Source: Pseudomonas fluorescens
GTDB lineage: Bacteria > Pseudomonadota > Gammaproteobacteria > Pseudomonadales > Pseudomonadaceae
Length of the DNA stretch: 64,000 nt
NCBI RefSeq assembly: GCF_001708445.1
Contig: NZ_CP015637.1
Location: forward strand, 1,613,001 to 1,677,000
Direction: 5' to 3'
The notes beneath the pieces are model-generated. The model saw only the letters and a list, made by a program, of their open reading frames with translations, made no database searches and was not told the origin of the DNA. Each line of letters begins with the position of its first letter. Position 1 is the stretch's first letter. Below are positions 1 to 64,000 of the stretch, piece after piece. The position numbers and the translations under genes were made by a program.

Positions 1-842
1 CCGAGGCTCTGCGCGGCGAAGGCGCCCACCTGAAACTGCCGAATGGCGAGCGCTTCATGCAACGCTTTGACCCGCGCGCCGAGCTGGCGCCGCGGGATAT
101 CGTCGCCCGCGCCATCGACCATGAAATGAAGCGCCTGGGCATCGACTGCGTCTATCTCGATATCAGCCACAAGCCCGAAGCCTTCATCAAGACCCACTTC
201 CCAACGGTCTACGAGCGCTGCCTGGCCTTCAACATCGACATCACCAAGGGCCCGATCCCGGTAGTGCCGGCCGCGCACTACACCTGCGGCGGCGTGGTGG
301 TCGACCAACATGGCCGCACCGACGTACCTGGCTTGTACGCGATCGGCGAAACCAGCTTCACCGGCCTGCACGGCGCCAACCGCATGGCCAGCAACTCGCT
401 GCTCGAATGCTTCGTCTACGCACGCTCGGCCGCGGCGGACATTCTGGACCAACTGCCGCGCATTCCTGTGCCCGCCGCCCTGCCCCGTTGGGACGCCAGC
501 CAGGTTACCGATTCGGATGAAGACGTGATCATCGCCCACAACTGGGACGAGCTGCGGCGCTTCATGTGGGACTACGTGGGGATCGTGCGCACCAACAAGC
601 GCCTGCAAAGGGCTCAACACCGGGTGCGCCTGCTGCTGGATGAGATCGATGAGTTCTACAGCAACTATAAGGTCAGCCGTGACCTGATCGAATTGCGCAA
701 CCTGGCCCAGGTTGCGGAACTGATGATCCGCTCGGCCATGGAACGCAAGGAAAGCCGGGGCCTGCACTACACCCTCGACTACCCACAGATGCTGCCCGAG
801 GCCCGCGACACTATCCTGGTGCCAACCACCTACGGCGGCTGA
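1..842 (+). CDS. nadB: L-aspartate oxidase, C-terminal part
   Basis: Oxidises L-aspartate to iminoaspartate, the first step of de novo NAD synthesis, as a soluble FAD enzyme. The reading frame is open from the left window edge, so the N-terminal FAD-binding part (roughly half of a ~538-residue enzyme) lies outside. The visible 279 residues contain the HYTCGGV segment, the GLYAIGE dinucleotide-binding signature and [13 protein letters not shown], all typical of NadB and related flavoproteins, followed by the helical C-terminal domain with an [10 protein letters not shown] stretch. The 3' end overlaps the convergent ygfX-like gene by about 30 bases. Identification is by family recognition; the start cannot be seen. 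Confidence 0.95.
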
Positions 843-1257
843 ATTTCAAGCGAACGCGCAGGCGCCGGTGCACATCGGCGCCCTGCGAATCCCTCGGCAC
901 GCAGGTCGAACGGACTCGCCACTCCCCCTGCACGCGATAGCGCAACACCACGATCAGCGGTAAGGCCAGGCTGTCCGGGCGCAACTGTACGCTGTGCCAG
1001 CCTCGCGCCGCGCTCCACAACTGCCAGCCGTCTTCGTCGCGGCGCAGGCCACGAATCGACGAACGGTGTGTCAGCAGGATATGGCGCGGCACAACCCAAG
1101 CCCCATGCGCCAGGCACAGCAAGCCAGCCAGGCTGGAGAACGGTAGGTCGATAACGAGCAAGGCACCCAACGCGAACAGCTGGGCCAGGAGATACACCGC
1201 CAGCATCAGCCGTGAGGCCTGCCAGCGGCATTCAAAGCGATTACTTGGGCTGGACAC
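811..1257 (-). CDS. ygfX: YgfX/CptA-like membrane protein
   Basis: A 148-residue protein with two closely spaced hydrophobic segments (about residues 16-33 and 38-54) followed by a basic cytoplasmic C-terminus, the architecture of the YgfX (CptA) family. In enterobacteria YgfX is encoded with SdhE and affects membrane or cytoskeletal functions; its precise role in Pseudomonas is not clear. The start overlaps the end of sdhE by 17 bases on the same strand, so the two are probably co-transcribed and translationally coupled. The 3' end runs into the convergent nadB. Sequence similarity in this family is low, so the call rests largely on topology and neighbourhood. Confidence 0.7.
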
Positions 1258-1495
1258 GGTCCAGGATCATCCGAACCATGCGTTGCAGTTCCGGGTCTTC
1301 GGACTCTGCGCGCTCCATGAACCAGCCGAACATGTCCTGGTCTTCGCATTCCAGCAGCCGCACGTAACAGGCGCGATCCACCTCGTTGAGAGTGGCGTAA
1401 ACCTCTTTGACGAATGGCACCAGCAACACATCCAGTTCAAGCATGCCGCGGCGGCTGTGCCAGTAGAGGCGATTGAGTTCTACATCTTCGACCAT
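1241..1495 (-). CDS. sdhE: SdhE, FAD assembly factor 2
   Basis: An 84-residue protein that promotes covalent attachment of FAD to succinate dehydrogenase and related flavoenzymes. The conserved RGMLELD segment (RGxxE motif) lies at residues 16-22, and the acidic helical remainder fits the family length. The ATG at 1495 was chosen because the protein then begins [12 protein letters not shown] as in the family; the frame is open 15 codons further upstream. It is divergent from ygfZ, and downstream it overlaps ygfX. Confidence 0.92.
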
Positions 1496-1634
1496 GGAGC
1501 GCTCCTCAAATAGAGCGCAAGTATACAGGCCCGACGGCACCGGAACAGTCGGCTTTGGTCGCCCTTACAGAAACTATCCATTTGCCGGGCGCCCCTCTAT
1601 GATGCACCCATGACTTTTTGACCTGCGATGACCC

Positions 1635-2576
1635 ATGGCTGACTCTGCTTTTTTCTGCCCCCTGTCCCACGAAGGCGTTCTCGCCGTCCGCGGCTCCGAC
1701 GCTGCCAAGTTCCTGCAGGGACAACTGACCTGCAACCTCAATTACCTGAGCGACACCCAGGCCAGCCTCGGCGCGCGCTGCACCCAAAAAGGGCGCATGC
1801 AGTCGAGCTTCCGCATCCTGTTGCAAGGTGACGGGGTGTTGCTGGCCATGGCGACCGAGCTGCTGGAGCCGCAACTGGCGGACTTGAAAAAGTACGCGGT
1901 GTTCTCAAAATCCAAGCTCACCGACGAAAGTGCCGCCTGGGTACGGTTCGGCCTGTCGGATGCAGACGCGGCCCTCGCCAGCCTGGGCCTGGTGCTGCCC
2001 ACCGAGACCGATAGCGTGGCGCGTACCGAAGCGCTGATCGCCATTCGCGTCTCACCCGGCCGCGCTGAGCTCTGGGTACCTGCCGAGCAGGCAGAAGCCG
2101 TGCGCAGCCAATTGAGCGCTCAATTGAAAGAATCAGCCTTGAATGAATGGCTGCTGGGCCAGGTCCGCGCCGGTATCGGCCAGGTGATGGCGCAAACCCG
2201 CGAACTGTTCATTCCACAGATGCTCAATCTGCAAGCCGTTGGCGGCGTCAGCTTCAAGAAAGGCTGCTACACCGGCCAGGAAATCGTCGCGCGCATGCAG
2301 TACCTGGGCAAGCTCAAGCGCCGCCTGTACCGCCTGAGCCTGGATGCCGCTGAACTGCCCGAGCCAGGCACTCCACTGTTTGCCCCCAGCCACACCAGTG
2401 CGATCGGCGAAGTGGTAATCGCAGCAAAAGCACACCAGGGGATTGAACTTCTGGCCGTGTTGCAAGCCGAAGCAGCCGAGAGTGGCGATGTTCATGTAGG
2501 CACACTGGAAGGCCCCGGTTTGCAACTGCTTGATCTGCCTTACCTACTCGACCGGGATCGAGAGATCCAGCGCTGA
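1635..2576 (+). CDS. ygfZ: tRNA-modifying/folate-binding protein YgfZ
   Basis: A 313-residue member of the YgfZ/GcvT-like family, which binds tetrahydrofolate and helps maintain iron-sulfur enzymes such as MiaB. The diagnostic K-G-C-Y-x-G-Q-E motif is present with its cysteine at about residue 211. The length is close to the family norm. It sits divergently from sdhE, the usual arrangement in pseudomonads. The start gives MADSAFFCPLSHEG, fitting the conserved N-terminus. Confidence 0.93.
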   Translation: MADSAFFCPLSHEGVLAVRGSDAAKFLQGQLTCNLNYLSDTQASLGARCTQKGRMQSSFRILLQGDGVLLAMATELLEPQLADLKKYAVFSKSKLTDESAAWVRFGLSDADAALASLGLVLPTETDSVARTEALIAIRVSPGRAELWVPAEQAEAVRSQLSAQLKESALNEWLLGQVRAGIGQVMAQTRELFIPQMLNLQAVGGVSFKKGCYTGQEIVARMQYLGKLKRRLYRLSLDAAELPEPGTPLFAPSHTSAIGEVVIAAKAHQGIELLAVLQAEAAESGDVHVGTLEGPGLQLLDLPYLLDRDREIQR

Positions 2577-2612
2577 TCGCCGTACCCTTTTGCAACACCC
2601 TAGAGAGCATGA

Positions 2613-3434
2613 ATGAACAAGCTGGAGGAAAAAGTCCAACAGGCTTTGGTGAAGGCCATCGACAACGATGACCTGGTTCTGCCGACATTACCGGAAGTGG
2701 CCCTGAACATTCGTCAGGCCGCTGAAGACCCGGAAATCAGCATCAGCCACTTGAGCAAGGTGATCGGTCGCGACACCGCGCTGTCGGCACGCCTGATCAA
2801 AGTGGTCAACAGCCCGCTGCTGCGCGCGACCCAGGAAGTGACCGACCTTCACACAGCCATCACTCGGCTGGGCACCAACTACAGCAGCAACCTGGCTATC
2901 GGCCTGGTGATGGAACAGATCTTCCACGCCCGCTCCGATGTGGTTGAACAGAAAATGCGCGACGTATGGCGCCGCAGCCTGGAAGTGGCCGGTGTCAGCT
3001 ATGCCTTGTGCCGCAACCACAGCCAGCTCAAGCCAGACCAGGCGGCCTTGGGTGGCCTGGTCCACCAGATCGGCGTGCTGCCGATCCTGACCTACGCCGA
3101 AGACCACTACGAGTTGCTCTCAGACCCGGTCAGCCTTAACCACGTGATTGACAGCATCCACCCGCAACTGGGGGACAAACTCCTCGGTCGGTGGGACTTC
3201 CCGGAGATGCTGGCAAAACTGCCCGGCCAATACCTGGACCTGGAGCGCGACTCTGCCCACCTCGATTACGTCGACATCGTCCAAGTCGCGGTGCTGTACT
3301 GCTACCGCGGTACCGATCATCCCCTGGCCGACGTTCCCATCTCCAGCGTACCGGCGATGAAAAAGCTGCAAGTCGATCCTTACAGCGATGCCTTGCGCGC
3401 CGAGCTCGATGAAGCGCGCTCGATGTTTGATTGA
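2613..3434 (+). CDS. HDOD domain protein
   Basis: A 273-residue protein dominated by an HDOD domain, a degenerate relative of the HD phosphohydrolase fold. The N-terminal part contains LPTLPEVALNIRQAAEDP and a helical SARLIKVVNSPLL segment typical of the family; no intact HD catalytic pair is obvious. HDOD proteins act in signalling or regulation, often as adaptors, but no partner domain is present here. It starts 36 bases after ygfZ and may share its transcript. The specific role is unknown. Confidence 0.85.
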   Translation: MNKLEEKVQQALVKAIDNDDLVLPTLPEVALNIRQAAEDPEISISHLSKVIGRDTALSARLIKVVNSPLLRATQEVTDLHTAITRLGTNYSSNLAIGLVMEQIFHARSDVVEQKMRDVWRRSLEVAGVSYALCRNHSQLKPDQAALGGLVHQIGVLPILTYAEDHYELLSDPVSLNHVIDSIHPQLGDKLLGRWDFPEMLAKLPGQYLDLERDSAHLDYVDIVQVAVLYCYRGTDHPLADVPISSVPAMKKLQVDPYSDALRAELDEARSMFD

Positions 3435-4820
3435 TCAACCGGCGATAAAACTCACCCGCACCTTCAACCCTGCCTGCTCCCCGTCGTGCAAACTGATCTG
3501 CGCCAGGTGCGCCCGACAGATCTCGCCGACAATCGCCAGCCCCAGGCCGGACCCCATGCCCTGTTGGCTACGTCGATAGAAGCGTTCGAACACCCGATCC
3601 CGTTCATCCAGCGGGATGCCAGGGCCATCGTCTTCCACTTCCAGTACCGCCGGCGCCGTGACCCGCAGGATCACATTGCCGCCGGGAGGCGTATGGGCCA
3701 GGGCGTTATCCACCAGGTTGCTGAGCAGCTCATTGAGCAACGTCGGTTCACCGCGCAACCACACCGGCTCATCCGCCTCCAAGGCCAATGCAACCCCACG
3801 CGCATGGGCCAACGGCGCCATCGCCATACCCAGTTCACGGGCCAATTGGCTGAGGTCCAGCAACTGCGCGCCGCCTTCGGCAATCGCCCGCGCGCCGTTT
3901 TCAATACGGGCCAACGACAGCAATTGATTGGCCAGATGGGTCAGGCGGTCGGTGCCTTGGGCCGCGCTTTCCAGAGTGCTACGCCAGGTCGCAGGGGCGT
4001 CGCTGCGCAGGCCCAGTTCAAGGCGGGCCTTGAGCGCCGCCAAAGGGGTCCGCAGTTCATGGGCGGCGTCGGCAATAAACTGCGCCTGGCGCTCGAACTG
4101 CCCGCGCAAGCGTTCGGTGAAATGGTTGAGCGAGCGCACCAGCGGGCCAAACTCAAGCTGCACTTCCACCAACGGTAACGGCCGCAAATCATCGGGCTGG
4201 CGCTCTTCCACGGCCGTACGCAGGCGCTCCAACGGGCGCAGCGCCGCACTCACGGCAAACCACACCAGTAGCAACGCGCCAATGCCGAGCATGCCCAGGC
4301 GCAGCAAGGTGTCGGCCATCAGGCTGCGGGCCATGCTGACCCGGGCTTCATCGGTCTCGGCCACGCGAATTTCCGCCATGCCGTTCATGTTCGGCTCGGA
4401 GACAGCCTTGAGCAGGCTGACCACACGCACGGGCTGGCCCTGGTACGTGGCGTTATAGAAGCGCGCCAACGCCGGGTAATCGTCGGTACGCGGCGTGCCG
4501 GGTGGCGGGCCGGGGAGGTTTTCATAACCGGAGATCAGCTTCTGGTCGATGTCATTGACCTGGTAATAGATGCGACCGGCGCTGTCGTAGGCAAAGGTGT
4601 CCAGGGCCACATACGGCACATTGGCGCTGAGGGTGCCATCCACCTGGGTCAAGCCGGCGGCAATGGTGCGTGCCGAGGCCAGCAGCGTGCGGTCATAGGC
4701 GGTGTCGGCGGCTTCGCGACCGTTCCAGTAGGCACTCATGCCGCTGGCGAGCATCAACAGCACCATGAGCAGTGCCAGGTTCCACAGCAACCGCCAGCGC
4801 AGGCTGCTGGGCTTATGCAT
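3435..4820 (-). CDS. tctE: TctE-type sensor histidine kinase
   Basis: Membrane sensor kinase of the tricarboxylate-responsive TctDE system. The 461-residue protein has a first membrane segment near residues 12-30, a periplasmic sensor region, a second segment near 172-193, a HAMP linker, the H-box DAAHELRTPL with the phosphorylated histidine at about 254, and an ATPase domain with NLVDNALAHT (N box) and VEDDGPGIP (G1). The ATG at 4820 (MHKPSSLRW) is preferred; it overlaps the end of tctD by 8 bases, implying coupled translation. Its location beside opdH and tctCBA supports tricarboxylate control, the role described for P. aeruginosa and Salmonella homologues. Confidence 0.9.
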   Translation of the reverse strand: MHKPSSLRWRLLWNLALLMVLLMLASGMSAYWNGREAADTAYDRTLLASARTIAAGLTQVDGTLSANVPYVALDTFAYDSAGRIYYQVNDIDQKLISGYENLPGPPPGTPRTDDYPALARFYNATYQGQPVRVVSLLKAVSEPNMNGMAEIRVAETDEARVSMARSLMADTLLRLGMLGIGALLLVWFAVSAALRPLERLRTAVEERQPDDLRPLPLVEVQLEFGPLVRSLNHFTERLRGQFERQAQFIADAAHELRTPLAALKARLELGLRSDAPATWRSTLESAAQGTDRLTHLANQLLSLARIENGARAIAEGGAQLLDLSQLARELGMAMAPLAHARGVALALEADEPVWLRGEPTLLNELLSNLVDNALAHTPPGGNVILRVTAPAVLEVEDDGPGIPLDERDRVFERFYRRSQQGMGSGLGLAIVGEICRAHLAQISLHDGEQAGLKVRVSFIAG

Positions 4821-5484
4821 CGCGGGCTTCCAGCAGGTAGCCCAAGCCACGGAAGGTCACGATGGCGATGGGTTGGCCATCGAGTTTCTTGCGCAGGCGG
4901 TGTACGTAGATTTCGATGGCATCGGGGCTGGCCTCTTCGTCGAGGCCAAAAACCTGGGAGGCCAGTTGTTCCTTGCTCATGACTCGGCCGGGCCGCGCGA
5001 TCAGCGCTTCAAGCACCGCTTGCTCGCGGGAGGTCAACGTCATCAGCTCGCCGCCTACCGTGAAGCGGCGGGTGTCGAGGTCATAGACCAGCACACCGCA
5101 GGTTTGCTGACGCTCGCCGCCCAGGACGCTGCGCCGCAACAACGCCTTGACCCGCGCTTCCAGCTCCGTCAGCTCAAATGGCTTGGCCAGATAATCATCG
5201 GCCCCCAGGTTCAGGCCATGCACGCGGTCCTTCACGTCACTGCGCGCAGTCAGCATCAACACCGGCAGATTTTTCCCACGCGCCCGCAAGCGCGCCAGCA
5301 CCTCAAAACCGTCCATGCGCGGAAGGCCGACATCAAGGATGGCCACTGCGTATTCCTCACTGCTCAAGGCCAGGTCCGCAGCCACCCCATCGTGCAGCAC
5401 ATCGACAGTCAACCCCGTGCTCTTGAGCGCTTGGGCGACACTTTCGGCCAGTTGCAGATGGTCTTCAACCAGGAGGACACGCAT
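4813..5484 (-). CDS. tctD: TctD-type response regulator (OmpR family)
   Basis: A 223-residue DNA-binding response regulator. The receiver domain has acidic residues near 8-9, the phosphoacceptor aspartate at about 51 within ILDVGLP, and the conserved lysine in LAKPFE. A C-terminal winged-helix trans_reg_C domain ends YVHRLRKKLDG then GLGYLLE. It is first in the tctDE operon and divergent from opdH, so it probably acts on the 5485-5719 intergenic region. The symbol rests on this context as well as on the family. Confidence 0.9.
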   Translation of the reverse strand: MRVLLVEDHLQLAESVAQALKSTGLTVDVLHDGVAADLALSSEEYAVAILDVGLPRMDGFEVLARLRARGKNLPVLMLTARSDVKDRVHGLNLGADDYLAKPFELTELEARVKALLRRSVLGGERQQTCGVLVYDLDTRRFTVGGELMTLTSREQAVLEALIARPGRVMSKEQLASQVFGLDEEASPDAIEIYVHRLRKKLDGQPIAIVTFRGLGYLLEARDA

Positions 5485-5719
5485 GGATTTCTACCTCGTT
5501 CGGGGGTGGTCGGCGCCACGCTTTGCGGGGCAGTTTACAGGCGCGGCCTGGCCTGTGAAGCCCGAAAACATTGAAAGCCAACTGAAAGGTTAGTGAAAGC
5601 TTCGCCCTTTAGCATCCAGCCACGGTAGGTCATGCCTGCCGCGCTACCTGATCCGTAGCGACCGAAAAACGCCTCGAAGCGTTTTCGCCAAAATAAGAAC
5701 AATAACGGAGTGCACAACG

Positions 5720-7012
5720 ATGCTGTCGACACAGCCCCAGGCTTTCCCGCCTGTGCGTTTTTCCCGCCTGACCCACACCGCCCTTGCCAGTGCCGCTGCC
5801 TTTGCCGGCTTTTCGCCGCTTAGCCAGGCTGCCTTCTTCGAAGACAGCAGCGCGACCCTGGAAACCCGTAACATGTACTTCAACCGTGACTTTCGCGACG
5901 GCACCAGCGCCCAGCAATCCAAGCGCGACGAATGGGCCCAGGGCTTCATGCTCAACCTGCAATCGGGCTACACCGACGGCACCGTGGGCTTTGGCGTAGA
6001 TGCGCTGGGCATGCTCGGGGTCAAGCTCGACTCCAGCCCCGACCGCACCGGCACCGGCCTGTTGCCCACCCACGACGACGGCCGCGCCGCCAACGAGTAC
6101 GCCAAGCTGGGCCTGACCGGGAAAATGAAGATCTCCGCCACCGAGCTGAAGATCGGTGCACTGATGCCCGAGCTGCCGATCCTCAAGCCCAACGACGGCC
6201 GCATCCTGCCGCAGACCTTCAACGGTGGCCTGGTCACTTCCAAGGAATTCAAGAACCTGGTCTTCACCGGCGGCCGCCTGGACAAAGCCAAGGACCGCGA
6301 CGATACCAACTACGAGGACATCGCCCTCAACAACAAGAACAGCCGCTTCCTCAGCGGCGCCACCGGCAAGCACTTCAACTTCGGCGGCGTGGACTACAAG
6401 TTCGCTGACAAGATCACCGGCAGCTACCACTTTGCCCAGCTCGACGATGTGTACCGCCAGCACTTCCTCGGCCTGGTTGCCGCGCGCCCGATGGGCCCCG
6501 GCACCTTCGGCGCCGACCTGCGCCTGGCCGTCAGCGATGACACCGGCAGCGCGCGTGGCGGCAAGATCGACAACACCTCCCTCAACGGCCTGTTCAGCTA
6601 TGCCCTCAATGGCCATAAGCTCAGCGCCGGCTACCAGCACATGTCCGGCGACAGCGCGTTTCCCTATGTGGATGGCAGCGACCCGTACCTGGTCAACTTC
6701 GTGCAGATCAACGACTTTGCCGGCGCTGAAGAGCGCTCCTGGCAGGCACGCTACGACTATGACTTCGCCAAGCTGGGCATTCCCGGCCTGAGTTTCATGA
6801 GCCGTTACCTCTCGGGTGACAACATCAAGCTCAAGAACGGCGAGACCGGCAAGGAGTGGGAACGCAACAGCGAGATCAAGTACGTGGTGCAAAGCGGCAC
6901 GTTCAAGGATGTGGCCGTGCGCCTGCGCAACGCGACTTATCGCTCCAACTATTCAGCCCGTGATGCGGATGAAATGCGCCTGCTGGTCAGCTACAGCGTC
7001 GCGCTTTGGTAA
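5720..7012 (+). CDS. opdH: OprD-family porin, OpdH-like tricarboxylate channel
   Basis: A 430-residue outer-membrane porin of the OprD family. It has a signal peptide with likely cleavage after LSQA (about residue 37), then the FFEDSSATLETRNMYFNRDF start characteristic of OprD-like barrels, alternating aromatic strands, and a C-terminal strand ending YSVALW. OpdH in P. aeruginosa takes up tricarboxylates such as cis-aconitate and is controlled by TctDE. Its position between tctDE and tctCBA supports that role. It ends 47 bases before tctC and is probably the first gene of the transport operon. Confidence 0.88.
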   Translation: MLSTQPQAFPPVRFSRLTHTALASAAAFAGFSPLSQAAFFEDSSATLETRNMYFNRDFRDGTSAQQSKRDEWAQGFMLNLQSGYTDGTVGFGVDALGMLGVKLDSSPDRTGTGLLPTHDDGRAANEYAKLGLTGKMKISATELKIGALMPELPILKPNDGRILPQTFNGGLVTSKEFKNLVFTGGRLDKAKDRDDTNYEDIALNNKNSRFLSGATGKHFNFGGVDYKFADKITGSYHFAQLDDVYRQHFLGLVAARPMGPGTFGADLRLAVSDDTGSARGGKIDNTSLNGLFSYALNGHKLSAGYQHMSGDSAFPYVDGSDPYLVNFVQINDFAGAEERSWQARYDYDFAKLGIPGLSFMSRYLSGDNIKLKNGETGKEWERNSEIKYVVQSGTFKDVAVRLRNATYRSNYSARDADEMRLLVSYSVALW

Positions 7013-7059
7013 GTAGTGCCTGGTAATAGCCACTCATAACAACAACGACGGAGATAACC

Positions 7060-8043
7060 ATGACCCTTTCATTGCGAAAACTCGCCCTCGCCGCCGGCTG
7101 CATGCTGTTCGCTGGCCAACTGCTGGCCGCTGACGAACCCAAGCGCCCGGAATGCATCGCCCCGGCCTCCCCCGGCGGCGGTTTTGACCTGACCTGCAAA
7201 CTGGCGCAAAGCGCGCTGGTCAACGAAAAGCTGCTGAGCAAGCCGATGCGCGTGACCTACATGCCCGGCGGCGTGGGCGCGGTGGCGTACAACGCGGTGG
7301 TCGCCCAGCGCCCGGCGGATGGCGGCACCTTGGTGGCCTGGTCCAGCGGTTCGCTGTTGAACCTGGCGCAGGGCAAGTTCGGGCGTTTCGACGAGAGCGC
7401 CGTACGTTGGCTGGCGGCAGTCGGCACCAGCTACGGCGCCATCGCAGTAAAAGCCGATTCGCCCTACAAGACCCTCGATGATCTGGTAAAGGCCCTGAAG
7501 AAAGATCCAGGCAGCGTGGTCATCGGCTCCGGCGGCACCGTCGGCAGCCAGGACTGGATGCAAACCGCGCTGATCGCCAAGGCGGCCGGGATCAACCCGC
7601 GCGAGCTGCGCTACGTGGCGCTCGAAGGCGGCGGCGAAATCGCCACGGCCCTGCTCGGTGGGCATATCCAGGTGGGCAGCACCGACATCTCCGACTCCAT
7701 GCCGCATATCCTCAGCGGTGACATGCGCCTGCTGGCGGTATTCTCCGAAGAGCGCCTGGACGAGCCGGAAATGAAGAATATTCCGACCGCCAAAGAGCAA
7801 GGCTACGACATCGTCTGGCCAGTGGTGCGTGGCTTCTACCTCGGGCCAAAGGTCAGCGATGCGGACTATGCCTGGTGGAAAGACGCGTTCGACAAACTGC
7901 TGGCCTCCGACGACTTTGCCAAGCTGCGTGACCAGCGCGAACTGTTCCCGTTCGCCATGACCGGCCCGGAACTGGACACCTACGTGAAGAAACAGGTGGC
8001 TGACTACAAAGTGCTGGCCAAAGAGTTCGGCCTGATCCAGTAA
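7060..8043 (+). CDS. tctC: TctC, periplasmic tricarboxylate-binding protein
   Basis: A 327-residue Bug/TctC-type solute receptor for a tripartite tricarboxylate transporter. A cleavable signal peptide (LALAAGCMLFAGQLLA, cleavage near residue 24) is followed by the family region CIAPASPGGGFDLTCK, which contributes the ligand-binding loop, and by the MPGGVGAVAYN and GSGGTVGSQDW segments. It delivers substrate to TctAB, encoded directly downstream. A REP doublet lies between this gene and tctB. Confidence 0.93.
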   Translation: MTLSLRKLALAAGCMLFAGQLLAADEPKRPECIAPASPGGGFDLTCKLAQSALVNEKLLSKPMRVTYMPGGVGAVAYNAVVAQRPADGGTLVAWSSGSLLNLAQGKFGRFDESAVRWLAAVGTSYGAIAVKADSPYKTLDDLVKALKKDPGSVVIGSGGTVGSQDWMQTALIAKAAGINPRELRYVALEGGGEIATALLGGHIQVGSTDISDSMPHILSGDMRLLAVFSEERLDEPEMKNIPTAKEQGYDIVWPVVRGFYLGPKVSDADYAWWKDAFDKLLASDDFAKLRDQRELFPFAMTGPELDTYVKKQVADYKVLAKEFGLIQ

Positions 8044-8051
8044 TCGCGCCT

Positions 8052-8152
8052 CTGTGGGAGCGGGCTTGCTCGCGAAAAACTTCAACGATGACGCGTGCTA
8101 CCTGGATACACGCGGCGTCCTTGCGTTCTTCGTGAGCAAGCTCGCGCCGACA
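8052..8152. repeat. REP doublet (REPIN), GAGC(G/T) class, between tctC and tctB
   Basis: Two REP units in inverted orientation: a left arm TGTGGGAGCGGGCTTGCTCG from 8052 and a right arm TTCGTGAGCAAGCTCGCGCC ending near 8152, separated by about 50 bases. The transcript can form two hairpins or one long one. It sits inside the tct operon and may tune relative expression of tctC and tctAB by stabilising the upstream mRNA. Confidence 0.8.
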
Positions 8153-8173
8153 AGAGTCTCCAAGGAGTTTCCA

Positions 8174-8632
8174 ATGCTCTTACAACGCATTTTCGCCGCC
8201 ATGCTGCTCGTGGCATGCGCCGCGCTGGCCTTGATGGCCTGGCCGTATCAGGCGTCTTTTTCCTACGAGCCCGTGGGACCTCGGGCCTACCCGCTGCTGA
8301 TGCTCGGGCTGATGAGCCTGGCGCTGATCTACATGCTGTTCCGCCCGCAGCCAACCAAGCACACCGAGGAAGAACCGGCGCTGGACCGCGCAACCCTGAT
8401 CAAGATCGGCGTGTGCGTGACACTGTTGATCGTGTTTGCCACCACCTTCGAATCGCTGGGTTTCATCCTCAGCAGCATGCTGATCGGTATTCCGATGGCG
8501 CGCCTGTATGGCGGCCGCTGGGTGCCCAGCATGGTGATCGTCAGCCTGATGGCCATCGGTCTTTATCTGCTGTTCGATAAAGCCATGGATGTTCCGCTGC
8601 CCCTCGGCCTGCTCGACGTTCTGGAGAACTGA
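8174..8632 (+). CDS. tctB: TctB, small membrane subunit of the tricarboxylate transporter
   Basis: A 152-residue membrane protein with four predicted hydrophobic helices (about residues 6-24, 40-56, 78-100 and 112-135), the size and topology of TctB. The ATG at 8174 is chosen over an upstream in-frame start because AAGGAG lies at 8162-8167 and the upstream extension falls within the REP element. The stop TGA is separated from the tctA ATG by one base. Confidence 0.9.
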   Translation: MLLQRIFAAMLLVACAALALMAWPYQASFSYEPVGPRAYPLLMLGLMSLALIYMLFRPQPTKHTEEEPALDRATLIKIGVCVTLLIVFATTFESLGFILSSMLIGIPMARLYGGRWVPSMVIVSLMAIGLYLLFDKAMDVPLPLGLLDVLEN

Positions 8633-8633
8633 T

Positions 8634-10148
8634 ATGGATACTTTTGGCTATTTGGGCCAGGGCTTCGGCGTTGCGCTGTCCCCCTACAACCTGGTGACCG
8701 CGTTGTGTGGCACCTTGATCGGCACTGTGGTCGGCCTGCTGCCGGGCCTGGGCCCGATCAACGGCGTGGCGCTGTTGATCCCCATCGCATTTGCCCTGGG
8801 CCTGCCGCCGGAATCGGCGTTGATCCTGCTGGCAGCCGTGTACCTGGGCTGTGAATACGGCGGCCGTATCAGCTCGATCCTGCTCAACATCCCAGGCGAA
8901 GCCTCCACCGTGATGACCACCCTCGACGGCTACCCGATGGCCCGCAAAGGCCTGGCCGGCGTCGCCCTGTCGTTGTCGGCGTGGAGTTCGTTCATCGGCG
9001 CGTTCATCGCCACCTGCGGCATGGTGCTGTTTGCGCCGCTGCTGGCCAAGTGGGCGATTGCCTTCGGCCCGGCGGAATATTTCGTGCTGATGGTGTTCGC
9101 GATTGTCTGCCTCGGTGGCATGGCCGGCGACAAGCCGCTGAAGACGTTTGTGGCGGCACTGATCGGCCTGTTCCTGTCAGCGGTGGGCATCGACGCCAAC
9201 AGCGGCGTGTACCGATTTACCGGGGATAACATCCACCTCACCGACGGCATCCAGTTCGTGGTGTTGGTACTCGGCTTGTTCTCCATCAGCGAGATCCTGT
9301 TGCTGCTGGAAAAAACCCACCGTGGCCAGGAAGCAGTCAAAGCCACCGGACGGATGATGTTCAACCTGAAGGAAGCGGGTTCGGTGTTCGTAGTGAACAT
9401 TCGTTGCGGCCTGCTGGGCTTCATCATGGGTGTACTGCCGGGTGCCGGTGCCACCTTGGCCTCGGCCGTGGCCTACATGACCGAAAAACGCCTGGCCGGT
9501 GCCAGTGGCAAGTTCGGCCAGGGTGACATGCGCGGCCTGGCAGCGCCGGAAACCGCCATCGGTGCGTCCGCCTGCGGTGCCCTGGTGCCGATGCTGACCC
9601 TCGGCGTTCCCGGCTCGGGCACCACGGCGGTGATGATCGGCGCGCTGTCGCTGTACAACATCACCCCAGGCCCACTGTTGTTCCAACAGCAACCAGACAT
9701 CGTCTGGGGCCTGATCGCTTCGCTGTTCATCGCCAACATCATGCTGGTGATCCTCAACATCCCGATGATCCGCATCTTCACACGTATCCTCGCCGTGCCG
9801 AACTGGGCGCTGGTGCCAGTGATTGCCATCATCACCGCGATCGGGGTGTACGCGGTGCACGCCACCACCTTCGACCTGTTCCTGATGGTCGGTATCGGCA
9901 TCTTCGGCTACATCCTGCGCAAGCTGGACTTCCCGCTGTCGCCGGTACTGCTCGGTTTTATCCTTGGCGGCCTGATGGAGCAGAACCTGCGCCGTGCGCT
10001 GTCGATCTCCAACGGCGCGCTGGAGATCCTCTGGTCGAGCCCGATCACCTTTGGCGTGTGGATACTGACCGCCATCATGCTGTTCATGCCGCTGCTGCGT
10101 ATCTGGCGCAAACGGGCGCAACAGCGTCGTACCGTGGCCGATGTCTGA
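8634..10148 (+). CDS. tctA: TctA, large membrane subunit of the tricarboxylate transporter
   Basis: A 504-residue polytopic permease of the TctA family (about 12 membrane segments). It has the two glycine-rich family motifs: GLLPGLGPINGVALLIP near residue 30 and GVLPGAGATLASAVAYMTEK near 265. With TctB and TctC it forms a cation-driven secondary tricarboxylate transporter. The start at 8634 (MDTFGYLGQG) follows tctB immediately. Its end overlaps the next gene by 8 bases. Confidence 0.95.
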   Translation: MDTFGYLGQGFGVALSPYNLVTALCGTLIGTVVGLLPGLGPINGVALLIPIAFALGLPPESALILLAAVYLGCEYGGRISSILLNIPGEASTVMTTLDGYPMARKGLAGVALSLSAWSSFIGAFIATCGMVLFAPLLAKWAIAFGPAEYFVLMVFAIVCLGGMAGDKPLKTFVAALIGLFLSAVGIDANSGVYRFTGDNIHLTDGIQFVVLVLGLFSISEILLLLEKTHRGQEAVKATGRMMFNLKEAGSVFVVNIRCGLLGFIMGVLPGAGATLASAVAYMTEKRLAGASGKFGQGDMRGLAAPETAIGASACGALVPMLTLGVPGSGTTAVMIGALSLYNITPGPLLFQQQPDIVWGLIASLFIANIMLVILNIPMIRIFTRILAVPNWALVPVIAIITAIGVYAVHATTFDLFLMVGIGIFGYILRKLDFPLSPVLLGFILGGLMEQNLRRALSISNGALEILWSSPITFGVWILTAIMLFMPLLRIWRKRAQQRRTVADV

Positions 10149-11178
10149 GGTCACCTTCAAGCAATGGTGGGGAACACCGCTGGTCGGCTTGGCCGGCGGT
10201 TACCTGGCCAGCCTGGTGGGCTGGCCTTTGCCGTATATGGTCGGCTCGCTGCTGGCGATTATCCTGGTGCGTTGCCTGACGCCGTGGCAGTTGGCGGAGA
10301 TTCCCGGCGGGCGCAAATGCGGCCAATGGGTGGTGGGTATCGGCATCGGCCTGCACTTCACCCCACTGGTGATCGAACAGGTGATGAGCCACTTCGGCCT
10401 GATCTTCTTCGGCGCGTTGGTCACCAGCCTGTCGAGCGTGGTCAGCGTGTGGTTGATGCGCCGCAGCGGTGAAGACCGCGCCACCGCGTTTTTCTCCAGC
10501 ATGCCGGGCGGTTCCGGTGAAATGGTCAACCTCGGCGCGCGCAATGGCGCGGTGCTCAGCCGGGTCGCGGCGGGGCAGAGTTTGCGCGTGCTGGTGGTGG
10601 TGCTGTGTGTGCCGGCGATCTTCAAGTATCTGCTCGACGGCGGCGCACCGCAGTTTCATCCGGCGCCCGTGAGCTGGGCATGGCTGGCGTTGTTGTTCCC
10701 CATCGGCGCACTGGTGGCGTGGGGCTGGCAACGTCTACACCAGCCCAACCCATGGCTGTTCGGCCCGTTGCTGGTGAGTGCGACGGCCAGTGTGGTGTGG
10801 GACCTGCATATCGGCTTGCCCGACGGCGGCAGCCAGATCGGCCAATGGCTGATTGGCAGCGGGTTGGGCTGCCACTTCAATCGGCAGTTCTTTCGCAGCG
10901 CTCCCTCATTCATGGGCCGCACCTTGATCGGCACGGCCCTGACCATGGCGCTGGCGACATTGGCGGCGCTGGGTTTGAGCGCCCTCACCCAGCTGGACCT
11001 GCGCTCGCTGACCCTGGGCATGATGCCCGGCGGGATTGCCGAAATGAGCCTTACGGCCGAGACCCTGCAACTGTCGGTGCCGTTGGTGACGGCCATGCAG
11101 GTGATGCGGTTGTTGTTTGTGCTGTTTTTGGCGGAGCCGTTGTTTCGGCATTGGAACCGTCAGCCGGAAACAACCTAA
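10141..11178 (+). CDS. AbrB-family membrane protein (ammonia monooxygenase-like label)
   Basis: A 345-residue membrane protein of the AbrB family. It has two internally similar halves, each with several helices and a GMMPGGIAEM/SMPGGSGEMVN-type loop (about residues 119-129 and 295-305). Family members are often misannotated as regulators or ammonia monooxygenase; function is unproven. It overlaps the tctA stop by 8 bases, so it is almost certainly part of the tct operon and may modify or supplement tricarboxylate export or import. That role is inference from context only. Confidence 0.85.
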   Translation: MSEVTFKQWWGTPLVGLAGGYLASLVGWPLPYMVGSLLAIILVRCLTPWQLAEIPGGRKCGQWVVGIGIGLHFTPLVIEQVMSHFGLIFFGALVTSLSSVVSVWLMRRSGEDRATAFFSSMPGGSGEMVNLGARNGAVLSRVAAGQSLRVLVVVLCVPAIFKYLLDGGAPQFHPAPVSWAWLALLFPIGALVAWGWQRLHQPNPWLFGPLLVSATASVVWDLHIGLPDGGSQIGQWLIGSGLGCHFNRQFFRSAPSFMGRTLIGTALTMALATLAALGLSALTQLDLRSLTLGMMPGGIAEMSLTAETLQLSVPLVTAMQVMRLLFVLFLAEPLFRHWNRQPETT

Positions 11179-11187
11179 ACCTTTAAA

Positions 11188-11276
11188 TGTGGGAGGGGGC
11201 TTGCCCCCGATGGCGGAGTGTCAGTCACTGAATGTGTTTCTGATACACCGCCATCGGGGGCAAGCCCCCTCCCACA
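11188..11276. repeat. REP doublet, GGGGGCTTGCCCCC class
   Basis: A left arm TGTGGGAGGGGGCTTGCCCC and a perfectly inverted right arm ending at 11276, about 30 bases apart, lie between the convergent abrB-family gene and ung. Each arm is itself a GC-rich hairpin. It could act as a bidirectional terminator or mRNA stabiliser. Confidence 0.85.
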
Positions 11277-11296
11277 TTTTCTGCATGTGCTTGGCC

Positions 11297-11989
11297 TTAG
11301 AGCGGCGGTAGACGCCACTCAATCGGGGCCTCGCCATTCTGCTCCAGGAACTTGTTGGTCCTGCTGAAATGCCCGCAACCCAGAAACCCGCGATACGCCG
11401 ACAACGGCGACGGGTGCACCGAGGTCAGCACCAGGTGTTTGGTCGCATCGATCAGCTTCTGCTTGCTTTGTGCATGGGCGCCCCATAGCAGGAACACCAG
11501 GTGCGGCTGGTGCTCGCTGACCACCTCGATAATCCGATCTGTAAAGAACTGCCAGCCCTTGCCCGCATGGGCGTTGGCGTTGGCCCGCTCCACGGTCATG
11601 GTGGTGTTGAGCATCAGCACGCCCTGGTCGGCCCAACTTTGCAGGTAGCCGTGGTTGGGGATGTCGATGTTCAGGTCGCGCTTGAGCTCTTTATAGATAT
11701 TGACCAGCGACGGCGGCGCCGGCACCCCCGGTTGCACCGAGAAGCACAGGCCGTGGGCCTGGCCGGGGCCGTGGTACGGGTCCTGGCCGAGGATTACCAC
11801 TTTGACCTTGTCCAGCGGTGTGGAGTTGAGCGCGTTGAAGATCAGTGGGCCGGGCGGGTAAATCTCTTTGCCGGCGGCATGTTCCTGGCGCAGGAACTCG
11901 CGCAACTGGCCCATGTAGGGCTTATCGAACTCATCACGCAGGGCGTGTTTCCAGCTGGGTTCGAGTTTGATACGGTCGCCTTCAGTCAT
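11297..11989 (-). CDS. ung: Uracil-DNA glycosylase
   Basis: A 230-residue family-1 uracil-DNA glycosylase that removes uracil from DNA for base excision repair. The catalytic water-activating motif [18 protein letters not shown] is intact, and the DNA-intercalating motif [11 protein letters not shown] is near the C-terminus. The length matches E. coli Ung. It is divergent from the hydratase-family gene at 12126. Confidence 0.97.
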
Positions 11990-12125
11990 GTTCGAATTGT
12001 CTTGTAAAAAAGAATGAGGCGAACCCTAGGAAAGCCGGCCCTGCTTGTCAATTGATCTGACACACCACCGGCACTTTCCCACGAAGCGATCATACTGATC
12101 CTTCACCTTCTCGATTGAGGTCACG

Positions 12126-13238
12126 ATGAACCTGCACTTCGAAGAACTGACCGGCAGCAACGGCGCCCGCGTCGGCATCGCCAGCCTTGACGCTGAAAAG
12201 TCCCTCAACGCGCTCTCCCTGCCGATGATCCTGGCCCTGACTGATCGCCTGGAGGCCTGGGCCAAAGACCCGAACATTGTCTGCGTGCTGCTGCGTGGCA
12301 ACGGGCCCAAGGCGTTTTGCGCCGGCGGCGAAGTGCGCAGCCTGGCCCAGGCCTGCCGCGAGCAGCCGGGGGAAGTGCCCGCCCTGGCCGCACAGTTTTT
12401 TGCCGCAGAATATCGCCTCGACTACCGCTTGCACACTTACCCTAAACCGCTGATCTGCTGGGGCCACGGTTACGTGCTGGGCGGTGGCATGGGCCTGCTG
12501 CAAAGCGCGGCCATACGGATTGTCACGCCGAGCAGCCGCCTGGCCATGCCCGAGATCAGCATCGGCCTGTACCCGGATGTGGGCGCCAGTTGGTTCCTGG
12601 CGCGCCTGCCGGGCAAGCTGGGGTTGTTCCTTGGCCTTACCGGCGCGCACATCAATGGCCGTGACGCGCTGGACCTGGGCCTGGCCGACCGCTTTCTGCG
12701 CGATGACCAACAGGACGAGTTGATCGAAGGCCTGCTGCAACTGAATTGGCAGGAACAGACCGCGATGCAACTCAACAGCCTGCTCAAGGCCCTGGCCCAG
12801 GAAGCTGTCGGCCAGCAACCAGAAGCCCAATGGCTGCCGCGTCGGGCGCAGATCGACGCGTGGCTGGACGTCGGTGATGTACGCAGTGCCTGGCGCGCCT
12901 TGAGCCCGCTGCGCGACCACGCCGACCCGCTGTTCAACCGCGCCGGCAAGACATTGAGCGAAGGCTGCCCGCTGACTGCACACCTGGTGTGGGAACAGAT
13001 CCAGCGTGCCCGTCACCTGTCCTTGGCCGAGGTGTTCCAGATGGAATACACCTTGAGCCTGAACTGCTGCCGCCACCCGGAATTCAGTGAAGGGGTACGT
13101 GCGCGATTGATCGACAAGGACCAGACACCCCATTGGCATTGGCCGGATATCAATACCATCCCGGACGCCGTGGTGCAGGCGCATTTCACCAAGGCGTGGG
13201 AAGGCCGGCATCCACTGGCGGACTTATCCGATTACTGA
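12126..13238 (+). CDS. Enoyl-CoA hydratase/3-hydroxyisobutyryl-CoA hydrolase family protein
   Basis: A 370-residue crotonase-fold protein, longer than ordinary enoyl-CoA hydratases and similar in length to 3-hydroxyisobutyryl-CoA hydrolases of valine breakdown. Visible motifs are GNGPKAFCAGGEVRSL (oxyanion-hole region, about residues 58-73) and MPEISIGLYPDVGASWFLAR (about 142-161), the latter typical of the hydrolase subgroup. No valine-degradation genes adjoin it, so substrate is inferred from family only. Confidence 0.85.
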   Translation: MNLHFEELTGSNGARVGIASLDAEKSLNALSLPMILALTDRLEAWAKDPNIVCVLLRGNGPKAFCAGGEVRSLAQACREQPGEVPALAAQFFAAEYRLDYRLHTYPKPLICWGHGYVLGGGMGLLQSAAIRIVTPSSRLAMPEISIGLYPDVGASWFLARLPGKLGLFLGLTGAHINGRDALDLGLADRFLRDDQQDELIEGLLQLNWQEQTAMQLNSLLKALAQEAVGQQPEAQWLPRRAQIDAWLDVGDVRSAWRALSPLRDHADPLFNRAGKTLSEGCPLTAHLVWEQIQRARHLSLAEVFQMEYTLSLNCCRHPEFSEGVRARLIDKDQTPHWHWPDINTIPDAVVQAHFTKAWEGRHPLADLSDY

Positions 13239-13342
13239 CGCTTTGCACCCATAAAAAAGCGGCGCCTCATGCGCGAATGCCAAGATAGAACGAGCAAACA
13301 ATAAGCCTGTGGCGAGCAGGCTTGTTGTGGTGAATGGGCTTG

Positions 13343-13477
13343 TTGTGGCGAGCGGGCTTGCCCCGCGTTGGGCTGCGCAGCAGCCCCAAAACCTGGCGAT
13401 TTAATAGGCCTGGATAAACGCGGTGGCCTTATTGGGGCCGCTTCGCAGCCCAACGCGGGGCAAGCCCGCTCGCCACA
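13343..13477. repeat. Long REP-containing inverted repeat, GCGGGCTTGCCCCGC class
   Basis: A compound palindrome starting TTGTGGCGAGCGGGCTTGCC and ending with its inverse, with an inner stem GCGTTGGGCTGCG...CGCAGCCCAACGC and a spacer containing ACCTGGCGATTTAATA. A nearly identical element is at 50034-50171. It follows the hydratase-family gene and precedes the convergent lipoprotein gene. Confidence 0.85.
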
Positions 13478-13494
13478 GTTATGGTATGGGCCTG

Positions 13495-13860
13495 TCAACG
13501 GTGACCGCCGCGGCCACCTCCACGGTCATGATCGCCACCGCGTCCATGCCCGCCATTGTTCCAACGATCACCCCAGCCCTGGTTCGGGTAAGGCCGGTAA
13601 CCCGCCCTTGGTCCTGACGGGTAATAACGAGGCGCTGGCTGGTAATAACGTGGCGCTGAGTAATAACGCGGTGCCGGCGCGTAGTAGCGAGGCGACGGAT
13701 AATAGTCGCGCCGGTACACAGGGCCGCCGCCGTAGTAATAAACCGGCGCCGGCGAGGTGTAGACCTCGGAACGGTAGTAGCTTTGGCCTCCATCGTAGTA
13801 AGGCACACAAGCGGAAAGGGTCAGACCGAGTAAAGCGCTGATCAGCAGTCGTCGATACAT
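13495..13860 (-). CDS. Tyr/Pro/Gly-rich lipoprotein, function unknown
   Basis: A 121-residue predicted lipoprotein: signal sequence MYRRLLISALLGLTLSAC with the lipobox cysteine at 18. The middle is repetitive, with at least four units of the form (A/S)PRYY separated by short Pro/Ala spacers, and the C-terminus is Gly/His/Asp/Arg-rich. Such composition suggests a disordered envelope protein. I recognise the type from pseudomonads but no function. Both neighbours are transcribed away from it or unrelated. Confidence 0.75.
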   Translation of the reverse strand: MYRRLLISALLGLTLSACVPYYDGGQSYYRSEVYTSPAPVYYYGGGPVYRRDYYPSPRYYAPAPRYYSAPRYYQPAPRYYPSGPRAGYRPYPNQGWGDRWNNGGHGRGGDHDRGGGRGGHR

Positions 13861-14175
13861 GGCGGCCTCCTGGACCGCGAAAGAGCACCTCCAGCGACGC
13901 TGGGGGGCGGCATTCAGCTTTCACCGAATGACGAAACATCTGACATCAAAAACCGAATCTGGTGCGTTTTGGTTACAAGTTGATACATCAATGCCAAATG
14001 CGGCCACACCCCTTCAGACACGTTGCGGCATAGCGCTTACCGATCACCCAGATTTATCGATTCAGTAATTTTTTCTGGCCCGAAACTTTCCCGATTGCGA
14101 TGATGTCACTATGACATTGCACAGGCCAGGGAGGCTCTAACGTGCATCCTTCGCCACTTTCGCCGGATCCGAGCC
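13861..14175. other. Intergenic region between divergent lipoprotein and chemoreceptor genes
   Basis: About 315 bases without a convincing gene. It must hold promoters for both flanking genes. It is less GC-rich in the middle (13980-14070). I could not assign a specific sigma-factor site or operator. Confidence 0.4.
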
Positions 14176-15798
14176 ATGAAAATCTCAACCAAACTGCTGC
14201 TGTCATTTCTACTCTGTGCACTGGTCACCCTCGGGGTCGGGCTGCTGGGTATCAAAAGCGTGGTCCGCCTCGCCAATGCATTGGAACTGACGTTCTCCAA
14301 TAACCTGGTGTCCGTCAGCGGCACGTCCGCTACCCTCAATGGCCTGGTGGCCCACAACCGCGGTTTGTACCGTTTGATGGATGCGAGCCAAGGCGACGTC
14401 TCCCAACAAGACCGCGACCGTGTGCGCCAGGACATCACTAACGAACTCAAACGCAGCCAGAGCGCCTACGCCACCTACCGCACCACGCCCCTGGAAGACG
14501 ACGAGCGGGCGGCCGGCGACAAGCTCGACCAGATCTGGCCAACCTACACCAGCAGCTCCGAACACATTATGTCGATGCTCGACAGTGGCCAGATCGAGCA
14601 GGCCCGCGCACAGCTCAACAGCACCAACAATGAATTGTTCCGCCAGGCGCGCGATTTGATCCGCGTGATGGTCGATTCCAATAACCGCCAGATCAAGGAA
14701 GGCGCTGCCGCCGCCGACGAGCTGCGCGACAGCGCATTGACCTGGATGATCAGCGGCATTGTCCTGGCCTTCATCATTGCGATCATCACCGGTGTGCTGA
14801 TCACGCGCCTGATCACCCGTCCTATCGCACAAGCGGTTGAGAACGCACAGCGCATCGCCAAGGGTGACCTGACCCAAGCCATCACGACCGACCGCACCGA
14901 CGAAGCGGGGCAATTGCTGATGGCTTTATCCGATATGCAAGGCGGCCTGAAAAGTACGCTGACGGAAATCGCCAACGCCTCCGACCAGCTCGCTTCGGCA
15001 GCCGAAGAGCTGAGCGCGGTCACCGATGAAAGCACCCGTGGCCTGACCCGCCAGAATGACGAAATCCAACAAGCTGCCACCGCTGTCAACCAGATGACCG
15101 CAGCGGTCGACGAAGTGGCGAGCAACGCCGTATCGACCTCGGAAGCGTCGCGCCAGGCCACCACCGAAGCCGAGGACGGCCGCCAGCAAGTCGAGCAGGC
15201 CGTGTCCGGCATGAGCGCGATGGTGGTGGAGATCAACGATTCGACCCAATCGGTCGCCGACCTCGCCGGCCAGGTGCGCGAAATCGGCAAGGTGATTGAT
15301 GTGATCCGCAGTATTGCCGACCAGACCAACCTGCTGGCCCTCAATGCCGCCATCGAAGCCGCCCGTGCCGGTGAGCAAGGTCGCGGTTTTGCGGTGGTGG
15401 CCGATGAGGTGCGGGCGCTGGCCCATCGCACCCAGACCTCCACGGTGGACATCGAGAAAATGATCGGTGAAGTCCAGGCAGGCGCCAATGGCGCCGTGGC
15501 CGCCATGAACAAGAGCCTGAGCTGGGCCAACAACACCCAGACCCTGGCGCAAAATGCCGGCCAGGCGCTGGAGCGCATCACTGCCAGCGTGGCCAGTATC
15601 AACGAGCGCAACCTGGTGATCGCCTCAGCGTCCGAGGAACAGGCCCAGGTGGCCCGTGAAGTGGATCGCAACCTGCTCAACATTCAGGACCTGTCGACCC
15701 AGACCGCCGCCGGTGCCAACCAGACCAACGCCTCCAGCCAGGACCTGTCGCGGCTGGCCACCTCGTTCAATATGCTGGTCAGCAAATTCCAGCTGTAA
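14176..15798 (+). CDS. Methyl-accepting chemotaxis protein
   Basis: A 540-residue transmembrane chemoreceptor. TM1 is about residues 7-29, the periplasmic four-helix-bundle-type ligand domain about 30-190, TM2 about 191-213, then a HAMP domain and a long cytoplasmic coiled coil. The hairpin tip carries the highly conserved [20 protein letters not shown] segment, followed by [15 protein letters not shown]. The ligand cannot be predicted. It is monocistronic in this window. Confidence 0.95.
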
Positions 15799-15969
15799 GC
15801 GCCTCATAGCAGTGCGCCGGCGCACCCGCGTGGCGCACACCCCCCGCTTCTACGCCCTCCTCTCCCGCCCGCCCGGCTGAACAGCCGGGCATCGAAGCCA
15901 CTTGGCACGACTCTCGCTTTATCTCTTGCGTGCAGGATTGATACAGGTTCGCGGCACCACAATTTGCAA

Positions 15970-16068
15970 TGGCCGACTAGGGTTCCGGCTCGCGAAAAGC
16001 GAGTGGCTGGTCCGAGAGTTGGCGACCTCCAGTTGAGGTTACACGGCGGGATAAAAGCCCGGGAGACA
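15970..16068 (+). promoter_or_regulatory. Guanidine-I (ykkC) riboswitch
   Basis: Contains the three hallmark conserved blocks of the ykkC/guanidine-I aptamer in order: CTAGGGTTCCG (15977-15987), GGTCCGAGAG (16009-16018) and ACACGGCGGGATAAAAGCCC (16041-16060) followed by GGGAG. The first stem-loop CTCGC-GAAAA-GCGAG is plain. The element lies 60 bases upstream of the first gene of an operon for guanidine uptake and carboxylation, as expected from the known class. A short CACCG/CGGTG hairpin follows, but without a U-tract, so translational control is possible. Confidence 0.93.
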
Positions 16069-16128
16069 AGCCACCGTTCACGGTGCCGCGTTGCTCCTGC
16101 TCGCCCTTGATCAACTGGAGAAGCCCCA

Positions 16129-17196
16129 ATGCCCTCGATCCGTTTACCCGCCCTGCTCGCCGCCGCCTTCGCCGCCGTGCTGAGCTTCCAGACCCAAGCC
16201 GCTGCCAAAGACCACTTCAGCGTGTGCTGGACGATCTATGCCGGCTGGATGCCATGGGAGTATGCCGGCAGCCAAGGCATCCTCGACAAGTGGGCCAAGA
16301 AGTACGGCATCACCATCGACATGGTGCAACTCAATGACTATGTCGAATCGATCAACCAGTACACCGCCGGCCAGTTCGACGGCTGCACCATGACCAACAT
16401 GGACGCCCTGACCATCCCCGCCGCCGGTGGCGTAGACAGCACCGCGCTGGTGATCAGCGACTTTTCCAATGGTAACGACGGCGTGGTGATCAAGGGCACC
16501 GGCAAGACCGTGGCCGACCTCAAGGGCATGAACGTCAACCTGGTGGAACTTTCGGTATCTCACTACCTGCTGGCCCGCGCACTGGAGTCGGCGGACCTCA
16601 GCGAAAAAGACCTGAAAGTGGTCAACACTTCCGACGCCGATATTGCCGCCGCCTTCAACACCGACCAGGTCCAGGCCGTCACCACCTGGAACCCGATGCT
16701 CTCGCAGATCAAGGCCAAGCCTGGCGTGAGCCAAGTGTTCGACTCCAGCAAAGTGCCCGGCGAAATCATGGACATGATGGTGGTCAACACCCAGGTCCTC
16801 AAGGACAACCCCAAGCTGGGCAAAGCACTGACCGGCGCCTGGTTTGAAGTGGTCGCCCTGATGAATGCCAAGGGCGCCGCCAGCACCGAAGCCCTGGAAC
16901 ATATGGCCAAGGCTTCCGGCACCGACCTTGCGGGCTTCCAGTCGCAACTGGACACCACCAAGTTGTTCGCCACGCCCAAGGAAGCCCTGGCCTTCGCCAC
17001 CAGTCCACAGTTGCCCGCCACCATGGGCAAAGTCGCCGAGTTCTCGTTCAAACACGGCTTGCTGGGTGAAGGCGCCAAGGACGCCAGCGCGGTGGGTATG
17101 CGCTTCGCCAACGGCGTGACCAGCGGTGACAAAGCCAACCTCAAGCTGCAATTCGACCCCAGCTACGTGCAGATGGCCGCCGACGGCAAGCTGTAA
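16129..17196 (+). CDS. ABC transporter substrate-binding protein, guanidine/urea operon type
   Basis: A 355-residue periplasmic binding protein of the NMT1/TauA-like fold, with a signal peptide ending at about residue 25 (LSFQTQAAA) and the ligand-domain start VCWTIYAGWMPWEYAG. Family members next to urea/guanidine carboxylases are annotated as urea ABC transporter receptors. The guanidine riboswitch in its leader argues that the ligand is guanidine or a guanidino compound. First gene of a six-gene operon (16129-24058). Confidence 0.88.
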   Translation: MPSIRLPALLAAAFAAVLSFQTQAAAKDHFSVCWTIYAGWMPWEYAGSQGILDKWAKKYGITIDMVQLNDYVESINQYTAGQFDGCTMTNMDALTIPAAGGVDSTALVISDFSNGNDGVVIKGTGKTVADLKGMNVNLVELSVSHYLLARALESADLSEKDLKVVNTSDADIAAAFNTDQVQAVTTWNPMLSQIKAKPGVSQVFDSSKVPGEIMDMMVVNTQVLKDNPKLGKALTGAWFEVVALMNAKGAASTEALEHMAKASGTDLAGFQSQLDTTKLFATPKEALAFATSPQLPATMGKVAEFSFKHGLLGEGAKDASAVGMRFANGVTSGDKANLKLQFDPSYVQMAADGKL

Positions 17197-17208
17197 GAGG
17201 ACCTGGCC

Positions 17209-18024
17209 ATGCGCCTGATCAACCGTGTTCCGGAGCGCTCCAGCCGCCTGCTGTTGGTCGTGCTGCCGTTCGCCCTGCTGCTGTTCGCCTACTTCGTGGG
17301 CTCGGCCGAGCGCCTGGCGGAAAACCCCAACGACAAGCTGCTGCCCGGTGCCGGGCAAATGATTGACGCAGTCAAGCGCCTGGCGTTCAACGCCGACGCC
17401 CGTACCGGTGAGTACGTGCTCTGGCAGGACAGCGCATCGAGCCTGCGCCGCCTGGCGATCGGCCTGGGCATCAGCGCCCTCGCCGGCCTGTGCCTGGGGA
17501 TTGCCGCCGGCACGTTGCCGCTGTTTGGCGCGCCGTTGTCACCGTTGCTGACCGTGCTGTCGATGGTGCCGCCGCTGGCGATCCTGCCGATTCTGTTCAT
17601 CGTGTTCGGGCTGGGGGAATTGTCCAAAGTGATGCTGATCGTCATCGGCGTCACCCCCTGCCTGGCCCGTGACCTGGAACAGCGCGCGCGGGAAATACCG
17701 GTGGAACTGCTGGTCAAGGCACAAACCCTCGGCGCCTCCACCTGGACCCTGATGCTGCGCGTGGTGTTGCCGCAATTGCTGCCACGCCTGCTGATCTCAC
17801 TGCGACTGATGCTCGGCTCGGCGTGGCTGTTTTTGATCGCCGCTGAAGCCATCGCCTCCACGGACGGCTTGGGCTACCGGATCTTCCTGGTACGTCGCTA
17901 CCTGGCGATGGACGTGATCCTGCCTTACGTGGTGTGGATCACCCTGCTCGCCTGGTTGATGGATTGGGGCCTCAAGGCCCTGACCCGGCATGCGTTCCCT
18001 TGGTACGAAGGAGCGCGCGCATGA
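17209..18024 (+). CDS. ABC transporter permease, guanidine/urea operon type
   Basis: A 271-residue inner-membrane permease of the BPD (SsuC/TauC-like) family, about six helices, with the EAA-type loop around EIPVELLVKAQTLGASTWTL. It starts 12 bases after the binding-protein gene and overlaps the ATPase gene by four bases (ATGA). It forms the channel of the riboswitch-controlled importer. Confidence 0.9.
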   Translation: MRLINRVPERSSRLLLVVLPFALLLFAYFVGSAERLAENPNDKLLPGAGQMIDAVKRLAFNADARTGEYVLWQDSASSLRRLAIGLGISALAGLCLGIAAGTLPLFGAPLSPLLTVLSMVPPLAILPILFIVFGLGELSKVMLIVIGVTPCLARDLEQRAREIPVELLVKAQTLGASTWTLMLRVVLPQLLPRLLISLRLMLGSAWLFLIAAEAIASTDGLGYRIFLVRRYLAMDVILPYVVWITLLAWLMDWGLKALTRHAFPWYEGARA

Positions 18025-18785
18025 GCTTTATCAGCGTCAACAATGTGTGGCAGCGCTACGGTGATCAAGTGGTGCTGGAAGGCTTGAACCTGCAGGTCGC
18101 CGAGGGCGAGTTCTGCACGCTGGTCGGCACTTCGGGCTGCGGCAAGTCGACGTTCCTGCGCCTGCTGCTGGGCCAGGAAACCGCGAGCAAGGGCCAGATC
18201 CTGCTGGATGGCCAACCGCTCGCCGCCGAGCCGGATGCCAGCCGTGGTGTGGTGTTCCAACGCTACTCGGTGTTCCCGCATTTGACCGTGTTGGATAACG
18301 TCGTCCTCGGCCTGGAACTGCCACGTTCTCCCTTGCTGGGCCGGCTATTCGGGAAAGCCAAGAAGAACGCCCGCGAACAGGCTGCCGCGCTGTTGCAGAA
18401 GGTCGGCCTCGGCCACGCCCTGGACAAATACCCGGCGCAGCTCTCCGGCGGCATGCAACAACGCCTGGCCATCGCCCAGGCCCTGATCATGAAGCCCCGC
18501 GTATTGCTGCTGGACGAACCCTTCGGCGCCCTCGACCCGGGCATTCGCAAAGACATGCACCAGCTGCTGCTGGAACTGTGGCGCGAAACCCGGCTGACGG
18601 TGTTCATGGTCACCCATGACCTGAGCGAAGGCTTCAGCCTCGGCACGCGCCTGCTGGTGTTCGACAAGGTGCGCGTCGACCCCCACGCCCCCGGCGCCTA
18701 TGGCGCGCGCATCACCTACGACATCCCTTTGAACAGCGAACGCCGCAAGGCGCTCGCCGCCGAACTTGGAGCCACTTCCAAATGA
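18021..18785 (+). CDS. ABC transporter ATP-binding protein, guanidine/urea operon type
   Basis: A 254-residue ABC ATPase: Walker A GTSGCGKST (about residues 36-44), signature LSGGMQQR, Walker B VLLLDEPFGALD and H-loop MVTHDLSE. The ATG at 18021 overlaps the permease stop by four bases, so the longer upstream frame is not used. It also overlaps the following deiminase-subunit gene by four bases. It energises the importer. Confidence 0.92.
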   Translation: MSFISVNNVWQRYGDQVVLEGLNLQVAEGEFCTLVGTSGCGKSTFLRLLLGQETASKGQILLDGQPLAAEPDASRGVVFQRYSVFPHLTVLDNVVLGLELPRSPLLGRLFGKAKKNAREQAAALLQKVGLGHALDKYPAQLSGGMQQRLAIAQALIMKPRVLLLDEPFGALDPGIRKDMHQLLLELWRETRLTVFMVTHDLSEGFSLGTRLLVFDKVRVDPHAPGAYGARITYDIPLNSERRKALAAELGATSK

Positions 18786-19507
18786 CCGATTCCACCCTAC
18801 TGTTCCCACCCTTCGCCGAAGAAATGCTGCCTGGCGGCGGCCACCGTTCGTTCGTGCTCAAGCGCGGCCAACTGCTGCGCCTTACCGATCTTCGCGGCGG
18901 CGCCAACGTCAGCCTGACCCTGCTCAACGCCAACGAAAAAACCGAGCGCCTGAACCTGCCCGACAGCCTCAAATGCCAACACACCGCCAAGCTCACCACC
19001 GGCCACTGCCTGTACTCGGACATGGGCCGCGTGCTGGCCGCGATCACCGCCGACACCTGCGGCTGGAGCGACAGCATCGGCGGCGTGCTGTGCGCCGCCG
19101 AAGTCGCCGAGAAGTACGGCCAGGGCCGTTATCAGGAACTGCGCAACGGCTTCTTCCGCAACGGCACCGACAACCTGTTGGTGGAGTTGGGCAAATGGGG
19201 GCTGGGCCTGTCCGACCTGCTGATGACCCTCAACCTGTTCAGCAAAGTCACCGTGGACAGCGACGGTGGCCTGCACTTTGTGCCGGGCAATTCCAAGGCC
19301 GGCGACTACATCGAACTCTACGCGCCGATGGACACCCTGGTGGTGCTCACCGCGCTGCAACACCCGATGGACCCCAACCCGCAATACGCCCCGCAACCGC
19401 TGAAACTCAGCTGGATGAACGCCGACAAAAGTGTCGCCGAACACTGCCGCACTTCGCGCCCGGAAAACGAGCGTGGCTTTATCAACACCGACCGCCTGTT
19501 CGCCTGA
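18782..19507 (+). CDS. Urea carboxylase-associated protein 1 (carboxyguanidine deiminase-type subunit)
   Basis: A 241-residue DUF1989-family protein. Two such paralogues encoded with guanidine carboxylase form a heterodimeric carboxyguanidine deiminase (CgdAB), which hydrolyses carboxyguanidine to allophanate and ammonia. The family GxR-type N-terminus (GGGHRSFVLKRGQLLRLTDL), a HTAKLTTGHCLYSDMGRV segment and DTCGWSD cysteine region are visible and are probably metal-binding. It is coupled to the ATPase gene by an ATGA overlap and lies 9 bases before its partner. Confidence 0.88.
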   Translation: MTDSTLLFPPFAEEMLPGGGHRSFVLKRGQLLRLTDLRGGANVSLTLLNANEKTERLNLPDSLKCQHTAKLTTGHCLYSDMGRVLAAITADTCGWSDSIGGVLCAAEVAEKYGQGRYQELRNGFFRNGTDNLLVELGKWGLGLSDLLMTLNLFSKVTVDSDGGLHFVPGNSKAGDYIELYAPMDTLVVLTALQHPMDPNPQYAPQPLKLSWMNADKSVAEHCRTSRPENERGFINTDRLFA

Positions 19508-19516
19508 GGAACTGTC

Positions 19517-20146
19517 ATGTCTATCGCAATGAAACAACCTGATGCGGCGGTGTACCGCGCAACCATTCCCGCCGGCGAGCCGTGGCTGATGGAGGTCAAG
19601 GCCGGGCAGACCCTGCGCATCCTCGATCTTGAGGGCAACCAGGCGGTCGACACCTTGTTCTACAGCGTGAAAAACCCGCGTGAACGCTACGACGTACAGC
19701 GCACCTTGCGTCGGCAGAACAGCGTGTACCTGGGCACCGGCAGCGTGCTGTATTCCAACCTCGGCCAACCGATGCTGACCATCGTCGAGGACACCTGCGG
19801 GCGCCACGACACCCTCGGCGGCGCCTGCGCCCAAGAGAGCAACACCGTGCGCTACGCCCTGGAAAAACGCTACATGCACAGTTGCCGCGACAACTACCTG
19901 CGCGCCTGCGCCCACGATGGTCGCTTGGGCAAAGGCGACATCGGGCCGAACATCAATTTCTTCATGAATGTGCCGGTGACGGCCGACGGCGGGCTGACCT
20001 TTGAAGACGGGATTTCCGCGCCCGGCAAGTACGTCGACCTGCGTGCGCAGATGGATGTGATCGTGCTGATTTCCAACTGCCCGCAGTTGAACAACCCGTG
20101 CAACGCCTACAACCCGACCCCGGCGGAGCTGCTGGTATGGAACTGA
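19517..20146 (+). CDS. Urea carboxylase-associated protein 2 (carboxyguanidine deiminase-type subunit)
   Basis: A 209-residue DUF1989-family paralogue of the preceding gene, expected to be its heterodimer partner in carboxyguanidine deiminase. It has the parallel segments GQTLRILDLEGNQAVDTLFY, GSVLYSNLGQPML, EDTCGRHDTLGGACAQ and a conserved DNYLRAC/NINFFMNVPV core. The paired arrangement ahead of the carboxylase follows the known guanidine-degradation cluster. Confidence 0.88.
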   Translation: MSIAMKQPDAAVYRATIPAGEPWLMEVKAGQTLRILDLEGNQAVDTLFYSVKNPRERYDVQRTLRRQNSVYLGTGSVLYSNLGQPMLTIVEDTCGRHDTLGGACAQESNTVRYALEKRYMHSCRDNYLRACAHDGRLGKGDIGPNINFFMNVPVTADGGLTFEDGISAPGKYVDLRAQMDVIVLISNCPQLNNPCNAYNPTPAELLVWN

Positions 20147-20220
20147 AACTCAAGCGCCTGCGTAAATGGTTGTTTGCCCTGTGCCAATCCCGAGCCGGGC
20201 AATGCCTGCAAAAACGCTAG
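20137..20220 (+). CDS. Possible 27-codon small ORF overlapping the end of the deiminase subunit
   Basis: An ATG at 20137 overlaps the stop region of the preceding gene by 10 bases and opens a 27-residue basic frame (MELKLKRLRKWLFALCQSRA then seven more residues). Position suggests translational coupling, but there is no homologue I recognise and it may be chance. Confidence 0.25.
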   Translation: MELKLKRLRKWLFALCQSRAGQCLQKR

Positions 20221-20227
20221 AGATCCA

Positions 20228-20412
20228 ATGTGGGAGGGAACTTGCCCTAATTCACTGTAGGAGCGAGCTTGCTCGCGAAGAACTCACAGGCACTGCATTT
20301 ATCCAGAATGCACGCGTTACCGTTGACGTTTTTCGCGAGCAAGAACTAGGCGTCCCCCTCGCTCCTACAGGCATTGGGCTTGCCCCCGATAGCGGTGGCC
20401 CCCTCCCACACT
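20228..20412. repeat. Composite REP cluster with a loop-inserted REP variant
   Basis: Holds partial GGGGGCTTGCCCCC-class arms at both edges (20229-20248 and 20383-20411) around a GAGCGAGCTTGCTCGC-class doublet at 20256-20371. The right arm of the inner doublet is interrupted by 14 bases (AACTAGGCGTCCCC) in the hairpin loop. It separates the transporter/deiminase genes from the carboxylase gene inside the operon, so it may modulate expression between them. Confidence 0.75.
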
Positions 20413-20476
20413 AACCACACACTGCGGACGACCGCAGTGCTCCCTCACTTTGCGGGACGGCCCGCAGGGTTTTGCC

Positions 20477-23400
20477 ATGTTCGAAAAACTGTTGATCGCC
20501 AACCGTGGCGCCATCGCCTGCCGCATCCTGCGCACCTTGCGCGAGTTGCAAGTCAAAGGCATCGCCGTGTACGCCGAAGCCGATGCGGCGAGCCTGCATA
20601 TCCAGCAAGCCGACGAGGCCTACAGCCTCGGTGAAGGCGCCGCAGCCGCAACTTACCTGGCGGTGGAAAAAATCCTCGCCACAGCGAAGGCCTGCGGCGC
20701 CACGGCGATTCATCCCGGCTACGGCTTTCTTTCCGAAAACGCAGCCTTCGCCGAGGCCTGTGAACAGGCAGGCATCGCCTTTGTCGGGCCCACGCCTGAA
20801 CAGCTGCGGGTGTTCGGTCTCAAACACACCGCTCGTGCCCTGGCCAGGCAACATCAGATCCCTTTGCTGGAAGGCACCGAGTTGCTCGACAGCCTTGAAG
20901 CCGCCTTGCTGGCCGCTGACACCGTGGGCTACCCGGTGATGCTCAAAAGCACGGCCGGCGGTGGCGGCATCGGCATGCGCGTATGCCGCAGTGCGCCGGA
21001 GTTGGGCGAGTCGTTCGAGGCGGTCAAGCGCTTGGGGCAGAACAATTTCAGCGACGCGGGCGTGTTTATCGAGAAGTACATCGAGCACGCGCGCCACCTG
21101 GAAGTGCAGGTGTTCGGCGACGGCGTGGGTGAAGTGATCGCCCTCGGCGTGCGCGACTGCTCGGTGCAACGGCGCAACCAGAAGGTCCTCGAAGAAACCC
21201 CGGCGCCAAACCTGCCCGACGGCATGGCAGAGGCCCTGTGCACAGCCGCCATCACCCTGGCCAAGGCCGTGAATTACCGCAGCGCCGGCACCGTGGAATT
21301 TATCTATGACAGTGCTGACGGGCGCTTCTACTTCCTCGAAGTGAACACGCGCTTGCAGGTGGAACACGGCGTCACCGAACAGGTGTGGGGTGTCGACCTG
21401 GTGCGCTGGATGGTGCAACTGGCGGCGGGTGAAATGCCGCCGTTGCAGACGCTGGTCTTGCAACCCCAAGGCCATGCGATCCAGGCGCGCCTGTATGCCG
21501 AAGACCCAGGGCGGGATTTCCAGCCGAGCCCCGGCTTGCTGACCTGTGTGGATTTCCCGGTGGCCGAGGGCTTGCGGATCGACACCTGGGTGGAGGCCGG
21601 TTGTGAGATCCCGCCCTACTTCGACCCGATGATCGCCAAGCTCATCACCTGGGCGCCCACCCGCGAACAGGCGCGCCTGGATCTGCATCAGGCGCTGAGC
21701 GATAGCCAGCTCTACGGCGTGGAAACCAACCGCGATTACCTGCGCCAGATCCTGCTCGCCGCGCCCTTCGCCAATGGCCAGCCGTGGACCCGTTGCCTGG
21801 AGGATCTGGTCTACGTGGCCAACACCGTTGAAGTCATCAGTGCAGGCACGCAAACCAGTGTGCAGGACTATCCCGGCCGCCTCGGCTACTGGGCCGTGGG
21901 CGTGCCGCCGTCGGGGCCGATGGACAGCCGCGCGCTGCGCCTGGGCAATCGCCTGCTGGGCAACGCCGAGGGGGCCGCGGCGCTGGAAATCACCATGAGC
22001 GGGCCGATATTGCGCTTCAATTGCGTGGCGGTTGTTGCGGTGACGGGAGCGCAAATCCCGCTGCTGTTGAATGATCGAGCAGTGCCAATGAACACCGCGC
22101 TGTTGATTGAAGCCGGATCGGTCCTGAGCCTGGGCACCCTCGCCGGCGCCGGTGCGCGCAGTTACCTGTGCCTGCGTGGTGGGCTGCAAGTGCCAGACTA
22201 CCTGGGCAGCAAAAGCACCTTTACCCTCGGCCAGTTTGGCGGGCATGGTGGGCGCGCTTTACGGGCGGGCGATGTGTTGCATCTGTTGCCGTTGGAAGAC
22301 CTGAGCGCCGGGCAACAACGGGTCGCGCAAGCGCTGCCCGAGGTCCGCACGCTGCGGGTGATCTATGGCCCCCACGGCGCGCCGGAATACTTCCTGCCGG
22401 CGTACATCGACACCTTCTTCGCCACGCAGTGGGAAGTGCATTTCAACTCCAGCCGCACCGGTGTTCGGCTGATCGGGCCAAAGCCTCTTTGGGCACGTAC
22501 GGATGGCGGCGAAGCGGGGCTGCATCCCTCAAACATCCATGACAACCCCTATGCCATCGGCGCGGTGGACTTCACCGGAGACATGCCGGTGATCCTGGGG
22601 CCGGATGGGCCGAGCCTGGGCGGTTTTGTGTGCCCGGTAACGGTGATCGAGGCAGACCTCTGGCAGCTCGGCCAGCTCAAGGCGGGAGACAAGATTCGCT
22701 TTGAACCGGTGGACCTCAAGACCGCCCGCGACCTTGCCCTGAAATGGGATCAAACGTGGGAGCCGGGCTTGCCCGCGACGCAGGCGACTCAGTCTCACTG
22801 TGCGATTGAATCACCGGTGGTATTGGACATCGGCCAAGCCGACACCCGCCTGGTCGCCCGCCTCGCCGGCGACACCCACCTGCTCCTGGAAATCGGCGCG
22901 CCCGAACTGGACCTGGTGCTGCGCTTTCGCGGTCATGCCCTGATGCAAGCCTTGGAAGCCCGCGCACTGGCGGGTGTGATCGACCTGACCCCGGGCATCC
23001 GCTCGTTGCAGATCCACTACCAGCCGGAACAACTGCCCCTGGCCGACCTGCTGACACTGATCGGCCGCGAATGGACCGCGGTGTGCACCCGGCAAAACCT
23101 GCAAGTGCCGTCGCGCATCGTCCACCTGCCGCTGTCCTGGGACGACCCGGCGTGCCAGCTGGCCATCGACAAATACATGACCACTGTGCGCAAGGACGCG
23201 CCCTGGTGCCCGAGCAACCTGGAGTTCATCCGCCGCATCAACGACCTGGCCAACCTCGACGAGGTGCGCCACACCGTGTTCGATGCCAGCTACCTGGTGA
23301 TGGGCCTGGGCGACGTCTACCTCGGCGCGCCGGTGGCTACGCCGCTGGACCCGCGCCACCGGCTGGTGACCACCAAGTACAACCCGGCCCGCACCTGGAC

Positions 23401-24058
23401 CGCCGAAAATTCGGTGGGCATCGGCGGCGCGTATTTGTGCGTGTACGGCATGGAAGGCCCCGGCGGTTATCAGTTTGTCGGGCGCACGTTGCAGATGTGG
23501 AACCGTTATCGCGAAGTGGCGGCGTTTGACGGCAAACCCTGGCTGCTGCGCTTCTTCGATCAAATTCGGTTCTATCCCGTGAGCGCGGATGAGCTGGTGC
23601 GGATTCGCCGGGATTTCCCCCTGGGACGCTTCGAGCTGAGCATCGAACAAAGCACGCTGAACCTGGCGGATTACCAAGCGTTTCTCGCACGGGAAGCTGC
23701 CAGCATCGGCGCGTTTCGTGAGCACCAGCAGCACGCCTTCAATGCCGAACGCGAACGCTGGATTGCCAGCGGCCAGGCGCATTTCGACAGCGAGGAGCTC
23801 GCGGCGCCAGCGGCACAAGACACGCCGCTCAAGACCAATGAACACAGCATCGACAGCCCTATCGCCGGCAATCTCTGGCAGGTGCAGGTGAGCGTGGGCG
23901 CGCGGGTGGCGGCCGGTGATGTGTTGGTGATTCTGGAGTCGATGAAAATGGAGATCCCCGTGCTGGCGCCCTTTGCCGGAGCGGTGCGGGAAATCCCGGT
24001 GCAACCGGGCAGCGGCATTGGCGCCGGGCAACGGGTCGTGGTGCTGGAACGGGACTGA
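20477..24058 (+). CDS. Guanidine/urea carboxylase (biotin-dependent)
   Basis: A 1193-residue ATP- and biotin-dependent carboxylase. N-terminal biotin carboxylase domain about residues 1-447 (LLIANRGAIACRIL start, AGGGGIGMR glycine loop, NTRLQVEHGVTE active-site region). Central KipI/KipA-like (AHS1/AHS2) carboxyltransferase domains. C-terminal biotinyl domain with ESMKME, biotinylated lysine about 1157. Urea carboxylases and guanidine carboxylases share this architecture; the riboswitch and the deiminase-type genes favour guanidine as substrate, yielding carboxyguanidine. The ATG at 20477 gives the family start MFEKLLIANRG. No allophanate hydrolase gene follows, although one is usual. Confidence 0.92.
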   Translation: MFEKLLIANRGAIACRILRTLRELQVKGIAVYAEADAASLHIQQADEAYSLGEGAAAATYLAVEKILATAKACGATAIHPGYGFLSENAAFAEACEQAGIAFVGPTPEQLRVFGLKHTARALARQHQIPLLEGTELLDSLEAALLAADTVGYPVMLKSTAGGGGIGMRVCRSAPELGESFEAVKRLGQNNFSDAGVFIEKYIEHARHLEVQVFGDGVGEVIALGVRDCSVQRRNQKVLEETPAPNLPDGMAEALCTAAITLAKAVNYRSAGTVEFIYDSADGRFYFLEVNTRLQVEHGVTEQVWGVDLVRWMVQLAAGEMPPLQTLVLQPQGHAIQARLYAEDPGRDFQPSPGLLTCVDFPVAEGLRIDTWVEAGCEIPPYFDPMIAKLITWAPTREQARLDLHQALSDSQLYGVETNRDYLRQILLAAPFANGQPWTRCLEDLVYVANTVEVISAGTQTSVQDYPGRLGYWAVGVPPSGPMDSRALRLGNRLLGNAEGAAALEITMSGPILRFNCVAVVAVTGAQIPLLLNDRAVPMNTALLIEAGSVLSLGTLAGAGARSYLCLRGGLQVPDYLGSKSTFTLGQFGGHGGRALRAGDVLHLLPLEDLSAGQQRVAQALPEVRTLRVIYGPHGAPEYFLPAYIDTFFATQWEVHFNSSRTGVRLIGPKPLWARTDGGEAGLHPSNIHDNPYAIGAVDFTGDMPVILGPDGPSLGGFVCPVTVIEADLWQLGQLKAGDKIRFEPVDLKTARDLALKWDQTWEPGLPATQATQSHCAIESPVVLDIGQADTRLVARLAGDTHLLLEIGAPELDLVLRFRGHALMQALEARALAGVIDLTPGIRSLQIHYQPEQLPLADLLTLIGREWTAVCTRQNLQVPSRIVHLPLSWDDPACQLAIDKYMTTVRKDAPWCPSNLEFIRRINDLANLDEVRHTVFDASYLVMGLGDVYLGAPVATPLDPRHRLVTTKYNPARTWTAENSVGIGGAYLCVYGMEGPGGYQFVGRTLQMWNRYREVAAFDGKPWLLRFFDQIRFYPVSADELVRIRRDFPLGRFELSIEQSTLNLADYQAFLAREAASIGAFREHQQHAFNAERERWIASGQAHFDSEELAAPAAQDTPLKTNEHSIDSPIAGNLWQVQVSVGARVAAGDVLVILESMKMEIPVLAPFAGAVREIPVQPGSGIGAGQRVVVLERD

Positions 24059-24106
24059 CCGGCGCTGTATCGTGCAGGGACTTCCGAGACCCTGCCCCCA
24101 CCGACC

Positions 24107-24313
24107 ATGACCACGCCAACCCTTTGCCCCGCCTGTGGTGCCCGCAACGATTGCACCCTGGCCGACCCACGCACCGCCGACCAGCCTTGCTGGTGCTACA
24201 GCGTCACCATCGACCCGGCGGTGCTTGAAGCGCTGCCCGATGACGTGCGCAACCAGGCCTGCCTGTGCCCGCGCTGCGCTCAGGTGGATGAGCAGCTTCG
24301 CCATGCGCGTTGA
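24107..24313 (+). CDS. Cysteine-rich CWC family protein
   Basis: A 68-residue protein with eight cysteines arranged as CPxCGxxNDC near the N-terminus, CWC in the middle and CLCPRC at the C-terminus, matching the small Cys-rich CWC family. A metal-binding role is likely but function is unknown. It overlaps the following pseudouridine synthase gene by 11 bases, a common pairing in pseudomonads. Confidence 0.85.
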   Translation: MTTPTLCPACGARNDCTLADPRTADQPCWCYSVTIDPAVLEALPDDVRNQACLCPRCAQVDEQLRHAR

Positions 24314-24995
24314 CCGTTTCCTCAGCAACCTGCCGCGTTTCAATCGCCAGCAAGTGCGCGTGTTACTGGTCGAGCGGCGGGTGACGGTAGATGGCGTGGC
24401 AGTCAGTGACCCTCACCATGAAGTGCGCGAATTCAGCCGCGTGTGTGTTGACGATGAGGTGCTGCAGGCAGGCAAACCGGCGCGCTATTTCATGCTGCAC
24501 AAACCCCAGGGCTGTGTCAGCGCCACCTCGGACCCGCAACACCCGACGGTCCTCGACTTGCTGGATGAACCGGACAAAAGCGAGCTGCATATCGCCGGTC
24601 GTCTGGATTTCAACACCACCGGCCTGATGCTGATCACCAATGACGGCCAGTGGTCGCGGCGCCTGACGCAACCGCAGACCAAGCTGCCCAAGGTCTATCG
24701 GGTAGAGACGGAGCAGGCCATCGGCCCCGAATACGCGGCAACCTTTGCGGCAGGCGTGTATTTCGCGTTTGAAGACCTGACGACTCAACCGGCCGAGCTG
24801 GAGCTGTTGGGGCCACGCCTGGCACGATTGAGCATCATCGAAGGCCGCTACCACCAGGTGAAGCGCATGTTCGGCCACTTCAACAACAAAGTGGTCGGCC
24901 TGCACCGTGAGCGAATGGGCCCATTGGTACTGGATGCAGCCCTGGCGCCAGGCGAGTATCGGACGCTGTCCGAGGAAGAAATCCGACAGGTCTGA
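24303..24995 (+). CDS. 16S rRNA pseudouridine synthase, RsuA/RluB/E/F family
   Basis: A 230-residue protein with an N-terminal S4 RNA-binding domain (MRVDRFLSNLPRFNRQQVR) and a pseudouridine synthase domain containing the catalytic motif AGRLDFNTTGLMLITNDG, whose aspartate attacks the uracil glycosidic bond, plus RYHQVKRMFGHF. Close in length to RsuA, which modifies U516 of 16S rRNA; the subfamily is not certain. The ATG at 24303 was chosen for the intact S4 start. Confidence 0.9.
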   Translation: MRVDRFLSNLPRFNRQQVRVLLVERRVTVDGVAVSDPHHEVREFSRVCVDDEVLQAGKPARYFMLHKPQGCVSATSDPQHPTVLDLLDEPDKSELHIAGRLDFNTTGLMLITNDGQWSRRLTQPQTKLPKVYRVETEQAIGPEYAATFAAGVYFAFEDLTTQPAELELLGPRLARLSIIEGRYHQVKRMFGHFNNKVVGLHRERMGPLVLDAALAPGEYRTLSEEEIRQV

Positions 24996-25299
24996 CGACC
25001 GTTCGGCCGGTGATGGCAAAAACCCATTTGTGTGACTTGCGGCATCCCCGGTCTACTGCTTGAATCAAATCGTCAGCCAAATTATGACTGACGAGTCGCC
25101 TATAACCTCCAAGAAACACCTTGCCCCGCCCGCGCTTGATCTACGGGCCTCCCAGGCAAACAGCCCGCCATAACAACACCCGTCGGCCAGCCGTCATCGG
25201 ATCGACATGGGCCCTCATCTTCCAGGCGTATGCCTACCTGTCACAAAGCTCGTGCAGAGTGATCTGTGCGCCCTACCCGCTTGCCAGGAGTCTTACGAC
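24996..25299. other. phaG upstream region
   Basis: About 300 bases without a supported gene between rsuA and phaG. It should contain the phaG promoter. A short upstream in-frame extension of phaG exists from 25207 but does not resemble known PhaG N-termini. The Shine-Dalgarno CAGGAG at 25286-25291 fits the ATG at 25300. I could not assign an operator. Confidence 0.4.
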
Positions 25300-26184
25300 A
25301 TGAGGCCAGAAATCGCTGTGTTGGATATACAGGGTCAGTATCGGGTTTACACGGAGTTCTATCGCGCGGATGCTGCTGAAAAGACCATCATCCTGGTCAA
25401 CGGCTCGATGGCCACCACGGCATCCTTCGCCCAAACCGTGAAAAGCCTGTACCCGCAGTTCAATGTAGTTTTGTACGACCAGCCCTACGCCGGCCGTTCC
25501 AAAATCCATAACCGTCATGAGCAGATGCTGACGAAGGAAGTTGAAGGCCAGATCCTCCTGGAACTCATCGACCACTTCGCCGCCGAACACGTGCTGTCGT
25601 TTTCCTGGGGCGGAGCCGCCACCCTGGTCGCCCTCGCCGCCCGCCCGCGCCACGTGGAAAAGGCCGTGATCAGCTCGTTCTCGCCGGTGATCAACGCACC
25701 GATGCGCGACTACCTCGAGCGTGGCGTGGACTACCTCGGCAGCCTCGACCGCGACCGCGTGGGTCACCTGGTCAACAGCACCATCGGTAAACACCTGCCG
25801 TCGCTGTTCAAGCGTTTCAACTACAAGCATGTCAGCAGCCTGGCCGAGCACGAATATGGGCAGATGCACTTTCACATCAGCCAGGTGCTGCACAGCGATC
25901 GCCTGTGCTACCTCAAGGCCGCGCGGCAAATCGACGTACCGGTGTTGTTCCTGAACGGCGAATGGGACGAATACACCAGCGCCGAGGATGCCACACAGTT
26001 CGGCCAATACGTGGCCAAGAGCAGCTTCAGCACCATCCAGGCCACCGGGCACTTCCTGGACATGGAGCACAAGGCGGCGTGCCGGGACACTCGGGAGGCG
26101 GTGGTGGGCTTCCTGAAACCTGAACGCAAGGTCGGCCGATTGCGTTATCACCAAGGCCAGACGCAGCATGCCTTTGCTCTCTGA
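25300..26184 (+). CDS. phaG: PhaG, (R)-3-hydroxydecanoyl-ACP:CoA transacylase/thioesterase
   Basis: A 294-residue alpha/beta-hydrolase that links fatty acid synthesis to mcl-polyhydroxyalkanoate by releasing or transferring 3-hydroxyacyl groups from ACP. The N-terminus MRPEIAVLDIQGQYRVYTEF is close to P. putida PhaG as I remember it. Catalytic triad candidates are Ser102 (SFSWGG), Asp223 (EWDEYTS) and His251 (TGHFLDME). RhlA, for rhamnolipid precursors, is the nearest alternative, but no rhlB follows and the N-terminus fits PhaG better. Confidence 0.92.
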   Translation: MRPEIAVLDIQGQYRVYTEFYRADAAEKTIILVNGSMATTASFAQTVKSLYPQFNVVLYDQPYAGRSKIHNRHEQMLTKEVEGQILLELIDHFAAEHVLSFSWGGAATLVALAARPRHVEKAVISSFSPVINAPMRDYLERGVDYLGSLDRDRVGHLVNSTIGKHLPSLFKRFNYKHVSSLAEHEYGQMHFHISQVLHSDRLCYLKAARQIDVPVLFLNGEWDEYTSAEDATQFGQYVAKSSFSTIQATGHFLDMEHKAACRDTREAVVGFLKPERKVGRLRYHQGQTQHAFAL

Positions 26185-26190
26185 AATACC

Positions 26191-26290
26191 GTGCAGGAGC
26201 GAGCTTGCTCGCGAAGATCGCCAACGATGACGTGCGCTCCCTGGTTGAACGCGGCGCTCTTGAGTTATTCGCGAGCAAGCTCGCTCCTAC
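26191..26290. repeat. REP doublet, GCGAGCTTGCTCGC class
   Basis: Inverted arms GCAGGAGCGAGCTTGCTCGC (from 26191) and its near-perfect complement ending CTCGCTCCTAC at about 26290, spacer about 50 bases. It lies just after phaG. Confidence 0.85.
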
Positions 26291-26393
26291 ATCGGCTCCG
26301 TTCGTCGCCAGGGCAAGTGCCTGCAACTTGCACATTTTTCGAAGAAAAACTTCAAATCCAGGCGCACATCTGGTACAAAGTCAGCCGCTCTGA

Positions 26394-26467
26394 GCGGGTG
26401 TCGTATAATGGCATTACTCCAGCTTCCCAAGCTGATAACGAGGGTTCGATTCCCTTCACCCGCTCCA
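26394..26467 (+). tRNA. tRNA-Gly (anticodon CCC)
   Basis: A 74-base tRNA with acceptor stem GCGGGTG/CACCCGC, discriminator T and encoded CCA, T-loop GGTTCGATTCC and anticodon loop TTCCCAA, hence anticodon CCC reading GGG glycine codons. A strong terminator-like hairpin follows at 26514. Confidence 0.95.
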
Positions 26468-26513
26468 CTCAGACATAGATTCCACGCCAGCAGGGTTTTG
26501 GCGGGGAATGCAT

Positions 26514-26545
26514 AAAAAAACCGGTCCTTGGTGGCCGGTTTTTTT
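26514..26545 (+). terminator. Rho-independent terminator after tRNA-Gly
   Basis: Stem AAAAAAACCGG/CCGGTTTTTTT with a 10-base loop, followed by T residues. It is symmetric enough to work on both strands, so it may also end the GNAT toxin transcript coming from the right. Confidence 0.85.
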
Positions 26546-26612
26546 ATGGGTTTTCCAGAATCAGCTTTTTATTGGGGAACGCCCCTGCTTATTCTTCCTG
26601 CTCACCAGCAGC

Positions 26613-27122
26613 TCAAGCCAGAGCTCGGAATCCTTTTATCAGAGTTGCCGTGGACAATATCAGACGCCTGGGGTTATTCGTTGACGCCACGAAACCCAAC
26701 TTAGCCTGGTAATAACTCGCAGCCCTCTGATCTTTCGCATCGACGACGACAAATGCTACGCCCGACTGTTTGGACACCGTGTAAACCCGCCTGAAGAAGT
26801 CAGACATGAGCCGCTGGCCCAGCCCCACGCCCTGCCTGCTTTTATCAATCGCCAAGCGACTCAAAAGCACCGCCGGCATGGGGTATCCGGGCATTCTTCT
26901 TTTTTGGTCTTCATTCAATTCGTCAACTGCAACAGATGCATTGGCCAAAGCGTAGTAGCCCAGCAAAATACCCTTTTCGATATACATGAAGGTTCGAGAA
27001 ACGTTGCGTTTTTCGTCTTGCCCTGCATGTTGGGCGATATAAGTGTTTAGCGCTGGGTGAATTTCACAATCGAAAGCAGAACGGTCAATCGACTTGTTGA
27101 AATCAACGGTAATAAAATCCAT
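26613..27122 (-). CDS. GNAT acetyltransferase toxin (TacT-like)
   Basis: A 169-residue GNAT-fold protein resembling TacT/AtaT-type toxins that acetylate aminoacyl-tRNA. Acetyl-CoA site region is LSRLAIDKSRQGVGLGQRLM (the R/Q-x-x-G-x-G/A loop), preceded by GYYALANASV and followed by the conserved AASYYQAKLGF containing the late tyrosine. It begins 9 bases after the stop of a small gene whose C-terminus resembles DUF1778-type antitoxins, the typical order for these modules. The call as a toxin rests on family and context. Confidence 0.82.
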   Translation of the reverse strand: MDFITVDFNKSIDRSAFDCEIHPALNTYIAQHAGQDEKRNVSRTFMYIEKGILLGYYALANASVAVDELNEDQKRRMPGYPMPAVLLSRLAIDKSRQGVGLGQRLMSDFFRRVYTVSKQSGVAFVVVDAKDQRAASYYQAKLGFVASTNNPRRLILSTATLIKGFRALA

Positions 27123-27131
27123 TGAGCGGCC

Positions 27132-27500
27132 TTAGCGCAAGGCGAGCAATTTTTGAAGAGCCTCTGTCGGCTCCGGTGGTGTATCCAACAGTTGGTGTGC
27201 GGTACCCGCATCAAGCACAGTGACGCCGTAATGGTCCAAATCAAAAGCCATTTCTTCATGGACGACAGAGCGCACAGCCAGTGCTGCTACAACTTTCTTG
27301 AGTTCTGCCAACTCGCGTTCCACATTCGAAAGATGCATAGCACGCATTGAACGAGTCCTAAGCCCACTCGTGCGACTGAGCGCACTACTTGCCAGGCTTT
27401 TCGAGGCATGTCGCTCAACCACCGCGTCGGCGTCTGACAAAGCAGCCGACACCTTGTCGGCGGTCAGCTGCGCGCTTTTTGGTTGAACCGGTTTGTTCAC
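27132..27500 (-). CDS. Probable antitoxin of the GNAT toxin, atypical N-terminus
   Basis: A 122-residue protein if started at GTG 27500, which has GAGGGA seven bases upstream; an in-frame extension to 27686 exists but looks non-coding. The C-terminal 35 residues (LDTPPEPTEALQKLLALR at the end) resemble the toxin-binding tail of DUF1778 antitoxins. The N-terminal 70 residues are Ala/Ser/Lys-rich with a short coiled-coil-like HLSNVERELAELKKVV, and I see no ribbon-helix-helix strand. It may bind DNA differently or be rearranged. It lies directly upstream of the toxin gene. Confidence 0.65.
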   Translation of the reverse strand: MNKPVQPKSAQLTADKVSAALSDADAVVERHASKSLASSALSRTSGLRTRSMRAMHLSNVERELAELKKVVAALAVRSVVHEEMAFDLDHYGVTVLDAGTAHQLLDTPPEPTEALQKLLALR

Positions 27501-27749
27501 GATGCATCCCTCTGTATCAGTGAATCCTAGCACATCCGACTTGACGCCTATCCTCAGGCCTCGTCTCCCGGACTTGCCCCTATTGAGTGAGGTAGAACGC
27601 GATACGCACCCATGTTCACTTCGAACGACTTCGCCCATCTGCCACAGACTTTGCACCAAACGATCACATAAGACTTTTTCCACCACTCCTCTCCCCTCTG
27701 GTGCTTTGTAAGGCCTGCTCCACCCATTCTCATTTGATCCATGGGGTTA
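27501..27749. other. Leader region between the C4-like relic and the antitoxin gene
   Basis: About 250 bases with no gene I can support. In the minus direction it holds an extended -10-like TGCTAGGAT (27522-27530) that could be the antitoxin promoter. A 62-codon minus-strand frame (27554-27742) and an upstream extension of the antitoxin frame exist but neither resembles a known protein. Confidence 0.35.
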
Positions 27750-27828
27750 GCAACTGCACGCAGGTGGGCAAGCGGGGTGGCTTTTTTCCGGATACCAGCA
27801 CGTTCCAGATGCCCTGCATACAGCCGCG
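27750..27828 (-). ncRNA. Degenerate C4-like antisense RNA element (relic)
   Basis: On the minus strand it shows the framework of the two better C4-like elements in this window: a 5' GCGGCTGTATGCAGGGC arm pairing with a 3' CACCTGCGTGCAGTTGC arm, enclosing a short hairpin and two internal segments. One internal segment could pair with CCACCC at 27720-27725 for only about six bases, and no start codon follows that site. A GGCATTGCCTAC block at 27904-27915 (minus strand) is shared with the 29.4 kb copy. Probably a decayed copy that lost its gene. Confidence 0.5.
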
Positions 27829-28027
27829 GTCAAGCGCAGGTAGTCGCTGGCAAACCATAAGTACCTCGTCCAACACGCACAACACCGACGCTTCCGATGA
27901 TTGCGTAGGCAATGCCCGAAACTTCAATATCCCTCTCGCACTCAAAAACATGTACAAGCAATAAAATATGTACAAGTATCAGACCTGGGCGTTGGCATCG
28001 CGCCTCGCACGTTCAAGGAGCCTGGTC

Positions 28028-28552
28028 ATGACGCGTCTATGGGTTTCACTGTTGCTGGCATTGAGTGTGAGCAGTTGCAGCAACGTTGAGGTCGACCACT
28101 ACGCCGACCAGCAACCGAAACTGGATCTGGAGCGTTTCTTCAGTAAACCCGTGAAAGCCTGGGGCATCTTCCAGAAGCGTTCCGGGGAAGTGGCCAAGCG
28201 CTTTGAGGTGAATATTGCCAGCCGGCACGAGGGCAACGCGTTGATTCTGGATGAGCGCTTCCTGTACAGCGATGGCACACGCCAGCAACGGGTGTGGACG
28301 CTGACGCCGGACGGCCCAGGGCGCTGGCGCGGACGAGCTGGGGATGTGGTGGGCGAGGCCATCGGCGAAGTAGCGGGTAATGCGCTGCGTTGGCGCTACC
28401 GGCTCAATCTGCCGGTGGATGGCTCGGTGTATGAAGTCAGCTTTGACGATTGGATGTACCTGATGGACGAGGACACCTTGATCAACCGCTCGAGCATGTC
28501 CAAGTTCGGTGTCGAGTGGGGCCAGGTCACGTTGTTCTTTCGTCGCCAATGA
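28028..28552 (+). CDS. DUF3833 family lipoprotein
   Basis: A 174-residue predicted lipoprotein with signal MTRLWVSLLLALSVSSC and lipobox cysteine 17. The body contains DGTRQQRVWTLTPDGPGRWR and DDWMYLMDEDTLINRSSMSK, typical of the DUF3833 family. The fold suggests a lipocalin-like beta barrel, but function is unknown. The ATG at 28028 is preferred because it gives a proper signal peptide. It is followed 20 bases later by the DUF6482-type gene. Confidence 0.85.
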   Translation: MTRLWVSLLLALSVSSCSNVEVDHYADQQPKLDLERFFSKPVKAWGIFQKRSGEVAKRFEVNIASRHEGNALILDERFLYSDGTRQQRVWTLTPDGPGRWRGRAGDVVGEAIGEVAGNALRWRYRLNLPVDGSVYEVSFDDWMYLMDEDTLINRSSMSKFGVEWGQVTLFFRRQ

Positions 28553-28572
28553 ACCCCGAGCGAGGGTAAATC

Positions 28573-28878
28573 ATGAATATGCAAATGCTCACCGAGCTGG
28601 CCGAGAAAGGCGAAATACGTGAGCTGGAGTTGCTGTCCCTGGAGGGCGGTTTCTATATCGCTCGCATCAGGCTGGAGCACGTCGAGGCGACGTTACTGGA
28701 CGATCACGGCAAGCCGATGCGCATTGGGTCCACCACGCATTTACGCGACCTGTTGCAGCGGGTTCCGCCGTTTCCTTGCGTACTGGTGCAACACTGCGTT
28801 CACGATGAAATGTGCGGCACGCGTGAAGGGCCTATCGGTGCGTTGCGCGTTCCGTTTTCGCTGGCGGCGACACTCTAA
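28573..28878 (+). CDS. DUF6482-type small protein
   Basis: A 101-residue soluble protein (MNMQMLTELAEKGEIRELEL start, mixed alpha/beta) that I recognise as a common pseudomonad hypothetical of the DUF6482 type. A Shine-Dalgarno GAGGG lies at 28562-28566. It may be co-transcribed with the DUF3833 gene. No function known. Confidence 0.75.
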   Translation: MNMQMLTELAEKGEIRELELLSLEGGFYIARIRLEHVEATLLDDHGKPMRIGSTTHLRDLLQRVPPFPCVLVQHCVHDEMCGTREGPIGALRVPFSLAATL

Positions 28879-28946
28879 ATGCTGGCTCCCCTCCCCCGTG
28901 GTATGGGCGGCCTGGGAAGGCAAGCCGTTTACACCGTACGGGTGAC

Positions 28947-29186
28947 CTACGCGGCTCGGTCCACGCGGTCCTGAACAGCCTCGACCAGCAGCAGGCCCAG
29001 TTCAATCATTTGCTCAATGGCCAGGGCCAGGTAGCGCTGTTGAGAGGGCAGGCTTTCGACGAACTCGTGGGTCATGGCACCTGCACCGGCGATGGTTTCG
29101 TAGGCGTTGGCGAGCAGCGCTTGAGTGTCGATTTCGGGACGGACGCTGAACAGTTTTACGGCAGGGTTGCATGAATCAGTACACAT
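28947..29186 (-). CDS. DUF6124-type small protein under C4-like RNA control
   Basis: A 79-residue acidic helical protein. The core FSVRPEIDTQALLANAYETI and the AIEQMIELGLLLVEAVQDR C-terminus parallel those of the gene at 54099-54389 (VSPNIDSETLLANAAENLAS; GIQQLIDLSALLVSRAQEH), so the two are paralogues. I associate them with the DUF6124/DUF3077-like pseudomonad family; function unknown. Its Shine-Dalgarno (GAGG, 29195-29198) overlaps a segment complementary to a loop of the C4-like RNA just upstream, suggesting translational repression. Confidence 0.8.
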   Translation of the reverse strand: MCTDSCNPAVKLFSVRPEIDTQALLANAYETIAGAGAMTHEFVESLPSQQRYLALAIEQMIELGLLLVEAVQDRVDRAA

Positions 29187-29228
29187 CTGTTGATCCTCGT
29201 TAGGGACCGCATACCAGAGCTACTAAAC
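29187..29228 (-). promoter_or_regulatory. Target sites a and b of the C4-like RNA, copy 1
   Basis: In the minus-strand mRNA, site a is TTTAGTAG (29221-29228 region, plus strand CTACTAAAC 29220-29228) and site b is GGATCAAC (plus strand GTTGATCC 29189-29196), the latter overlapping the Shine-Dalgarno of the downstream gene. They match loops a' (29252-29258) and b' (29265-29272) of the adjacent RNA by 7 and 8 pairs, the second with one G-U. Confidence 0.7.
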
Positions 29229-29231
29229 AAT

Positions 29232-29313
29232 GGGTGGCGGCTGTACGCAGGTTAGTAGACCGGCGAATCAACGAAACCGGCGCGCCCGAAGACGCCCTGC
29301 GTGCAGCCACCAT
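29232..29313 (-). ncRNA. C4-like antisense RNA, copy 1
   Basis: Read on the minus strand: a long outer stem (ATGGTGGCTGCACGCAGG with CCTGCGTACAGCCGCCACCC), an inner hairpin GGCG-TCTTCGGGCG-CGCC and two variable loops, b' CGTTGATTC and a' CTACTAA. This matches the C4 antisense RNA architecture of phages P1/P7, in which two loops pair with sites around a downstream ribosome-binding site. The same framework with different loops recurs at 54440-54518. Assigned from structure and complementarity by eye, not by covariance search. Confidence 0.75.
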
Positions 29314-29329
29314 AAGAGCAGCTGTACGC

Positions 29330-29375
29330 CGTTGATCGTATCGGGCTACTAAACCCGACCGCTGATGGGCAGCGG
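29330..29375 (-). promoter_or_regulatory. 5' module repeating sites a and b, C4-like copy 1
   Basis: Upstream of the RNA in the transcript, a hairpin TCGGG/CCCGA (29341-29358) displays TTTAGTAG in its loop, and GATCAACG lies beside it (29330-29337), so both target sequences are present a second time 5' of the antisense core. A preceding hairpin CCGCTG/CAGCGG occupies 29359-29375. This recalls the seqA-seqB-seqC layout of phage P4 immunity RNA. Confidence 0.6.
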
Positions 29376-29589
29376 CTGACGAACCTTAAAGAGGTCGCCC
29401 AAGGCGCACAACTCGGACGAGTCTGATCGTTATGTAGGCAATGCCGCAAGGTTAAAACCCATGCTCAAAGCGTGAAGAAATTGAAGCTTTTGGCAACAAA
29501 TAGCCGTTGAAGACCGTTTGAATTCAATCTACCACCCACATCATTCTCGATAGCCCCACCCCACCAAAAATGCATACGCAGGTTTAATC

Positions 29590-29832
29590 ATGACTCAGCC
29601 ATTGACCGCTTTCGATCTTGTTGACCTGCTCGACAGCGAGGAAGCCATCCACGAATACCTTTCTCAGGTTATTGCAGAGGGTGATAAATCAGAGCGCCTA
29701 AGGGCTGCCGGTTTTGCGGCCAAAGCCCGTGAGAAAATTCGGGCAGAACTGGCGATGGGTGAGTCCAGTCGAGAACCTCAGCCGTTCGACTCCGTGGCAT
29801 TTAAGCAAAAAATGCCAAGTACTGGAGAGTGA
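29590..29832 (+). CDS. Truncated addiction-module antidote-like protein
   Basis: An 80-residue protein whose first part (FDLVDLLDSEEAIHEYLSQV then IAEGD) resembles the N-terminus of HigA-type addiction-module antidotes, which normally continue into a helix-turn-helix. Here the C-terminus is different and lacks a recognisable HTH, and no toxin partner is adjacent. It may be a remnant or a diverged small protein. It lies 6 bases before the end of the convergent MFS gene. Confidence 0.55.
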   Translation: MTQPLTAFDLVDLLDSEEAIHEYLSQVIAEGDKSERLRAAGFAAKAREKIRAELAMGESSREPQPFDSVAFKQKMPSTGE

Positions 29833-29837
29833 GCCTT

Positions 29838-31028
29838 TTAAACCTCAACACCGCCCCTCTGCACCACCCACGCCAACGGCAACGTCACACACAACATCCC
29901 CGCCAACACCATCACCGCCACCGGCACGCCCAGCGCATCCCCCACTGCGCCAAACACCACCGGCGCCAGCGCGCCACCCCCAATCGTGCCGGTGTAGAAC
30001 AGCGCAAACGCATGTTCGCGCTGGCCCGCGCCGGCAAGGTCGGGCACGGCGCCGTACAGCACCGAGGAGGTGCCATTCAGTACCAACCCCAGCAGCGGCA
30101 ACATCACCATCAACCCGCTCAGCGGCAGATACACCGCCGCGACAATCAGCAGCGCGGTGCTGGCTTCGGTGATCCACACGGTCGTCATCATGCCGATGCG
30201 TGCGCCGAGGTAGCCGCAGAGCAGTTTGCCGAAGGCGCCGCCGATGAACAGCAGGGTCAGGGCCAGGCCGATGCCGGCGGTACCGGCGCCTTTGGCTTGC
30301 AGCAGAAACGGCAGGAAGGTGAGGAAACCCATGCGCACAGCGCTGTCGAGGGTGCCCATGAGGATCAGCGCGCGCAGGCCGGTGGCAGAGCCGTTGCCGC
30401 TGAGGGGCTTGGCTTTTTTCGTGACCGTGGACGCGGATACCTGGGTGGGGATAAGCCACCACAGCAGTCCCGCGGCCGCCAGGCCGAGCAGCCCCAGAGC
30501 GGTGGCGCTGGCCTGCCAACTGACCACGGTGAGCAGTAAGCCTACCAGGCCGGGGATCAGGGTTTTGCCGATATCGCCAGAGAAGTTGTACTGCGACAGG
30601 GCCTGCTTGACCCCGCCGCCCTCTTCATAGGCATCAGTGATCATCGAGGAAGCCAATGGATGTTGAGTACTGGCGCCGAGCCCACCGAGGAGCAGCGCGA
30701 GCAACAAGAGCGTCAACCCGGTGGCTTGGCCCACCAGCAAATAAGCGACGCCCGCGAGCGCGGTACCGCCGATCAGCATCGGTAACCGCCCCCAACGTTT
30801 GGCGGCGCGGCTGGCCATGAGTTGACACACGGCCATCGCCCCGGAGTAGGCACCGCGTAACAGGCCGACCTGAGCATAGGACAAGGCAAATTGCGCCTGC
30901 CAGATCGGCAACAGGACGTAGATGACATCGGTCAGGCCATCATGCACGGCGTGGGCGCTGCAACCGGCGATCAACGCACGGCGGCGGCGGGACGTTTCGC
31001 AAGCAGGCAAAGCGACAGTGTCGTTCAT
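29838..31028 (-). CDS. MFS transporter
   Basis: A 396-residue major facilitator with about 12 membrane helices; N-terminal region RRRALIAGCSAHAVHDGLTD and a loop ASRAAKRWGRLPMLIGG between TM2 and TM3. The HxxHDG-type start resembles fosmidomycin-resistance (Fsr)-like exporters. It is second in a two-gene operon: its ATG overlaps the stop of the upstream MFS gene (31025) by four bases. Substrate unknown. Confidence 0.88.
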   Translation of the reverse strand: MNDTVALPACETSRRRRALIAGCSAHAVHDGLTDVIYVLLPIWQAQFALSYAQVGLLRGAYSGAMAVCQLMASRAAKRWGRLPMLIGGTALAGVAYLLVGQATGLTLLLLALLLGGLGASTQHPLASSMITDAYEEGGGVKQALSQYNFSGDIGKTLIPGLVGLLLTVVSWQASATALGLLGLAAAGLLWWLIPTQVSASTVTKKAKPLSGNGSATGLRALILMGTLDSAVRMGFLTFLPFLLQAKGAGTAGIGLALTLLFIGGAFGKLLCGYLGARIGMMTTVWITEASTALLIVAAVYLPLSGLMVMLPLLGLVLNGTSSVLYGAVPDLAGAGQREHAFALFYTGTIGGGALAPVVFGAVGDALGVPVAVMVLAGMLCVTLPLAWVVQRGGVEV

Positions 31029-32191
31029 GGTGTAGGAATCAGCTCAGGTTTAAGGGGCTTCCAGCCGGTCAAGGCGATCAACAAGGTCAGCAATTGGAAA
31101 GCGATGATCAGCACCACGCAGCCGCCCCAGCCCCAGCGATCCCAGATCAGCGCCGGGACGATGGCGCCGCAACTGCCGCCCAGGTAATAACAGGTGAGAT
31201 ACACCCCGACAGCGCCCGTCTTGTTATCGCGCGCGGTGGCGGTGATAAACGCATTGGCGGCAGCCTGGGCCAAGAACACGCCGGTGGAACTGAGCGCCAG
31301 GCCCACTACGATGCACCACAGGGACGGCAGCAGGGTCAGGGCCGAGCCACTGACACCCAGCATGGCAGCGACACTGAGCAGTTCGGCGTGAGGGCGAGCT
31401 TTGCTGAGGCGCCCGGCGATGGGGATCACGAACAGGGCCAGCAGAAAGACCATGTAAAGCGTCCCCAACGCCGCCGGCCCAAGGTTGAATGGCGGCAGGC
31501 CCAAGTACAAACCTGCGTAGGTAAACGCCGCGACTTGCGAAAACAACACGCAGAAACCTACGGCATAAGCGGCCAGCAACGGCCGGCGAAACCCACCTGA
31601 CGAAGAGCCTTTAGCCTGCTCGGTGCGTGGGCGGTTGTTGGCCGGCAACAAAAACTGGATAAAACCGCCGACCATCAAGCTCAGCACCGCGAGCAACTCA
31701 AAGGCTTCGCGCCAGCCTACATATTCGGTCATCACGCCGGTGACGAAGCGCCCGGCGAACCCACCCAATACGGTGCCTGCAACATACAAGCTGGTGACTT
31801 CAGTCACCGTGCCGCCCTGCCAGCGATCGCCGATGTAGGCCACGCTTGTGGCGAACACCACCGGAATCAACATGCCTTCGATCAAGCGCCACACCAGCAC
31901 TTCGGCGAAGCTGTCTGCATAGGCCGTCATCAACGCCGGCACCGCCAACAGCAGCGCAGCCACGGCGATCACCGTGCGCTGTTCGAAGCGCCCGGTCAGA
32001 CGGCTGACAAACGGCGCCGTGACGGCCACCGCCAGGGTGGTGACGGTAATGCTCCAGCCCGCGACCTTGGCGCTGATATGAAAGTACTCGGCAAACGTCT
32101 GGAGAATGCTCTGGGTCGCATAGAGGTTGAGAAACGCCGCGCAGCCACACAGGAACAGGGCAAGGCGGGCACAATGCAGGCGCGGTTTCAT
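31025..32191 (-). CDS. MFS transporter (YnfM-like)
   Basis: A 388-residue major facilitator with 12 predicted helices; motif A-like VSRLTGRFEQRTVIAVA and the RLIEGMLIPVVFATSVAYIG segment place it near the YnfM/AraJ group of drug:proton antiporters. The ATG at 32191 is preferred over an upstream in-frame start in the promoter region. It is divergent from a LysR regulator 95 bases away, its likely controller. Confidence 0.88.
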   Translation of the reverse strand: MKPRLHCARLALFLCGCAAFLNLYATQSILQTFAEYFHISAKVAGWSITVTTLAVAVTAPFVSRLTGRFEQRTVIAVAALLLAVPALMTAYADSFAEVLVWRLIEGMLIPVVFATSVAYIGDRWQGGTVTEVTSLYVAGTVLGGFAGRFVTGVMTEYVGWREAFELLAVLSLMVGGFIQFLLPANNRPRTEQAKGSSSGGFRRPLLAAYAVGFCVLFSQVAAFTYAGLYLGLPPFNLGPAALGTLYMVFLLALFVIPIAGRLSKARPHAELLSVAAMLGVSGSALTLLPSLWCIVVGLALSSTGVFLAQAAANAFITATARDNKTGAVGVYLTCYYLGGSCGAIVPALIWDRWGWGGCVVLIIAFQLLTLLIALTGWKPLKPELIPTP

Positions 32192-32286
32192 GAAAGCTCT
32201 CGTTTTATTTTGTGACGCTTTTATAGAATGAGCGGCATGATCGTGACCAATACCGTTTTCCGACCGATCAATACCCAAGGACCAGG

Positions 32287-33204
32287 ATGCTCGACCTACG
32301 CAAGCTGCGTTACTTTCTGACGCTCGCCGAAGAATTGCACTTCGGCCGCGCCGCCCTGCGCCTGCACCTCGCCCAGCCGCCGTTGACCCGGCAGATTTCA
32401 GCGCTGGAGGCAGAGTTGGGCTTCAAGCTGTTCGATCGCACCAGCCGCACGGTGACGCTCACCGCCCAGGGCCGCTCGTTCCTGCCCTACGCCCGTGGCG
32501 TGTTGGAACAGGTTGAGTTGGCACAGGTGATCGCCACTAAATTGGCTGCGGGCACGGCCGGGCAACTGGCGTTGGGCTATGTGAGTTCAATCGCCCTGTC
32601 GGACCTGTTCAGCCAAGCGATCCAGGCCTTTGCCCAGCGCTTTCCCGATGTGCAACTGACCCTGGTGGAATGCGCCTCCGGCAGCCTTGGTGCGCAAGTG
32701 GCCGACGGGCGGCTGGATATCGGCTTGAGCCGGCTGTTGCCGCAAAACGACGCGGTGCAAGCGCTGTCGTTGGGCGAGGAACGCTTGGTGGCAGCGGTGT
32801 CGAGTGACAGCCCGTTGGCCAGCCAGGCCGAAATCAGCCTGGCGCGGCTCAGCGCATTTCCGTTGATTCTGTTCCCGGCCGATTACGGCTCGGGGCTGAA
32901 CCAGTCCATCGAGCAGTTGTACCGCCACCACGGCGTGCCCCTGTACGCGGGGCCGACCGGGCGGCAGATCACCTCGATCATTGCGCTGGTGGCAGCCGGG
33001 CAAGGAGTGGCGCTGGTGCCGGCCTGTACGCAAAGCTTGATGAACAAGGGGGTGACGTATCGGCCACTGGTGGAGGTGGATGCCTGTGCAAAGTTATTGG
33101 TGCTGACGCGCAAGGAGGAGTCGAACCTGTCGGTCCAGGCCTTTATGGCGGTGATCGATGAGGTAGCTGCAACGCCAGCAAAGTCTGAATGCACCCACAA
33201 ATGA
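32287..33204 (+). CDS. LysR-family transcriptional regulator
   Basis: A 305-residue LysR regulator: N-terminal winged HTH (MLDLRKLRYFLTLAEELHFG then RAALRLHLAQPPLTRQISAL) and a periplasmic-binding-protein-like effector domain. Divergent from the MFS pair, so it probably binds the 32192-32286 interval, where the palindrome-like GATCGTGACCAATACCG...CGGTC-type sequence lies. Effector unknown. Confidence 0.93.
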   Translation: MLDLRKLRYFLTLAEELHFGRAALRLHLAQPPLTRQISALEAELGFKLFDRTSRTVTLTAQGRSFLPYARGVLEQVELAQVIATKLAAGTAGQLALGYVSSIALSDLFSQAIQAFAQRFPDVQLTLVECASGSLGAQVADGRLDIGLSRLLPQNDAVQALSLGEERLVAAVSSDSPLASQAEISLARLSAFPLILFPADYGSGLNQSIEQLYRHHGVPLYAGPTGRQITSIIALVAAGQGVALVPACTQSLMNKGVTYRPLVEVDACAKLLVLTRKEESNLSVQAFMAVIDEVAATPAKSECTHK

Positions 33205-33252
33205 GCACCGTAATACTGTCAACCCGTTAGCCGTGAGAGTGAGATACCCGCA

Positions 33253-33585
33253 ATGCTTGAGCCTGAACAATCCACCCCCAAACCCGTACTGCGCCAGGTG
33301 GTCGGTTGGGTGCTGGTTCTGCCCTTCCTGGTCTCATGGGTGAGGCTGCCATTTCCCTTTGGCCTGTTCCTGGCGCTGGGAGTGATTGCAGCGTCGGCCT
33401 ATGGCGTAAGGTTTGCCTGGCACCACGCCAGTCGACGCGTGACGATGTTCGCGCTGATAGTCACTCTGCTCAATGCCGTTTCATGGGTCATGCTGAGCAC
33501 CGCCTCAGTACTCATGGCGCTCTACATGCTCGCGCGGCTCTACTGGTGGCCGTATTTCGCCAACTGGCTTTACTGGAATTTTTAG
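33253..33585 (+). CDS. Small membrane protein, function unknown
   Basis: A 110-residue protein with three predicted hydrophobic segments (about residues 17-33, 37-55 and 66-88) and a Trp/Tyr-rich C-terminus ending YFANWLYWNF. I do not recognise the family. Preceded by a GAGTGAGA stretch at 33237-33244. Confidence 0.65.
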   Translation: MLEPEQSTPKPVLRQVVGWVLVLPFLVSWVRLPFPFGLFLALGVIAASAYGVRFAWHHASRRVTMFALIVTLLNAVSWVMLSTASVLMALYMLARLYWWPYFANWLYWNF

Positions 33586-33686
33586 TCTCAAGGCGAATTT
33601 GACCGCAAGAAGCGCAGTTTCCAGACACGCCGATGGCGCTACAGTAGCGCTGAACCTTTTAACGCCGCCTGTCGAGGAGCCCACTC

Positions 33687-34187
33687 ATGCGCTACGAATA
33701 CACACTCATGCCCTCCCCCGTCGGCGAGCTCACCCTGGTGGCGCGCAATGGCAAGCTCAGCGCCATCCTGTGGGAATGCGAGCGCGCCAACCGCGTACGC
33801 CTGGGTGAATTGCATGAGGCCAATCACAACCCGGTGTTGCTGGAAACCAAGCGCCAATTGCACGAATACTTCGCCGGCAGCCGTCACCGGTTCGAGCTGG
33901 AACTGGACTTCACCGGCACCGATTTTCAGAAATCGGTGTGGCAGGCATTGCTGACGATCCCTTTTGGCGAAACCCGCAGCTACAGCCAGATCGCCCAGCA
34001 GATTGGCAACCCGAAAGCCGTGCGTGCCGTGGGAGCCGCCAATGGTCGCAACCCGATCTCGATCATTGCTCCGTGCCATCGGGTGATCGGCGCGTCAGGC
34101 GGGCTGACCGGATTCGCTGGCGGGCTGGAGGCCAAGCAATACTTGCTCGCGCTGGAAGGCGGCGGCCAGGCCGAACTGGTGTTCTGA
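33687..34187 (+). CDS. ogt: Methylated-DNA-protein cysteine methyltransferase
   Basis: A 166-residue O6-alkylguanine-DNA alkyltransferase that repairs alkylated guanine by irreversible transfer to its own cysteine. The active-site motif PCHRV is intact with Cys at about residue 130, followed by GGLTGFAGGLEAKQYLL; DNA-binding helix region AVGAANGRNPISII precedes it. No Ada regulatory domain is attached, hence Ogt-type. Shine-Dalgarno GAGGAG at 33674-33679. Confidence 0.95.
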   Translation: MRYEYTLMPSPVGELTLVARNGKLSAILWECERANRVRLGELHEANHNPVLLETKRQLHEYFAGSRHRFELELDFTGTDFQKSVWQALLTIPFGETRSYSQIAQQIGNPKAVRAVGAANGRNPISIIAPCHRVIGASGGLTGFAGGLEAKQYLLALEGGGQAELVF

Positions 34188-34298
34188 AACGCGCCGCGGC
34201 AAAAACGTCCCCTTTGTTCAGGAGACCAGTTGTAAAAAGAAATTTCAGCACTGCGCTGCGGTCCATCACTTCATCACCTCCCCTTAAGGAAACCGGTC

Positions 34299-34724
34299 AT
34301 GAAATTCTCCGCAGTCTCACAATCCCTGTCCCGCTGGGCTGGCAGTGCCCGGACGTTCTACGCGGCCGTCGCGCTGATTTTCCTGTGGAGCCTGAGCGGG
34401 CCGTATTTCCACTACAACGACACCTGGCAACTGATCATCAATACCTCGACCACCATCATCACCTTCCTGATGGTGTTCCTGATCCAAAACACGCAAAACC
34501 GCGATAACGACATCCTGCACATCAAGATCGATGAACTGCTGCGCGTGTCCAAGGACGCGCAAAATGCCGTGTTGAGCCTGGACGGCCTGGACCGCAAAGA
34601 ACTGGAAAAGCTACGCCAGGAATACCGCAGCATTGGCAAAACCGGCAGCGTCAGCCTGAACAGCAGCTGCGGTCACGCTGCCGACGATGCGGCCCCCACC
34701 AAGACCGATTTGAACCAGGCATGA
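34299..34724 (+). CDS. Low-affinity iron permease family protein
   Basis: A 141-residue membrane protein with two hydrophobic segments (about residues 21-36 and 45-63) and the conserved FLIQNTQNRDNDILHIKIDE sequence of the bacterial low-affinity iron permease (FET4-like) family. Transport activity is not established for the bacterial members. A terminator hairpin immediately follows. Confidence 0.85.
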   Translation: MKFSAVSQSLSRWAGSARTFYAAVALIFLWSLSGPYFHYNDTWQLIINTSTTIITFLMVFLIQNTQNRDNDILHIKIDELLRVSKDAQNAVLSLDGLDRKELEKLRQEYRSIGKTGSVSLNSSCGHAADDAAPTKTDLNQA

Positions 34725-34762
34725 AAAACGGCGGTTGGATCAGCTCCAACCGCCGTTTTTCC
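34725..34762 (+). terminator. Rho-independent terminator
   Basis: AAAAACGGCGGTTGGA...TCCAACCGCCGTTTTT: an 11-base-pair GC stem flanked by A and T runs, closing the iron-permease family transcript and usable by the convergent DUF4142 gene. Confidence 0.9.
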
Positions 34763-34777
34763 TAAGCAGTAAAGGCC

Positions 34778-35305
34778 TCAACCATCGCCTTGATGACCTT
34801 TGCCGTAGGTGGATGCCAGGGCACGAGCCTTTTGCAGGCGCTCTTCCAGCTTGGGCAGCGTTTCATCCACCAGCGCTTTTATTTCCGGGACATCGGAAGC
34901 GGCGCCTTCGCGCTTGAACAGGGCGATGGCCTCTTCGTTTTCCTTGACCTGTTGTGCGGTGTAGGCGGCGTCGAAGGAGTCACCCTCCTTGAGTTCGGGC
35001 ATCAGGGTTTCAGCTTTGTCGACGATCTTCTCCCGTGGGGCCACCGGCAAGTCGAGCTTCTTGGCAATCGCCGCCAAATGTTGGTTGGCCAGGGTGCGCT
35101 CGTTGATCACCTCGATGGTGTAGTCCTTGATTTCCTGGGACGAGGTTTTGGCGTGGGCCATGCGACTGGTCTCGATATCGGCCATACCTTTGGCCGAAGC
35201 CTGCTCGATGAACTCAGCAGGCGACTGGGCGAAAGCATTGCTGGCGCCGAGGCCCAGCAGCATCGCGAAACTGGCGGTGCGTAACCGGATAGCCATGCGG
35301 CTCAT
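34778..35305 (-). CDS. DUF4142 domain protein, exported
   Basis: A 175-residue protein with a signal peptide (cleavage after SNAFA, about residue 26) and a helical ferritin-like DUF4142 domain: FIEQASAKGMADIETSRMA and EVINERTLANQHLAAIAKKL. The family is common in pseudomonad periplasm; function unknown. The ATG at 35305 gives a normal signal peptide and has GGAACC upstream. Confidence 0.88.
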   Translation of the reverse strand: MSRMAIRLRTASFAMLLGLGASNAFAQSPAEFIEQASAKGMADIETSRMAHAKTSSQEIKDYTIEVINERTLANQHLAAIAKKLDLPVAPREKIVDKAETLMPELKEGDSFDAAYTAQQVKENEEAIALFKREGAASDVPEIKALVDETLPKLEERLQKARALASTYGKGHQGDG

Positions 35306-35425
35306 GATGGGTTCCTCCAGGGCAAAAATAGGTGCGGGGGGAATACACCCCACCCTGGATTCGAATTTTCCGGGCGGCAAAGGTTTAGAAAAAACTTGCC
35401 GTTGCGACGAACGGTCGTCGCCACC

Positions 35426-36067
35426 TCAAGCCGGTTTGCTGCCAAACAGCCCCGGTAACGCATGGGCCAGGGCGTTTATAGCAAAGCCGATGAACATCAC
35501 GCCGCACAGTCGGGTGATCAGGATTTCATGGCGTTGATACACCGTGCGCACCCGTTGGGCACCCACCACACCGATCAGAATGGCATAGGCCAGCAGGCCA
35601 CCGACGAAGCTCAGGAAGATCAACGACGGCAGCATCGACCACGTCAGCAACTCGGCACGACTGGAGAGCAGCGCAGTGAACGTGGCCACGGCCACCGGGT
35701 AAGCCTTGGGGTTGGTCAGGCCGAACACAATACCGTGCCAGAACGGATGGCGCGCCGCGCCCTGGGGGGCATCGCCGTTGCGACGCTGGGTCCGAATCGC
35801 GCGCCAGCCGAGCCAGAACAGGTACAGGCCGCTGAGCACGCCCAGCACATCGAACGCGCTGCTGCCGACTTCCCGCGCGCCGACAATCGCCACCAGCGCG
35901 GTGCTGCACCACAGCACATCGCCCAGCAGGTGCCCGCAGAGGAACCCCGCCCCGGCCCGGCGACCACGGGCGGCGCCGATGCCGAATACGGCCAGTACCC
36001 CCGGCCCCGGCGTAATCCCGTAGATAAAACCCGAAGCGAGCACAGCGAACAGCAAGGAAAGGGTCAT
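35426..36067 (-). CDS. LysE/RhtB family exporter
   Basis: A 213-residue inner-membrane amino-acid exporter with about six helices and the family signature GFIYGITPGPGVLAVFGIG (residues 14-32) plus GLTNPKAYPVA. The substrate is not predictable. The ATG at 36067 gives the usual hydrophobic N-terminus. It is followed in the same direction by fosA's 5' neighbour region. Confidence 0.9.
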   Translation of the reverse strand: MTLSLLFAVLASGFIYGITPGPGVLAVFGIGAARGRRAGAGFLCGHLLGDVLWCSTALVAIVGAREVGSSAFDVLGVLSGLYLFWLGWRAIRTQRRNGDAPQGAARHPFWHGIVFGLTNPKAYPVAVATFTALLSSRAELLTWSMLPSLIFLSFVGGLLAYAILIGVVGAQRVRTVYQRHEILITRLCGVMFIGFAINALAHALPGLFGSKPA

Positions 36068-36121
36068 GGGCGCGACTCTGACAGAGGATGTGGAGGTGGC
36101 TGGATTCTGCACGTTCCAGTA

Positions 36122-36532
36122 CTAAGGGTAAAACTTCATGCCGACATAGGGTTTGTCGCGGCAGGCTTGCAGGCGCGAGGCCAGGTCGCCCACATGGGCT
36201 TCAAGCTTGTGGCCGTCGGGGTCGAGAAAATAGAACGAGGCGCCTTCGCTGCGGTTGTCGCGCCACGCCTGTACGTTGGCGGCGCACAGGCGCTCGACCA
36301 GTGCGGTGAAATTTGACGCTGCGACGGTAAACGCAGCGTGGGTGTAGTCGGCCGCCGGATTCGAGTCGCGTAAAGGATCGAGGGACAAACAGAGCCATAG
36401 GCCCGGCAATGACAAATAGGCGCCGCTGTCCCAGGTGGCCTCCAGCTTCAGTTGCAACAGCCCATGGTAGAAGCTGACGCTGCGAGGCAGATCGGTGACG
36501 GCCAGGGTCAGGTGGTTGAGGCCGGTGAGCAT
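36122..36532 (-). CDS. fosA: FosA, fosfomycin resistance glutathione transferase
   Basis: A 136-residue vicinal oxygen chelate enzyme that adds glutathione to fosfomycin using Mn2+ and K+. Metal ligands are visible at His7, His65 and Glu111, with Thr9 and the [20 protein letters not shown] region typical of FosA. It is close to the chromosomal P. aeruginosa enzyme. It ends 54 bases before the start of the LysE-type gene and follows a LysR gene on the same strand. Confidence 0.93.
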
Positions 36533-36547
36533 GTTGTTTCGTCCCTG

Positions 36548-37474
36548 TTAGCGGTGGTTTTCGGACAATACACCCTGCATTTGGTCTTTCAACCACTGCA
36601 ACCCCGAATCCCCGCCCCGCCGCCCATGCCACACCAGCTCAAAGGCAAACGAGGGAATAGGAAACGGCGGCGGCACGGTCAGCAGGTGCTGATGGTCGAT
36701 GTTGAGCAACCCCCGCGATGACACCGTCAGGATCAAGTCCGTGCCGCGAATCAACTGCGGTGCCACGCCCCAGTGCGGCAGGCTGATCGCCACATGCCGC
36801 CGCTCACGAATCGCCGTCAATGCGCGCTCGATTTCCGGCGTGCCGCTGCCCCGCATTTCCAGCAACACATGGGGCCGCGACAGGTAGGTAGGCAAGTCGA
36901 GGATGCCGCTCTCCGGCAGGCTGTCGCGGTCCACCAGGCAGGTGTAATGCTCTTCGAACAACGGCGAGCTGCGCAGTTCGGCGGGCATGTCGGGGAACAC
37001 GCCAGCGGCCAGGTCGAGGTCGCCATTGAGCACGCCCTCCACCATGCCTTCGCGGCTGGCCTGGACAATCTGCAGGTCGATACCCGGCGCTTCGTGACGC
37101 AAGGTTCGCACCAGCCCCGGTAGGAAAATCGCCGCGCTGTAGTCCGACATCGCCACGCGAAACCGACGCTTGGCCGAGGCTGGGTCAAACTGATTCGGTG
37201 CCAGCAGTGCCTGCACCTGGGCCAGGGCCTCGGCCAACGGAGTCGCCAATTCCAGCGCGCGGGCAGTCGGCACCAACGTGCCTCCCTGGCGCACCAGCAA
37301 GGGATCACCGAGCACATCACGCAAGCGCGCCAACGCATGGCTGACCGCCGGCTGGCTCAGGTGCAGGCGCGCCGCCGCACGGGTGACGTGCTGCTCGGCA
37401 AGCAAGGCGTCGAGGATCACCAACAGGTTGAGGTCGATGCGCCGTAGATCATTCATCAGCTGCATGTCTGGCAT
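36548..37474 (-). CDS. LysR-family transcriptional regulator
   Basis: A 308-residue LysR regulator. DNA-binding part LNLLVILDALLAEQHVTRAA then RLHLSQPAVSHALARLRDVL; effector domain with SQL-type ligand pocket. An alternative start is Met7 (MNDLRRIDLN). It is divergent from the DMT transporter gene at 37543 and is 15 bases upstream of fosA, so either could be its target. Confidence 0.92.
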   Translation of the reverse strand: MPDMQLMNDLRRIDLNLLVILDALLAEQHVTRAAARLHLSQPAVSHALARLRDVLGDPLLVRQGGTLVPTARALELATPLAEALAQVQALLAPNQFDPASAKRRFRVAMSDYSAAIFLPGLVRTLRHEAPGIDLQIVQASREGMVEGVLNGDLDLAAGVFPDMPAELRSSPLFEEHYTCLVDRDSLPESGILDLPTYLSRPHVLLEMRGSGTPEIERALTAIRERRHVAISLPHWGVAPQLIRGTDLILTVSSRGLLNIDHQHLLTVPPPFPIPSFAFELVWHGRRGGDSGLQWLKDQMQGVLSENHR

Positions 37475-37542
37475 AAGGAATTGGAATTTAAATTTGCATG
37501 ACGAATAGCCTAGAGTCCAGCAAAACCTCTGGGAGATTCGAC

Positions 37543-38031
37543 ATGACGACGTTGCATTGGGCTGGTTTGTTGCTATTGGCGGTGATCGCCGGGGCGGTGG
37601 TGCCGTTTCAAAGTGCGATCAATGCCAACCTCGGTCGCGGTCTCGGCCACCCGCTGTGGGCGACGCTGGCGTCGTTGCTGGTGAGCATTATCGTGCTGCT
37701 GCCGGTGATCGTCGCACTGCGCCTGCCGTTGCCGAACCTGGCGTTTATCAGCAAGGCACCGCTGTGGATGTGGGCCGGTGGCGCATTGGGTGTGTGCTTT
37801 ATCTCGCTGGCACTGATACTGCTGCCCAAGCTGGGTGCATCGGGGTTTATCGCCCTGGCCATGGCCGGGCAGATTCTAGCGTCGCTGCTGCTGGATCACT
37901 TCGGCCTGTTTGGCCTGGTAGAACGGCAACTGACCACGCCCCGGGTGCTGGGAGCGCTCTTGTTGATAGGCGGCGTGGCGTTGATCCAGTTCAGTGCCAC
38001 ACCCGCCCGCACACTGGCGACGGCAGGCTGA
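37543..38031 (+). CDS. DMT-type small transporter (YdcZ/DUF606 family)
   Basis: A 162-residue integral membrane protein with five predicted helices; GAVVPFQSAINANLGRGLGH near the N-terminus is characteristic of the YdcZ family in the drug/metabolite transporter superfamily. Start at 37543 is preceded by GGGAG (37531-37535). Divergent from the LysR gene, which may regulate it. Confidence 0.88.
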   Translation: MTTLHWAGLLLLAVIAGAVVPFQSAINANLGRGLGHPLWATLASLLVSIIVLLPVIVALRLPLPNLAFISKAPLWMWAGGALGVCFISLALILLPKLGASGFIALAMAGQILASLLLDHFGLFGLVERQLTTPRVLGALLLIGGVALIQFSATPARTLATAG

Positions 38032-38051
38032 TCCGCACGGGTGCACAGGGC

Positions 38052-38726
38052 TCAGGGTGTATCGCGAGCCAGTCGATTGATCTCGGCCTGTTCCACCACC
38101 GCTTGCGGCGCGCCGTTACGCACCGCCGCCAGCATCGCCCGCCCCACGGTCTCGGTGCTGACCACCCAGCCCGGCTTGATCCCACGCACCACCGACAGCA
38201 ACGGCCCGAGCACCGTGTAGAACAACTGGTACAACGGCGTCTTCGAGCGCACGCCATGCAAGGGTTGGATCACCCCCGGCCGGAACAGGTACACCGCCTT
38301 GAACGGCAGGCGCAGCAAGGCGTTCTCGGTCTTGCCCTTGACCCGCGCCCACATCGACTTGCCCGCCTCGGAACTGTCGGTACCCGCGCCGGACACGTAG
38401 ATAAAGGTCATCTGCGGATTAAGCCGAGCCAGGGTACTGGCGGCGACAAGGGTGAGGTCATAGGTGAGGTGGGTGTACTTGGTTTCATTCATGCCAGCCG
38501 ACGAAACGCCGAGGCAGAAGAAGCAAGCATCAAAACCTTGCAACAGGTTTTCCAGGGGTTGGAAATCCAGCATGTCGCTGTGCAACACCTGATGCAGCTT
38601 GCCGTGCTCCTGGGCCAGCGGCGTGCGGCCGACGGCCACGACTTCCTGCACATCCGCGGCCAGCAGGCACTCACGGAGGACGCCCCGGCCGACCATGCCG
38701 GTGGCACCGAATAATAAGACTCTCAT
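38052..38726 (-). CDS. NAD(P)-binding oxidoreductase, HTATIP2-like
   Basis: A 224-residue Rossmann-fold protein with the GATGMVGRGVL nucleotide-binding loop at residues 8-18, CFFCLGVSSAG and IYVSGAGTDSS segments, and the KGKTENALL lysine region. It resembles the HTATIP2/TIP30-like atypical SDR group. Substrate unknown. Confidence 0.82.
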   Translation of the reverse strand: MRVLLFGATGMVGRGVLRECLLAADVQEVVAVGRTPLAQEHGKLHQVLHSDMLDFQPLENLLQGFDACFFCLGVSSAGMNETKYTHLTYDLTLVAASTLARLNPQMTFIYVSGAGTDSSEAGKSMWARVKGKTENALLRLPFKAVYLFRPGVIQPLHGVRSKTPLYQLFYTVLGPLLSVVRGIKPGWVVSTETVGRAMLAAVRNGAPQAVVEQAEINRLARDTP

Positions 38727-39541
38727 AAGGTTTTACCTTCAATGGCCTGCCATCAACGGCACGCTAAAGACAAATACACTAACAGCTTGTAGCGTGCTGC
38801 CAGTAGCTTAGCGCCCAAATAGGAATCGTCCGTTCTTGAAACGCACCACCACCCCGCCCGAGCTTGCAGCGCGGCCCTCCTTGCCCAAGTCGGCATCAGC
38901 CGCTATTTGCACGCGGCATCGGCGCAAGGCTCAGGCGATGGGGCGATCATGGTGTTCAACACCCGCGCACCGTTGATTTTGCAGGGGCGTATCGGGTAGA
39001 GACGTTGATGCTCAATCACTTCGTCGCGCCCACGGGGCGGCTGAAGACGATGAGTGGGGGCATGGCGAGCCTGCTGGTGACAGTTAAGAGATAGAACGAG
39101 CAAACAGTGACCTGTGGCGAGCGGGCTTGCCCTAATGCCGTTCAGTTAAGGTTTTTTTGTAGGAGCGAGGGGGACGCCTAGTTCTTGCTCGCGAAGAACT
39201 CACAGACGCCGCGTTCATTCAGGAAACACGCGTTATCGTTGACGTTTTTCGCGAGCAAGCCCCCAAAACCAGGCACCGCGGTGTGTCAGTTAAAAACACA
39301 TCGCCTGTAATGGGGCCGCTTCGCGCCCCAACGCGGGGCAAGCCCGCTCGCCACAAGAGGTGGGCTTGCCATACCAAGCCCGCTCGCCACAGCAGCGTCG
39401 CTTGCAATGTTTGATTTGTGTCAGCCGGCCCGCCCGGGCCTTCTGCATAATGGCCCAAGTGTTTATCATGGCCGGCTGCTACGTCTGGTTTCCCGTTGAC
39501 GGGAGGTTGCTGGCCAGGCGCTTATTTCCAGGAGTTGCTGC
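38727..39541. other. Gene-poor region with decayed sequence and REP elements
   Basis: About 815 bases without a convincing gene. 38830-39090 contains broken open frames (one reads SGDGAIMVFNTRAPLI then stops at 38999) that look like remains of a coding gene I cannot identify. 39112-39395 is packed with REP-type palindromes. The promoter of the LpxO-like gene should lie at 39400-39541. Confidence 0.45.
39112..39395. repeat. REP cluster with loop-inserted REP variant
   Basis: Contains a CCTGTGGCGAGCGGGCTTGC arm at 39112, a GCGAGC-class doublet at 39161-39268 whose left arm carries the 14-base loop insertion GGGGACGCCTAGTT, and GCGGGGCAAGCCCGCTCGCC arms at 39335-39395. The doublet spacer is homologous to that at 20256-20371. 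Confidence 0.75.
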
Positions 39542-40480
39542 ATGACCTTTTCTTTGGCCGCCAAACTGTCGGTGTTGCTGGTGTTTATCGGCAGCACGCT
39601 GTATGTGCATCTGCGCGGCAAGGCCCGTTTGCCGATGTTGCGTCAGTTCGTCAACCATTCGGCGCTGTTCGCCCCGTATAACGCCTTGATGTACCTGTTC
39701 TCGGCGGTGCCGTCCAAGCCGTACCTGGACCGTAGCAAGTTCCCGGAACTGGACGTGCTCAAGGACAACTGGGAAGTGATCCGCGAAGAGGCCATGCACC
39801 TGTTCGACGAGGGTTACATTCGCGCCGCTGAAAAGAACAATGACGCCGGTTTCGGTTCGTTCTTCAAGAAGGGCTGGAAGCGTTTCTACCTCAAGTGGTA
39901 CGACAAACCGCTGCCATCGGCCGAGGCGCTGTGCCCGAAGACCGTGGCATTGGTCAGCAGCATTCCCAACGTCAAGGGCGCAATGTTTGCGCTGTTGCCC
40001 GGCGGCAGCCACTTGAACCCGCACCGCGATCCGTTTGCCGGGTCCCTGCGTTATCACTTGGGGCTGTCCACGCCGAACTCCGACGACTGCCGCATCTTTG
40101 TCGACGGCCAGGTCTATGCCTGGCGCGACGGTGAGGACGTGATGTTCGACGAAACCTACGTGCACTGGGTCAAGAACGAGACCGAGAAGACTCGCGTGAT
40201 CCTGTTCTGCGATATCGAGCGGCCGTTGAGCAACCGCCTGATGACCCGCATCAACCGTTGGGTCAGCCAGCAACTTGGGCGCGCCACGGCACCGCAGAAC
40301 CTGGATGATGAACGCGTCGGCGGCATCAACCAGGCCTACGCCTGGAGCAAGTCCTTCAGCGACAAGTTCAGCGGTGTGGTCAAGCAGTGGAAGCGCAAGC
40401 ACCCGAAGGCTTACCGCATTGCGCGGCCGGTGCTGGCGGTGGTCGTCCTGGTACTGCTGTGGAAATGGCTGTTCGGCTGA
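39542..40480 (+). CDS. Aspartyl/asparaginyl beta-hydroxylase family, LpxO-like lipid A hydroxylase
   Basis: A 312-residue membrane-anchored Fe(II)/2-oxoglutarate dioxygenase. N-terminal helix about residues 5-20; catalytic region GSHLNPHRDPFAGSLRYHLG containing the first iron histidine, then DETYVHWVKNETEKTRVILF with the second; a C-terminal hydrophobic helix. LpxO enzymes hydroxylate the secondary acyl chain of lipid A in pseudomonads and Salmonella. Assignment is by family; other beta-hydroxylase substrates are possible. Confidence 0.88.
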   Translation: MTFSLAAKLSVLLVFIGSTLYVHLRGKARLPMLRQFVNHSALFAPYNALMYLFSAVPSKPYLDRSKFPELDVLKDNWEVIREEAMHLFDEGYIRAAEKNNDAGFGSFFKKGWKRFYLKWYDKPLPSAEALCPKTVALVSSIPNVKGAMFALLPGGSHLNPHRDPFAGSLRYHLGLSTPNSDDCRIFVDGQVYAWRDGEDVMFDETYVHWVKNETEKTRVILFCDIERPLSNRLMTRINRWVSQQLGRATAPQNLDDERVGGINQAYAWSKSFSDKFSGVVKQWKRKHPKAYRIARPVLAVVVLVLLWKWLFG

Positions 40481-40485
40481 TCTGA

Positions 40486-40575
40486 TGTGGGAGGGGGCTT
40501 GCCCCCGATGGCGGTGTGTCAGGCTAAATATTTTTGCCTGATCCACCGCTATCGGGGGCAAGCCCCCTCCCACAT
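40486..40575. repeat. REP doublet, GGGGGCTTGCCCCC class
   Basis: Inverted arms TGTGGGAGGGGGCTTGCCCC and its complement ending at 40575, with an AT-rich spacer, between the convergent LpxO-like gene and acnA. Almost the same sequence as 11188-11276. Confidence 0.85.
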
Positions 40576-40598
40576 TTGATCTCCTGTGTTCTTAGTTC

Positions 40599-43340
40599 TT
40601 AGGACGCGATCAACTGGCGCAGCACATAGTGCAGGATGCCCCCGGCCTTGAAGTATTCCACTTCATTGAGGGTATCGATCCGGCACAACACCTCGACCTT
40701 CTCGCTGCTGCCATCCTCCCGGGTAATCACCAGCGTCAGGTTCATCCGCGGCACGATCTCCACGTTTGTGAGCCCCAGGATGTCGATCTTCTCCTTGCCG
40801 GTCAGCTTCAGCGCCTTGCGGTTCTGATCCAGCTTGAACTGCAGCGGCAGCACGCCCATGCCCACCAGGTTGGAACGGTGAATCCGTTCGAAACTCTCGG
40901 CGATCACCGCCTTGACGCCCAGCAGGTTGGTGCCCTTGGCGGCCCAGTCGCGGCTTGACCCGGTGCCGTATTCCTGGCCGGCGATCACCACCAGTGGCGT
41001 GCCGCTGGCCTGGTACTGCATGGCGGCGTCGTAGATCGACATTTTCTCGCCCGTGGGGATATACAGCGTGTTGCCGCCTTCTTCGCCACCGAGCATTTCA
41101 TTGCGGATACGGATATTGGCGAACGTGCCGCGCATCATCACTTCGTGGTTGCCCCGGCGTGAGCCGTAGGAGTTGAAGTCGCGCGGTTCCACACCCTGTT
41201 CACGCAGGTAGCGGCCGGCAGGGCTGTCGGCCTTGATATTGCCGGCCGGGGAGATGTGGTCTGTGGTCACCGAGTCGCCCAGCAGCGCCAGCACGTTGGC
41301 GCTCTTGATGTCTTTGATCACCGGCAGTGGCCCGCCAATGTCATCGAAGAACGGTGGGTGCTGGATGTAGGTGGAGTCCTTCTGCCACACGTAGGTCGCG
41401 GCTTGCGGCACTTCGATTGCTTGCCACTGCTCGTCACCGGCAAACACTTCGGCGTATTCCTTGTGGAACATGACGGTGCTGACCTGGGCCACGGCGTCGG
41501 CGATTTCCTGGCTGCTCGGCCAGATGTCCTTGAGGTACACCGGATTGCCATCCTGGTCGTTACCCAAAGGCTCGCTGCTGATATCGATGCGTACCGTGCC
41601 GGCCAGGGCATAGGCCACCACCAGGGGCGGGGAGGCCAGCCAGTTGGTTTTCACCAGCGGGTGCACGCGGCCTTCGAAGTTACGGTTGCCGGACAGCACC
41701 GAAGCGACGGCGAGGTCGGCTTTCTGGATGGCTTTTTCAATCGGCTCGGGCAACGGCCCGGAGTTGCCGATACAGGTGGTGCAACCGTAGCCCACCAGGT
41801 CGAAGCCGAGCTTGTCGAGGTATTGGGTAAGACCGGCGGCCTTGTAGTAGTCGGTGACCACCTTGGAACCCGGCGCCAACGAGGTTTTTACCCAGGGCTT
41901 GCGGGTGAGACCTTTCTCCACGGCCTTTTTTGCCACCAGCCCGGCAGCCATCATCACGCTGGGGTTGGAGGTGTTGGTGCAAGAGGTGATGGCGGCGATC
42001 ACCACGGCGCCGTTTTTCAGGCGATAGGTGTGGCCGTCGTCCTCATAGTCGGTTTCGCCGACCAGATCGGCATTGCCCACGGCGACACCACCGCCGCCTT
42101 CACTTTCCAGGCGGCCTTCTTCCTTGTTGGTGGGTTTGAATTGCAGGTCGAGGAAGTCACTGAAGGCTTGGCCGACATTGGGCAGCGATACCCGGTCCTG
42201 CGGGCGTTTTGGCCCCGCCAGGCTGGCCTCGACGCTGCCCATGTCCAAGGCCAGGCTGTCGGTGAACACTGGCTCCTGGCCGGCGTTGCGCCACAGCCCC
42301 TGGGCCTTGGTGTAAGCCTCGACCAATTTGACGGTTTCAGCCGGGCGACCGGATAGACGCAGGTAGTCCAACGTCACGTCGTCCACCGGGAAAAAGCCGC
42401 AGGTGGCGCCATATTCCGGGGCCATATTGGCGATGGTGGCGCGGTCCGCCAGGGGCAGGTCGGCCAGGCCGTCGCCGTAGAATTCGACGAATTTGCCCAC
42501 CACGCCTTTTTTACGCAGCATCTGGGTAACGGTCAGCACCAGGTCGGTGGCGGTAATGCCTTCTTTCAGCTTGCCAGTGAGCTTGAAGCCGATCACTTCC
42601 GGGATCAGCATCGATACCGGCTGCCCGAGCATCGCGGCTTCCGCTTCGATACCGCCCACGCCCCAGCCCAATACGCCAAGGCCGTTGATCATGGTGGTGT
42701 GGGAGTCAGTCCCGACCAGGGTGTCGGGGAACGCATAGGTACGGCCGTCTTCGTCCTTGGTCCACACGGTGCGGCCAAGGTATTCGAGGTTGACCTGATG
42801 GCAGATGCCGGTGCCCGGCGGCACCACGCTGAAGTTGTCGAAGGCGCTCTGGCCCCAGCGCAGGAAGGCATAGCGTTCGCCGTTGCGCTGCATTTCGATG
42901 TCGACGTTCTGTTCGAAGGCACGGGTAGTGCCAAACTTGTCGACCATCACCGAGTGGTCGATGACCAGGTCCACGGGGGAGAGCGGGTTGATACGTTGCG
43001 GGTCGCCACCGGCCTTGGCCACGGCAGCACGCATGGCGGCGAGGTCGACCACGGCGGGTACGCCGGTAAAGTCTTGCATCAATACCCGGGCCGGGCGGTA
43101 CTGGATCTCTCGGTCGGACTGGCGCTCTTTGAGCCAGGCAGCGATGGCCTTGAGGTCGGTGCCGGTGACGGTCTTGTCGTCTTCCCAGCGCAGCAGGTTT
43201 TCCAGCAGCACTTTGAGGGACATCGGCAGCTTATCCAGGTCGCCCAGGCTCTTGGCGGCTTCGGGCAGGCTGAAATAGTGATAAGTCTTATCGTCGATTT
43301 GCAGGGTTTTAAGGGTTCTCAGGCTATCAAGGGATGACAT
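40599..43340 (-). CDS. acnA: Aconitate hydratase A
   Basis: A 913-residue [4Fe-4S] enzyme interconverting citrate and isocitrate. Cluster cysteines are in ITSCTNTSN and [10 protein letters not shown]; the C-terminal swivel domain has the [15 protein letters not shown] and [16 protein letters not shown] segments. The ATG at 43340 ([13 protein letters not shown]) matches known AcnA starts; eight more codons are open upstream. It is isolated from other citric-acid-cycle genes here. Confidence 0.97.
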
Positions 43341-43535
43341 TACATGACTCCTTATGGTCCGCACGGCTACGGACCTGACGGGACTAACAGAGCTATCAAA
43401 CTAGCCCTGTTTTCAGTAGCTGGCTAATTACTGGACTCTATGGACAGAACCAAGGTTCCGAACTCGGCTATCATGCGCGCGTTTTCATGACAGGCATTGC
43501 GATAGCGCAAGTCAGTTGATTCACCAGGAGAGTCG

Positions 43536-44612
43536 ATGAACACCCTTTTTATGCACTGCCGTCCGGGGTTTGAGGGCGAAGTCTGTTCCGAGATCGCGGA
43601 GCACGCCGCACGCCTGAATGTTTCGGGCTACGCCAAGGCCAAGACCGGCAGCGCCTGCGCCGAATTTGTCTGCACCGAAGAAGACGGCGCCCAGCGCCTG
43701 ATGCACGGCCAGCGTTTTGCCGAGCTGATCTTCCCCAGGCAGTGGGCGCGCGGGGTATTTATCGATTTGCCGGAAACCGATCGCATCAGCGTGATCCTCA
43801 CGCACCTGCGCGATTTCCCGGTGTGCGGCAGTGTGTGGCTGGAGATGGTCGATACCAACGATGGCAAGGAACTCTCGAACTTCTGCAAGAAATTCGAAGT
43901 GCACCTGCGCAAAGCCCTGTTGGGGGCCGGCAAGCTGGTGGACGACCCGAGCAAGCCGCGCCTGCTGCTGACCTTCAAGAGCGGCCGCGAAGTGTTCATG
44001 GGCCTGGCCGAGTCGAACAACTCGGCAATGTGGCCGATGGGCATCCCGCGCCTGAAATTCCCGCGTGACGCGCCCAGCCGCTCGACCCTGAAGCTGGAAG
44101 AGGCCTGGCACCACTTTATCCCCCGCGACCAGTGGGATGAGCGCCTGCATGGCGACATGACCGGTGTCGACCTCGGTGCCGCCCCCGGTGGCTGGACCTG
44201 GCAACTGGTGAACCGTGGCATGCTGGTGACCGCCATCGACAACGGCCCCATGGCCGAAAGCCTGATGGACACCGGCCTGGTGCAACACCTGATGGCTGAC
44301 GGCTTCACTTTCGTGCCCAAGCAGCCCGTGGATTGGATGGTGTGCGACATCGTCGAGAAGCCGGCGCGCAACGCCGCGCTGCTGGAAACCTGGATCGGCG
44401 AAGGCTATTGCCGTGAGGCCGTGGTGAACCTGAAGTTGCCGATGAAGCAGCGTTACGCCGAGGTGAAGCGCCTGCTCGAACGCATCGAAGAGGGCTTCAA
44501 GGCGCGTGGTATTCGGGTGGAGATCGGCTGCAAGCAGCTGTACCACGACCGTGAAGAAGTGACCTGCCACCTGCGTCGGTTGGTGGATGTGAAGAAAACC
44601 AAGGCCCGCTAA
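43536..44612 (+). CDS. rlmM: 23S rRNA 2'-O-ribose C2498 methyltransferase
   Basis: A 358-residue SAM-dependent methyltransferase that modifies C2498 of 23S rRNA. N-terminal THUMP-type domain, then a Rossmann fold with DLGAAPGGWTWQL as the SAM motif and DWMVCDIVEKP and NLKLPMK for motif IV/VI region catalytic residues. Length equals E. coli RlmM within a few residues. It is divergent from acnA and precedes tusA by 27 bases. Confidence 0.95.
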   Translation: MNTLFMHCRPGFEGEVCSEIAEHAARLNVSGYAKAKTGSACAEFVCTEEDGAQRLMHGQRFAELIFPRQWARGVFIDLPETDRISVILTHLRDFPVCGSVWLEMVDTNDGKELSNFCKKFEVHLRKALLGAGKLVDDPSKPRLLLTFKSGREVFMGLAESNNSAMWPMGIPRLKFPRDAPSRSTLKLEEAWHHFIPRDQWDERLHGDMTGVDLGAAPGGWTWQLVNRGMLVTAIDNGPMAESLMDTGLVQHLMADGFTFVPKQPVDWMVCDIVEKPARNAALLETWIGEGYCREAVVNLKLPMKQRYAEVKRLLERIEEGFKARGIRVEIGCKQLYHDREEVTCHLRRLVDVKKTKAR

Positions 44613-44639
44613 ACTGAGCGCCGGTTTCAGGAGTAGACA

Positions 44640-44891
44640 ATGAGCGATATTTTCGACACCGCCGTTGATGGCACCCTCGACGCAACGGGCCTCAACTGCC
44701 CGGAGCCAGTGATGATGCTGCACCAGCACATCCGCGACCTGCCGCCTGGCGGCTTGCTCAAGGTGATCGCCACCGACCCGTCGACCCGCCGCGATATTCC
44801 CAAGTTCTGCGTATTTCTCGACCATGAACTGGTGGAGCAGCAGGAACGGGCCGGGACCTACCTGTACTGGATTCGCAAAAAGGTTGATTAA
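44640..44891 (+). CDS. tusA: Sulfurtransferase TusA
   Basis: An 83-residue sulfur carrier for tRNA 2-thiouridine synthesis and other pathways. The CPEP motif is present with the sulfur-carrying cysteine at residue 20, within [15 protein letters not shown]. Family length. It probably shares a transcript with rlmM. Its stop overlaps the end of the convergent MATE gene by four bases. Confidence 0.95.
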
Positions 44892-46285
44892 GCCCGTGCC
44901 TTGTCCAGGCGAATGCGCCGCCGCGCGCTGCGGGCCAGGCGCACCACCAGCATCCCCGCCGCGCAGCTGAGGCCGACGATCAGCCCCTGCCACAAGCCGC
45001 TGGGGCCGTTGGGCGCGCCCAGCCATTCGGTCAGCCCGAGGGCATAGCCGACCGGCAGGCCCACGCCCCAATAGGCAAACAACGTCAGCACCATGGTCAC
45101 CCGCGTGTCCTGATACCCACGCAGGGCACCGGCGGCGGTGACCTGGATCGCATCGGAAAACTGGAACAGCGCGGCAAACACGATCAGCATCGATGCCACC
45201 TGTACCACCCGTGGGTCCGCTGTATAGATCGTGGCGATCTGCTCGCGAAACAGCAGCATCAGGCTGCACGACAGGCAGGCATAGGCCAGCGCAGTGCCCA
45301 TGCCGACCCCGGCCGCGAAGCGTGCCTCTCGCGGTTCCCCGCGCCCCAGGGCCTGGCCGACGCGCACGGTGACCGCCATGCTCAGGGAGTAGGGGATCAT
45401 GAACACCAGCGAACTGAAGTTCAGCGCGATCTGGTGCCCGGCCACCACGGTGGCGCCGAGGCTACCGATCAACAGGGCGATCACCGCGAAGATGCTCGAT
45501 TCGGCAAAGATCGCAATACCGATCGGCAGGCCGATGGCCAGTACGCGCTTGATCACCGCCCACTGCGGCCAGTCGAAACGCTTGAACAACTCGCTGCTCT
45601 GATAGGCCGGCGCCCAACGGGTCCAGGCCGCCATGCCGAGCATCATTACCCACATCACGATTGCCGTGGCCCAGCCACAGCCGACGCCACCCATGGCCGG
45701 CACGCCAAAATGGCCGTAGATGAACACGTAGTTCAGCGGAATATTCAGCGCCAGCCCGCACAGGCCCATGACCATGCTGGGGCGCGTTCGGCCCAGGCCA
45801 TCGCTGAAGCAGCGCAGCACGTAGTACAGTGCGACCGCTGGCATGCCCGAGGCGATGCCATGCAGGTACCCCATGCACGGCTTGATCAGCGCGGGGTCGA
45901 CGTTCATCGCGTGCAGGATCGGTTCGGCGCTGATCAGCATCAGCAACGCGGTCAAGCCGACGATCAGCCCCAGCCACAATGATTGGCGCACCAGCGGGCC
46001 GATTTCGCGGAACGTGCCCGCGCCGAAGCGCTGGGCGACTTTGGGCGTGGTGGCCAGCAGGGTGCCGGTCATCAGCAGGAACACCGGAATCCAGATCGAG
46101 TTACCCAGGGCCACGGCCGCCAGGTCCATCGGGCTGACACGCCCGGCCATTACCGCATCGACAAAGCCCATGGCAGTGGTTGCCAGTTGGCCGATCATGA
46201 TCGGCAGGGCCAGGGTCAGCAGGCTGCGCACCTCGCGGTTGATGCGGGCGGGGCGGGTGAGGGGGGCGGTGATGGCAGCGTTCAC
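44888..46285 (-). CDS. MATE family multidrug efflux transporter (NorM-like)
   Basis: A 465-residue integral membrane antiporter with 12 predicted helices and two similar halves, beginning [20 protein letters not shown]. The [15 protein letters not shown] segment and the DAVMAGR region are typical of NorM-type cation-coupled MATE pumps. Substrate range unknown. It is divergent from pdxB. Confidence 0.93.
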
Positions 46286-46463
46286 GTACGGGGTGTCCAG
46301 GAAAGAGCACAGGACGGCGGATTCTACGCCTTGACGCGATAGTCAGGAAAAAACCTGTGTTAGGGATTTGTAAACGATCCTCCAGGCACTCTTCACTCCT
46401 GGGATCCACGGTGTGACACCGAGCGCATCCCTGTACACTGCTGATCCGCGAAAGGAGCCTGCC

Positions 46464-47606
46464 ATGCTGATTGTTGCCGACGAAAATATCCCGCTGCTCG
46501 ATGCCTTCTTCGAAGGGTTTGGCGAAATTCGCCGGGTACCCGGGCGCTCCATTGACCGTGCCACGGTCGAGCAGGCCGATGTGCTGCTGGTACGTTCGGT
46601 CACCAACGTCAACCGCGCCCTGCTCGAAGGTTCGGCGGTGCGTTTTGTCGGCACCTGCACCATCGGCACCGACCACCTGGACCTCGATTACTTCAAGCAG
46701 GCCGCGATCCAGTGGTCCAGCGCCCCCGGCTGCAATGCTCGCGGCGTGGTGGACTACGTCCTTGGCAGCCTGCAAACCCTGGCCGAGATCGAAGGCGCCG
46801 ACCTCAATCAACGCACCTACGGTGTGGTGGGTGCCGGTGAAGTCGGCGGTCGCCTGGTCAAGGTGCTCAAGGGCCTGGGCTGGAACGTGCTGGTGTGCGA
46901 TCCGCCGCGGCAGATCGCCGAGGACGGTGACTACGTCAGCCTGGAACAGATCATCGAACAGTGCGACGTGATCAGCCTGCACACGCCACTGACCAAGTCC
47001 GGCAACGGTTCCACCTGGCACCTGCTGGACCGCCAGCGGCTCAACCGCCTCAAGCCTGGCACCTGGCTGATCAATGCCAGCCGTGGCCCGGTGGTCGACA
47101 ACGCAGCCCTGCGCGACGTGCTGCTTGAACGCGAGGACCTGCAAGCGGTGCTGGATGTATGGGAGGGCGAGCCGGAAGTGGACGTCGACCTGGCTGACCT
47201 GTGCGTGCTGGCTACGCCGCATATCGCCGGCTACAGCCTGGATGGCAAGCAGCGTGGCACGGCGCAGATCTACCAGGCGTTCTGTGCGCATCTGGGCCAG
47301 GAAGCGAGCATTCAACTCAGCGATTTGCTGCCGCCGCCCTGGCTGGCCGAGGTGCACTTGAATGCATCGACCGATCCCGCCTGGGCTTTGGCGACGTTAT
47401 GCCGCAGCGTGTATGACCCGCGTCGGGACGACGCAGATTTCCGGCGTAGCCTCGTAGGAACCGTCGAGGAGCAGCGCAAGGCATTTGACCTGTTGCGCAA
47501 GCACTACCCTGAGCGTCGCGAGATTGACGGCTTGAAGGTGCGCATCAACGGGGAGTCGGCGGTGTTGGCGAATATCGTCCAGGCATTGGGCGCAAGCGCC
47601 CTGTAG
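46464..47606 (+). CDS. pdxB: Erythronate-4-phosphate dehydrogenase
   Basis: A 380-residue D-2-hydroxyacid dehydrogenase-type enzyme of pyridoxal phosphate biosynthesis. NAD-binding [20 protein letters not shown], catalytic Arg in [13 protein letters not shown], Glu in DVWEGEPEV and His in [13 protein letters not shown]. The C-terminal PdxB dimerisation domain distinguishes it from other family members. Start at 46464 with AAAGGAG (46451-46457). Confidence 0.96.
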
Positions 47607-47627
47607 GAACACTGTTACTGTGGCGAG

Positions 47628-47711
47628 GGCGCCACCTCCCGTTGGACTGCGCAGCCGTCCCATTGTTTGGGGCCACTTCGCGGCTCAATGGGAGCCAGCA
47701 GCCTGGCCACA
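47628..47711. repeat. Imperfect REP-like palindrome after pdxB
   Basis: TGTGGCGAGGGCGCCACCTC at the left and GCCTGGCCACA at the right enclose TTGGACTGCGCAGCCGTCCC and its imperfect inverse. It is a diverged relative of the elements at 13343 and 50034. Confidence 0.6.
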
Positions 47712-47738
47712 AAAAAACCGGCCACCAGGACCGGTTTT
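47710..47738. terminator. Rho-independent terminator between pdxB and the PA1571-like gene
   Basis: AAAAAAACCGG-CCACCAGGA-CCGGTTTT: an A-run, GC stem and T-run; it can serve both convergent transcripts. Confidence 0.8.
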
Positions 47739-47755
47739 GAAAGAGTTCAGGCGCT

Positions 47756-47929
47756 TCAGCCTTGCTGCGCAGGCTTGACCAGGCGTTGTTCCAACTCGCG
47801 GCACGCTTGCTGGATCATCTCTTCGGTAATCTGCACTTCGTGGCCCTTGGCGTCGATGTACGAGCAAGGCAACTGCTGCGGTTGGCGGATCACTTCAATC
47901 TTGGCATCGCTGCTATTTTGCAAGGTCAT
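47756..47929 (-). CDS. PA1571-type small protein
   Basis: A 57-residue protein containing CSYIDAKGHEVQITEEMIQQ followed by ACRELE, which I recognise as the small PA1571-type pseudomonad family of unknown function. ATG at 47929 follows GGAGAC; an in-frame ATG five codons upstream is possible. Confidence 0.75.
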   Translation of the reverse strand: MTLQNSSDAKIEVIRQPQQLPCSYIDAKGHEVQITEEMIQQACRELEQRLVKPAQQG

Positions 47930-48179
47930 AGCCTGTCTCCTCATCAGGTTGTGTACCTACTGTAAAACCCCCGCGTGACCGCGCTGTTACAACTCCTTGC
48001 ACAATCATCGGTTCGAGCCCCCAGTCCAGCAGAAACCTCCGCGGATTTCCAGCGGGACGTTAGACCGATAGCCTCTAGGCATCAGTATCGGTGGGCATAA
48101 TTAATCTGACTCATTGCTGTTACGAAAGTTGTTATTTGCCCAAGTTCCCCCCATGTGGTGTACACGTTCCTCAACGGTG

Positions 48180-49967
48180 ATGCCCTCCATGTTCTCAGTC
48201 CGACAGCGCCGCGCGATTCGCCTGGCCAGCCGCTTTATCGCGCCCTACCGCTGGCAGGCCCTCGGTGCCCTGTTGGCGCTGATCGTTACCGCCGGCATCA
48301 CTTTGTCCATGGGGCAGGGCATTCGCCTGCTGGTGGATCAGGGCTTCATGACCCAGTCGCCACACCTGCTCAACCAGTCCATCGGGCTGTTCATGATTCT
48401 GGTGCTGGGCCTGGCGATGGGTACGTTTGCACGCTTCTACCTGGTGTCGTGGATCGGCGAGCGGGTGGTGGCCGATATTCGTCGCCAGGTGTTCAATCAC
48501 TTGATCTACCTGCACCCCGGCTTCTATGAAAACAACCGCAGTTCGGAAATACAGTCGCGACTCACCACCGACACCACCTTACTGCAATCGGTGATCGGCT
48601 CGTCGCTGTCACTGTTCCTGCGCAATGGGTTGATGGTCATCGGCGGCATCGTGTTGTTGTTCATCACCAACCCCAAGCTCACCAGCATCGTTGTGGTCGC
48701 ACTGCCGTTGGTGCTGGCGCCGATCCTGATCTTTGGCCGCCGCGTACGCAGCCTCTCGCGCCTGAGCCAGGACCGCATCGCCGATGTAGGCAGTTATGTG
48801 TCCGAGACCCTCGGCCAGATCAAGACCGTACAGGCCTATAACCACCAGGTGCAGGACGAACGACGCTTTGCCGTGACCGTCGAGGAAGCGTTCAACACCG
48901 CACGCAAACGCATCGCCCAACGCGCCTGGTTGATCACCCTGGTGATCATGCTGGTGCTGGGGGCCGTGGGCGTGATGTTGTGGGTCGGCGGCATGGACGT
49001 GATCAGTGGGCGCATTTCCGGCGGCGAGCTGGCGGCGTTCGTGTTCTACAGCCTGATTGTGGGCAGCGCCGTCGGCACCCTCAGCGAAGTGCTCGGCGAA
49101 CTGCAGCGCGCTGCCGGTGCGGCGGAGCGAATCGGCGAGTTGTTGCAGTCGAGCAACGATATCCGGGCTCCCGCCACCGGCACGGTGCAGTTGCCGGCGC
49201 GGGTCAGCGGCCGCATGGAACTGCAAGACCTGCGCTTTTCCTACCCCTCGCGGCCGGACAGCTACGCCATCGACGGGTTGAGCCTGACCATCAACCCCGG
49301 TGAAACCCTGGCGCTGGTGGGGCCGTCCGGTGCCGGCAAGTCGACGATTTTCGATCTGTTGCTGCGCTTTTACGACCCCCAACAAGGCCGCATCCTGCTC
49401 GAAGGCCACCCCTTGACCGAGCTGGACCCGCTGGACCTGCGCCGCCACTTCGCCCTGGTGTCGCAAAGCCCGGCGCTGTTCTTCGGCAGCGTCGAGGAGA
49501 ACATCCGCTACGGCAACCCGGCGGCGACCCGTGAGCAGGTCGAAGCCGCGGCCCGTATTGCCCACGCCCATGATTTCATCCTGCAAATGCCCGACGGCTA
49601 CCAGACCCACCTCGGCGACGGCGGCATGGGCCTTTCCGGCGGCCAACGACAACGCCTGGCCATCGCCCGCGCATTGCTGGTGGACGCGCCGATCCTGCTG
49701 CTGGACGAAGCCACCAGCGCCCTCGATGCGCAGAGTGAACACCTGATCCAGCAGGCGTTGCCGCAATTGATGCAGGGCCGTACCACGCTGGTGATCGCGC
49801 ATCGCCTGGCCACGGTGAAGAACGCCGATCGGATTGCGGTGATGGACCAGGGCAAGCTGGTAGCGGTGGGTACGCATCAGCAGTTGATTGCGAACAATCC
49901 GCTGTATACGCGGTTGGCGGCGTTGCAGTTCAGTGACGCCGTAGATGTCGCAAAAAACCAGGCCTAG
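48180..49967 (+). CDS. ABC exporter, fused permease-ATPase (MsbA-like)
   Basis: A half-transporter of about 595 residues with six N-terminal membrane helices and a C-terminal ATPase: Walker A GPSGAGKST, signature LSGGQRQR, Walker B ILLLDEATSALD, H-loop VIAHRLATVK. It resembles lipid/drug exporters of the MsbA/BmrA type; true MsbA is unlikely because lpxK is absent nearby. Start uncertain: ATG 48180 or 48189, neither with a strong ribosome site; the open frame extends to 48114. Confidence 0.88.
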   Translation: MPSMFSVRQRRAIRLASRFIAPYRWQALGALLALIVTAGITLSMGQGIRLLVDQGFMTQSPHLLNQSIGLFMILVLGLAMGTFARFYLVSWIGERVVADIRRQVFNHLIYLHPGFYENNRSSEIQSRLTTDTTLLQSVIGSSLSLFLRNGLMVIGGIVLLFITNPKLTSIVVVALPLVLAPILIFGRRVRSLSRLSQDRIADVGSYVSETLGQIKTVQAYNHQVQDERRFAVTVEEAFNTARKRIAQRAWLITLVIMLVLGAVGVMLWVGGMDVISGRISGGELAAFVFYSLIVGSAVGTLSEVLGELQRAAGAAERIGELLQSSNDIRAPATGTVQLPARVSGRMELQDLRFSYPSRPDSYAIDGLSLTINPGETLALVGPSGAGKSTIFDLLLRFYDPQQGRILLEGHPLTELDPLDLRRHFALVSQSPALFFGSVEENIRYGNPAATREQVEAAARIAHAHDFILQMPDGYQTHLGDGGMGLSGGQRQRLAIARALLVDAPILLLDEATSALDAQSEHLIQQALPQLMQGRTTLVIAHRLATVKNADRIAVMDQGKLVAVGTHQQLIANNPLYTRLAALQFSDAVDVAKNQA

Positions 49968-50033
49968 CGTGATTGTTGTGGACAGGGGGGGCAGGCCTGT
50001 TGTGGCAACCGGGCTTGTTGTGGCGAGCGTGCG

Positions 50034-50171
50034 TGTTGTGGCGAGCGGGCTTGCCCCGCGTTGGGCTGCGAAGCAGCCCCAAAACCTGGCGATTTAATAT
50101 GCCTGGATAAACGCGGTGGCCTTATTGGGGCCGCTTCGCAGCCCAACGCGGGGCAAGCCCGCTCGCCACAA
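50034..50171. repeat. Long REP-containing inverted repeat, second copy
   Basis: Nearly identical to 13343-13477 over about 117 bases; I count two differences in the part I aligned. It sits between the convergent ABC exporter and mqo genes, inside a 49968-50302 gap that otherwise holds only further partial REP arms (49990-50045, 50165-50195). Confidence 0.85.
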
Positions 50172-50302
50172 CAAGCCCGCTCGCCAAGCCCCAAACAGAC
50201 GCCGGATAGATTTAAGCAAGCCAACCACATCGCCCGTTAATCAGTATTGCAAAAATGGGGGGACCATAGATTTTTTAAGCGTTACCTGATATCAGGCGTT
50301 GC

Positions 50303-51949
50303 TTACAGCGCCAGGTCAGACGCTGGCTTGCTCGGCGCGGCCGCAGGCTTGGCAGCCTCGGTGGCTTTTGGAGCAGTCAGTTGCGGAATCGCAGGCGGTG
50401 GGGTCAGTTGCAGGATACCGGCGGTGTAGGCCCATTCCTTGGCAACAGCCTCAGGACTGTCGTTCAGCTTGGTGCCGTAGCTTGGCACGATCTGGTGCAG
50501 TTTTGTCTGCCACTCAGGGGTCGCAACCTTGTCCTTGAACACTTTCTGCAGCACGGTCAGCATGATCGGCGCCGCAGTCGATGCGCCTGGCGATGCACCC
50601 AACAGGCCGGCAATGGTGTTGTCGGCGGAGCTGACCACTTCGGTACCGAGTTTCAGGACGCCGCCCTGCTCTTCGTCACGCTTGATGATCTGCACGCGCT
50701 GACCGGCTTGCCACAGGCGCCAGTCTTCTTTCTTGGCGTTCGGGAAGTACTCTTTCAGGGCGTTGTAGCGGTCGTCATCCGACAGCATCAGTTGGCCGGC
50801 AAGGTACTCGACCAGCGGGTATTCACGAATACCGACTTTGGTCATTGGCCAGATGTTGTGGGTGGTGGTGCTGGTCAGCAGGTCCAGGTACGAGCCTTCT
50901 TTCAAGAACTTGGTCGAGAAGGTTGCGAATGGGCCAAACAGGATCACGCGCTTGCCATCCAGCACGCGGGTGTCCAGGTGCGGAACCGACATCGGTGGCG
51001 CGCCAACCGAAGCTTTACCGTAGGCCTTGGCCAGGTGCTGCTCGGCAATGGCCGGGTTATCGGTGACCAGGAACGAGCCGCCAACCGGGAAGCCCGCGTA
51101 TTCCTTGGCTTCCGGAATGCCCGACTTCTGCAGCAGGTGCAGGGCACCGCCGCCAGCGCCGATGAACACGAACTTGGCGTCGGTTTCAGTCTTGGTGCCG
51201 TCTTTCAGGTTTTTGTAGCTGACACGCCACGAGCCGTCGGCGTTCTTGGTGATGTCCTGCACTTCGCTCGACAGCTTCAGGTCGAACTTCGGCGTGGTTT
51301 GCAGGTGAGCGACGAACTGGCGGGTGATCTCGCCGAAGTTCACGTCAGTGCCGATCGGGGTCCAGGTGGCCGCGATTTTCTGGTTCGGGTCACGCCCTTC
51401 CATCATCAACGGAACCCATTTGGCGATCTGCGCCGGGTCTTCGGAGTACTGCATGCCGGCGAACAGCGGGCTCGCCTGCAGGGCTTCGTAGCGCTTCTTG
51501 AGGAACTTGATGTTGTCATCGCCCCACACAAAGCTCATGTGCGGTGTGGAGTTGATGAACGAACGCGGGTTCTTCAGCACGCCCTGCTGGACCTGCCAGG
51601 ACCAGAACTGACGGGAAATCTGGAACGCTTCGTTGATCTCGACCGCTTTCGGGATCTCAACGTTGCCGTTCTTGTCTTCCGGGGTGTAGTTCAGCTCGGC
51701 CAGGGCCGAGTGACCGGTACCAGCATTGTTCCAGCCGTTGGAGCTTTCTTCGGCGACGCCGTCGAGGCGCTCGACCATTTCCATCGACCAGCCTGGTTCC
51801 AGCTCATTGAGCCATACACCCAGGGTCGCACTCATGATGCCGCCGCCGATCAGCAGCACATCGACTTTCTTTGCCTCTTCCGCGTGGACGGACGTGATCC
51901 CCATCGACAAAGCCAGCCCCAGCAGGGCCGTGTTTACTTTCTTAAACAT
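50303..51949 (-). CDS. mqo: Malate:quinone oxidoreductase
   Basis: A 548-residue FAD enzyme that oxidises malate to oxaloacetate and passes electrons to quinone. An N-terminal hydrophobic signal-like segment ([16 protein letters not shown]) precedes the FAD motif [15 protein letters not shown]; further on are [17 protein letters not shown] and [17 protein letters not shown]. The C-terminus has an unusual Ala/Pro/Lys-rich tail. The ATG at 51949 is preferred over GTG 51958 because AGGTG lies at a suitable distance. Confidence 0.96.
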
Positions 51950-52442
51950 CGGTAGCACCTATGATAAAACGCCATCCGCCCCACTGCCCCTGATGATGGG
52001 CAACCCTCGTTCACGCTGCGCCAGGCAACGCAACGTGGGGTTTGCGCATTCACTTCGAGACCGCAGGGTGGGCACACAAGGCCGACGTATCGACCTCACT
52101 TTTATGTCCCTTCTGCGCTGACTTCTTATCATTATTGGCTTCAGCTACCTGGGCGACAGCCGACCGCCGGGACGTATACGGGTGTACGTACCGGGGAAAG
52201 ACCAGACCAAGATGGCGCGCAGAATATCACGCTAAACGGCGTTTATGCGTCGTTTGGCCAATTGACAGCTCTAAATCGCGGGTTTTGCCGCGCCGCTGTC
52301 AAGCGTGGCAAGCGCGACGTGGGGTCACAGGGTGTTTAATCAAACTGAACTCTGTCAAAAAAGGCTGTTCTAGACACCTTCGTCGCTGCTTGCGTAGCAT
52401 CGGCGGCTGTCCTTCGTGCCGTTCATCCAAATAGAGTTACCC
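51950..52442. other. Intergenic region between mqo and the divergent MFS gene
   Basis: About 490 bases without a supported gene. It should carry both promoters. Short inverted sequences (ACGTA...TACGT near 52173-52190; CGCGACG/CGTCGC-like pieces near 52310) are present but none is diagnostic. Confidence 0.4.
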
Positions 52443-53630
52443 ATGACTATCCAGCAAACACCCGGGCACGTGCTGCCCGCGCGCAGTGCCGCCAAAATGG
52501 AAGCTGCCATGGCCGTGGGCGCCTTCGCGATCGGTACTGGCGAATTCGCCATCATGGGCCTGATGCCCGACATCGCCCGCAACTTGAACCTGAGTGAACC
52601 CCAGGTCGGTCACGCCATCAGCGCCTACGCCCTGGGCGTGATGGTCGGCGCACCGCTGCTGGCCATCCTCGGCGCCAAGCTGTTGCGTAAACATATGCTG
52701 TTGTTGCTGATGGGCCTGTACGCCCTGGGCAACCTCGCCACCGCCTTCACCCCGACCTTCGGCTCGCTGGTCGCCTTCCGCTTCATCAGCGGCCTGCCCC
52801 ACGGCGCCTACTTCGGCATCGCCGCCGTGGTCGCCTCCAGCATGGTGCCCAACCACAAACGCGCCGGCGCCGTGGCGCGGGTCATGATGGGCCTGACCCT
52901 GGCCATGCTGCTCGGCAACCCCATCGCGACCTTCCTCGGCCAACACCTGGGCTGGCGTTCTGCATTTGCCTTGGTCAGCGTGATAGCCCTCCTCACCATC
53001 GCCCTGGTCTGGCAATTCGTCCCCCACCGCCACGACGAACAACGCAGCGACCCGCGCAAGGAACTGCGCGCCTTCACCAAACCCCAGGTGTGGATGGCGC
53101 TGTCGATTGGCGCCATCGGTTTTGCCGGGATGTTCTGCGTATTCAGCTACCTGGCGCCGACCATGCTGGAAGTGACCAAAGTCTCGCCACAATGGATTCC
53201 ATTTGGCCTGGCGGCGTTTGGCGTCGGTGGAATTATCGGCAACATCGCCGGCGGCAAGCTGTTTGATCGCATGCAGTTTCGCGCGGTGGGCTGGATTCTG
53301 GTGTGGTCGATGGCGGTGTTGTTGTTCTTCCCCTTCGCGGCCTCATCGCTATGGGGCGTGCTGCTGAGCATGGGCCTGGTGGGCACCATGGTGTCGCTGG
53401 CCGCACCGTTGCAGATCCGCCTGATGGATATTGCCCATGAGGCACCGAGCCTGGCTGCCGCGTCGAACCACGCGGCGTTCAACCTGGCGAATGCACTGGG
53501 GCCGTGGTTTGGCGGGATGGCGATTACAGCAGGGTTGGGCTGGACCAGCACTGGCTACATCGGCGCGGCTACGGCACTGGTCGGCCTGGGTATCTACCTG
53601 GTCGCGCGGCGCATGCAGGGCGGGCACTAA
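52443..53630 (+). CDS. MFS transporter, DHA1 (AraJ/PbuE-like) family
   Basis: A 395-residue major facilitator with 12 helices: AVGAFAIGTGEFAIMGLMPD is typical of the AraJ/YdhP-like arabinose-efflux/purine-nucleoside group, followed by RFISGLPHGAYFGIAAVVAS. Start at 52443 (MTIQQTPGH) has GAGTTA upstream. Substrate unknown; possibly drug or nucleoside efflux. Confidence 0.9.
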   Translation: MTIQQTPGHVLPARSAAKMEAAMAVGAFAIGTGEFAIMGLMPDIARNLNLSEPQVGHAISAYALGVMVGAPLLAILGAKLLRKHMLLLLMGLYALGNLATAFTPTFGSLVAFRFISGLPHGAYFGIAAVVASSMVPNHKRAGAVARVMMGLTLAMLLGNPIATFLGQHLGWRSAFALVSVIALLTIALVWQFVPHRHDEQRSDPRKELRAFTKPQVWMALSIGAIGFAGMFCVFSYLAPTMLEVTKVSPQWIPFGLAAFGVGGIIGNIAGGKLFDRMQFRAVGWILVWSMAVLLFFPFAASSLWGVLLSMGLVGTMVSLAAPLQIRLMDIAHEAPSLAAASNHAAFNLANALGPWFGGMAITAGLGWTSTGYIGAATALVGLGIYLVARRMQGGH

Positions 53631-53662
53631 AACCCACAATTCTGCCCCCACCACAGATCGAA

Positions 53663-53724
53663 TGTGGGAGGGGGCTTGCCCCCGATAGCAGTGGGTCAGT
53701 CAACACACCAACGCCTGACCCACC
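53663..53724. repeat. Single REP unit plus small hairpin
   Basis: One GGGGGCTTGCCCCC arm (from TGTGGGAGG at 53663) and a GTGGGTCAG...CTGACCCAC stem (53691-53724), between convergent MFS and lipoprotein genes; may terminate both transcripts. Confidence 0.7.
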
Positions 53725-53730
53725 ACCCCA

Positions 53731-53952
53731 TCAATCATCATGCAACAACCCCGACCCATACTCCCCATAACTACTCCCCAGCCCACTGCCGCCAAAATTC
53801 ATCTTCGCGGCCTTGCTGGGGCTGTGGTCACCAAACGCCTGGCACCCGCCCGAAAAGCAAGGGTCACTGCTCACGCCAGACGAACCCGAAGAGCAAGCGC
53901 CCAACAGCAACGTGCCAGCAATCATCACGACTTTGACAAGGTTCGAGATCAT
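53731..53952 (-). CDS. Small lipoprotein, function unknown
   Basis: A 73-residue predicted lipoprotein: MISNLVKVVMIAGTLLLGAC with lipobox cysteine at 20, followed by a Ser/Gly-rich mature part with two more cysteines (DPCFSGGC). I do not recognise the family. Confidence 0.65.
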   Translation of the reverse strand: MISNLVKVVMIAGTLLLGACSSGSSGVSSDPCFSGGCQAFGDHSPSKAAKMNFGGSGLGSSYGEYGSGLLHDD

Positions 53953-54098
53953 GTTTTCAGTTCCCTGTGGACTGGAGGCGCGGGGGGCCTCTCTTGGGGA
54001 CGATCGTAGACCTCAAAGGCGAAGGGAATTATGAAACTTTACCGGGTGACAGGGAGGGTTCAGGTTGCCGCCTTGGGGTAAGGCGGCGGGGTTGGGTG

Positions 54099-54389
54099 TC
54101 AGGCTGTGGCCGTGCTGGCGGTAGGCGCGACGTGCTCCTGGGCTCGGCTGACGAGTAGAGCGCTCAGGTCGATTAGCTGCTGGATGCCCAGGGCGATGGC
54201 GCGATGGGGTTCATCAAGGTCGAAAGCCAGGGTTGCGGCCATTTGGTTGGCGGACGCAAGGTTTTCGGCGGCGTTGGCCAGGAGCGTTTCGGAGTCGATG
54301 TTGGGGCTGACGAGGAAGACGTTGCCAGTGGGTTGCTCGGCTGGTGCAGCGTTTGAAGCATGTGGCGGGTTAGGTGTGACCTTGTACAT
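54099..54389 (-). CDS. DUF6124-type small protein under C4-like RNA control, paralogue 2
   Basis: A 96-residue protein with a Pro/Ala-rich N-terminus and the shared core VSPNIDSETLLANAAENLAS, ending in an acidic helix (GIQQLIDLSALLVSRAQEH). It is a paralogue of 28947-29186. Its Shine-Dalgarno GGAG (54397-54400) overlaps a nine-base sequence complementary to loop b' of the C4-like RNA at 54440-54518. Function unknown. Confidence 0.8.
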   Translation of the reverse strand: MYKVTPNPPHASNAAPAEQPTGNVFLVSPNIDSETLLANAAENLASANQMAATLAFDLDEPHRAIALGIQQLIDLSALLVSRAQEHVAPTASTATA

Positions 54390-54437
54390 GGCGGAGCTCC
54401 TTTAGCGTTTAAGGAACTGCCTATCTCACTTCCACAT
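54390..54437 (-). promoter_or_regulatory. Target sites a and b of the C4-like RNA, copy 2
   Basis: In the minus-strand mRNA, site a TGTGGAAG (plus strand 54429-54436) and site b GCTAAAGGA (plus strand 54398-54406) are fully complementary to loops a' (54460-54467) and b' (54474-54482). Site b includes the GGA of the Shine-Dalgarno for the gene starting at 54389. Confidence 0.75.
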
Positions 54438-54439
54438 GA

Positions 54440-54518
54440 GGGTGGCAGCTGTACGCAGGTGTGGAAGACCAGGGCTAAAGGACCCGGCGCACCGAAGTGC
54501 CCCGCGCACAGCCGCCAT
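54440..54518 (-). ncRNA. C4-like antisense RNA, copy 2
   Basis: Read on the minus strand: outer stem ATGGCGGCTGTGCGCGGG with CCTGCGTACAGCTGCCACCC, inner hairpin GGGCAC-TTCG-GTGCGCC, loops b' TCCTTTAGC and a' CTTCCACA. Framework shared with 29232-29313, but both loops are different and each has changed together with its own target. That compensatory pattern is the main evidence that the pairing is functional. Matches the known C4 antisense RNA architecture. Confidence 0.8.
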
Positions 54519-54574
54519 AACGCAATCATACAGACGTAAAAAAACGCCGGTAGATGTTTATGGACGATTGAGCG

Positions 54575-54623
54575 CCTTCAGCTTGGTCGGACTTCCACAT
54601 CCGGCCGCTGGGTTGTCAGCGGC
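54575..54623 (-). promoter_or_regulatory. 5' module repeating sites a and b, C4-like copy 2
   Basis: A hairpin CGGA/TCCG (54588-54603) displays TGTGGAAG, identical to target a, and GCTGAAGG (plus strand CCTTCAGC 54575-54582) can pair with loop b' with one G-U. A preceding hairpin GCCGCTG/CAGCGGC spans 54604-54623. Same order as copy 1 at 29330-29375. Confidence 0.6.
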
Positions 54624-54922
54624 TTGAGGAGGTTAGCTATGGGTGGTCTGAGGGGCAAGCCGAGAAAAGTGTGGGACATTTCCTAGAGATTTTGGTTTGG
54701 TCCCGAAGATAACTTTATTGCTTATCTGTCGTACCGGGGATGGATTGGAGCTATTAAACCTGTAGGCCTGACACCACGGTCACCACAGCCCCACCATCAA
54801 CTATCCGTACCACTTTCGTACCAACACCGATTCTAAACACTGGAAACCGACCCTTTTCTTTGCAGTCGGTGACAGACCTTGGCACTGCTATGCTTGGTTT
54901 TTTTCGAAACGAGTCGTCCACA

Positions 54923-55138
54923 ATGGCAAGCGAATATTCACTGGCAGACGTACTGGAACGTTTTTATCAAAATCAACTGGTGTTGGAGGCAGCAGTGATG
55001 GAATTGACTCTTTGGGCTGAGCAGCAAAACGCTTTAGAGCTCGGTGAGAATGTTCGCGGAGCGCTTCATACGATTGGTGAAAACGCAGGACATATGAAGC
55101 AAGGTTTGGCTCGATTGAAGGGTTTGGATTCGCTGTAG
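54923..55138 (+). CDS. Small helical protein, pseudomonad hypothetical
   Basis: A 71-residue helical protein starting MASEYSLADVLERFYQNQLV. An in-frame upstream extension to 54860 is open but unlikely. I recognise it as a widespread pseudomonad hypothetical without function. It lies at the left edge of the accessory segment that ends at dusA. Confidence 0.7.
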   Translation: MASEYSLADVLERFYQNQLVLEAAVMELTLWAEQQNALELGENVRGALHTIGENAGHMKQGLARLKGLDSL

Positions 55139-55198
55139 GCACACGAAGAAATCCGTCCCGCTCTCTCACAATGCGACAGGATAACTTATTAGCTTTTA

Positions 55199-55828
55199 TC
55201 AGTACTTCTCATGATTTATAAGATAACGAATGTGCCGTGCTTCGTTTGCGTAGCTCCTTGCCCTTCTTACGTCTACGTCCAGCCTCTCAATCGCCTCCTG
55301 CGTCTCAGGCTCTGCCGAAGACTTTTCAACCAGACGCACGAGCCTGAAAAGCGTCCATGTGGAGACTAGAACTAGGTCCTGAAAAGGTTCATCAATGTAG
55401 GCATCTCCGACAGGCTTGTTCCGCAGTTCCTGATGCCATGCAGGATTCTTCATAAACGATGGAGTGCCTCCCCCTTCAATCGCCAGAAGATAACCGTGAA
55501 CAAGGCTATTGCGGTATTCATTTAGATCTTCAGCTGTCAGTGCCGCGACTTGCAGTACCGCGTTGCACTTATCGCTAAGCTTGGAGCTCCCCTGACCAAG
55601 GCGTTTGAACTGATCCTCAGATTTCATCTTTTCGGTAAAGGGTCGTACTCCAGCTACAGAACTATCTGAAAGCGTCCAGAGTGCACGCTCCAACGTCGTT
55701 TCGAATAGACCATATGCCACGATAAAGGCCCCAATCATCATTAGGTTATTTGGCATAAGGCCCAGTTGATAAAGCCGAGCTTGTATTTTTAATGACTCAG
55801 AGGGGTAGTCGTGTGGCATTTGGTTCAT
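55199..55828 (-). CDS. HEPN-motif protein, function unknown
   Basis: A 209-residue helical protein if started at Met 55828; the frame is open to 55873. It contains EYRNSLVHGYLL, an R-x4-H motif (about Arg106 and His111) of the HEPN ribonuclease type. There is a hydrophobic stretch NNLMMIGAFIVAYGLFETTL near residues 27-46. No MNT nucleotidyltransferase partner is adjacent. It is divergent from an SMC-like ATPase, making a defence role conceivable; this is inference. Confidence 0.6.
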   Translation of the reverse strand: MNQMPHDYPSESLKIQARLYQLGLMPNNLMMIGAFIVAYGLFETTLERALWTLSDSSVAGVRPFTEKMKSEDQFKRLGQGSSKLSDKCNAVLQVAALTAEDLNEYRNSLVHGYLLAIEGGGTPSFMKNPAWHQELRNKPVGDAYIDEPFQDLVLVSTWTLFRLVRLVEKSSAEPETQEAIERLDVDVRRARSYANEARHIRYLINHEKY

Positions 55829-56085
55829 CCAAACTTTTAGAGAGCACACGCTTGCCAATTTAACAGGTAGCAAGAATGTCCTCCCTGGCTGCGGGAGAAA
55901 TTAGCATAGCAGCGAATATAGAAACACTTCTCAATTTACTCATACACCCAGCTTACCTATGCGCAGACAACAAACTCATTTCCGGTTAGAACCCGAAAAA
56001 TTTAGGATCGGTCCGGCTCATACCCATGCAAAAAAATGGCTATGAGCTATCATTCAATCTCAAACCGCTGCCAATGAGATCGAAT

Positions 56086-58179
56086 ATGGAAATCATAATT
56101 TCTAACTGCAACAATATAGATAGCGGGACTCTGCATATCGCCCCAAACAAGTTAAATATTAAATATGCGACAAACGGCAGTGGTAAAAGTACAATCGCAA
56201 AGGCGTTAGCATACTCCATCACTGACAGGCTCTCGGGCACAAGAAGACTATTAGAGCTCACATCATTTAAAAACAATCAAAACAAGGAGGCCACCCCTAA
56301 AATACAAGGAGCAGAAGATATAACAAAGCTACGAATATTTGACGAAGCTTACATTAACGACTTTGTATTCCAAGCCGATGAACTAGTAAAAGGCAGCTTT
56401 GATATATTCATACGAGACAAGGACTACGAGTCCGGCATGGAGGAAATAAAATCTTTAACCAACGACATGAAAGACCTTTTAGTTGGCGACCCTGAAATCG
56501 AAGTATTAATATCAGACCTGACAGAGCTTTCAAGCGCATTTGGCAAGCCGGTAAAAACGGGATTCCATGCTTCAAGCGGTATTTCCAAAGCACTAAAATC
56601 AGGTAACAAAGTAGCCTCAATACCGAAAGGACTGGAGAGATTCTCCAACCTAATCCAACACGAGCAAAATTATAAATGGGTAAAATGGCAACAAGAGGGC
56701 CTTCCTTTTTTAGAAATATCATCTGATTGCCCCTACTGTACGCACGATGTAAAAGACACAATCGAAATTATTAACACTGTTACTAAGACCTACGATTCCA
56801 AATCCATCGAAAGCCTCAATAAGACCGTAGCAATATTTTCAAAACTAAATAAATACTTTGCAGACAACACACGCACAAACATTGATAGCTTTATAAAAAA
56901 CATCGATGGCTATACGGATGTGCAAGCAGAATACATTCGCGAGGTATGGAGCCAAATTGACCGTCTTTCTGAGAGTTTAAAAAAAGCACAAAACCTAGGG
57001 TTCTCCTCATTTAAAAATGTGGATGTGATTATTGAAGAGTTGAGAAACCATAAGATAGATCTCAATCTATTCGTTCACCTTAACTCTCAGAGCACTCAAG
57101 ATAAAATTCAGCTTGTAAACAAAGGGATTGATGGCTTACTGGAAAAGGCTGGAAAACTACAGGGCAGCATAACAAAGCAAAAGAAACTTATAGAGAAACT
57201 AGTTAAAATAAACGGTACCGGAATTAACGACTTTTTGCGTAACGCCGGATACAGCTATTCAGTGAAGCTTATCGAGGACGGTGAAAACTACAAGCTCAAG
57301 TTACTGCACAACTCTACTGAGGGGGAGATTGACAACGTTCGATCCCACCTGAGCTATGGCGAGAGAAACGCGTTTTCACTAGTGCTATTCATGTATGACT
57401 GCTTAAAGACTGAAGCTGAATTAATTATACTTGACGATCCTATCTCATCATTTGACAAAAATAAAAAATACGCCATAGTCGATGCTCTATTTCGTAAAGA
57501 GAACTCTTTCCGGGAAAAAACCGTTCTACTTCTTACTCACGACTTTGAACCTGTAGTAGACATGATGCTGCATCACCCTGACCGCTTTATAAAACCTGCC
57601 GTTTACTTCTTAGAAAACAACTCTGGCCAATTAAACGAAAAAAACATAGACCGATCTGATATCAAAACCTTCATAGAGATCGCTATTAGTAACTCTAAAA
57701 CTGACTGCCACGACATAAACCGCCTAGTTTACCTACGCCGATACTACGAAATCATTCAAAACAAAAAAAACAGCTTCGACATTTTGTCTAGCCTTTTCCA
57801 CAAGAGAGCGACCCCCTCAAAAAAATCTGTGGATGGCACTTTTACAGAGCTGACTGAGGAAGAAATAAATGATGGAACTAAACACATCAACTTATTCGTT
57901 GAAAACTTTGAATACAAGAGATTGATCAAGCTAGTACAAGACGATGCCCAGATGAAAATACTGTACTTCTCATCAAAAAATAACTACGAAAAACTTCATA
58001 TATACAGAATGTTGTTTGACGGAAAAGAGAAAGACATTGAATCTGACGTGATACGTAAATTTATCAATGAAGCTTTCCACATCGAAAATAATTACATCTA
58101 TCAACTCAACCCATCTCAGTTCCAGCTCGTGCCGCAGTACGTTATAGATGAATGTGACACATTTATAGCCGGCTTATAG
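56086..58179 (+). CDS. SMC/RloC-like AAA ATPase, AT-rich, possible defence protein
   Basis: A 697-residue ATPase of the AAA_13/SMC-like superfamily. Walker A is ATNGSGKST (residues 28-36; Ala replaces the usual first Gly), a zinc-hook-like CPYC is at 215-218 within the predicted coiled coil (about 130-400), signature LSYGERNAF at 422-430, Walker B IILDDPISSFD at 447-457 and H-loop His485. The last 200 residues are a helical domain I cannot name; in PrrC/RloC the corresponding region is an anticodon nuclease. Base composition is strikingly AT-rich compared with all neighbours, indicating transfer. Start uncertain: ATGs also at 56026 and 56074. Confidence 0.8.
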   Translation: MEIIISNCNNIDSGTLHIAPNKLNIKYATNGSGKSTIAKALAYSITDRLSGTRRLLELTSFKNNQNKEATPKIQGAEDITKLRIFDEAYINDFVFQADELVKGSFDIFIRDKDYESGMEEIKSLTNDMKDLLVGDPEIEVLISDLTELSSAFGKPVKTGFHASSGISKALKSGNKVASIPKGLERFSNLIQHEQNYKWVKWQQEGLPFLEISSDCPYCTHDVKDTIEIINTVTKTYDSKSIESLNKTVAIFSKLNKYFADNTRTNIDSFIKNIDGYTDVQAEYIREVWSQIDRLSESLKKAQNLGFSSFKNVDVIIEELRNHKIDLNLFVHLNSQSTQDKIQLVNKGIDGLLEKAGKLQGSITKQKKLIEKLVKINGTGINDFLRNAGYSYSVKLIEDGENYKLKLLHNSTEGEIDNVRSHLSYGERNAFSLVLFMYDCLKTEAELIILDDPISSFDKNKKYAIVDALFRKENSFREKTVLLLTHDFEPVVDMMLHHPDRFIKPAVYFLENNSGQLNEKNIDRSDIKTFIEIAISNSKTDCHDINRLVYLRRYYEIIQNKKNSFDILSSLFHKRATPSKKSVDGTFTELTEEEINDGTKHINLFVENFEYKRLIKLVQDDAQMKILYFSSKNNYEKLHIYRMLFDGKEKDIESDVIRKFINEAFHIENNYIYQLNPSQFQLVPQYVIDECDTFIAGL

Positions 58180-58274
58180 GTAGGTTTAATGTGTGCGGCG
58201 CACTGAACTGCCAGCGCCGCATACCGCCGCGTAAGATCTACGCGTAAGAGTAAGGAAAGCACAACGGCGCATGG

Positions 58275-58487
58275 ACCGCTGCCCAGACCGGTGACATCGA
58301 TCCCGATGTACGTCACCCAGTAGCGGTCGCAGACGGCTTTGATCACACTGGCCTGCGCCGCGAAGTCCATGCCTCGGAACTGGTGACGCTCAAGCACCCG
58401 GAACTTGCCACCTGGCACCAGCGGCAGAGCGACCACCATCAGGCCAGAACACTCGCTGAACAACCGCATGGCAAACGGCTTGTAGTG
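58275..58487 (-). pseudogene. Fragment of P2-like phage terminase large subunit
   Basis: About 71 codons homologous to the nuclease domain of GpP-type terminases: LPLVPGGKFRVLERHQFRGM and CDRYWVTYIGIDVTGLGSG are intact, with nothing on either side belonging to a terminase. It continues in frame from an integrase remnant, so a deletion fused the two. The downstream frame to 58116 is unrelated. Confidence 0.75.
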
Positions 58488-58806
58488 CTCGGTCAGCTCG
58501 CCTAGGTACGCCTCACCGATAGCATTGAGTGTCGCACTTGGTCTTCCCCAGTCGCCGGGCTTTCTCAACCGCTACCAGGTGGCGATTGATCATGTCTTTG
58601 AGCACGGTGCCCTTGCGAGTCGCCCGCTCGATCACACCAGGCTCATCCAGCCCCGACTCACGATTAAGCGTCCAGGCCTAGGTGGCCTGTTTTCAGGCGA
58701 AGGTCTGGCTCTCTTGGTAGACTTGCACTCCGTCGCGCTGGATGCGGATCTGAGCCGTGTAGCTCGCAGTCCCATCCGCCAGTTTTCTTGCCCTGATAGT
58801 CGCCAT
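58488..58806 (-). pseudogene. Decayed tyrosine integrase N-terminal part, dusA-linked
   Basis: Starts at ATG 58806: MATIRARKLADGTASYTAQI followed by RIQRDGVQVYQESQTFA, the arm-binding N-terminus of phage-type tyrosine recombinases. In-frame stops occur at TGA 58693-58695 and TAG 58678-58680, the frame then continues (GVIERATRKGTVLKDMI), and a frameshift near 58533 leads to TLNAIGEAYLGELTE. The catalytic domain is missing. Its position about 100 bases from dusA and pointing away from it fits integrases that insert elements at the dusA 5' end. Confidence 0.8.
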
Positions 58807-58907
58807 CGAAAGTGGTACGCGTCAGTTTTTGGGTGGTACATCTTACCAACGAGCCCTAAAACGGCCTGAAAACGCCCTAAACCCTGCCGAAAAACACGTT
58901 GAGTAAA

Positions 58908-59918
58908 ATGGTTCAAAAACAGAGCTTTAGCCCAGCAGAATCAAGCCCCGCACTGTCTCGGCGCTTTAGCGTTGCCCCCATGATGGACTGGACCGACCGT
59001 CACTGCCGGTTCTTCCTGCGCCTGCTCTCCAAGCACGCCCTGCTCTACACCGAGATGGTCACCACCGGCGCGATCCTCCATGGCGACCACGACCGCTTCC
59101 TGCGCCATAACGAAGCCGAGCACCCTCTGGCGCTCCAGCTTGGCGGCAGTGTCCCCGCTGACCTGGCCGCTTGTGCCCGTATGGCCGAGGCCGCTGGCTA
59201 CGACGAAGTGAACCTGAATGTCGGCTGCCCGAGCGATCGGGTGCAGAACAATATGATCGGCGCGATCCTGATGGCTCACCCGGCCTTGGTGGCCGATTGT
59301 GTGAAGGCGATGCGCGATGCGGTGTCGATTCCGGTGACGGTCAAGCACCGTATCGGGATCAATGGGCGGGACAGTTATGCCGAGTTGTGTGACTTTGTCG
59401 GGACGGTGAAGGACGCGGGCTGCAGCAGTTTTACGGTGCATGCTCGGATTGCGATTCTGGAAGGGTTGTCGCCAAAGGAGAACCGCGACATTCCACCCTT
59501 GCGCTATGACGTGGCGGCGCAGTTGAAGCAGGACTTCGCTGAGTTGGAGATTATTCTCAACGGCGGCATCAAGACGCTGGAGCAGTGCCATGAACATTTG
59601 CAGACGTTTGATGGGGTGATGCTGGGCCGGGAGGCTTATCACAATCCGTATCTGCTGGCGGAGGTGGATCAGCAGTTGTTTGGCAGTGAAGCGCCGGTGA
59701 TCAGCCGGGCGGAGGCGTTGGCGCAGTTGCGGCCTTATATCGCTGAGCATTTGGCGGCGGGTGGGGCGATGCATCATGTGACGCGGCATGTGTTGGGGTT
59801 GGGCACCGGTTTCCCTGGGGCGCGCAGATTCAGGCAGTTGTTGTCGGTGGATATTCATAAGGCTGCGGATCCGTTGGCATTGTTGGATCAGGCTGGGGCG
59901 TTGTTGGAAGGGCGTTGA
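58908..59918 (+). CDS. dusA: tRNA-dihydrouridine synthase A
   Basis: A 336-residue FMN enzyme that reduces uridines 20/20a in the tRNA D-loop. FMN-binding barrel start RRFSVAPMMDWTDRHCRFFL, catalytic cysteine in NLNVGCPSDRVQNN, and TVKHRIGINGRDSY. The ATG at 58908 was chosen; a TTG at 58899 is possible. The first ~20 residues before RRFSVAP look unconserved, consistent with a 5' end regenerated by element insertion at this hotspot. Confidence 0.95.
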   Translation: MVQKQSFSPAESSPALSRRFSVAPMMDWTDRHCRFFLRLLSKHALLYTEMVTTGAILHGDHDRFLRHNEAEHPLALQLGGSVPADLAACARMAEAAGYDEVNLNVGCPSDRVQNNMIGAILMAHPALVADCVKAMRDAVSIPVTVKHRIGINGRDSYAELCDFVGTVKDAGCSSFTVHARIAILEGLSPKENRDIPPLRYDVAAQLKQDFAELEIILNGGIKTLEQCHEHLQTFDGVMLGREAYHNPYLLAEVDQQLFGSEAPVISRAEALAQLRPYIAEHLAAGGAMHHVTRHVLGLGTGFPGARRFRQLLSVDIHKAADPLALLDQAGALLEGR

Positions 59919-59967
59919 TTGGATAGCTTGCAGGGCGTCGGTTGGTTATTGATGAACTGACACACTG

Positions 59968-59994
59968 CCATCGGGGGCAAGCCTCCTCCCACAT
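59968..59994. repeat. Single REP arm after dusA
   Basis: GCCATCGGGGGCAAGCCTCC followed by TCCCACA: one unit of the GGGGGCTTGCCCCC class. The rest of 59919-60229 shows no gene. Confidence 0.65.
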
Positions 59995-60229
59995 TGGGTG
60001 CGGTGCATACCAGGGAAGGCGTCAGTTGGCATGAAGGCGCTATCCAAGTGTCATCGGGCAATTGGGTTGAACCTGTGGGCCGTTCTGGCCTCCTATTCAG
60101 CAGCAAGGCCCGTCATTCAAACGGCTGTTTTCAGGTTGTTGCCCTCGCAAACGATCGAACGCATTTGCGCCCTTGAGCGCCTGTCGGCGCTCGGGTAATG
60201 TCATCAGACCCATAGGACAGAGCACGCCC

Positions 60230-61156
60230 ATGACTTCCAAGCTGGAACAACTCAAGCAGTTCACCACCGTCGTAGCCGATACCGGCGATTTTTCCACCCT
60301 CGCCAAGCTCAAGCCGCAAGACGCCACCACCAACCCTTCCCTGCTGCTCAAAGCCGCGTCGATTCCGGGCTATGCCAAGCTGCTGGATGAGTGTGTGCAG
60401 GACTGCAACGGTGATGTCGGCCTGGCCAGCGACCGGTTTGCGGTAGCGGTGGGTCAAGAGATTCTCAAAGTGGTACCAGGCCGTATTTCCACCGAAGTGG
60501 ATGCCCGCCTGTCGTTCGACACTGACGCCGTACTCAAGCGCGCGCACCGTCTGATCGACCTGTATGACAAGGCCGGCGTCGGCCGCGACCGCGTATTGAT
60601 CAAGATCGCCTCCACCTGGGAAGGCATCCGCGCGGCGGAGAAGCTCGAAAAAGAAGGCATCCAGACCAACCTGACCCTGCTGTTCTCGTTTGCCCAGGCT
60701 GTGGCTTGCGCGGAAGCGGGTGTGTTCCTGATTTCGCCATTCGTAGGCCGGATCTACGATTGGTACAAGAAAGCCAATGGCAACGACTACACCGGCTCGG
60801 ATGATCCTGGCGTGCAGTCGGTGACACGCATCTACAACTACTACAAGGCCAACGGCTACAAGACCGTGGTGATGGGGGCGAGCTTCCGTAACCTGAGTCA
60901 GATCGAAGAGTTGGCTGGGTGTGATCGCCTGACGATCAGCCCGGACCTGTTGGAGAAGCTGGCGGCGGATGAAGGCAAGCTGGAGCGCAAGTTGTCGCCT
61001 GGCCATGCCGGAGAGGCGCGGGTACATTTGACTGAAGCGCAGTTCCGTTGGGAGTCCAACGAGGATGCAATGGCGACTGAGAAGCTGGCAGAGGGTATTC
61101 GTCAGTTTGCTCGGGACCAGGAGAAGCTTGAGGCGCTGTTGTCCGCCAAGCTGTAA
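60230..61156 (+). CDS. tal: Transaldolase
   Basis: A 308-residue class-I transaldolase of the pentose phosphate pathway. The Schiff-base lysine is Lys125 in [22 protein letters not shown] near residue 33 and [10 protein letters not shown] are family motifs. ATG 60230 gives the canonical [11 protein letters not shown] start. A terminator follows at 61171. Confidence 0.97.
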
Positions 61157-61170
61157 ACGGACAGAGACGG

Positions 61171-61207
61171 CAAAAAGGGCGGTACCCGTGAGGGTACCGC
61201 CCTTTTT
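61171..61207 (+). terminator. Rho-independent terminator of tal
   Basis: AAAAAGGGCGGTACC-CGTGAG-GGTACCGCCCTTTTTT: a 10-pair GC stem with A and T runs. Confidence 0.92.
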
Positions 61208-61238
61208 TGTATCGATCGCAAGCCGATCTCAGTTCAAC

Positions 61239-61324
61239 TGTGGGAGGGGGGGCTCCCGATGGCGGTGGGTCAGCGAGGAATACATGGCCTTACACTGTGC
61301 TATCGGGGGCAAGCCCCCTCTCAC
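61239..61324. repeat. Imperfect REP doublet, GGGGGCTTGCCCCC class
   Basis: Left arm TGTGGGAGGGGGGGCTCCCG is degenerate, right arm ATCGGGGGCAAGCCCCCTC is good. Lies between convergent tal and rssC. Confidence 0.7.
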
Positions 61325-61335
61325 CTACAGAGGGA

Positions 61336-61818
61336 TCAGTGACGCTCGAGGGCGTTGACGAGGTCGTGGAAGGCTTCGCGGTTGGACTCGTTGAGGCCCA
61401 TCAGGATTTTGTGCGCTTCCAGTACCTTGACCCGCACAACCTCCTCGGACTGGTCCTGGACCGGCAGGTCGGTGAGGCATTCCGGGCAAGGGATCGGGCG
61501 GTCAACGATGTTGAACACCTGGTCGAAGCCCATGGACTGCAGCAGCCGGGTGATGTCTTCGTGGGTGGTGACGACGGTGGGCAACAGGCCGACCTTCTGC
61601 CGAGACAGAATGGACAACTTGGCCAACAGCCCAAGGGTGGTGCTATCGATACTGCGGGTTTCGGTCAGATCGATCACGATCGCCGAGAAGTTCAGCGCTG
61701 TGAAAATCCGCTCAATCGTCGCATCCAGCGCCGAACACAAGGTCAGGCGCACTTCACCGACAAACTTCAGGACAAAGGTCCCGTCTTGCTCGGCGAATTG
61801 GATTCTTCCGGTACTCAT
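61336..61818 (-). CDS. rssC: STAS-domain anti-sigma factor antagonist, RssC-like
   Basis: A 160-residue protein with an N-terminal STAS domain; the conserved DST phosphorylation site is at about Asp58-Ser59-Thr60 (SIDSTTLGLL). A C-terminal extension has CPECL. It shares one base (TGATG) with the end of rssB, so it is translationally coupled. In P. aeruginosa the order tal-PA2797-PA2798 is the same, and the phosphatase domain of RssB presumably dephosphorylates this protein. Confidence 0.85.
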   Translation of the reverse strand: MSTGRIQFAEQDGTFVLKFVGEVRLTLCSALDATIERIFTALNFSAIVIDLTETRSIDSTTLGLLAKLSILSRQKVGLLPTVVTTHEDITRLLQSMGFDQVFNIVDRPIPCPECLTDLPVQDQSEEVVRVKVLEAHKILMGLNESNREAFHDLVNALERH

Positions 61819-62999
61819 CAAAGATTCCTGCTCAACACCAATAGGGCGATATCATCCGGCATCTCCCCTAGCGTGGCCAATCCAAAAACCTGCCGCAGGC
61901 CATCCAGGCTGCCGCCCGCCGACTTGACCCGTTGGGGCAAGGCGGCTTCTTTCTCTTTGAGTGTAGGCTCTGGAAGAAGGTCCAGGATGCCATCGGACAT
62001 CAGCGTCAGGCTGAAGGTCGGTGGCAGCTCCAGGATGTGGTCTTCATAGGTGGCTTCATTGAACAAGCCAACGGGCAGACCCCGTCCTTCCAGGTAGCGC
62101 ACACTGTCAGGTGTGTACAAAACCGGCATCGGCAGGTGACCACCAATGCTGTAGGTCAAAAGACCGGTTTCTTCATCGATCACGCCGCCCACCATCGTCA
62201 CGTGCTTGCCCAGCTTGCAGCTGATCAAGCCTCGGTTGATGTGGCCCAGCACCTCGGAGGGAGTGAACTCCGGCAAGGTGCCATTGCGCTTGGATTCAAA
62301 CAACAGCCGTGTGGTCATGAATTTCAACAACACGGTCACAAAAGCGGAGGAAGCACCGTGGCCAGAGACATCGGCCAGGTAGAACGCCACGCGGCGCTCG
62401 TCGACACGGAAATAGTCGACAAAATCACCCGACAGGTACAACGACGGAATGATCTGGTGCGCAAACTTGAACTCGTCGATGGTCCAGGGGTTGACCGGCA
62501 GCATGTTCATCTGCACCTGGCGACCGGCGTTCTGGTCCTCCTGGAGCAGGTTCAGGCTGGCTTCGAGTTCACGGTTGGCGGTTTCGAGCTTTTCGCGGTA
62601 ACGCTGGTTTTCCAGCAGCAGGCGTGCACGATCCAGGGCACGACGCACCGAGTGCTCCAGCACCGCCAGGTCTTCCAGGGGCTTGATCAGGTAATCGGCG
62701 GCGCCCAGGCGCAAGGCCTCGACAGCATCGTTCATGACCCCGGCGCCGGACACGACAATCACCGGCGTCTGCGGGGCGCGCTCGGTCACCTGGCGGATCA
62801 GCTCGAGGCCGCCCATCTGGGGCATGCGCAGGTCGCAGATCACGAGGTCGGGCTGGTCGCTCTCGAATACCTGGAGACCCTGTTGGCCATTGCTGGCCTG
62901 CAGGACGCTGAAGCCACTGTCTTCCAAATAGGCCGCAAGGCTTGCGCGCACTACTTCGTCGTCATCGATTATCAGCAGCGTGGCACTGGTTTTTTGCAT
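61818..62999 (-). CDS. rssB: Response regulator with PP2C/SpoIIE phosphatase domain, RssB-like
   Basis: A 393-residue protein: receiver domain residues 1-120 with phosphoacceptor Asp56 (VICDLRMP) and Lys in LIKPLED; a short coiled coil (about 125-160); a PP2C-type serine phosphatase from about 165 to the end with SGDFVDYF, LADVSGHG and MPDDIALLVL metal-site motifs. It is predicted to regulate the adjacent STAS protein and so a sigma-factor pathway. It is named by similarity and synteny to P. aeruginosa PA2798. Confidence 0.9.
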   Translation of the reverse strand: MQKTSATLLIIDDDEVVRASLAAYLEDSGFSVLQASNGQQGLQVFESDQPDLVICDLRMPQMGGLELIRQVTERAPQTPVIVVSGAGVMNDAVEALRLGAADYLIKPLEDLAVLEHSVRRALDRARLLLENQRYREKLETANRELEASLNLLQEDQNAGRQVQMNMLPVNPWTIDEFKFAHQIIPSLYLSGDFVDYFRVDERRVAFYLADVSGHGASSAFVTVLLKFMTTRLLFESKRNGTLPEFTPSEVLGHINRGLISCKLGKHVTMVGGVIDEETGLLTYSIGGHLPMPVLYTPDSVRYLEGRGLPVGLFNEATYEDHILELPPTFSLTLMSDGILDLLPEPTLKEKEAALPQRVKSAGGSLDGLRQVFGLATLGEMPDDIALLVLSRNL

Positions 63000-63276
63000 G
63001 TGGGCAAACGGCGCCAGAATTAGGTTGGCGTAGGCGACTCGGCAAAGGCCGGGCTCACTCTACTGGATTCGCTTTCTAGCCTCTCTGTCCTACAAAGCAT
63101 AGGCTTTTTGCCCACGCACAACTGTAAAGCAGAGGTGCCCTTCTAAGGCGCAGACGGTACTCCCATCCGCCTGGTGTTTCAAGCTCATGCCGATGGTCGC
63201 CGGGCGTCTTTACATCGCAAATCACCGGGAGTTATAAGAACCCTTAAAACCACAACACAATGTAAGGATGGAAGCT

Positions 63277-63573
63277 GTGAGCGAATACGAGCGCGACTAC
63301 GCTGAAAAACGCGACTTCATCCGCATGCGAGTGGATGCCGACGTGGCGTTGATCCACGCGGGGCAAGAGATTGCCGGGGTTTGCGTGGACCTTTCCAGCT
63401 CCGGGATGCAGGTGCAGGCACCGCGCCAGTTCAACGTGGGAGACCTGCTCACGGTGCGCATTGATTCAGAGCACGCGGCTCTCAAGGGCCTGGAGGCTGA
63501 CACCGAAGTGGTATGGACCAAAACGGCAGGCGAAGAGCAACAACTGGGGCTTAAGATCTTGAAAATGCGCTGA
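63277..63573 (+). CDS. PilZ domain protein
   Basis: A 98-residue single PilZ domain that probably binds cyclic di-GMP: the RxxxR part is RDFIRM near residue 12 and the D/NxSxxG part is DLSSSGM. GTG 63277 is preferred because AAGGA (63264-63268) is eight bases away; ATG 63268 has no spaced ribosome site. It is divergent from rssB, as in the equivalent P. aeruginosa locus. Confidence 0.88.
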   Translation: MSEYERDYAEKRDFIRMRVDADVALIHAGQEIAGVCVDLSSSGMQVQAPRQFNVGDLLTVRIDSEHAALKGLEADTEVVWTKTAGEEQQLGLKILKMR

Positions 63574-63581
63574 AACCGCAC

Positions 63582-63616
63582 ATAAAAAAGGCGACCGCCA
63601 GGGTCGCCTTTTTTTC
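63582..63616. terminator. Rho-independent terminator between PilZ gene and mlaA
   Basis: AAAAAAGGCGACC-GCCAG-GGTCGCCTTTTTTT: A-run, GC stem, T-run; suits both convergent transcripts. Confidence 0.92.
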
Positions 63617-63634
63617 ATTTCAAAATATCACAGC

Positions 63635-64000
63635 TTAAAAGTCGTCGACGACCTTGCCGTCCTTGACCTTGAACTCGCGGTTCTGCAGGTAGGCGTTACG
63701 AATAAAGGTGTACTTGTCGCCGGTGATCAGCTTCTCGCTCTCGAGCAGGCTGGCGCGGGTATCGACGATATTCAGGCCCATGGTGCTGTTGCGCCAACCG
63801 ATATCGTTCATATAGCGATATGGCTGGGTGTAGGTGTCCACATACTTGGACGGCGCATCGCGCAGGGTGCTTGGACCCAGCAACGGCAGCATCACGTATG
63901 GGCCACTGCCCACGCCCCAGTAACCCAGGGTCTGGCCGAAGTCTTCATCGCTGCGCTTGAGCCCCATTTTGGTGCCGACATCGATAAAGCCCAGCACGCC
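63635..64000 (-). CDS. mlaA: MlaA (VacJ) phospholipid-transport lipoprotein, C-terminal part
   Basis: C-terminal part of the outer-membrane lipoprotein that removes misplaced phospholipids from the outer leaflet. The visible segment has EDFGQTLGYWGVGSGPYVML and LLGPSTLRDAPSKYVDTY, conserved in MlaA. The frame runs off the right edge of the window, so the lipobox and start are outside. Confidence 0.93.
   Translation of the reverse strand, partial: GVLGFIDVGTKMGLKRSDEDFGQTLGYWGVGSGPYVMLPLLGPSTLRDAPSKYVDTYTQPYRYMNDIGWRNSTMGLNIVDTRASLLESEKLITGDKYTFIRNAYLQNREFKVKDGKVVDDF

Follow-up and report, generated by a model that had tools for sequence, protein, structure and literature searches.

Both C4-type elements found in the window, by which we mean the whole 64,000-nucleotide stretch of Pseudomonas fluorescens contig NZ_CP015637.1 (positions 1,613,001 to 1,677,000) that was analysed, belong to a large family of units in which an antisense RNA of the phage P1/P7 C4 type carries two loops that match targets in the leader of the gene directly downstream. 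We consider it very likely that each such unit is a chromosomal version of the phage C4 silencer acting on a small DUF6124, DUF3077 or Bro-N gene, address-specific in trans. The C4 family itself is known; the many-copy, privately addressed variant that appears to control DUF6124 genes is without description in the literature searched, outside which most subscription papers fall and in which no article dealing specifically with Pseudomonas C4 RNAs came up. That the RNAs are processed and act as silencers in Pseudomonas we infer by analogy with P1.

Table 1. Positions of the elements of the two C4 units in the window (bit scores are those of the Rfam models)
Feature	Positions	Strand	Remarks
Unit 2 promoter-like -35 (TTGCCC)	54653..54658	-	consensus match only
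Unit 2 promoter-like -10 (TAACCT)	54630..54635	-	consensus match only
Unit 2 c4-a1b1 element (RF03163)	54584..54636	-	44.5 bits, just under the gathering score of 46.7
Unit 2 address copy a1 (TGTGGAAG)	54592..54599	-	sits in the loop of a hairpin in RF03163
Unit 2 address copy b1 (GCTGAAGG)	54575..54582	-	8 pairs with b', one of them G-U
Unit 2 C4 antisense RNA (RF01695)	54438..54522	-	65.8 bits
Unit 2 loop b' (TCCTTTAGC)	54474..54482	-	9 pairs with b2
Unit 2 loop a' (CTTCCACA)	54460..54467	-	8 pairs with a2
Unit 2 target a2 (TGTGGAAG)	54429..54436	-	pairs with a'
Unit 2 target b2 (GCTAAAGGA)	54398..54406	-	overlaps AAGGAG ribosome-binding site
Unit 2 DUF6124 gene, 96 aa	54099..54389	-	PF19619, E 9.9e-25
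Unit 1 promoter-like -35 (TTGTGC)	29406..29411	-	consensus match
Unit 1 promoter-like -10 (TAAGGT)	29383..29388	-	consensus match
Unit 1 c4-a1b1 element (RF03163)	29338..29389	-	48.5 bits, over the threshold of 46.7
Unit 1 C4 antisense RNA (RF01695)	29230..29317	-	77 bits
Unit 1 target a2 (TTAGTAG)	29220..29226	-	7 pairs with a' CTACTAA
Unit 1 target b2 (ATCAAC)	29189..29194	-	6 pairs with b' GTTGAT; immediately 5' of start codon
Unit 1 DUF6124 gene, 79 aa	28947..29186	-	PF19619, E 6.6e-19

The two units share one plan (Table 1). In unit 2, the sigma-70-like site TTGCCC-17-TAACCT ends 30 nt upstream of a1, and the DUF6124 start codon lies at 54387-54389 on the minus strand. Unit 1 (28947-29411) repeats this plan with a different address, and its pairing (7 + 6) is weaker than that of unit 2 (8 + 9). 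The loop and target letters that the earlier note had given for the second copy, with 8 and 9 perfect pairs, are exact on the minus strand. The RNA it had placed at 54440-54518 is present as well, within a slightly wider Rfam match; the label 'C4-like' had the type right but was too cautious, as both RNAs score above the Rfam threshold and are true C4 members. Its two-part code of loops and targets also stands, except that each unit holds three copies of the address, with a1 and b1 lying upstream of the RNA as well. Near unit 1, a gene at 29590-29832 matches 'probable addiction module antidote' (PF21716). Elsewhere in the window, guanidine-I and guanidine-II riboswitch aptamers (15966-16067 and 20420-20464) are found less than 5 kb apart.

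Membership was judged on several features. The curated covariance model of RF01695 has a threshold of 45 bits, which both window RNAs exceed; a' and b' are complementary to a2 and b2, b2 sits at the ribosome-binding site, the closing stem of the C4 has a GG close to its 5' end, and the upstream a1 and b1 copies are there, b1 being weaker than a1. The genes are DUF6124 members (86.7 and 68 bits, as compared with a cut-off of 27 bits for PF19619). By contrast, the window elements reach only 34.0 and 28.8 bits with the isrK model (RF01394, threshold 50 bits) and are not members of that family, and the immI-type control of icd and ant known from P1/P7 is not what is seen, the window cargo being DUF6124.

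The window's own genome has six C4 RNAs, five of them directly before DUF6124 genes and the sixth before a DUF3077 gene; conversely, 5/7 DUF6124 matches in this genome are located behind a C4 and the other 2/7 are without an adjoining C4 match. Four other fully counted genomes have 47, 36 (one below threshold), 30 and 22 copies. Across 149 sampled Pseudomonas genomes, C4 occurs in at least 138 (at least 137 over threshold), DUF6124 in at least 118 and DUF3077 in 117, and all of the 52 named loci homologous to the window protein are from Pseudomonas. Outside the genus, C4 is sparse, with at least 7/185 genomes of the class and at least 20/145 of the order being positive, the window's own genome included in both counts; apart from it, positive genomes have 1 to 6 matches each among the matches listed. 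Within the limits of this sampling, the expansion is thus one of this genus. A promoter-like site scores at least 8 in 96/110 units as opposed to 18.9% of shuffles, and in 89 of those 96 units it lies 30-32 nt from a1.

The covariation of loops and targets that the earlier note expected across leaders of the family is borne out. A total of 140 C4 units from five genomes, the window's own included, were assembled after one sub-threshold C4 match in genome G010 had been dropped; 116 of them have a recognisable start codon at a distance of 40-70 nt from the C4, and the other 24 were counted only in the 140-unit set. With uninterrupted runs of at least 7 nt for a' and 6 nt for b', cut-offs picked after inspecting the distributions, a' matches its own a2 in 107/116 units, compared with 115/2320 shuffled targets and 976/13340 non-self pairs, and b' matches its own b2 in 93/116, compared with 308/2320 and 1171/13340. 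When the start-codon filter is lifted, self matches amount to 127/140 for a' (5.8% for non-self) and 112/140 for b' (17.9%). Both loops match their own target in 110/140 units versus 197/19460 non-self pairs; the two-loop self match fails in the other 30. The upstream copy a1 matches, with runs of at least 7 nt, in 110/116 units and in 110/1381 sampled non-self pairs. The weakest element is b1, for which runs of at least 6 nt are found in 94/116 units and in as many as 40.6% of non-self pairs, and runs of at least 7 nt in 56/116 and 12.1%, respectively.

The code extends beyond the five genomes. Viral contigs provided 57 loci which, less 9 with no C4 found and 9 duplicates, left 39 distinct units; here a' matches its own target in 38 and b' in 33, the non-self rates being 16.3% and 12.8%. 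For 34 of the 41 C4 matches outside the genus, namely those with a locus given, self matches number 29 (a'), 29 (b') and 33 (a1), and non-self matches 35, 189 and 90 of 1122, respectively. As a positive control, the same script applied to phage P1 returned a1 = a2 = TTGACAG, b1 GTTAGTG and b2 GTTAGTGA, in the same geometry. In five viral contigs, two DUF6124 genes each are present on opposite strands, about 17-18 kb apart (L326/L346, L332/L338, L350/L364, L355/L365 and L366/L367).

How private are these addresses within one cell? When duplex energies were computed for the loops only, the own target was the best in the genome for 99/116 C4 RNAs and the own C4 the best for 92/116 targets, with 84 units holding in both directions. 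The mean energy was -23.3 kcal/mol for self and -12.7 kcal/mol for same-genome non-self pairs, of which 16/3534 are predicted to reach the median self energy and 13/3534 match at both loops. The narrowing to loops came after a ranking with wider pieces, in which self came first in only 25/116; that ranking was replaced, because the wide pieces held conserved stem letters and were misleading. Units 1 and 2 of the window do not cross-match (-10.5 and -10.2 kcal/mol versus -18.1 and -25.4 kcal/mol for self). Loops and targets covary and cross-matches are rare; thus, the 'private codes' of the earlier note are right at the sequence level. Its stronger proposal, an orthogonal system in which each RNA would silence only its own gene, is supported in part only: these two units do not match each other and cross-matches are rare in the family, but they do occur. 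One case is found in the genome of the window itself, where the C4 at 5153950 has the same loop a' as copy 1 and a stronger predicted duplex with the copy 1 target (-19.6 kcal/mol) than with its own (-16.8 kcal/mol). The predicted orthogonality of C4 addresses is, in short, strong but imperfect. A permutation test for avoidance of cross-matches was significant in genome G062 only (2 versus 8.3 expected, P 0.0115), avoidance being absent in the other 4/5 genomes; therefore, no general claim of active avoidance is made.

The comparison of paralogs with orthologs bears on how the addresses diverged. Among paralogs, the comparison was limited to pairs with a self match in each of the two units (11 and 25 pairs). 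At ORF identities of 0.90 or more, a' is shared in 2/11 pairs and a both-way cross-match occurs in 0/11; at identities of 0.80-0.90, a' is shared in 12/25 and a cross-match in at least one direction occurs in 4/25. Stepwise change is seen between the units at 1719731 and 2352334 of genome G057, with ORFs that are 98% identical: a1, a' and a2 all differ, b2 and loop b' are unchanged, and there are further differences, most of them in the 3' strand of the C4. A similar change is seen between 1146187 and 5705039 of G010, but there b' matches its own target over no more than 5 nt. In the pairs with ORF identity of at least 0.90, spacer identity is 0.63 and that of the loop hairpin 0.72. Divergence of the spacer is therefore no smaller than that of the hairpin, and the loops do not change faster than the sequence around them.

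Same-site orthologs were placed by the 3' flank alone, with two loci excluded (L194, which has the same a' but no common flank, and L210, which has no flank sequence). All 14 C4-bearing loci thus placed at the unit 2 site have the core of a' CTTCCACA, and the unit 2 flank is found in 0/20 loci carrying other a' loops. Taking all 16 loci with the unit 2 a', 56/120 pairs cross-match both ways, at a median ORF identity of 0.78 (91 pairs measured). In eight orthologs having the b' loop of unit 2, TCCTTTAGC, it is always accompanied by the b1 letters of unit 2, GCTGAAGG, and in eight others b' is one base shorter, b1 is GCTAAGA and b2 is TTAAGGA, replacing CTAAAGGA. The contrast between near-identical paralogs (a' shared in 2/11) and same-site loci of other species (14/14) suggests that coexistence in one cell favours address change, with the caveats that the orthologs are non-independent, that the window protein served as the query for these loci, that ORF conversion may inflate paralog identity and so exaggerate the contrast, and that the spacer divergence and the permutation result given above give no general sign of it.

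It is plausible, although we hold it tentatively, that Pseudomonas chromosomes operate a many-channel RNA addressing system, with tens of C4 switches per cell bearing private addresses in three copies, coexistence selecting for new addresses after duplication, and near-identical genes being independently controlled. Privacy might instead have come about by drift, in which case the match within each unit is maintained, there is no selection against cross-talk, and some paralogs do interact. The finding of avoidance in no more than one genome of five, the spacers that diverge as much as the loops, the preference predicted for the C4 at 5153950, and the sharing of a' and cross-matching at ORF identities of 0.80-0.90 all sit well with drift. 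What speaks against it is the 2/11 versus 14/14 contrast, read with the caveats above, and the duplicates that differ jointly at a1, a' and a2; drift alone is a fair possibility, though less likely than not.

With respect to cargo, the 116 C4-led genes comprise 86 DUF6124, 15 DUF3077 and 6 Bro-N genes, and one of the Bro-N cargoes is similar to phage anti-repressor Ant families. The earlier note had assigned DUF6124-type genes as cargo, which holds for both window units and falls short for the family, where other cargoes occur. Behind C4 RNAs outside the genus we found KilA-N, Bro-N and a SymE-type gene. The last (L252; PF08845, E 7.4e-13) is led by a unit with a1, a2 and b2 matching, and its product differs from phage antirepressors. 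The two window proteins have no match up to E 0.1 in NCBIfam, PADLOC or PHROGs, and no convincing hit came from searching solved structures with the DUF6124 family profile (best E 0.55). The first codons of C4-led genes may be part of the regulatory leader. An N-terminal motif, [TVI]P[ND]PP, is found within the first 16 residues of 74/116 C4-led ORFs (e.g., window 54360-54389), in 0/6 Bro-N-like ORFs of this set and in 0/14 of the C4-less alleles described below; one Bro-N-like ORF elsewhere (L287) has it by eye.

DUF6124 genes are under purifying selection, with a median dN/dS of 0.24 in 15 C4-bearing orthologs (the ORF of L224 is truncated). Of the 52 homologous loci that the window protein retrieved, 14 lack a C4 although the gene at the unit 2 site is intact (L196, L200, L201, L211-L219, L221 and L223). 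In these alleles, a1 and b1 are directly 5' of the DUF6124 gene, with neither the C4 nor a2/b2 present, and the median dN/dS is 0.31. In 9 of the 14 genomes, no C4 with both loops matching was present among the matches listed, using a pattern that allows up to 2 differences.

These alleles bear on whether the units are toxin-antitoxin-like, with C4 as the RNA antitoxin of a toxic DUF6124 protein. Such an arrangement would agree with an antisense RNA that is directed at the ribosome-binding site of a short gene, and with the C4 that leads a SymE-type toxin gene in L252. Nevertheless, intact genes persist under constraint at 14 sites without the C4, most of them in genomes with no matching C4 among the matches listed, which argues against a lethal DUF6124 product and weakens the toxin reading, and the window proteins have no PADLOC match; we regard it as improbable. 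An origin as remnants of prophage immunity regions, functionless today, is suggested by the Bro-N antirepressor cargo in 6/116 units and by C4-DUF6124 units in viral contigs and a small Pseudomonas phage record. It is unlikely, however, given that self matching persists in 110/140 units, that the C4-bearing orthologs are constrained as noted above, and that a Pfam scan of 11 neighbouring window genes named no phage structural gene.

Returning to the silencer reading, we propose that one promoter would transcribe a1b1, the C4, a2b2 and the gene, in this order; the order and the promoter-like site are observed, the transcription presumed. The C4 would fold independently and then be cut out, by RNase P in P1 and presumably in a like manner in Pseudomonas. 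By analogy with P1, its loop a' would pair with a2 and its loop b' with b2, which lies at the ribosome-binding site, whereby translation would be blocked. As the three address copies change jointly, a pattern read from the letters, each C4 would mainly recognise its own unit. The a1b1 RNA is a probable decoy that would bind the C4 of its own unit and relieve silencing, as the sRNA IsrK may in the Salmonella prophage Gifsy-1. Finally, sister copies in one cell may favour address change after duplication, a step with moderate support that recalls plasmid incompatibility and phage heteroimmunity. For P1/P7, it has been published that the C4 RNA is processed by RNase P and covers the ribosome-binding site partially (PMC5320573), and that C4 is required for ant repression (PMC8198154).

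Folding predictions agree with a separately acting RNA. When C4 is folded alone, at least 12 of the 17 closing-stem pairs are kept in 116/116 units, and in the minimum-energy fold of C4 plus leader they are kept in 107/116. In the latter fold, the a'-a2 helix is formed in cis in 0/116 and the b'-b2 helix in 5/116, with mean unpaired probabilities of 0.85 for a' and 0.71 for the b' loop. The intact C4 domain, the open a' and the missing cis a'-a2 helix favour a separate trans RNA over a simple cis hairpin. That the leader merely folds on itself and so masks the ribosome-binding site, without any separate antisense RNA and with an only apparent orthogonality, is very improbable: the order of elements would let the a'-a2 (inside) and b'-b2 (outside) helices nest in one molecule, but in the predicted folds the first never forms and the second rarely, the C4 fold scores over the Rfam threshold, and the P1 C4 has been published as a processed antisense RNA (PMC5320573, PMC8198154).

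Two further features of the leaders were noted. A terminator-like site between a1b1 and C4 is found in 25/116 units versus 5.3% of shuffles, by a strict rule that misses the T-run of window unit 2; attenuation by a competing hairpin adjoining b1 is an idea prompted by two G057 units. The motif G[CT]TCC...GGA[GA] occurs in the leaders of 40/116 units versus 1.6% of shuffles, and could put b2 in the loop of a hairpin including the ribosome-binding site.

The decoy role of a1b1 is suggested by Gifsy-1 (L281, NC_010392). At 34131-34329, IsrK overlaps c4-a1b1 and a C4 match (69 bits) comes next, with an antirepressor-like gene downstream of both; the C4 match falls within the interval named orf45/STnc1160 in PMC4825925. 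In that report, IsrK supplied in trans raised anrP translation 139-fold and paired with the orf45 region, which the authors explain by IsrK opening the orf45 ribosome-binding site (PMC4825925). They also describe that constitutive co-expression of the downstream RNA led to stronger IsrK-mediated growth arrest (PMC4825925), an observation that does not simply fit the decoy reading. The main text of PMC4825925 contains none of the terms 'C4 RNA', 'phage P1', 'bacteriophage P1' and 'Rfam'.

If the silencer reading is right, many DUF6124 and DUF3077 genes are probably controlled by a C4, and IsrK can be re-read as the a1b1 decoy of a C4. The family also offers many naturally occurring pairs of RNA loop and target, from which the rules of specificity can be derived.

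Among known systems, the closest is the C4 antisense RNA of P1/P7, known as a phage immunity device (immI region), which has the same fold and a'/b' loops, a1/b1 upstream, a2/b2 downstream and b2 at the ribosome-binding site. The Pseudomonas units differ in being chromosomal, in reaching up to 47 copies per genome with many addresses side by side, and in having DUF6124/DUF3077 instead of icd-ant as cargo. A 4-nt difference is reported to make the P1 and P7 C4 RNAs mutually specific (PMC5320573); as the window RNAs are true members of the C4 family, the address principle is not new. IsrK of Gifsy-1 (RF01394) resembles the Pseudomonas units in its c4-a1b1 overlap followed by a C4 and an antirepressor-like gene, but its partner is given as 'orf45'/STnc1160 and compared with the P4 CI RNA in PMC4825925. 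The P4 CI RNA (seqA, seqC), according to the same source, is similarly a processed RNA that pairs with copies up- and downstream of itself; it is described, however, for transcription termination, and the likeness is taken from that description (PMC4825925). C4 motifs in Pseudomonadales, among others, had been predicted by Weinberg et al. 2010, as cited in PMC5320573. The nearest precedent for multiplicity is Acinetobacter baumannii AB5075, where one chromosome has 21 C4-like 'Group 1' sRNAs, most with an upstream stem-loop region and with varied a' loops (PMC5320573), much as in Pseudomonas. The two differ in that the targets appear to be left open in that report, with host mRNAs or phages suggested (PMC5320573), whereas the Pseudomonas targets are mostly directly downstream, and it is directly downstream of each RNA that the targets of the Acinetobacter C4-like RNAs should be looked for.
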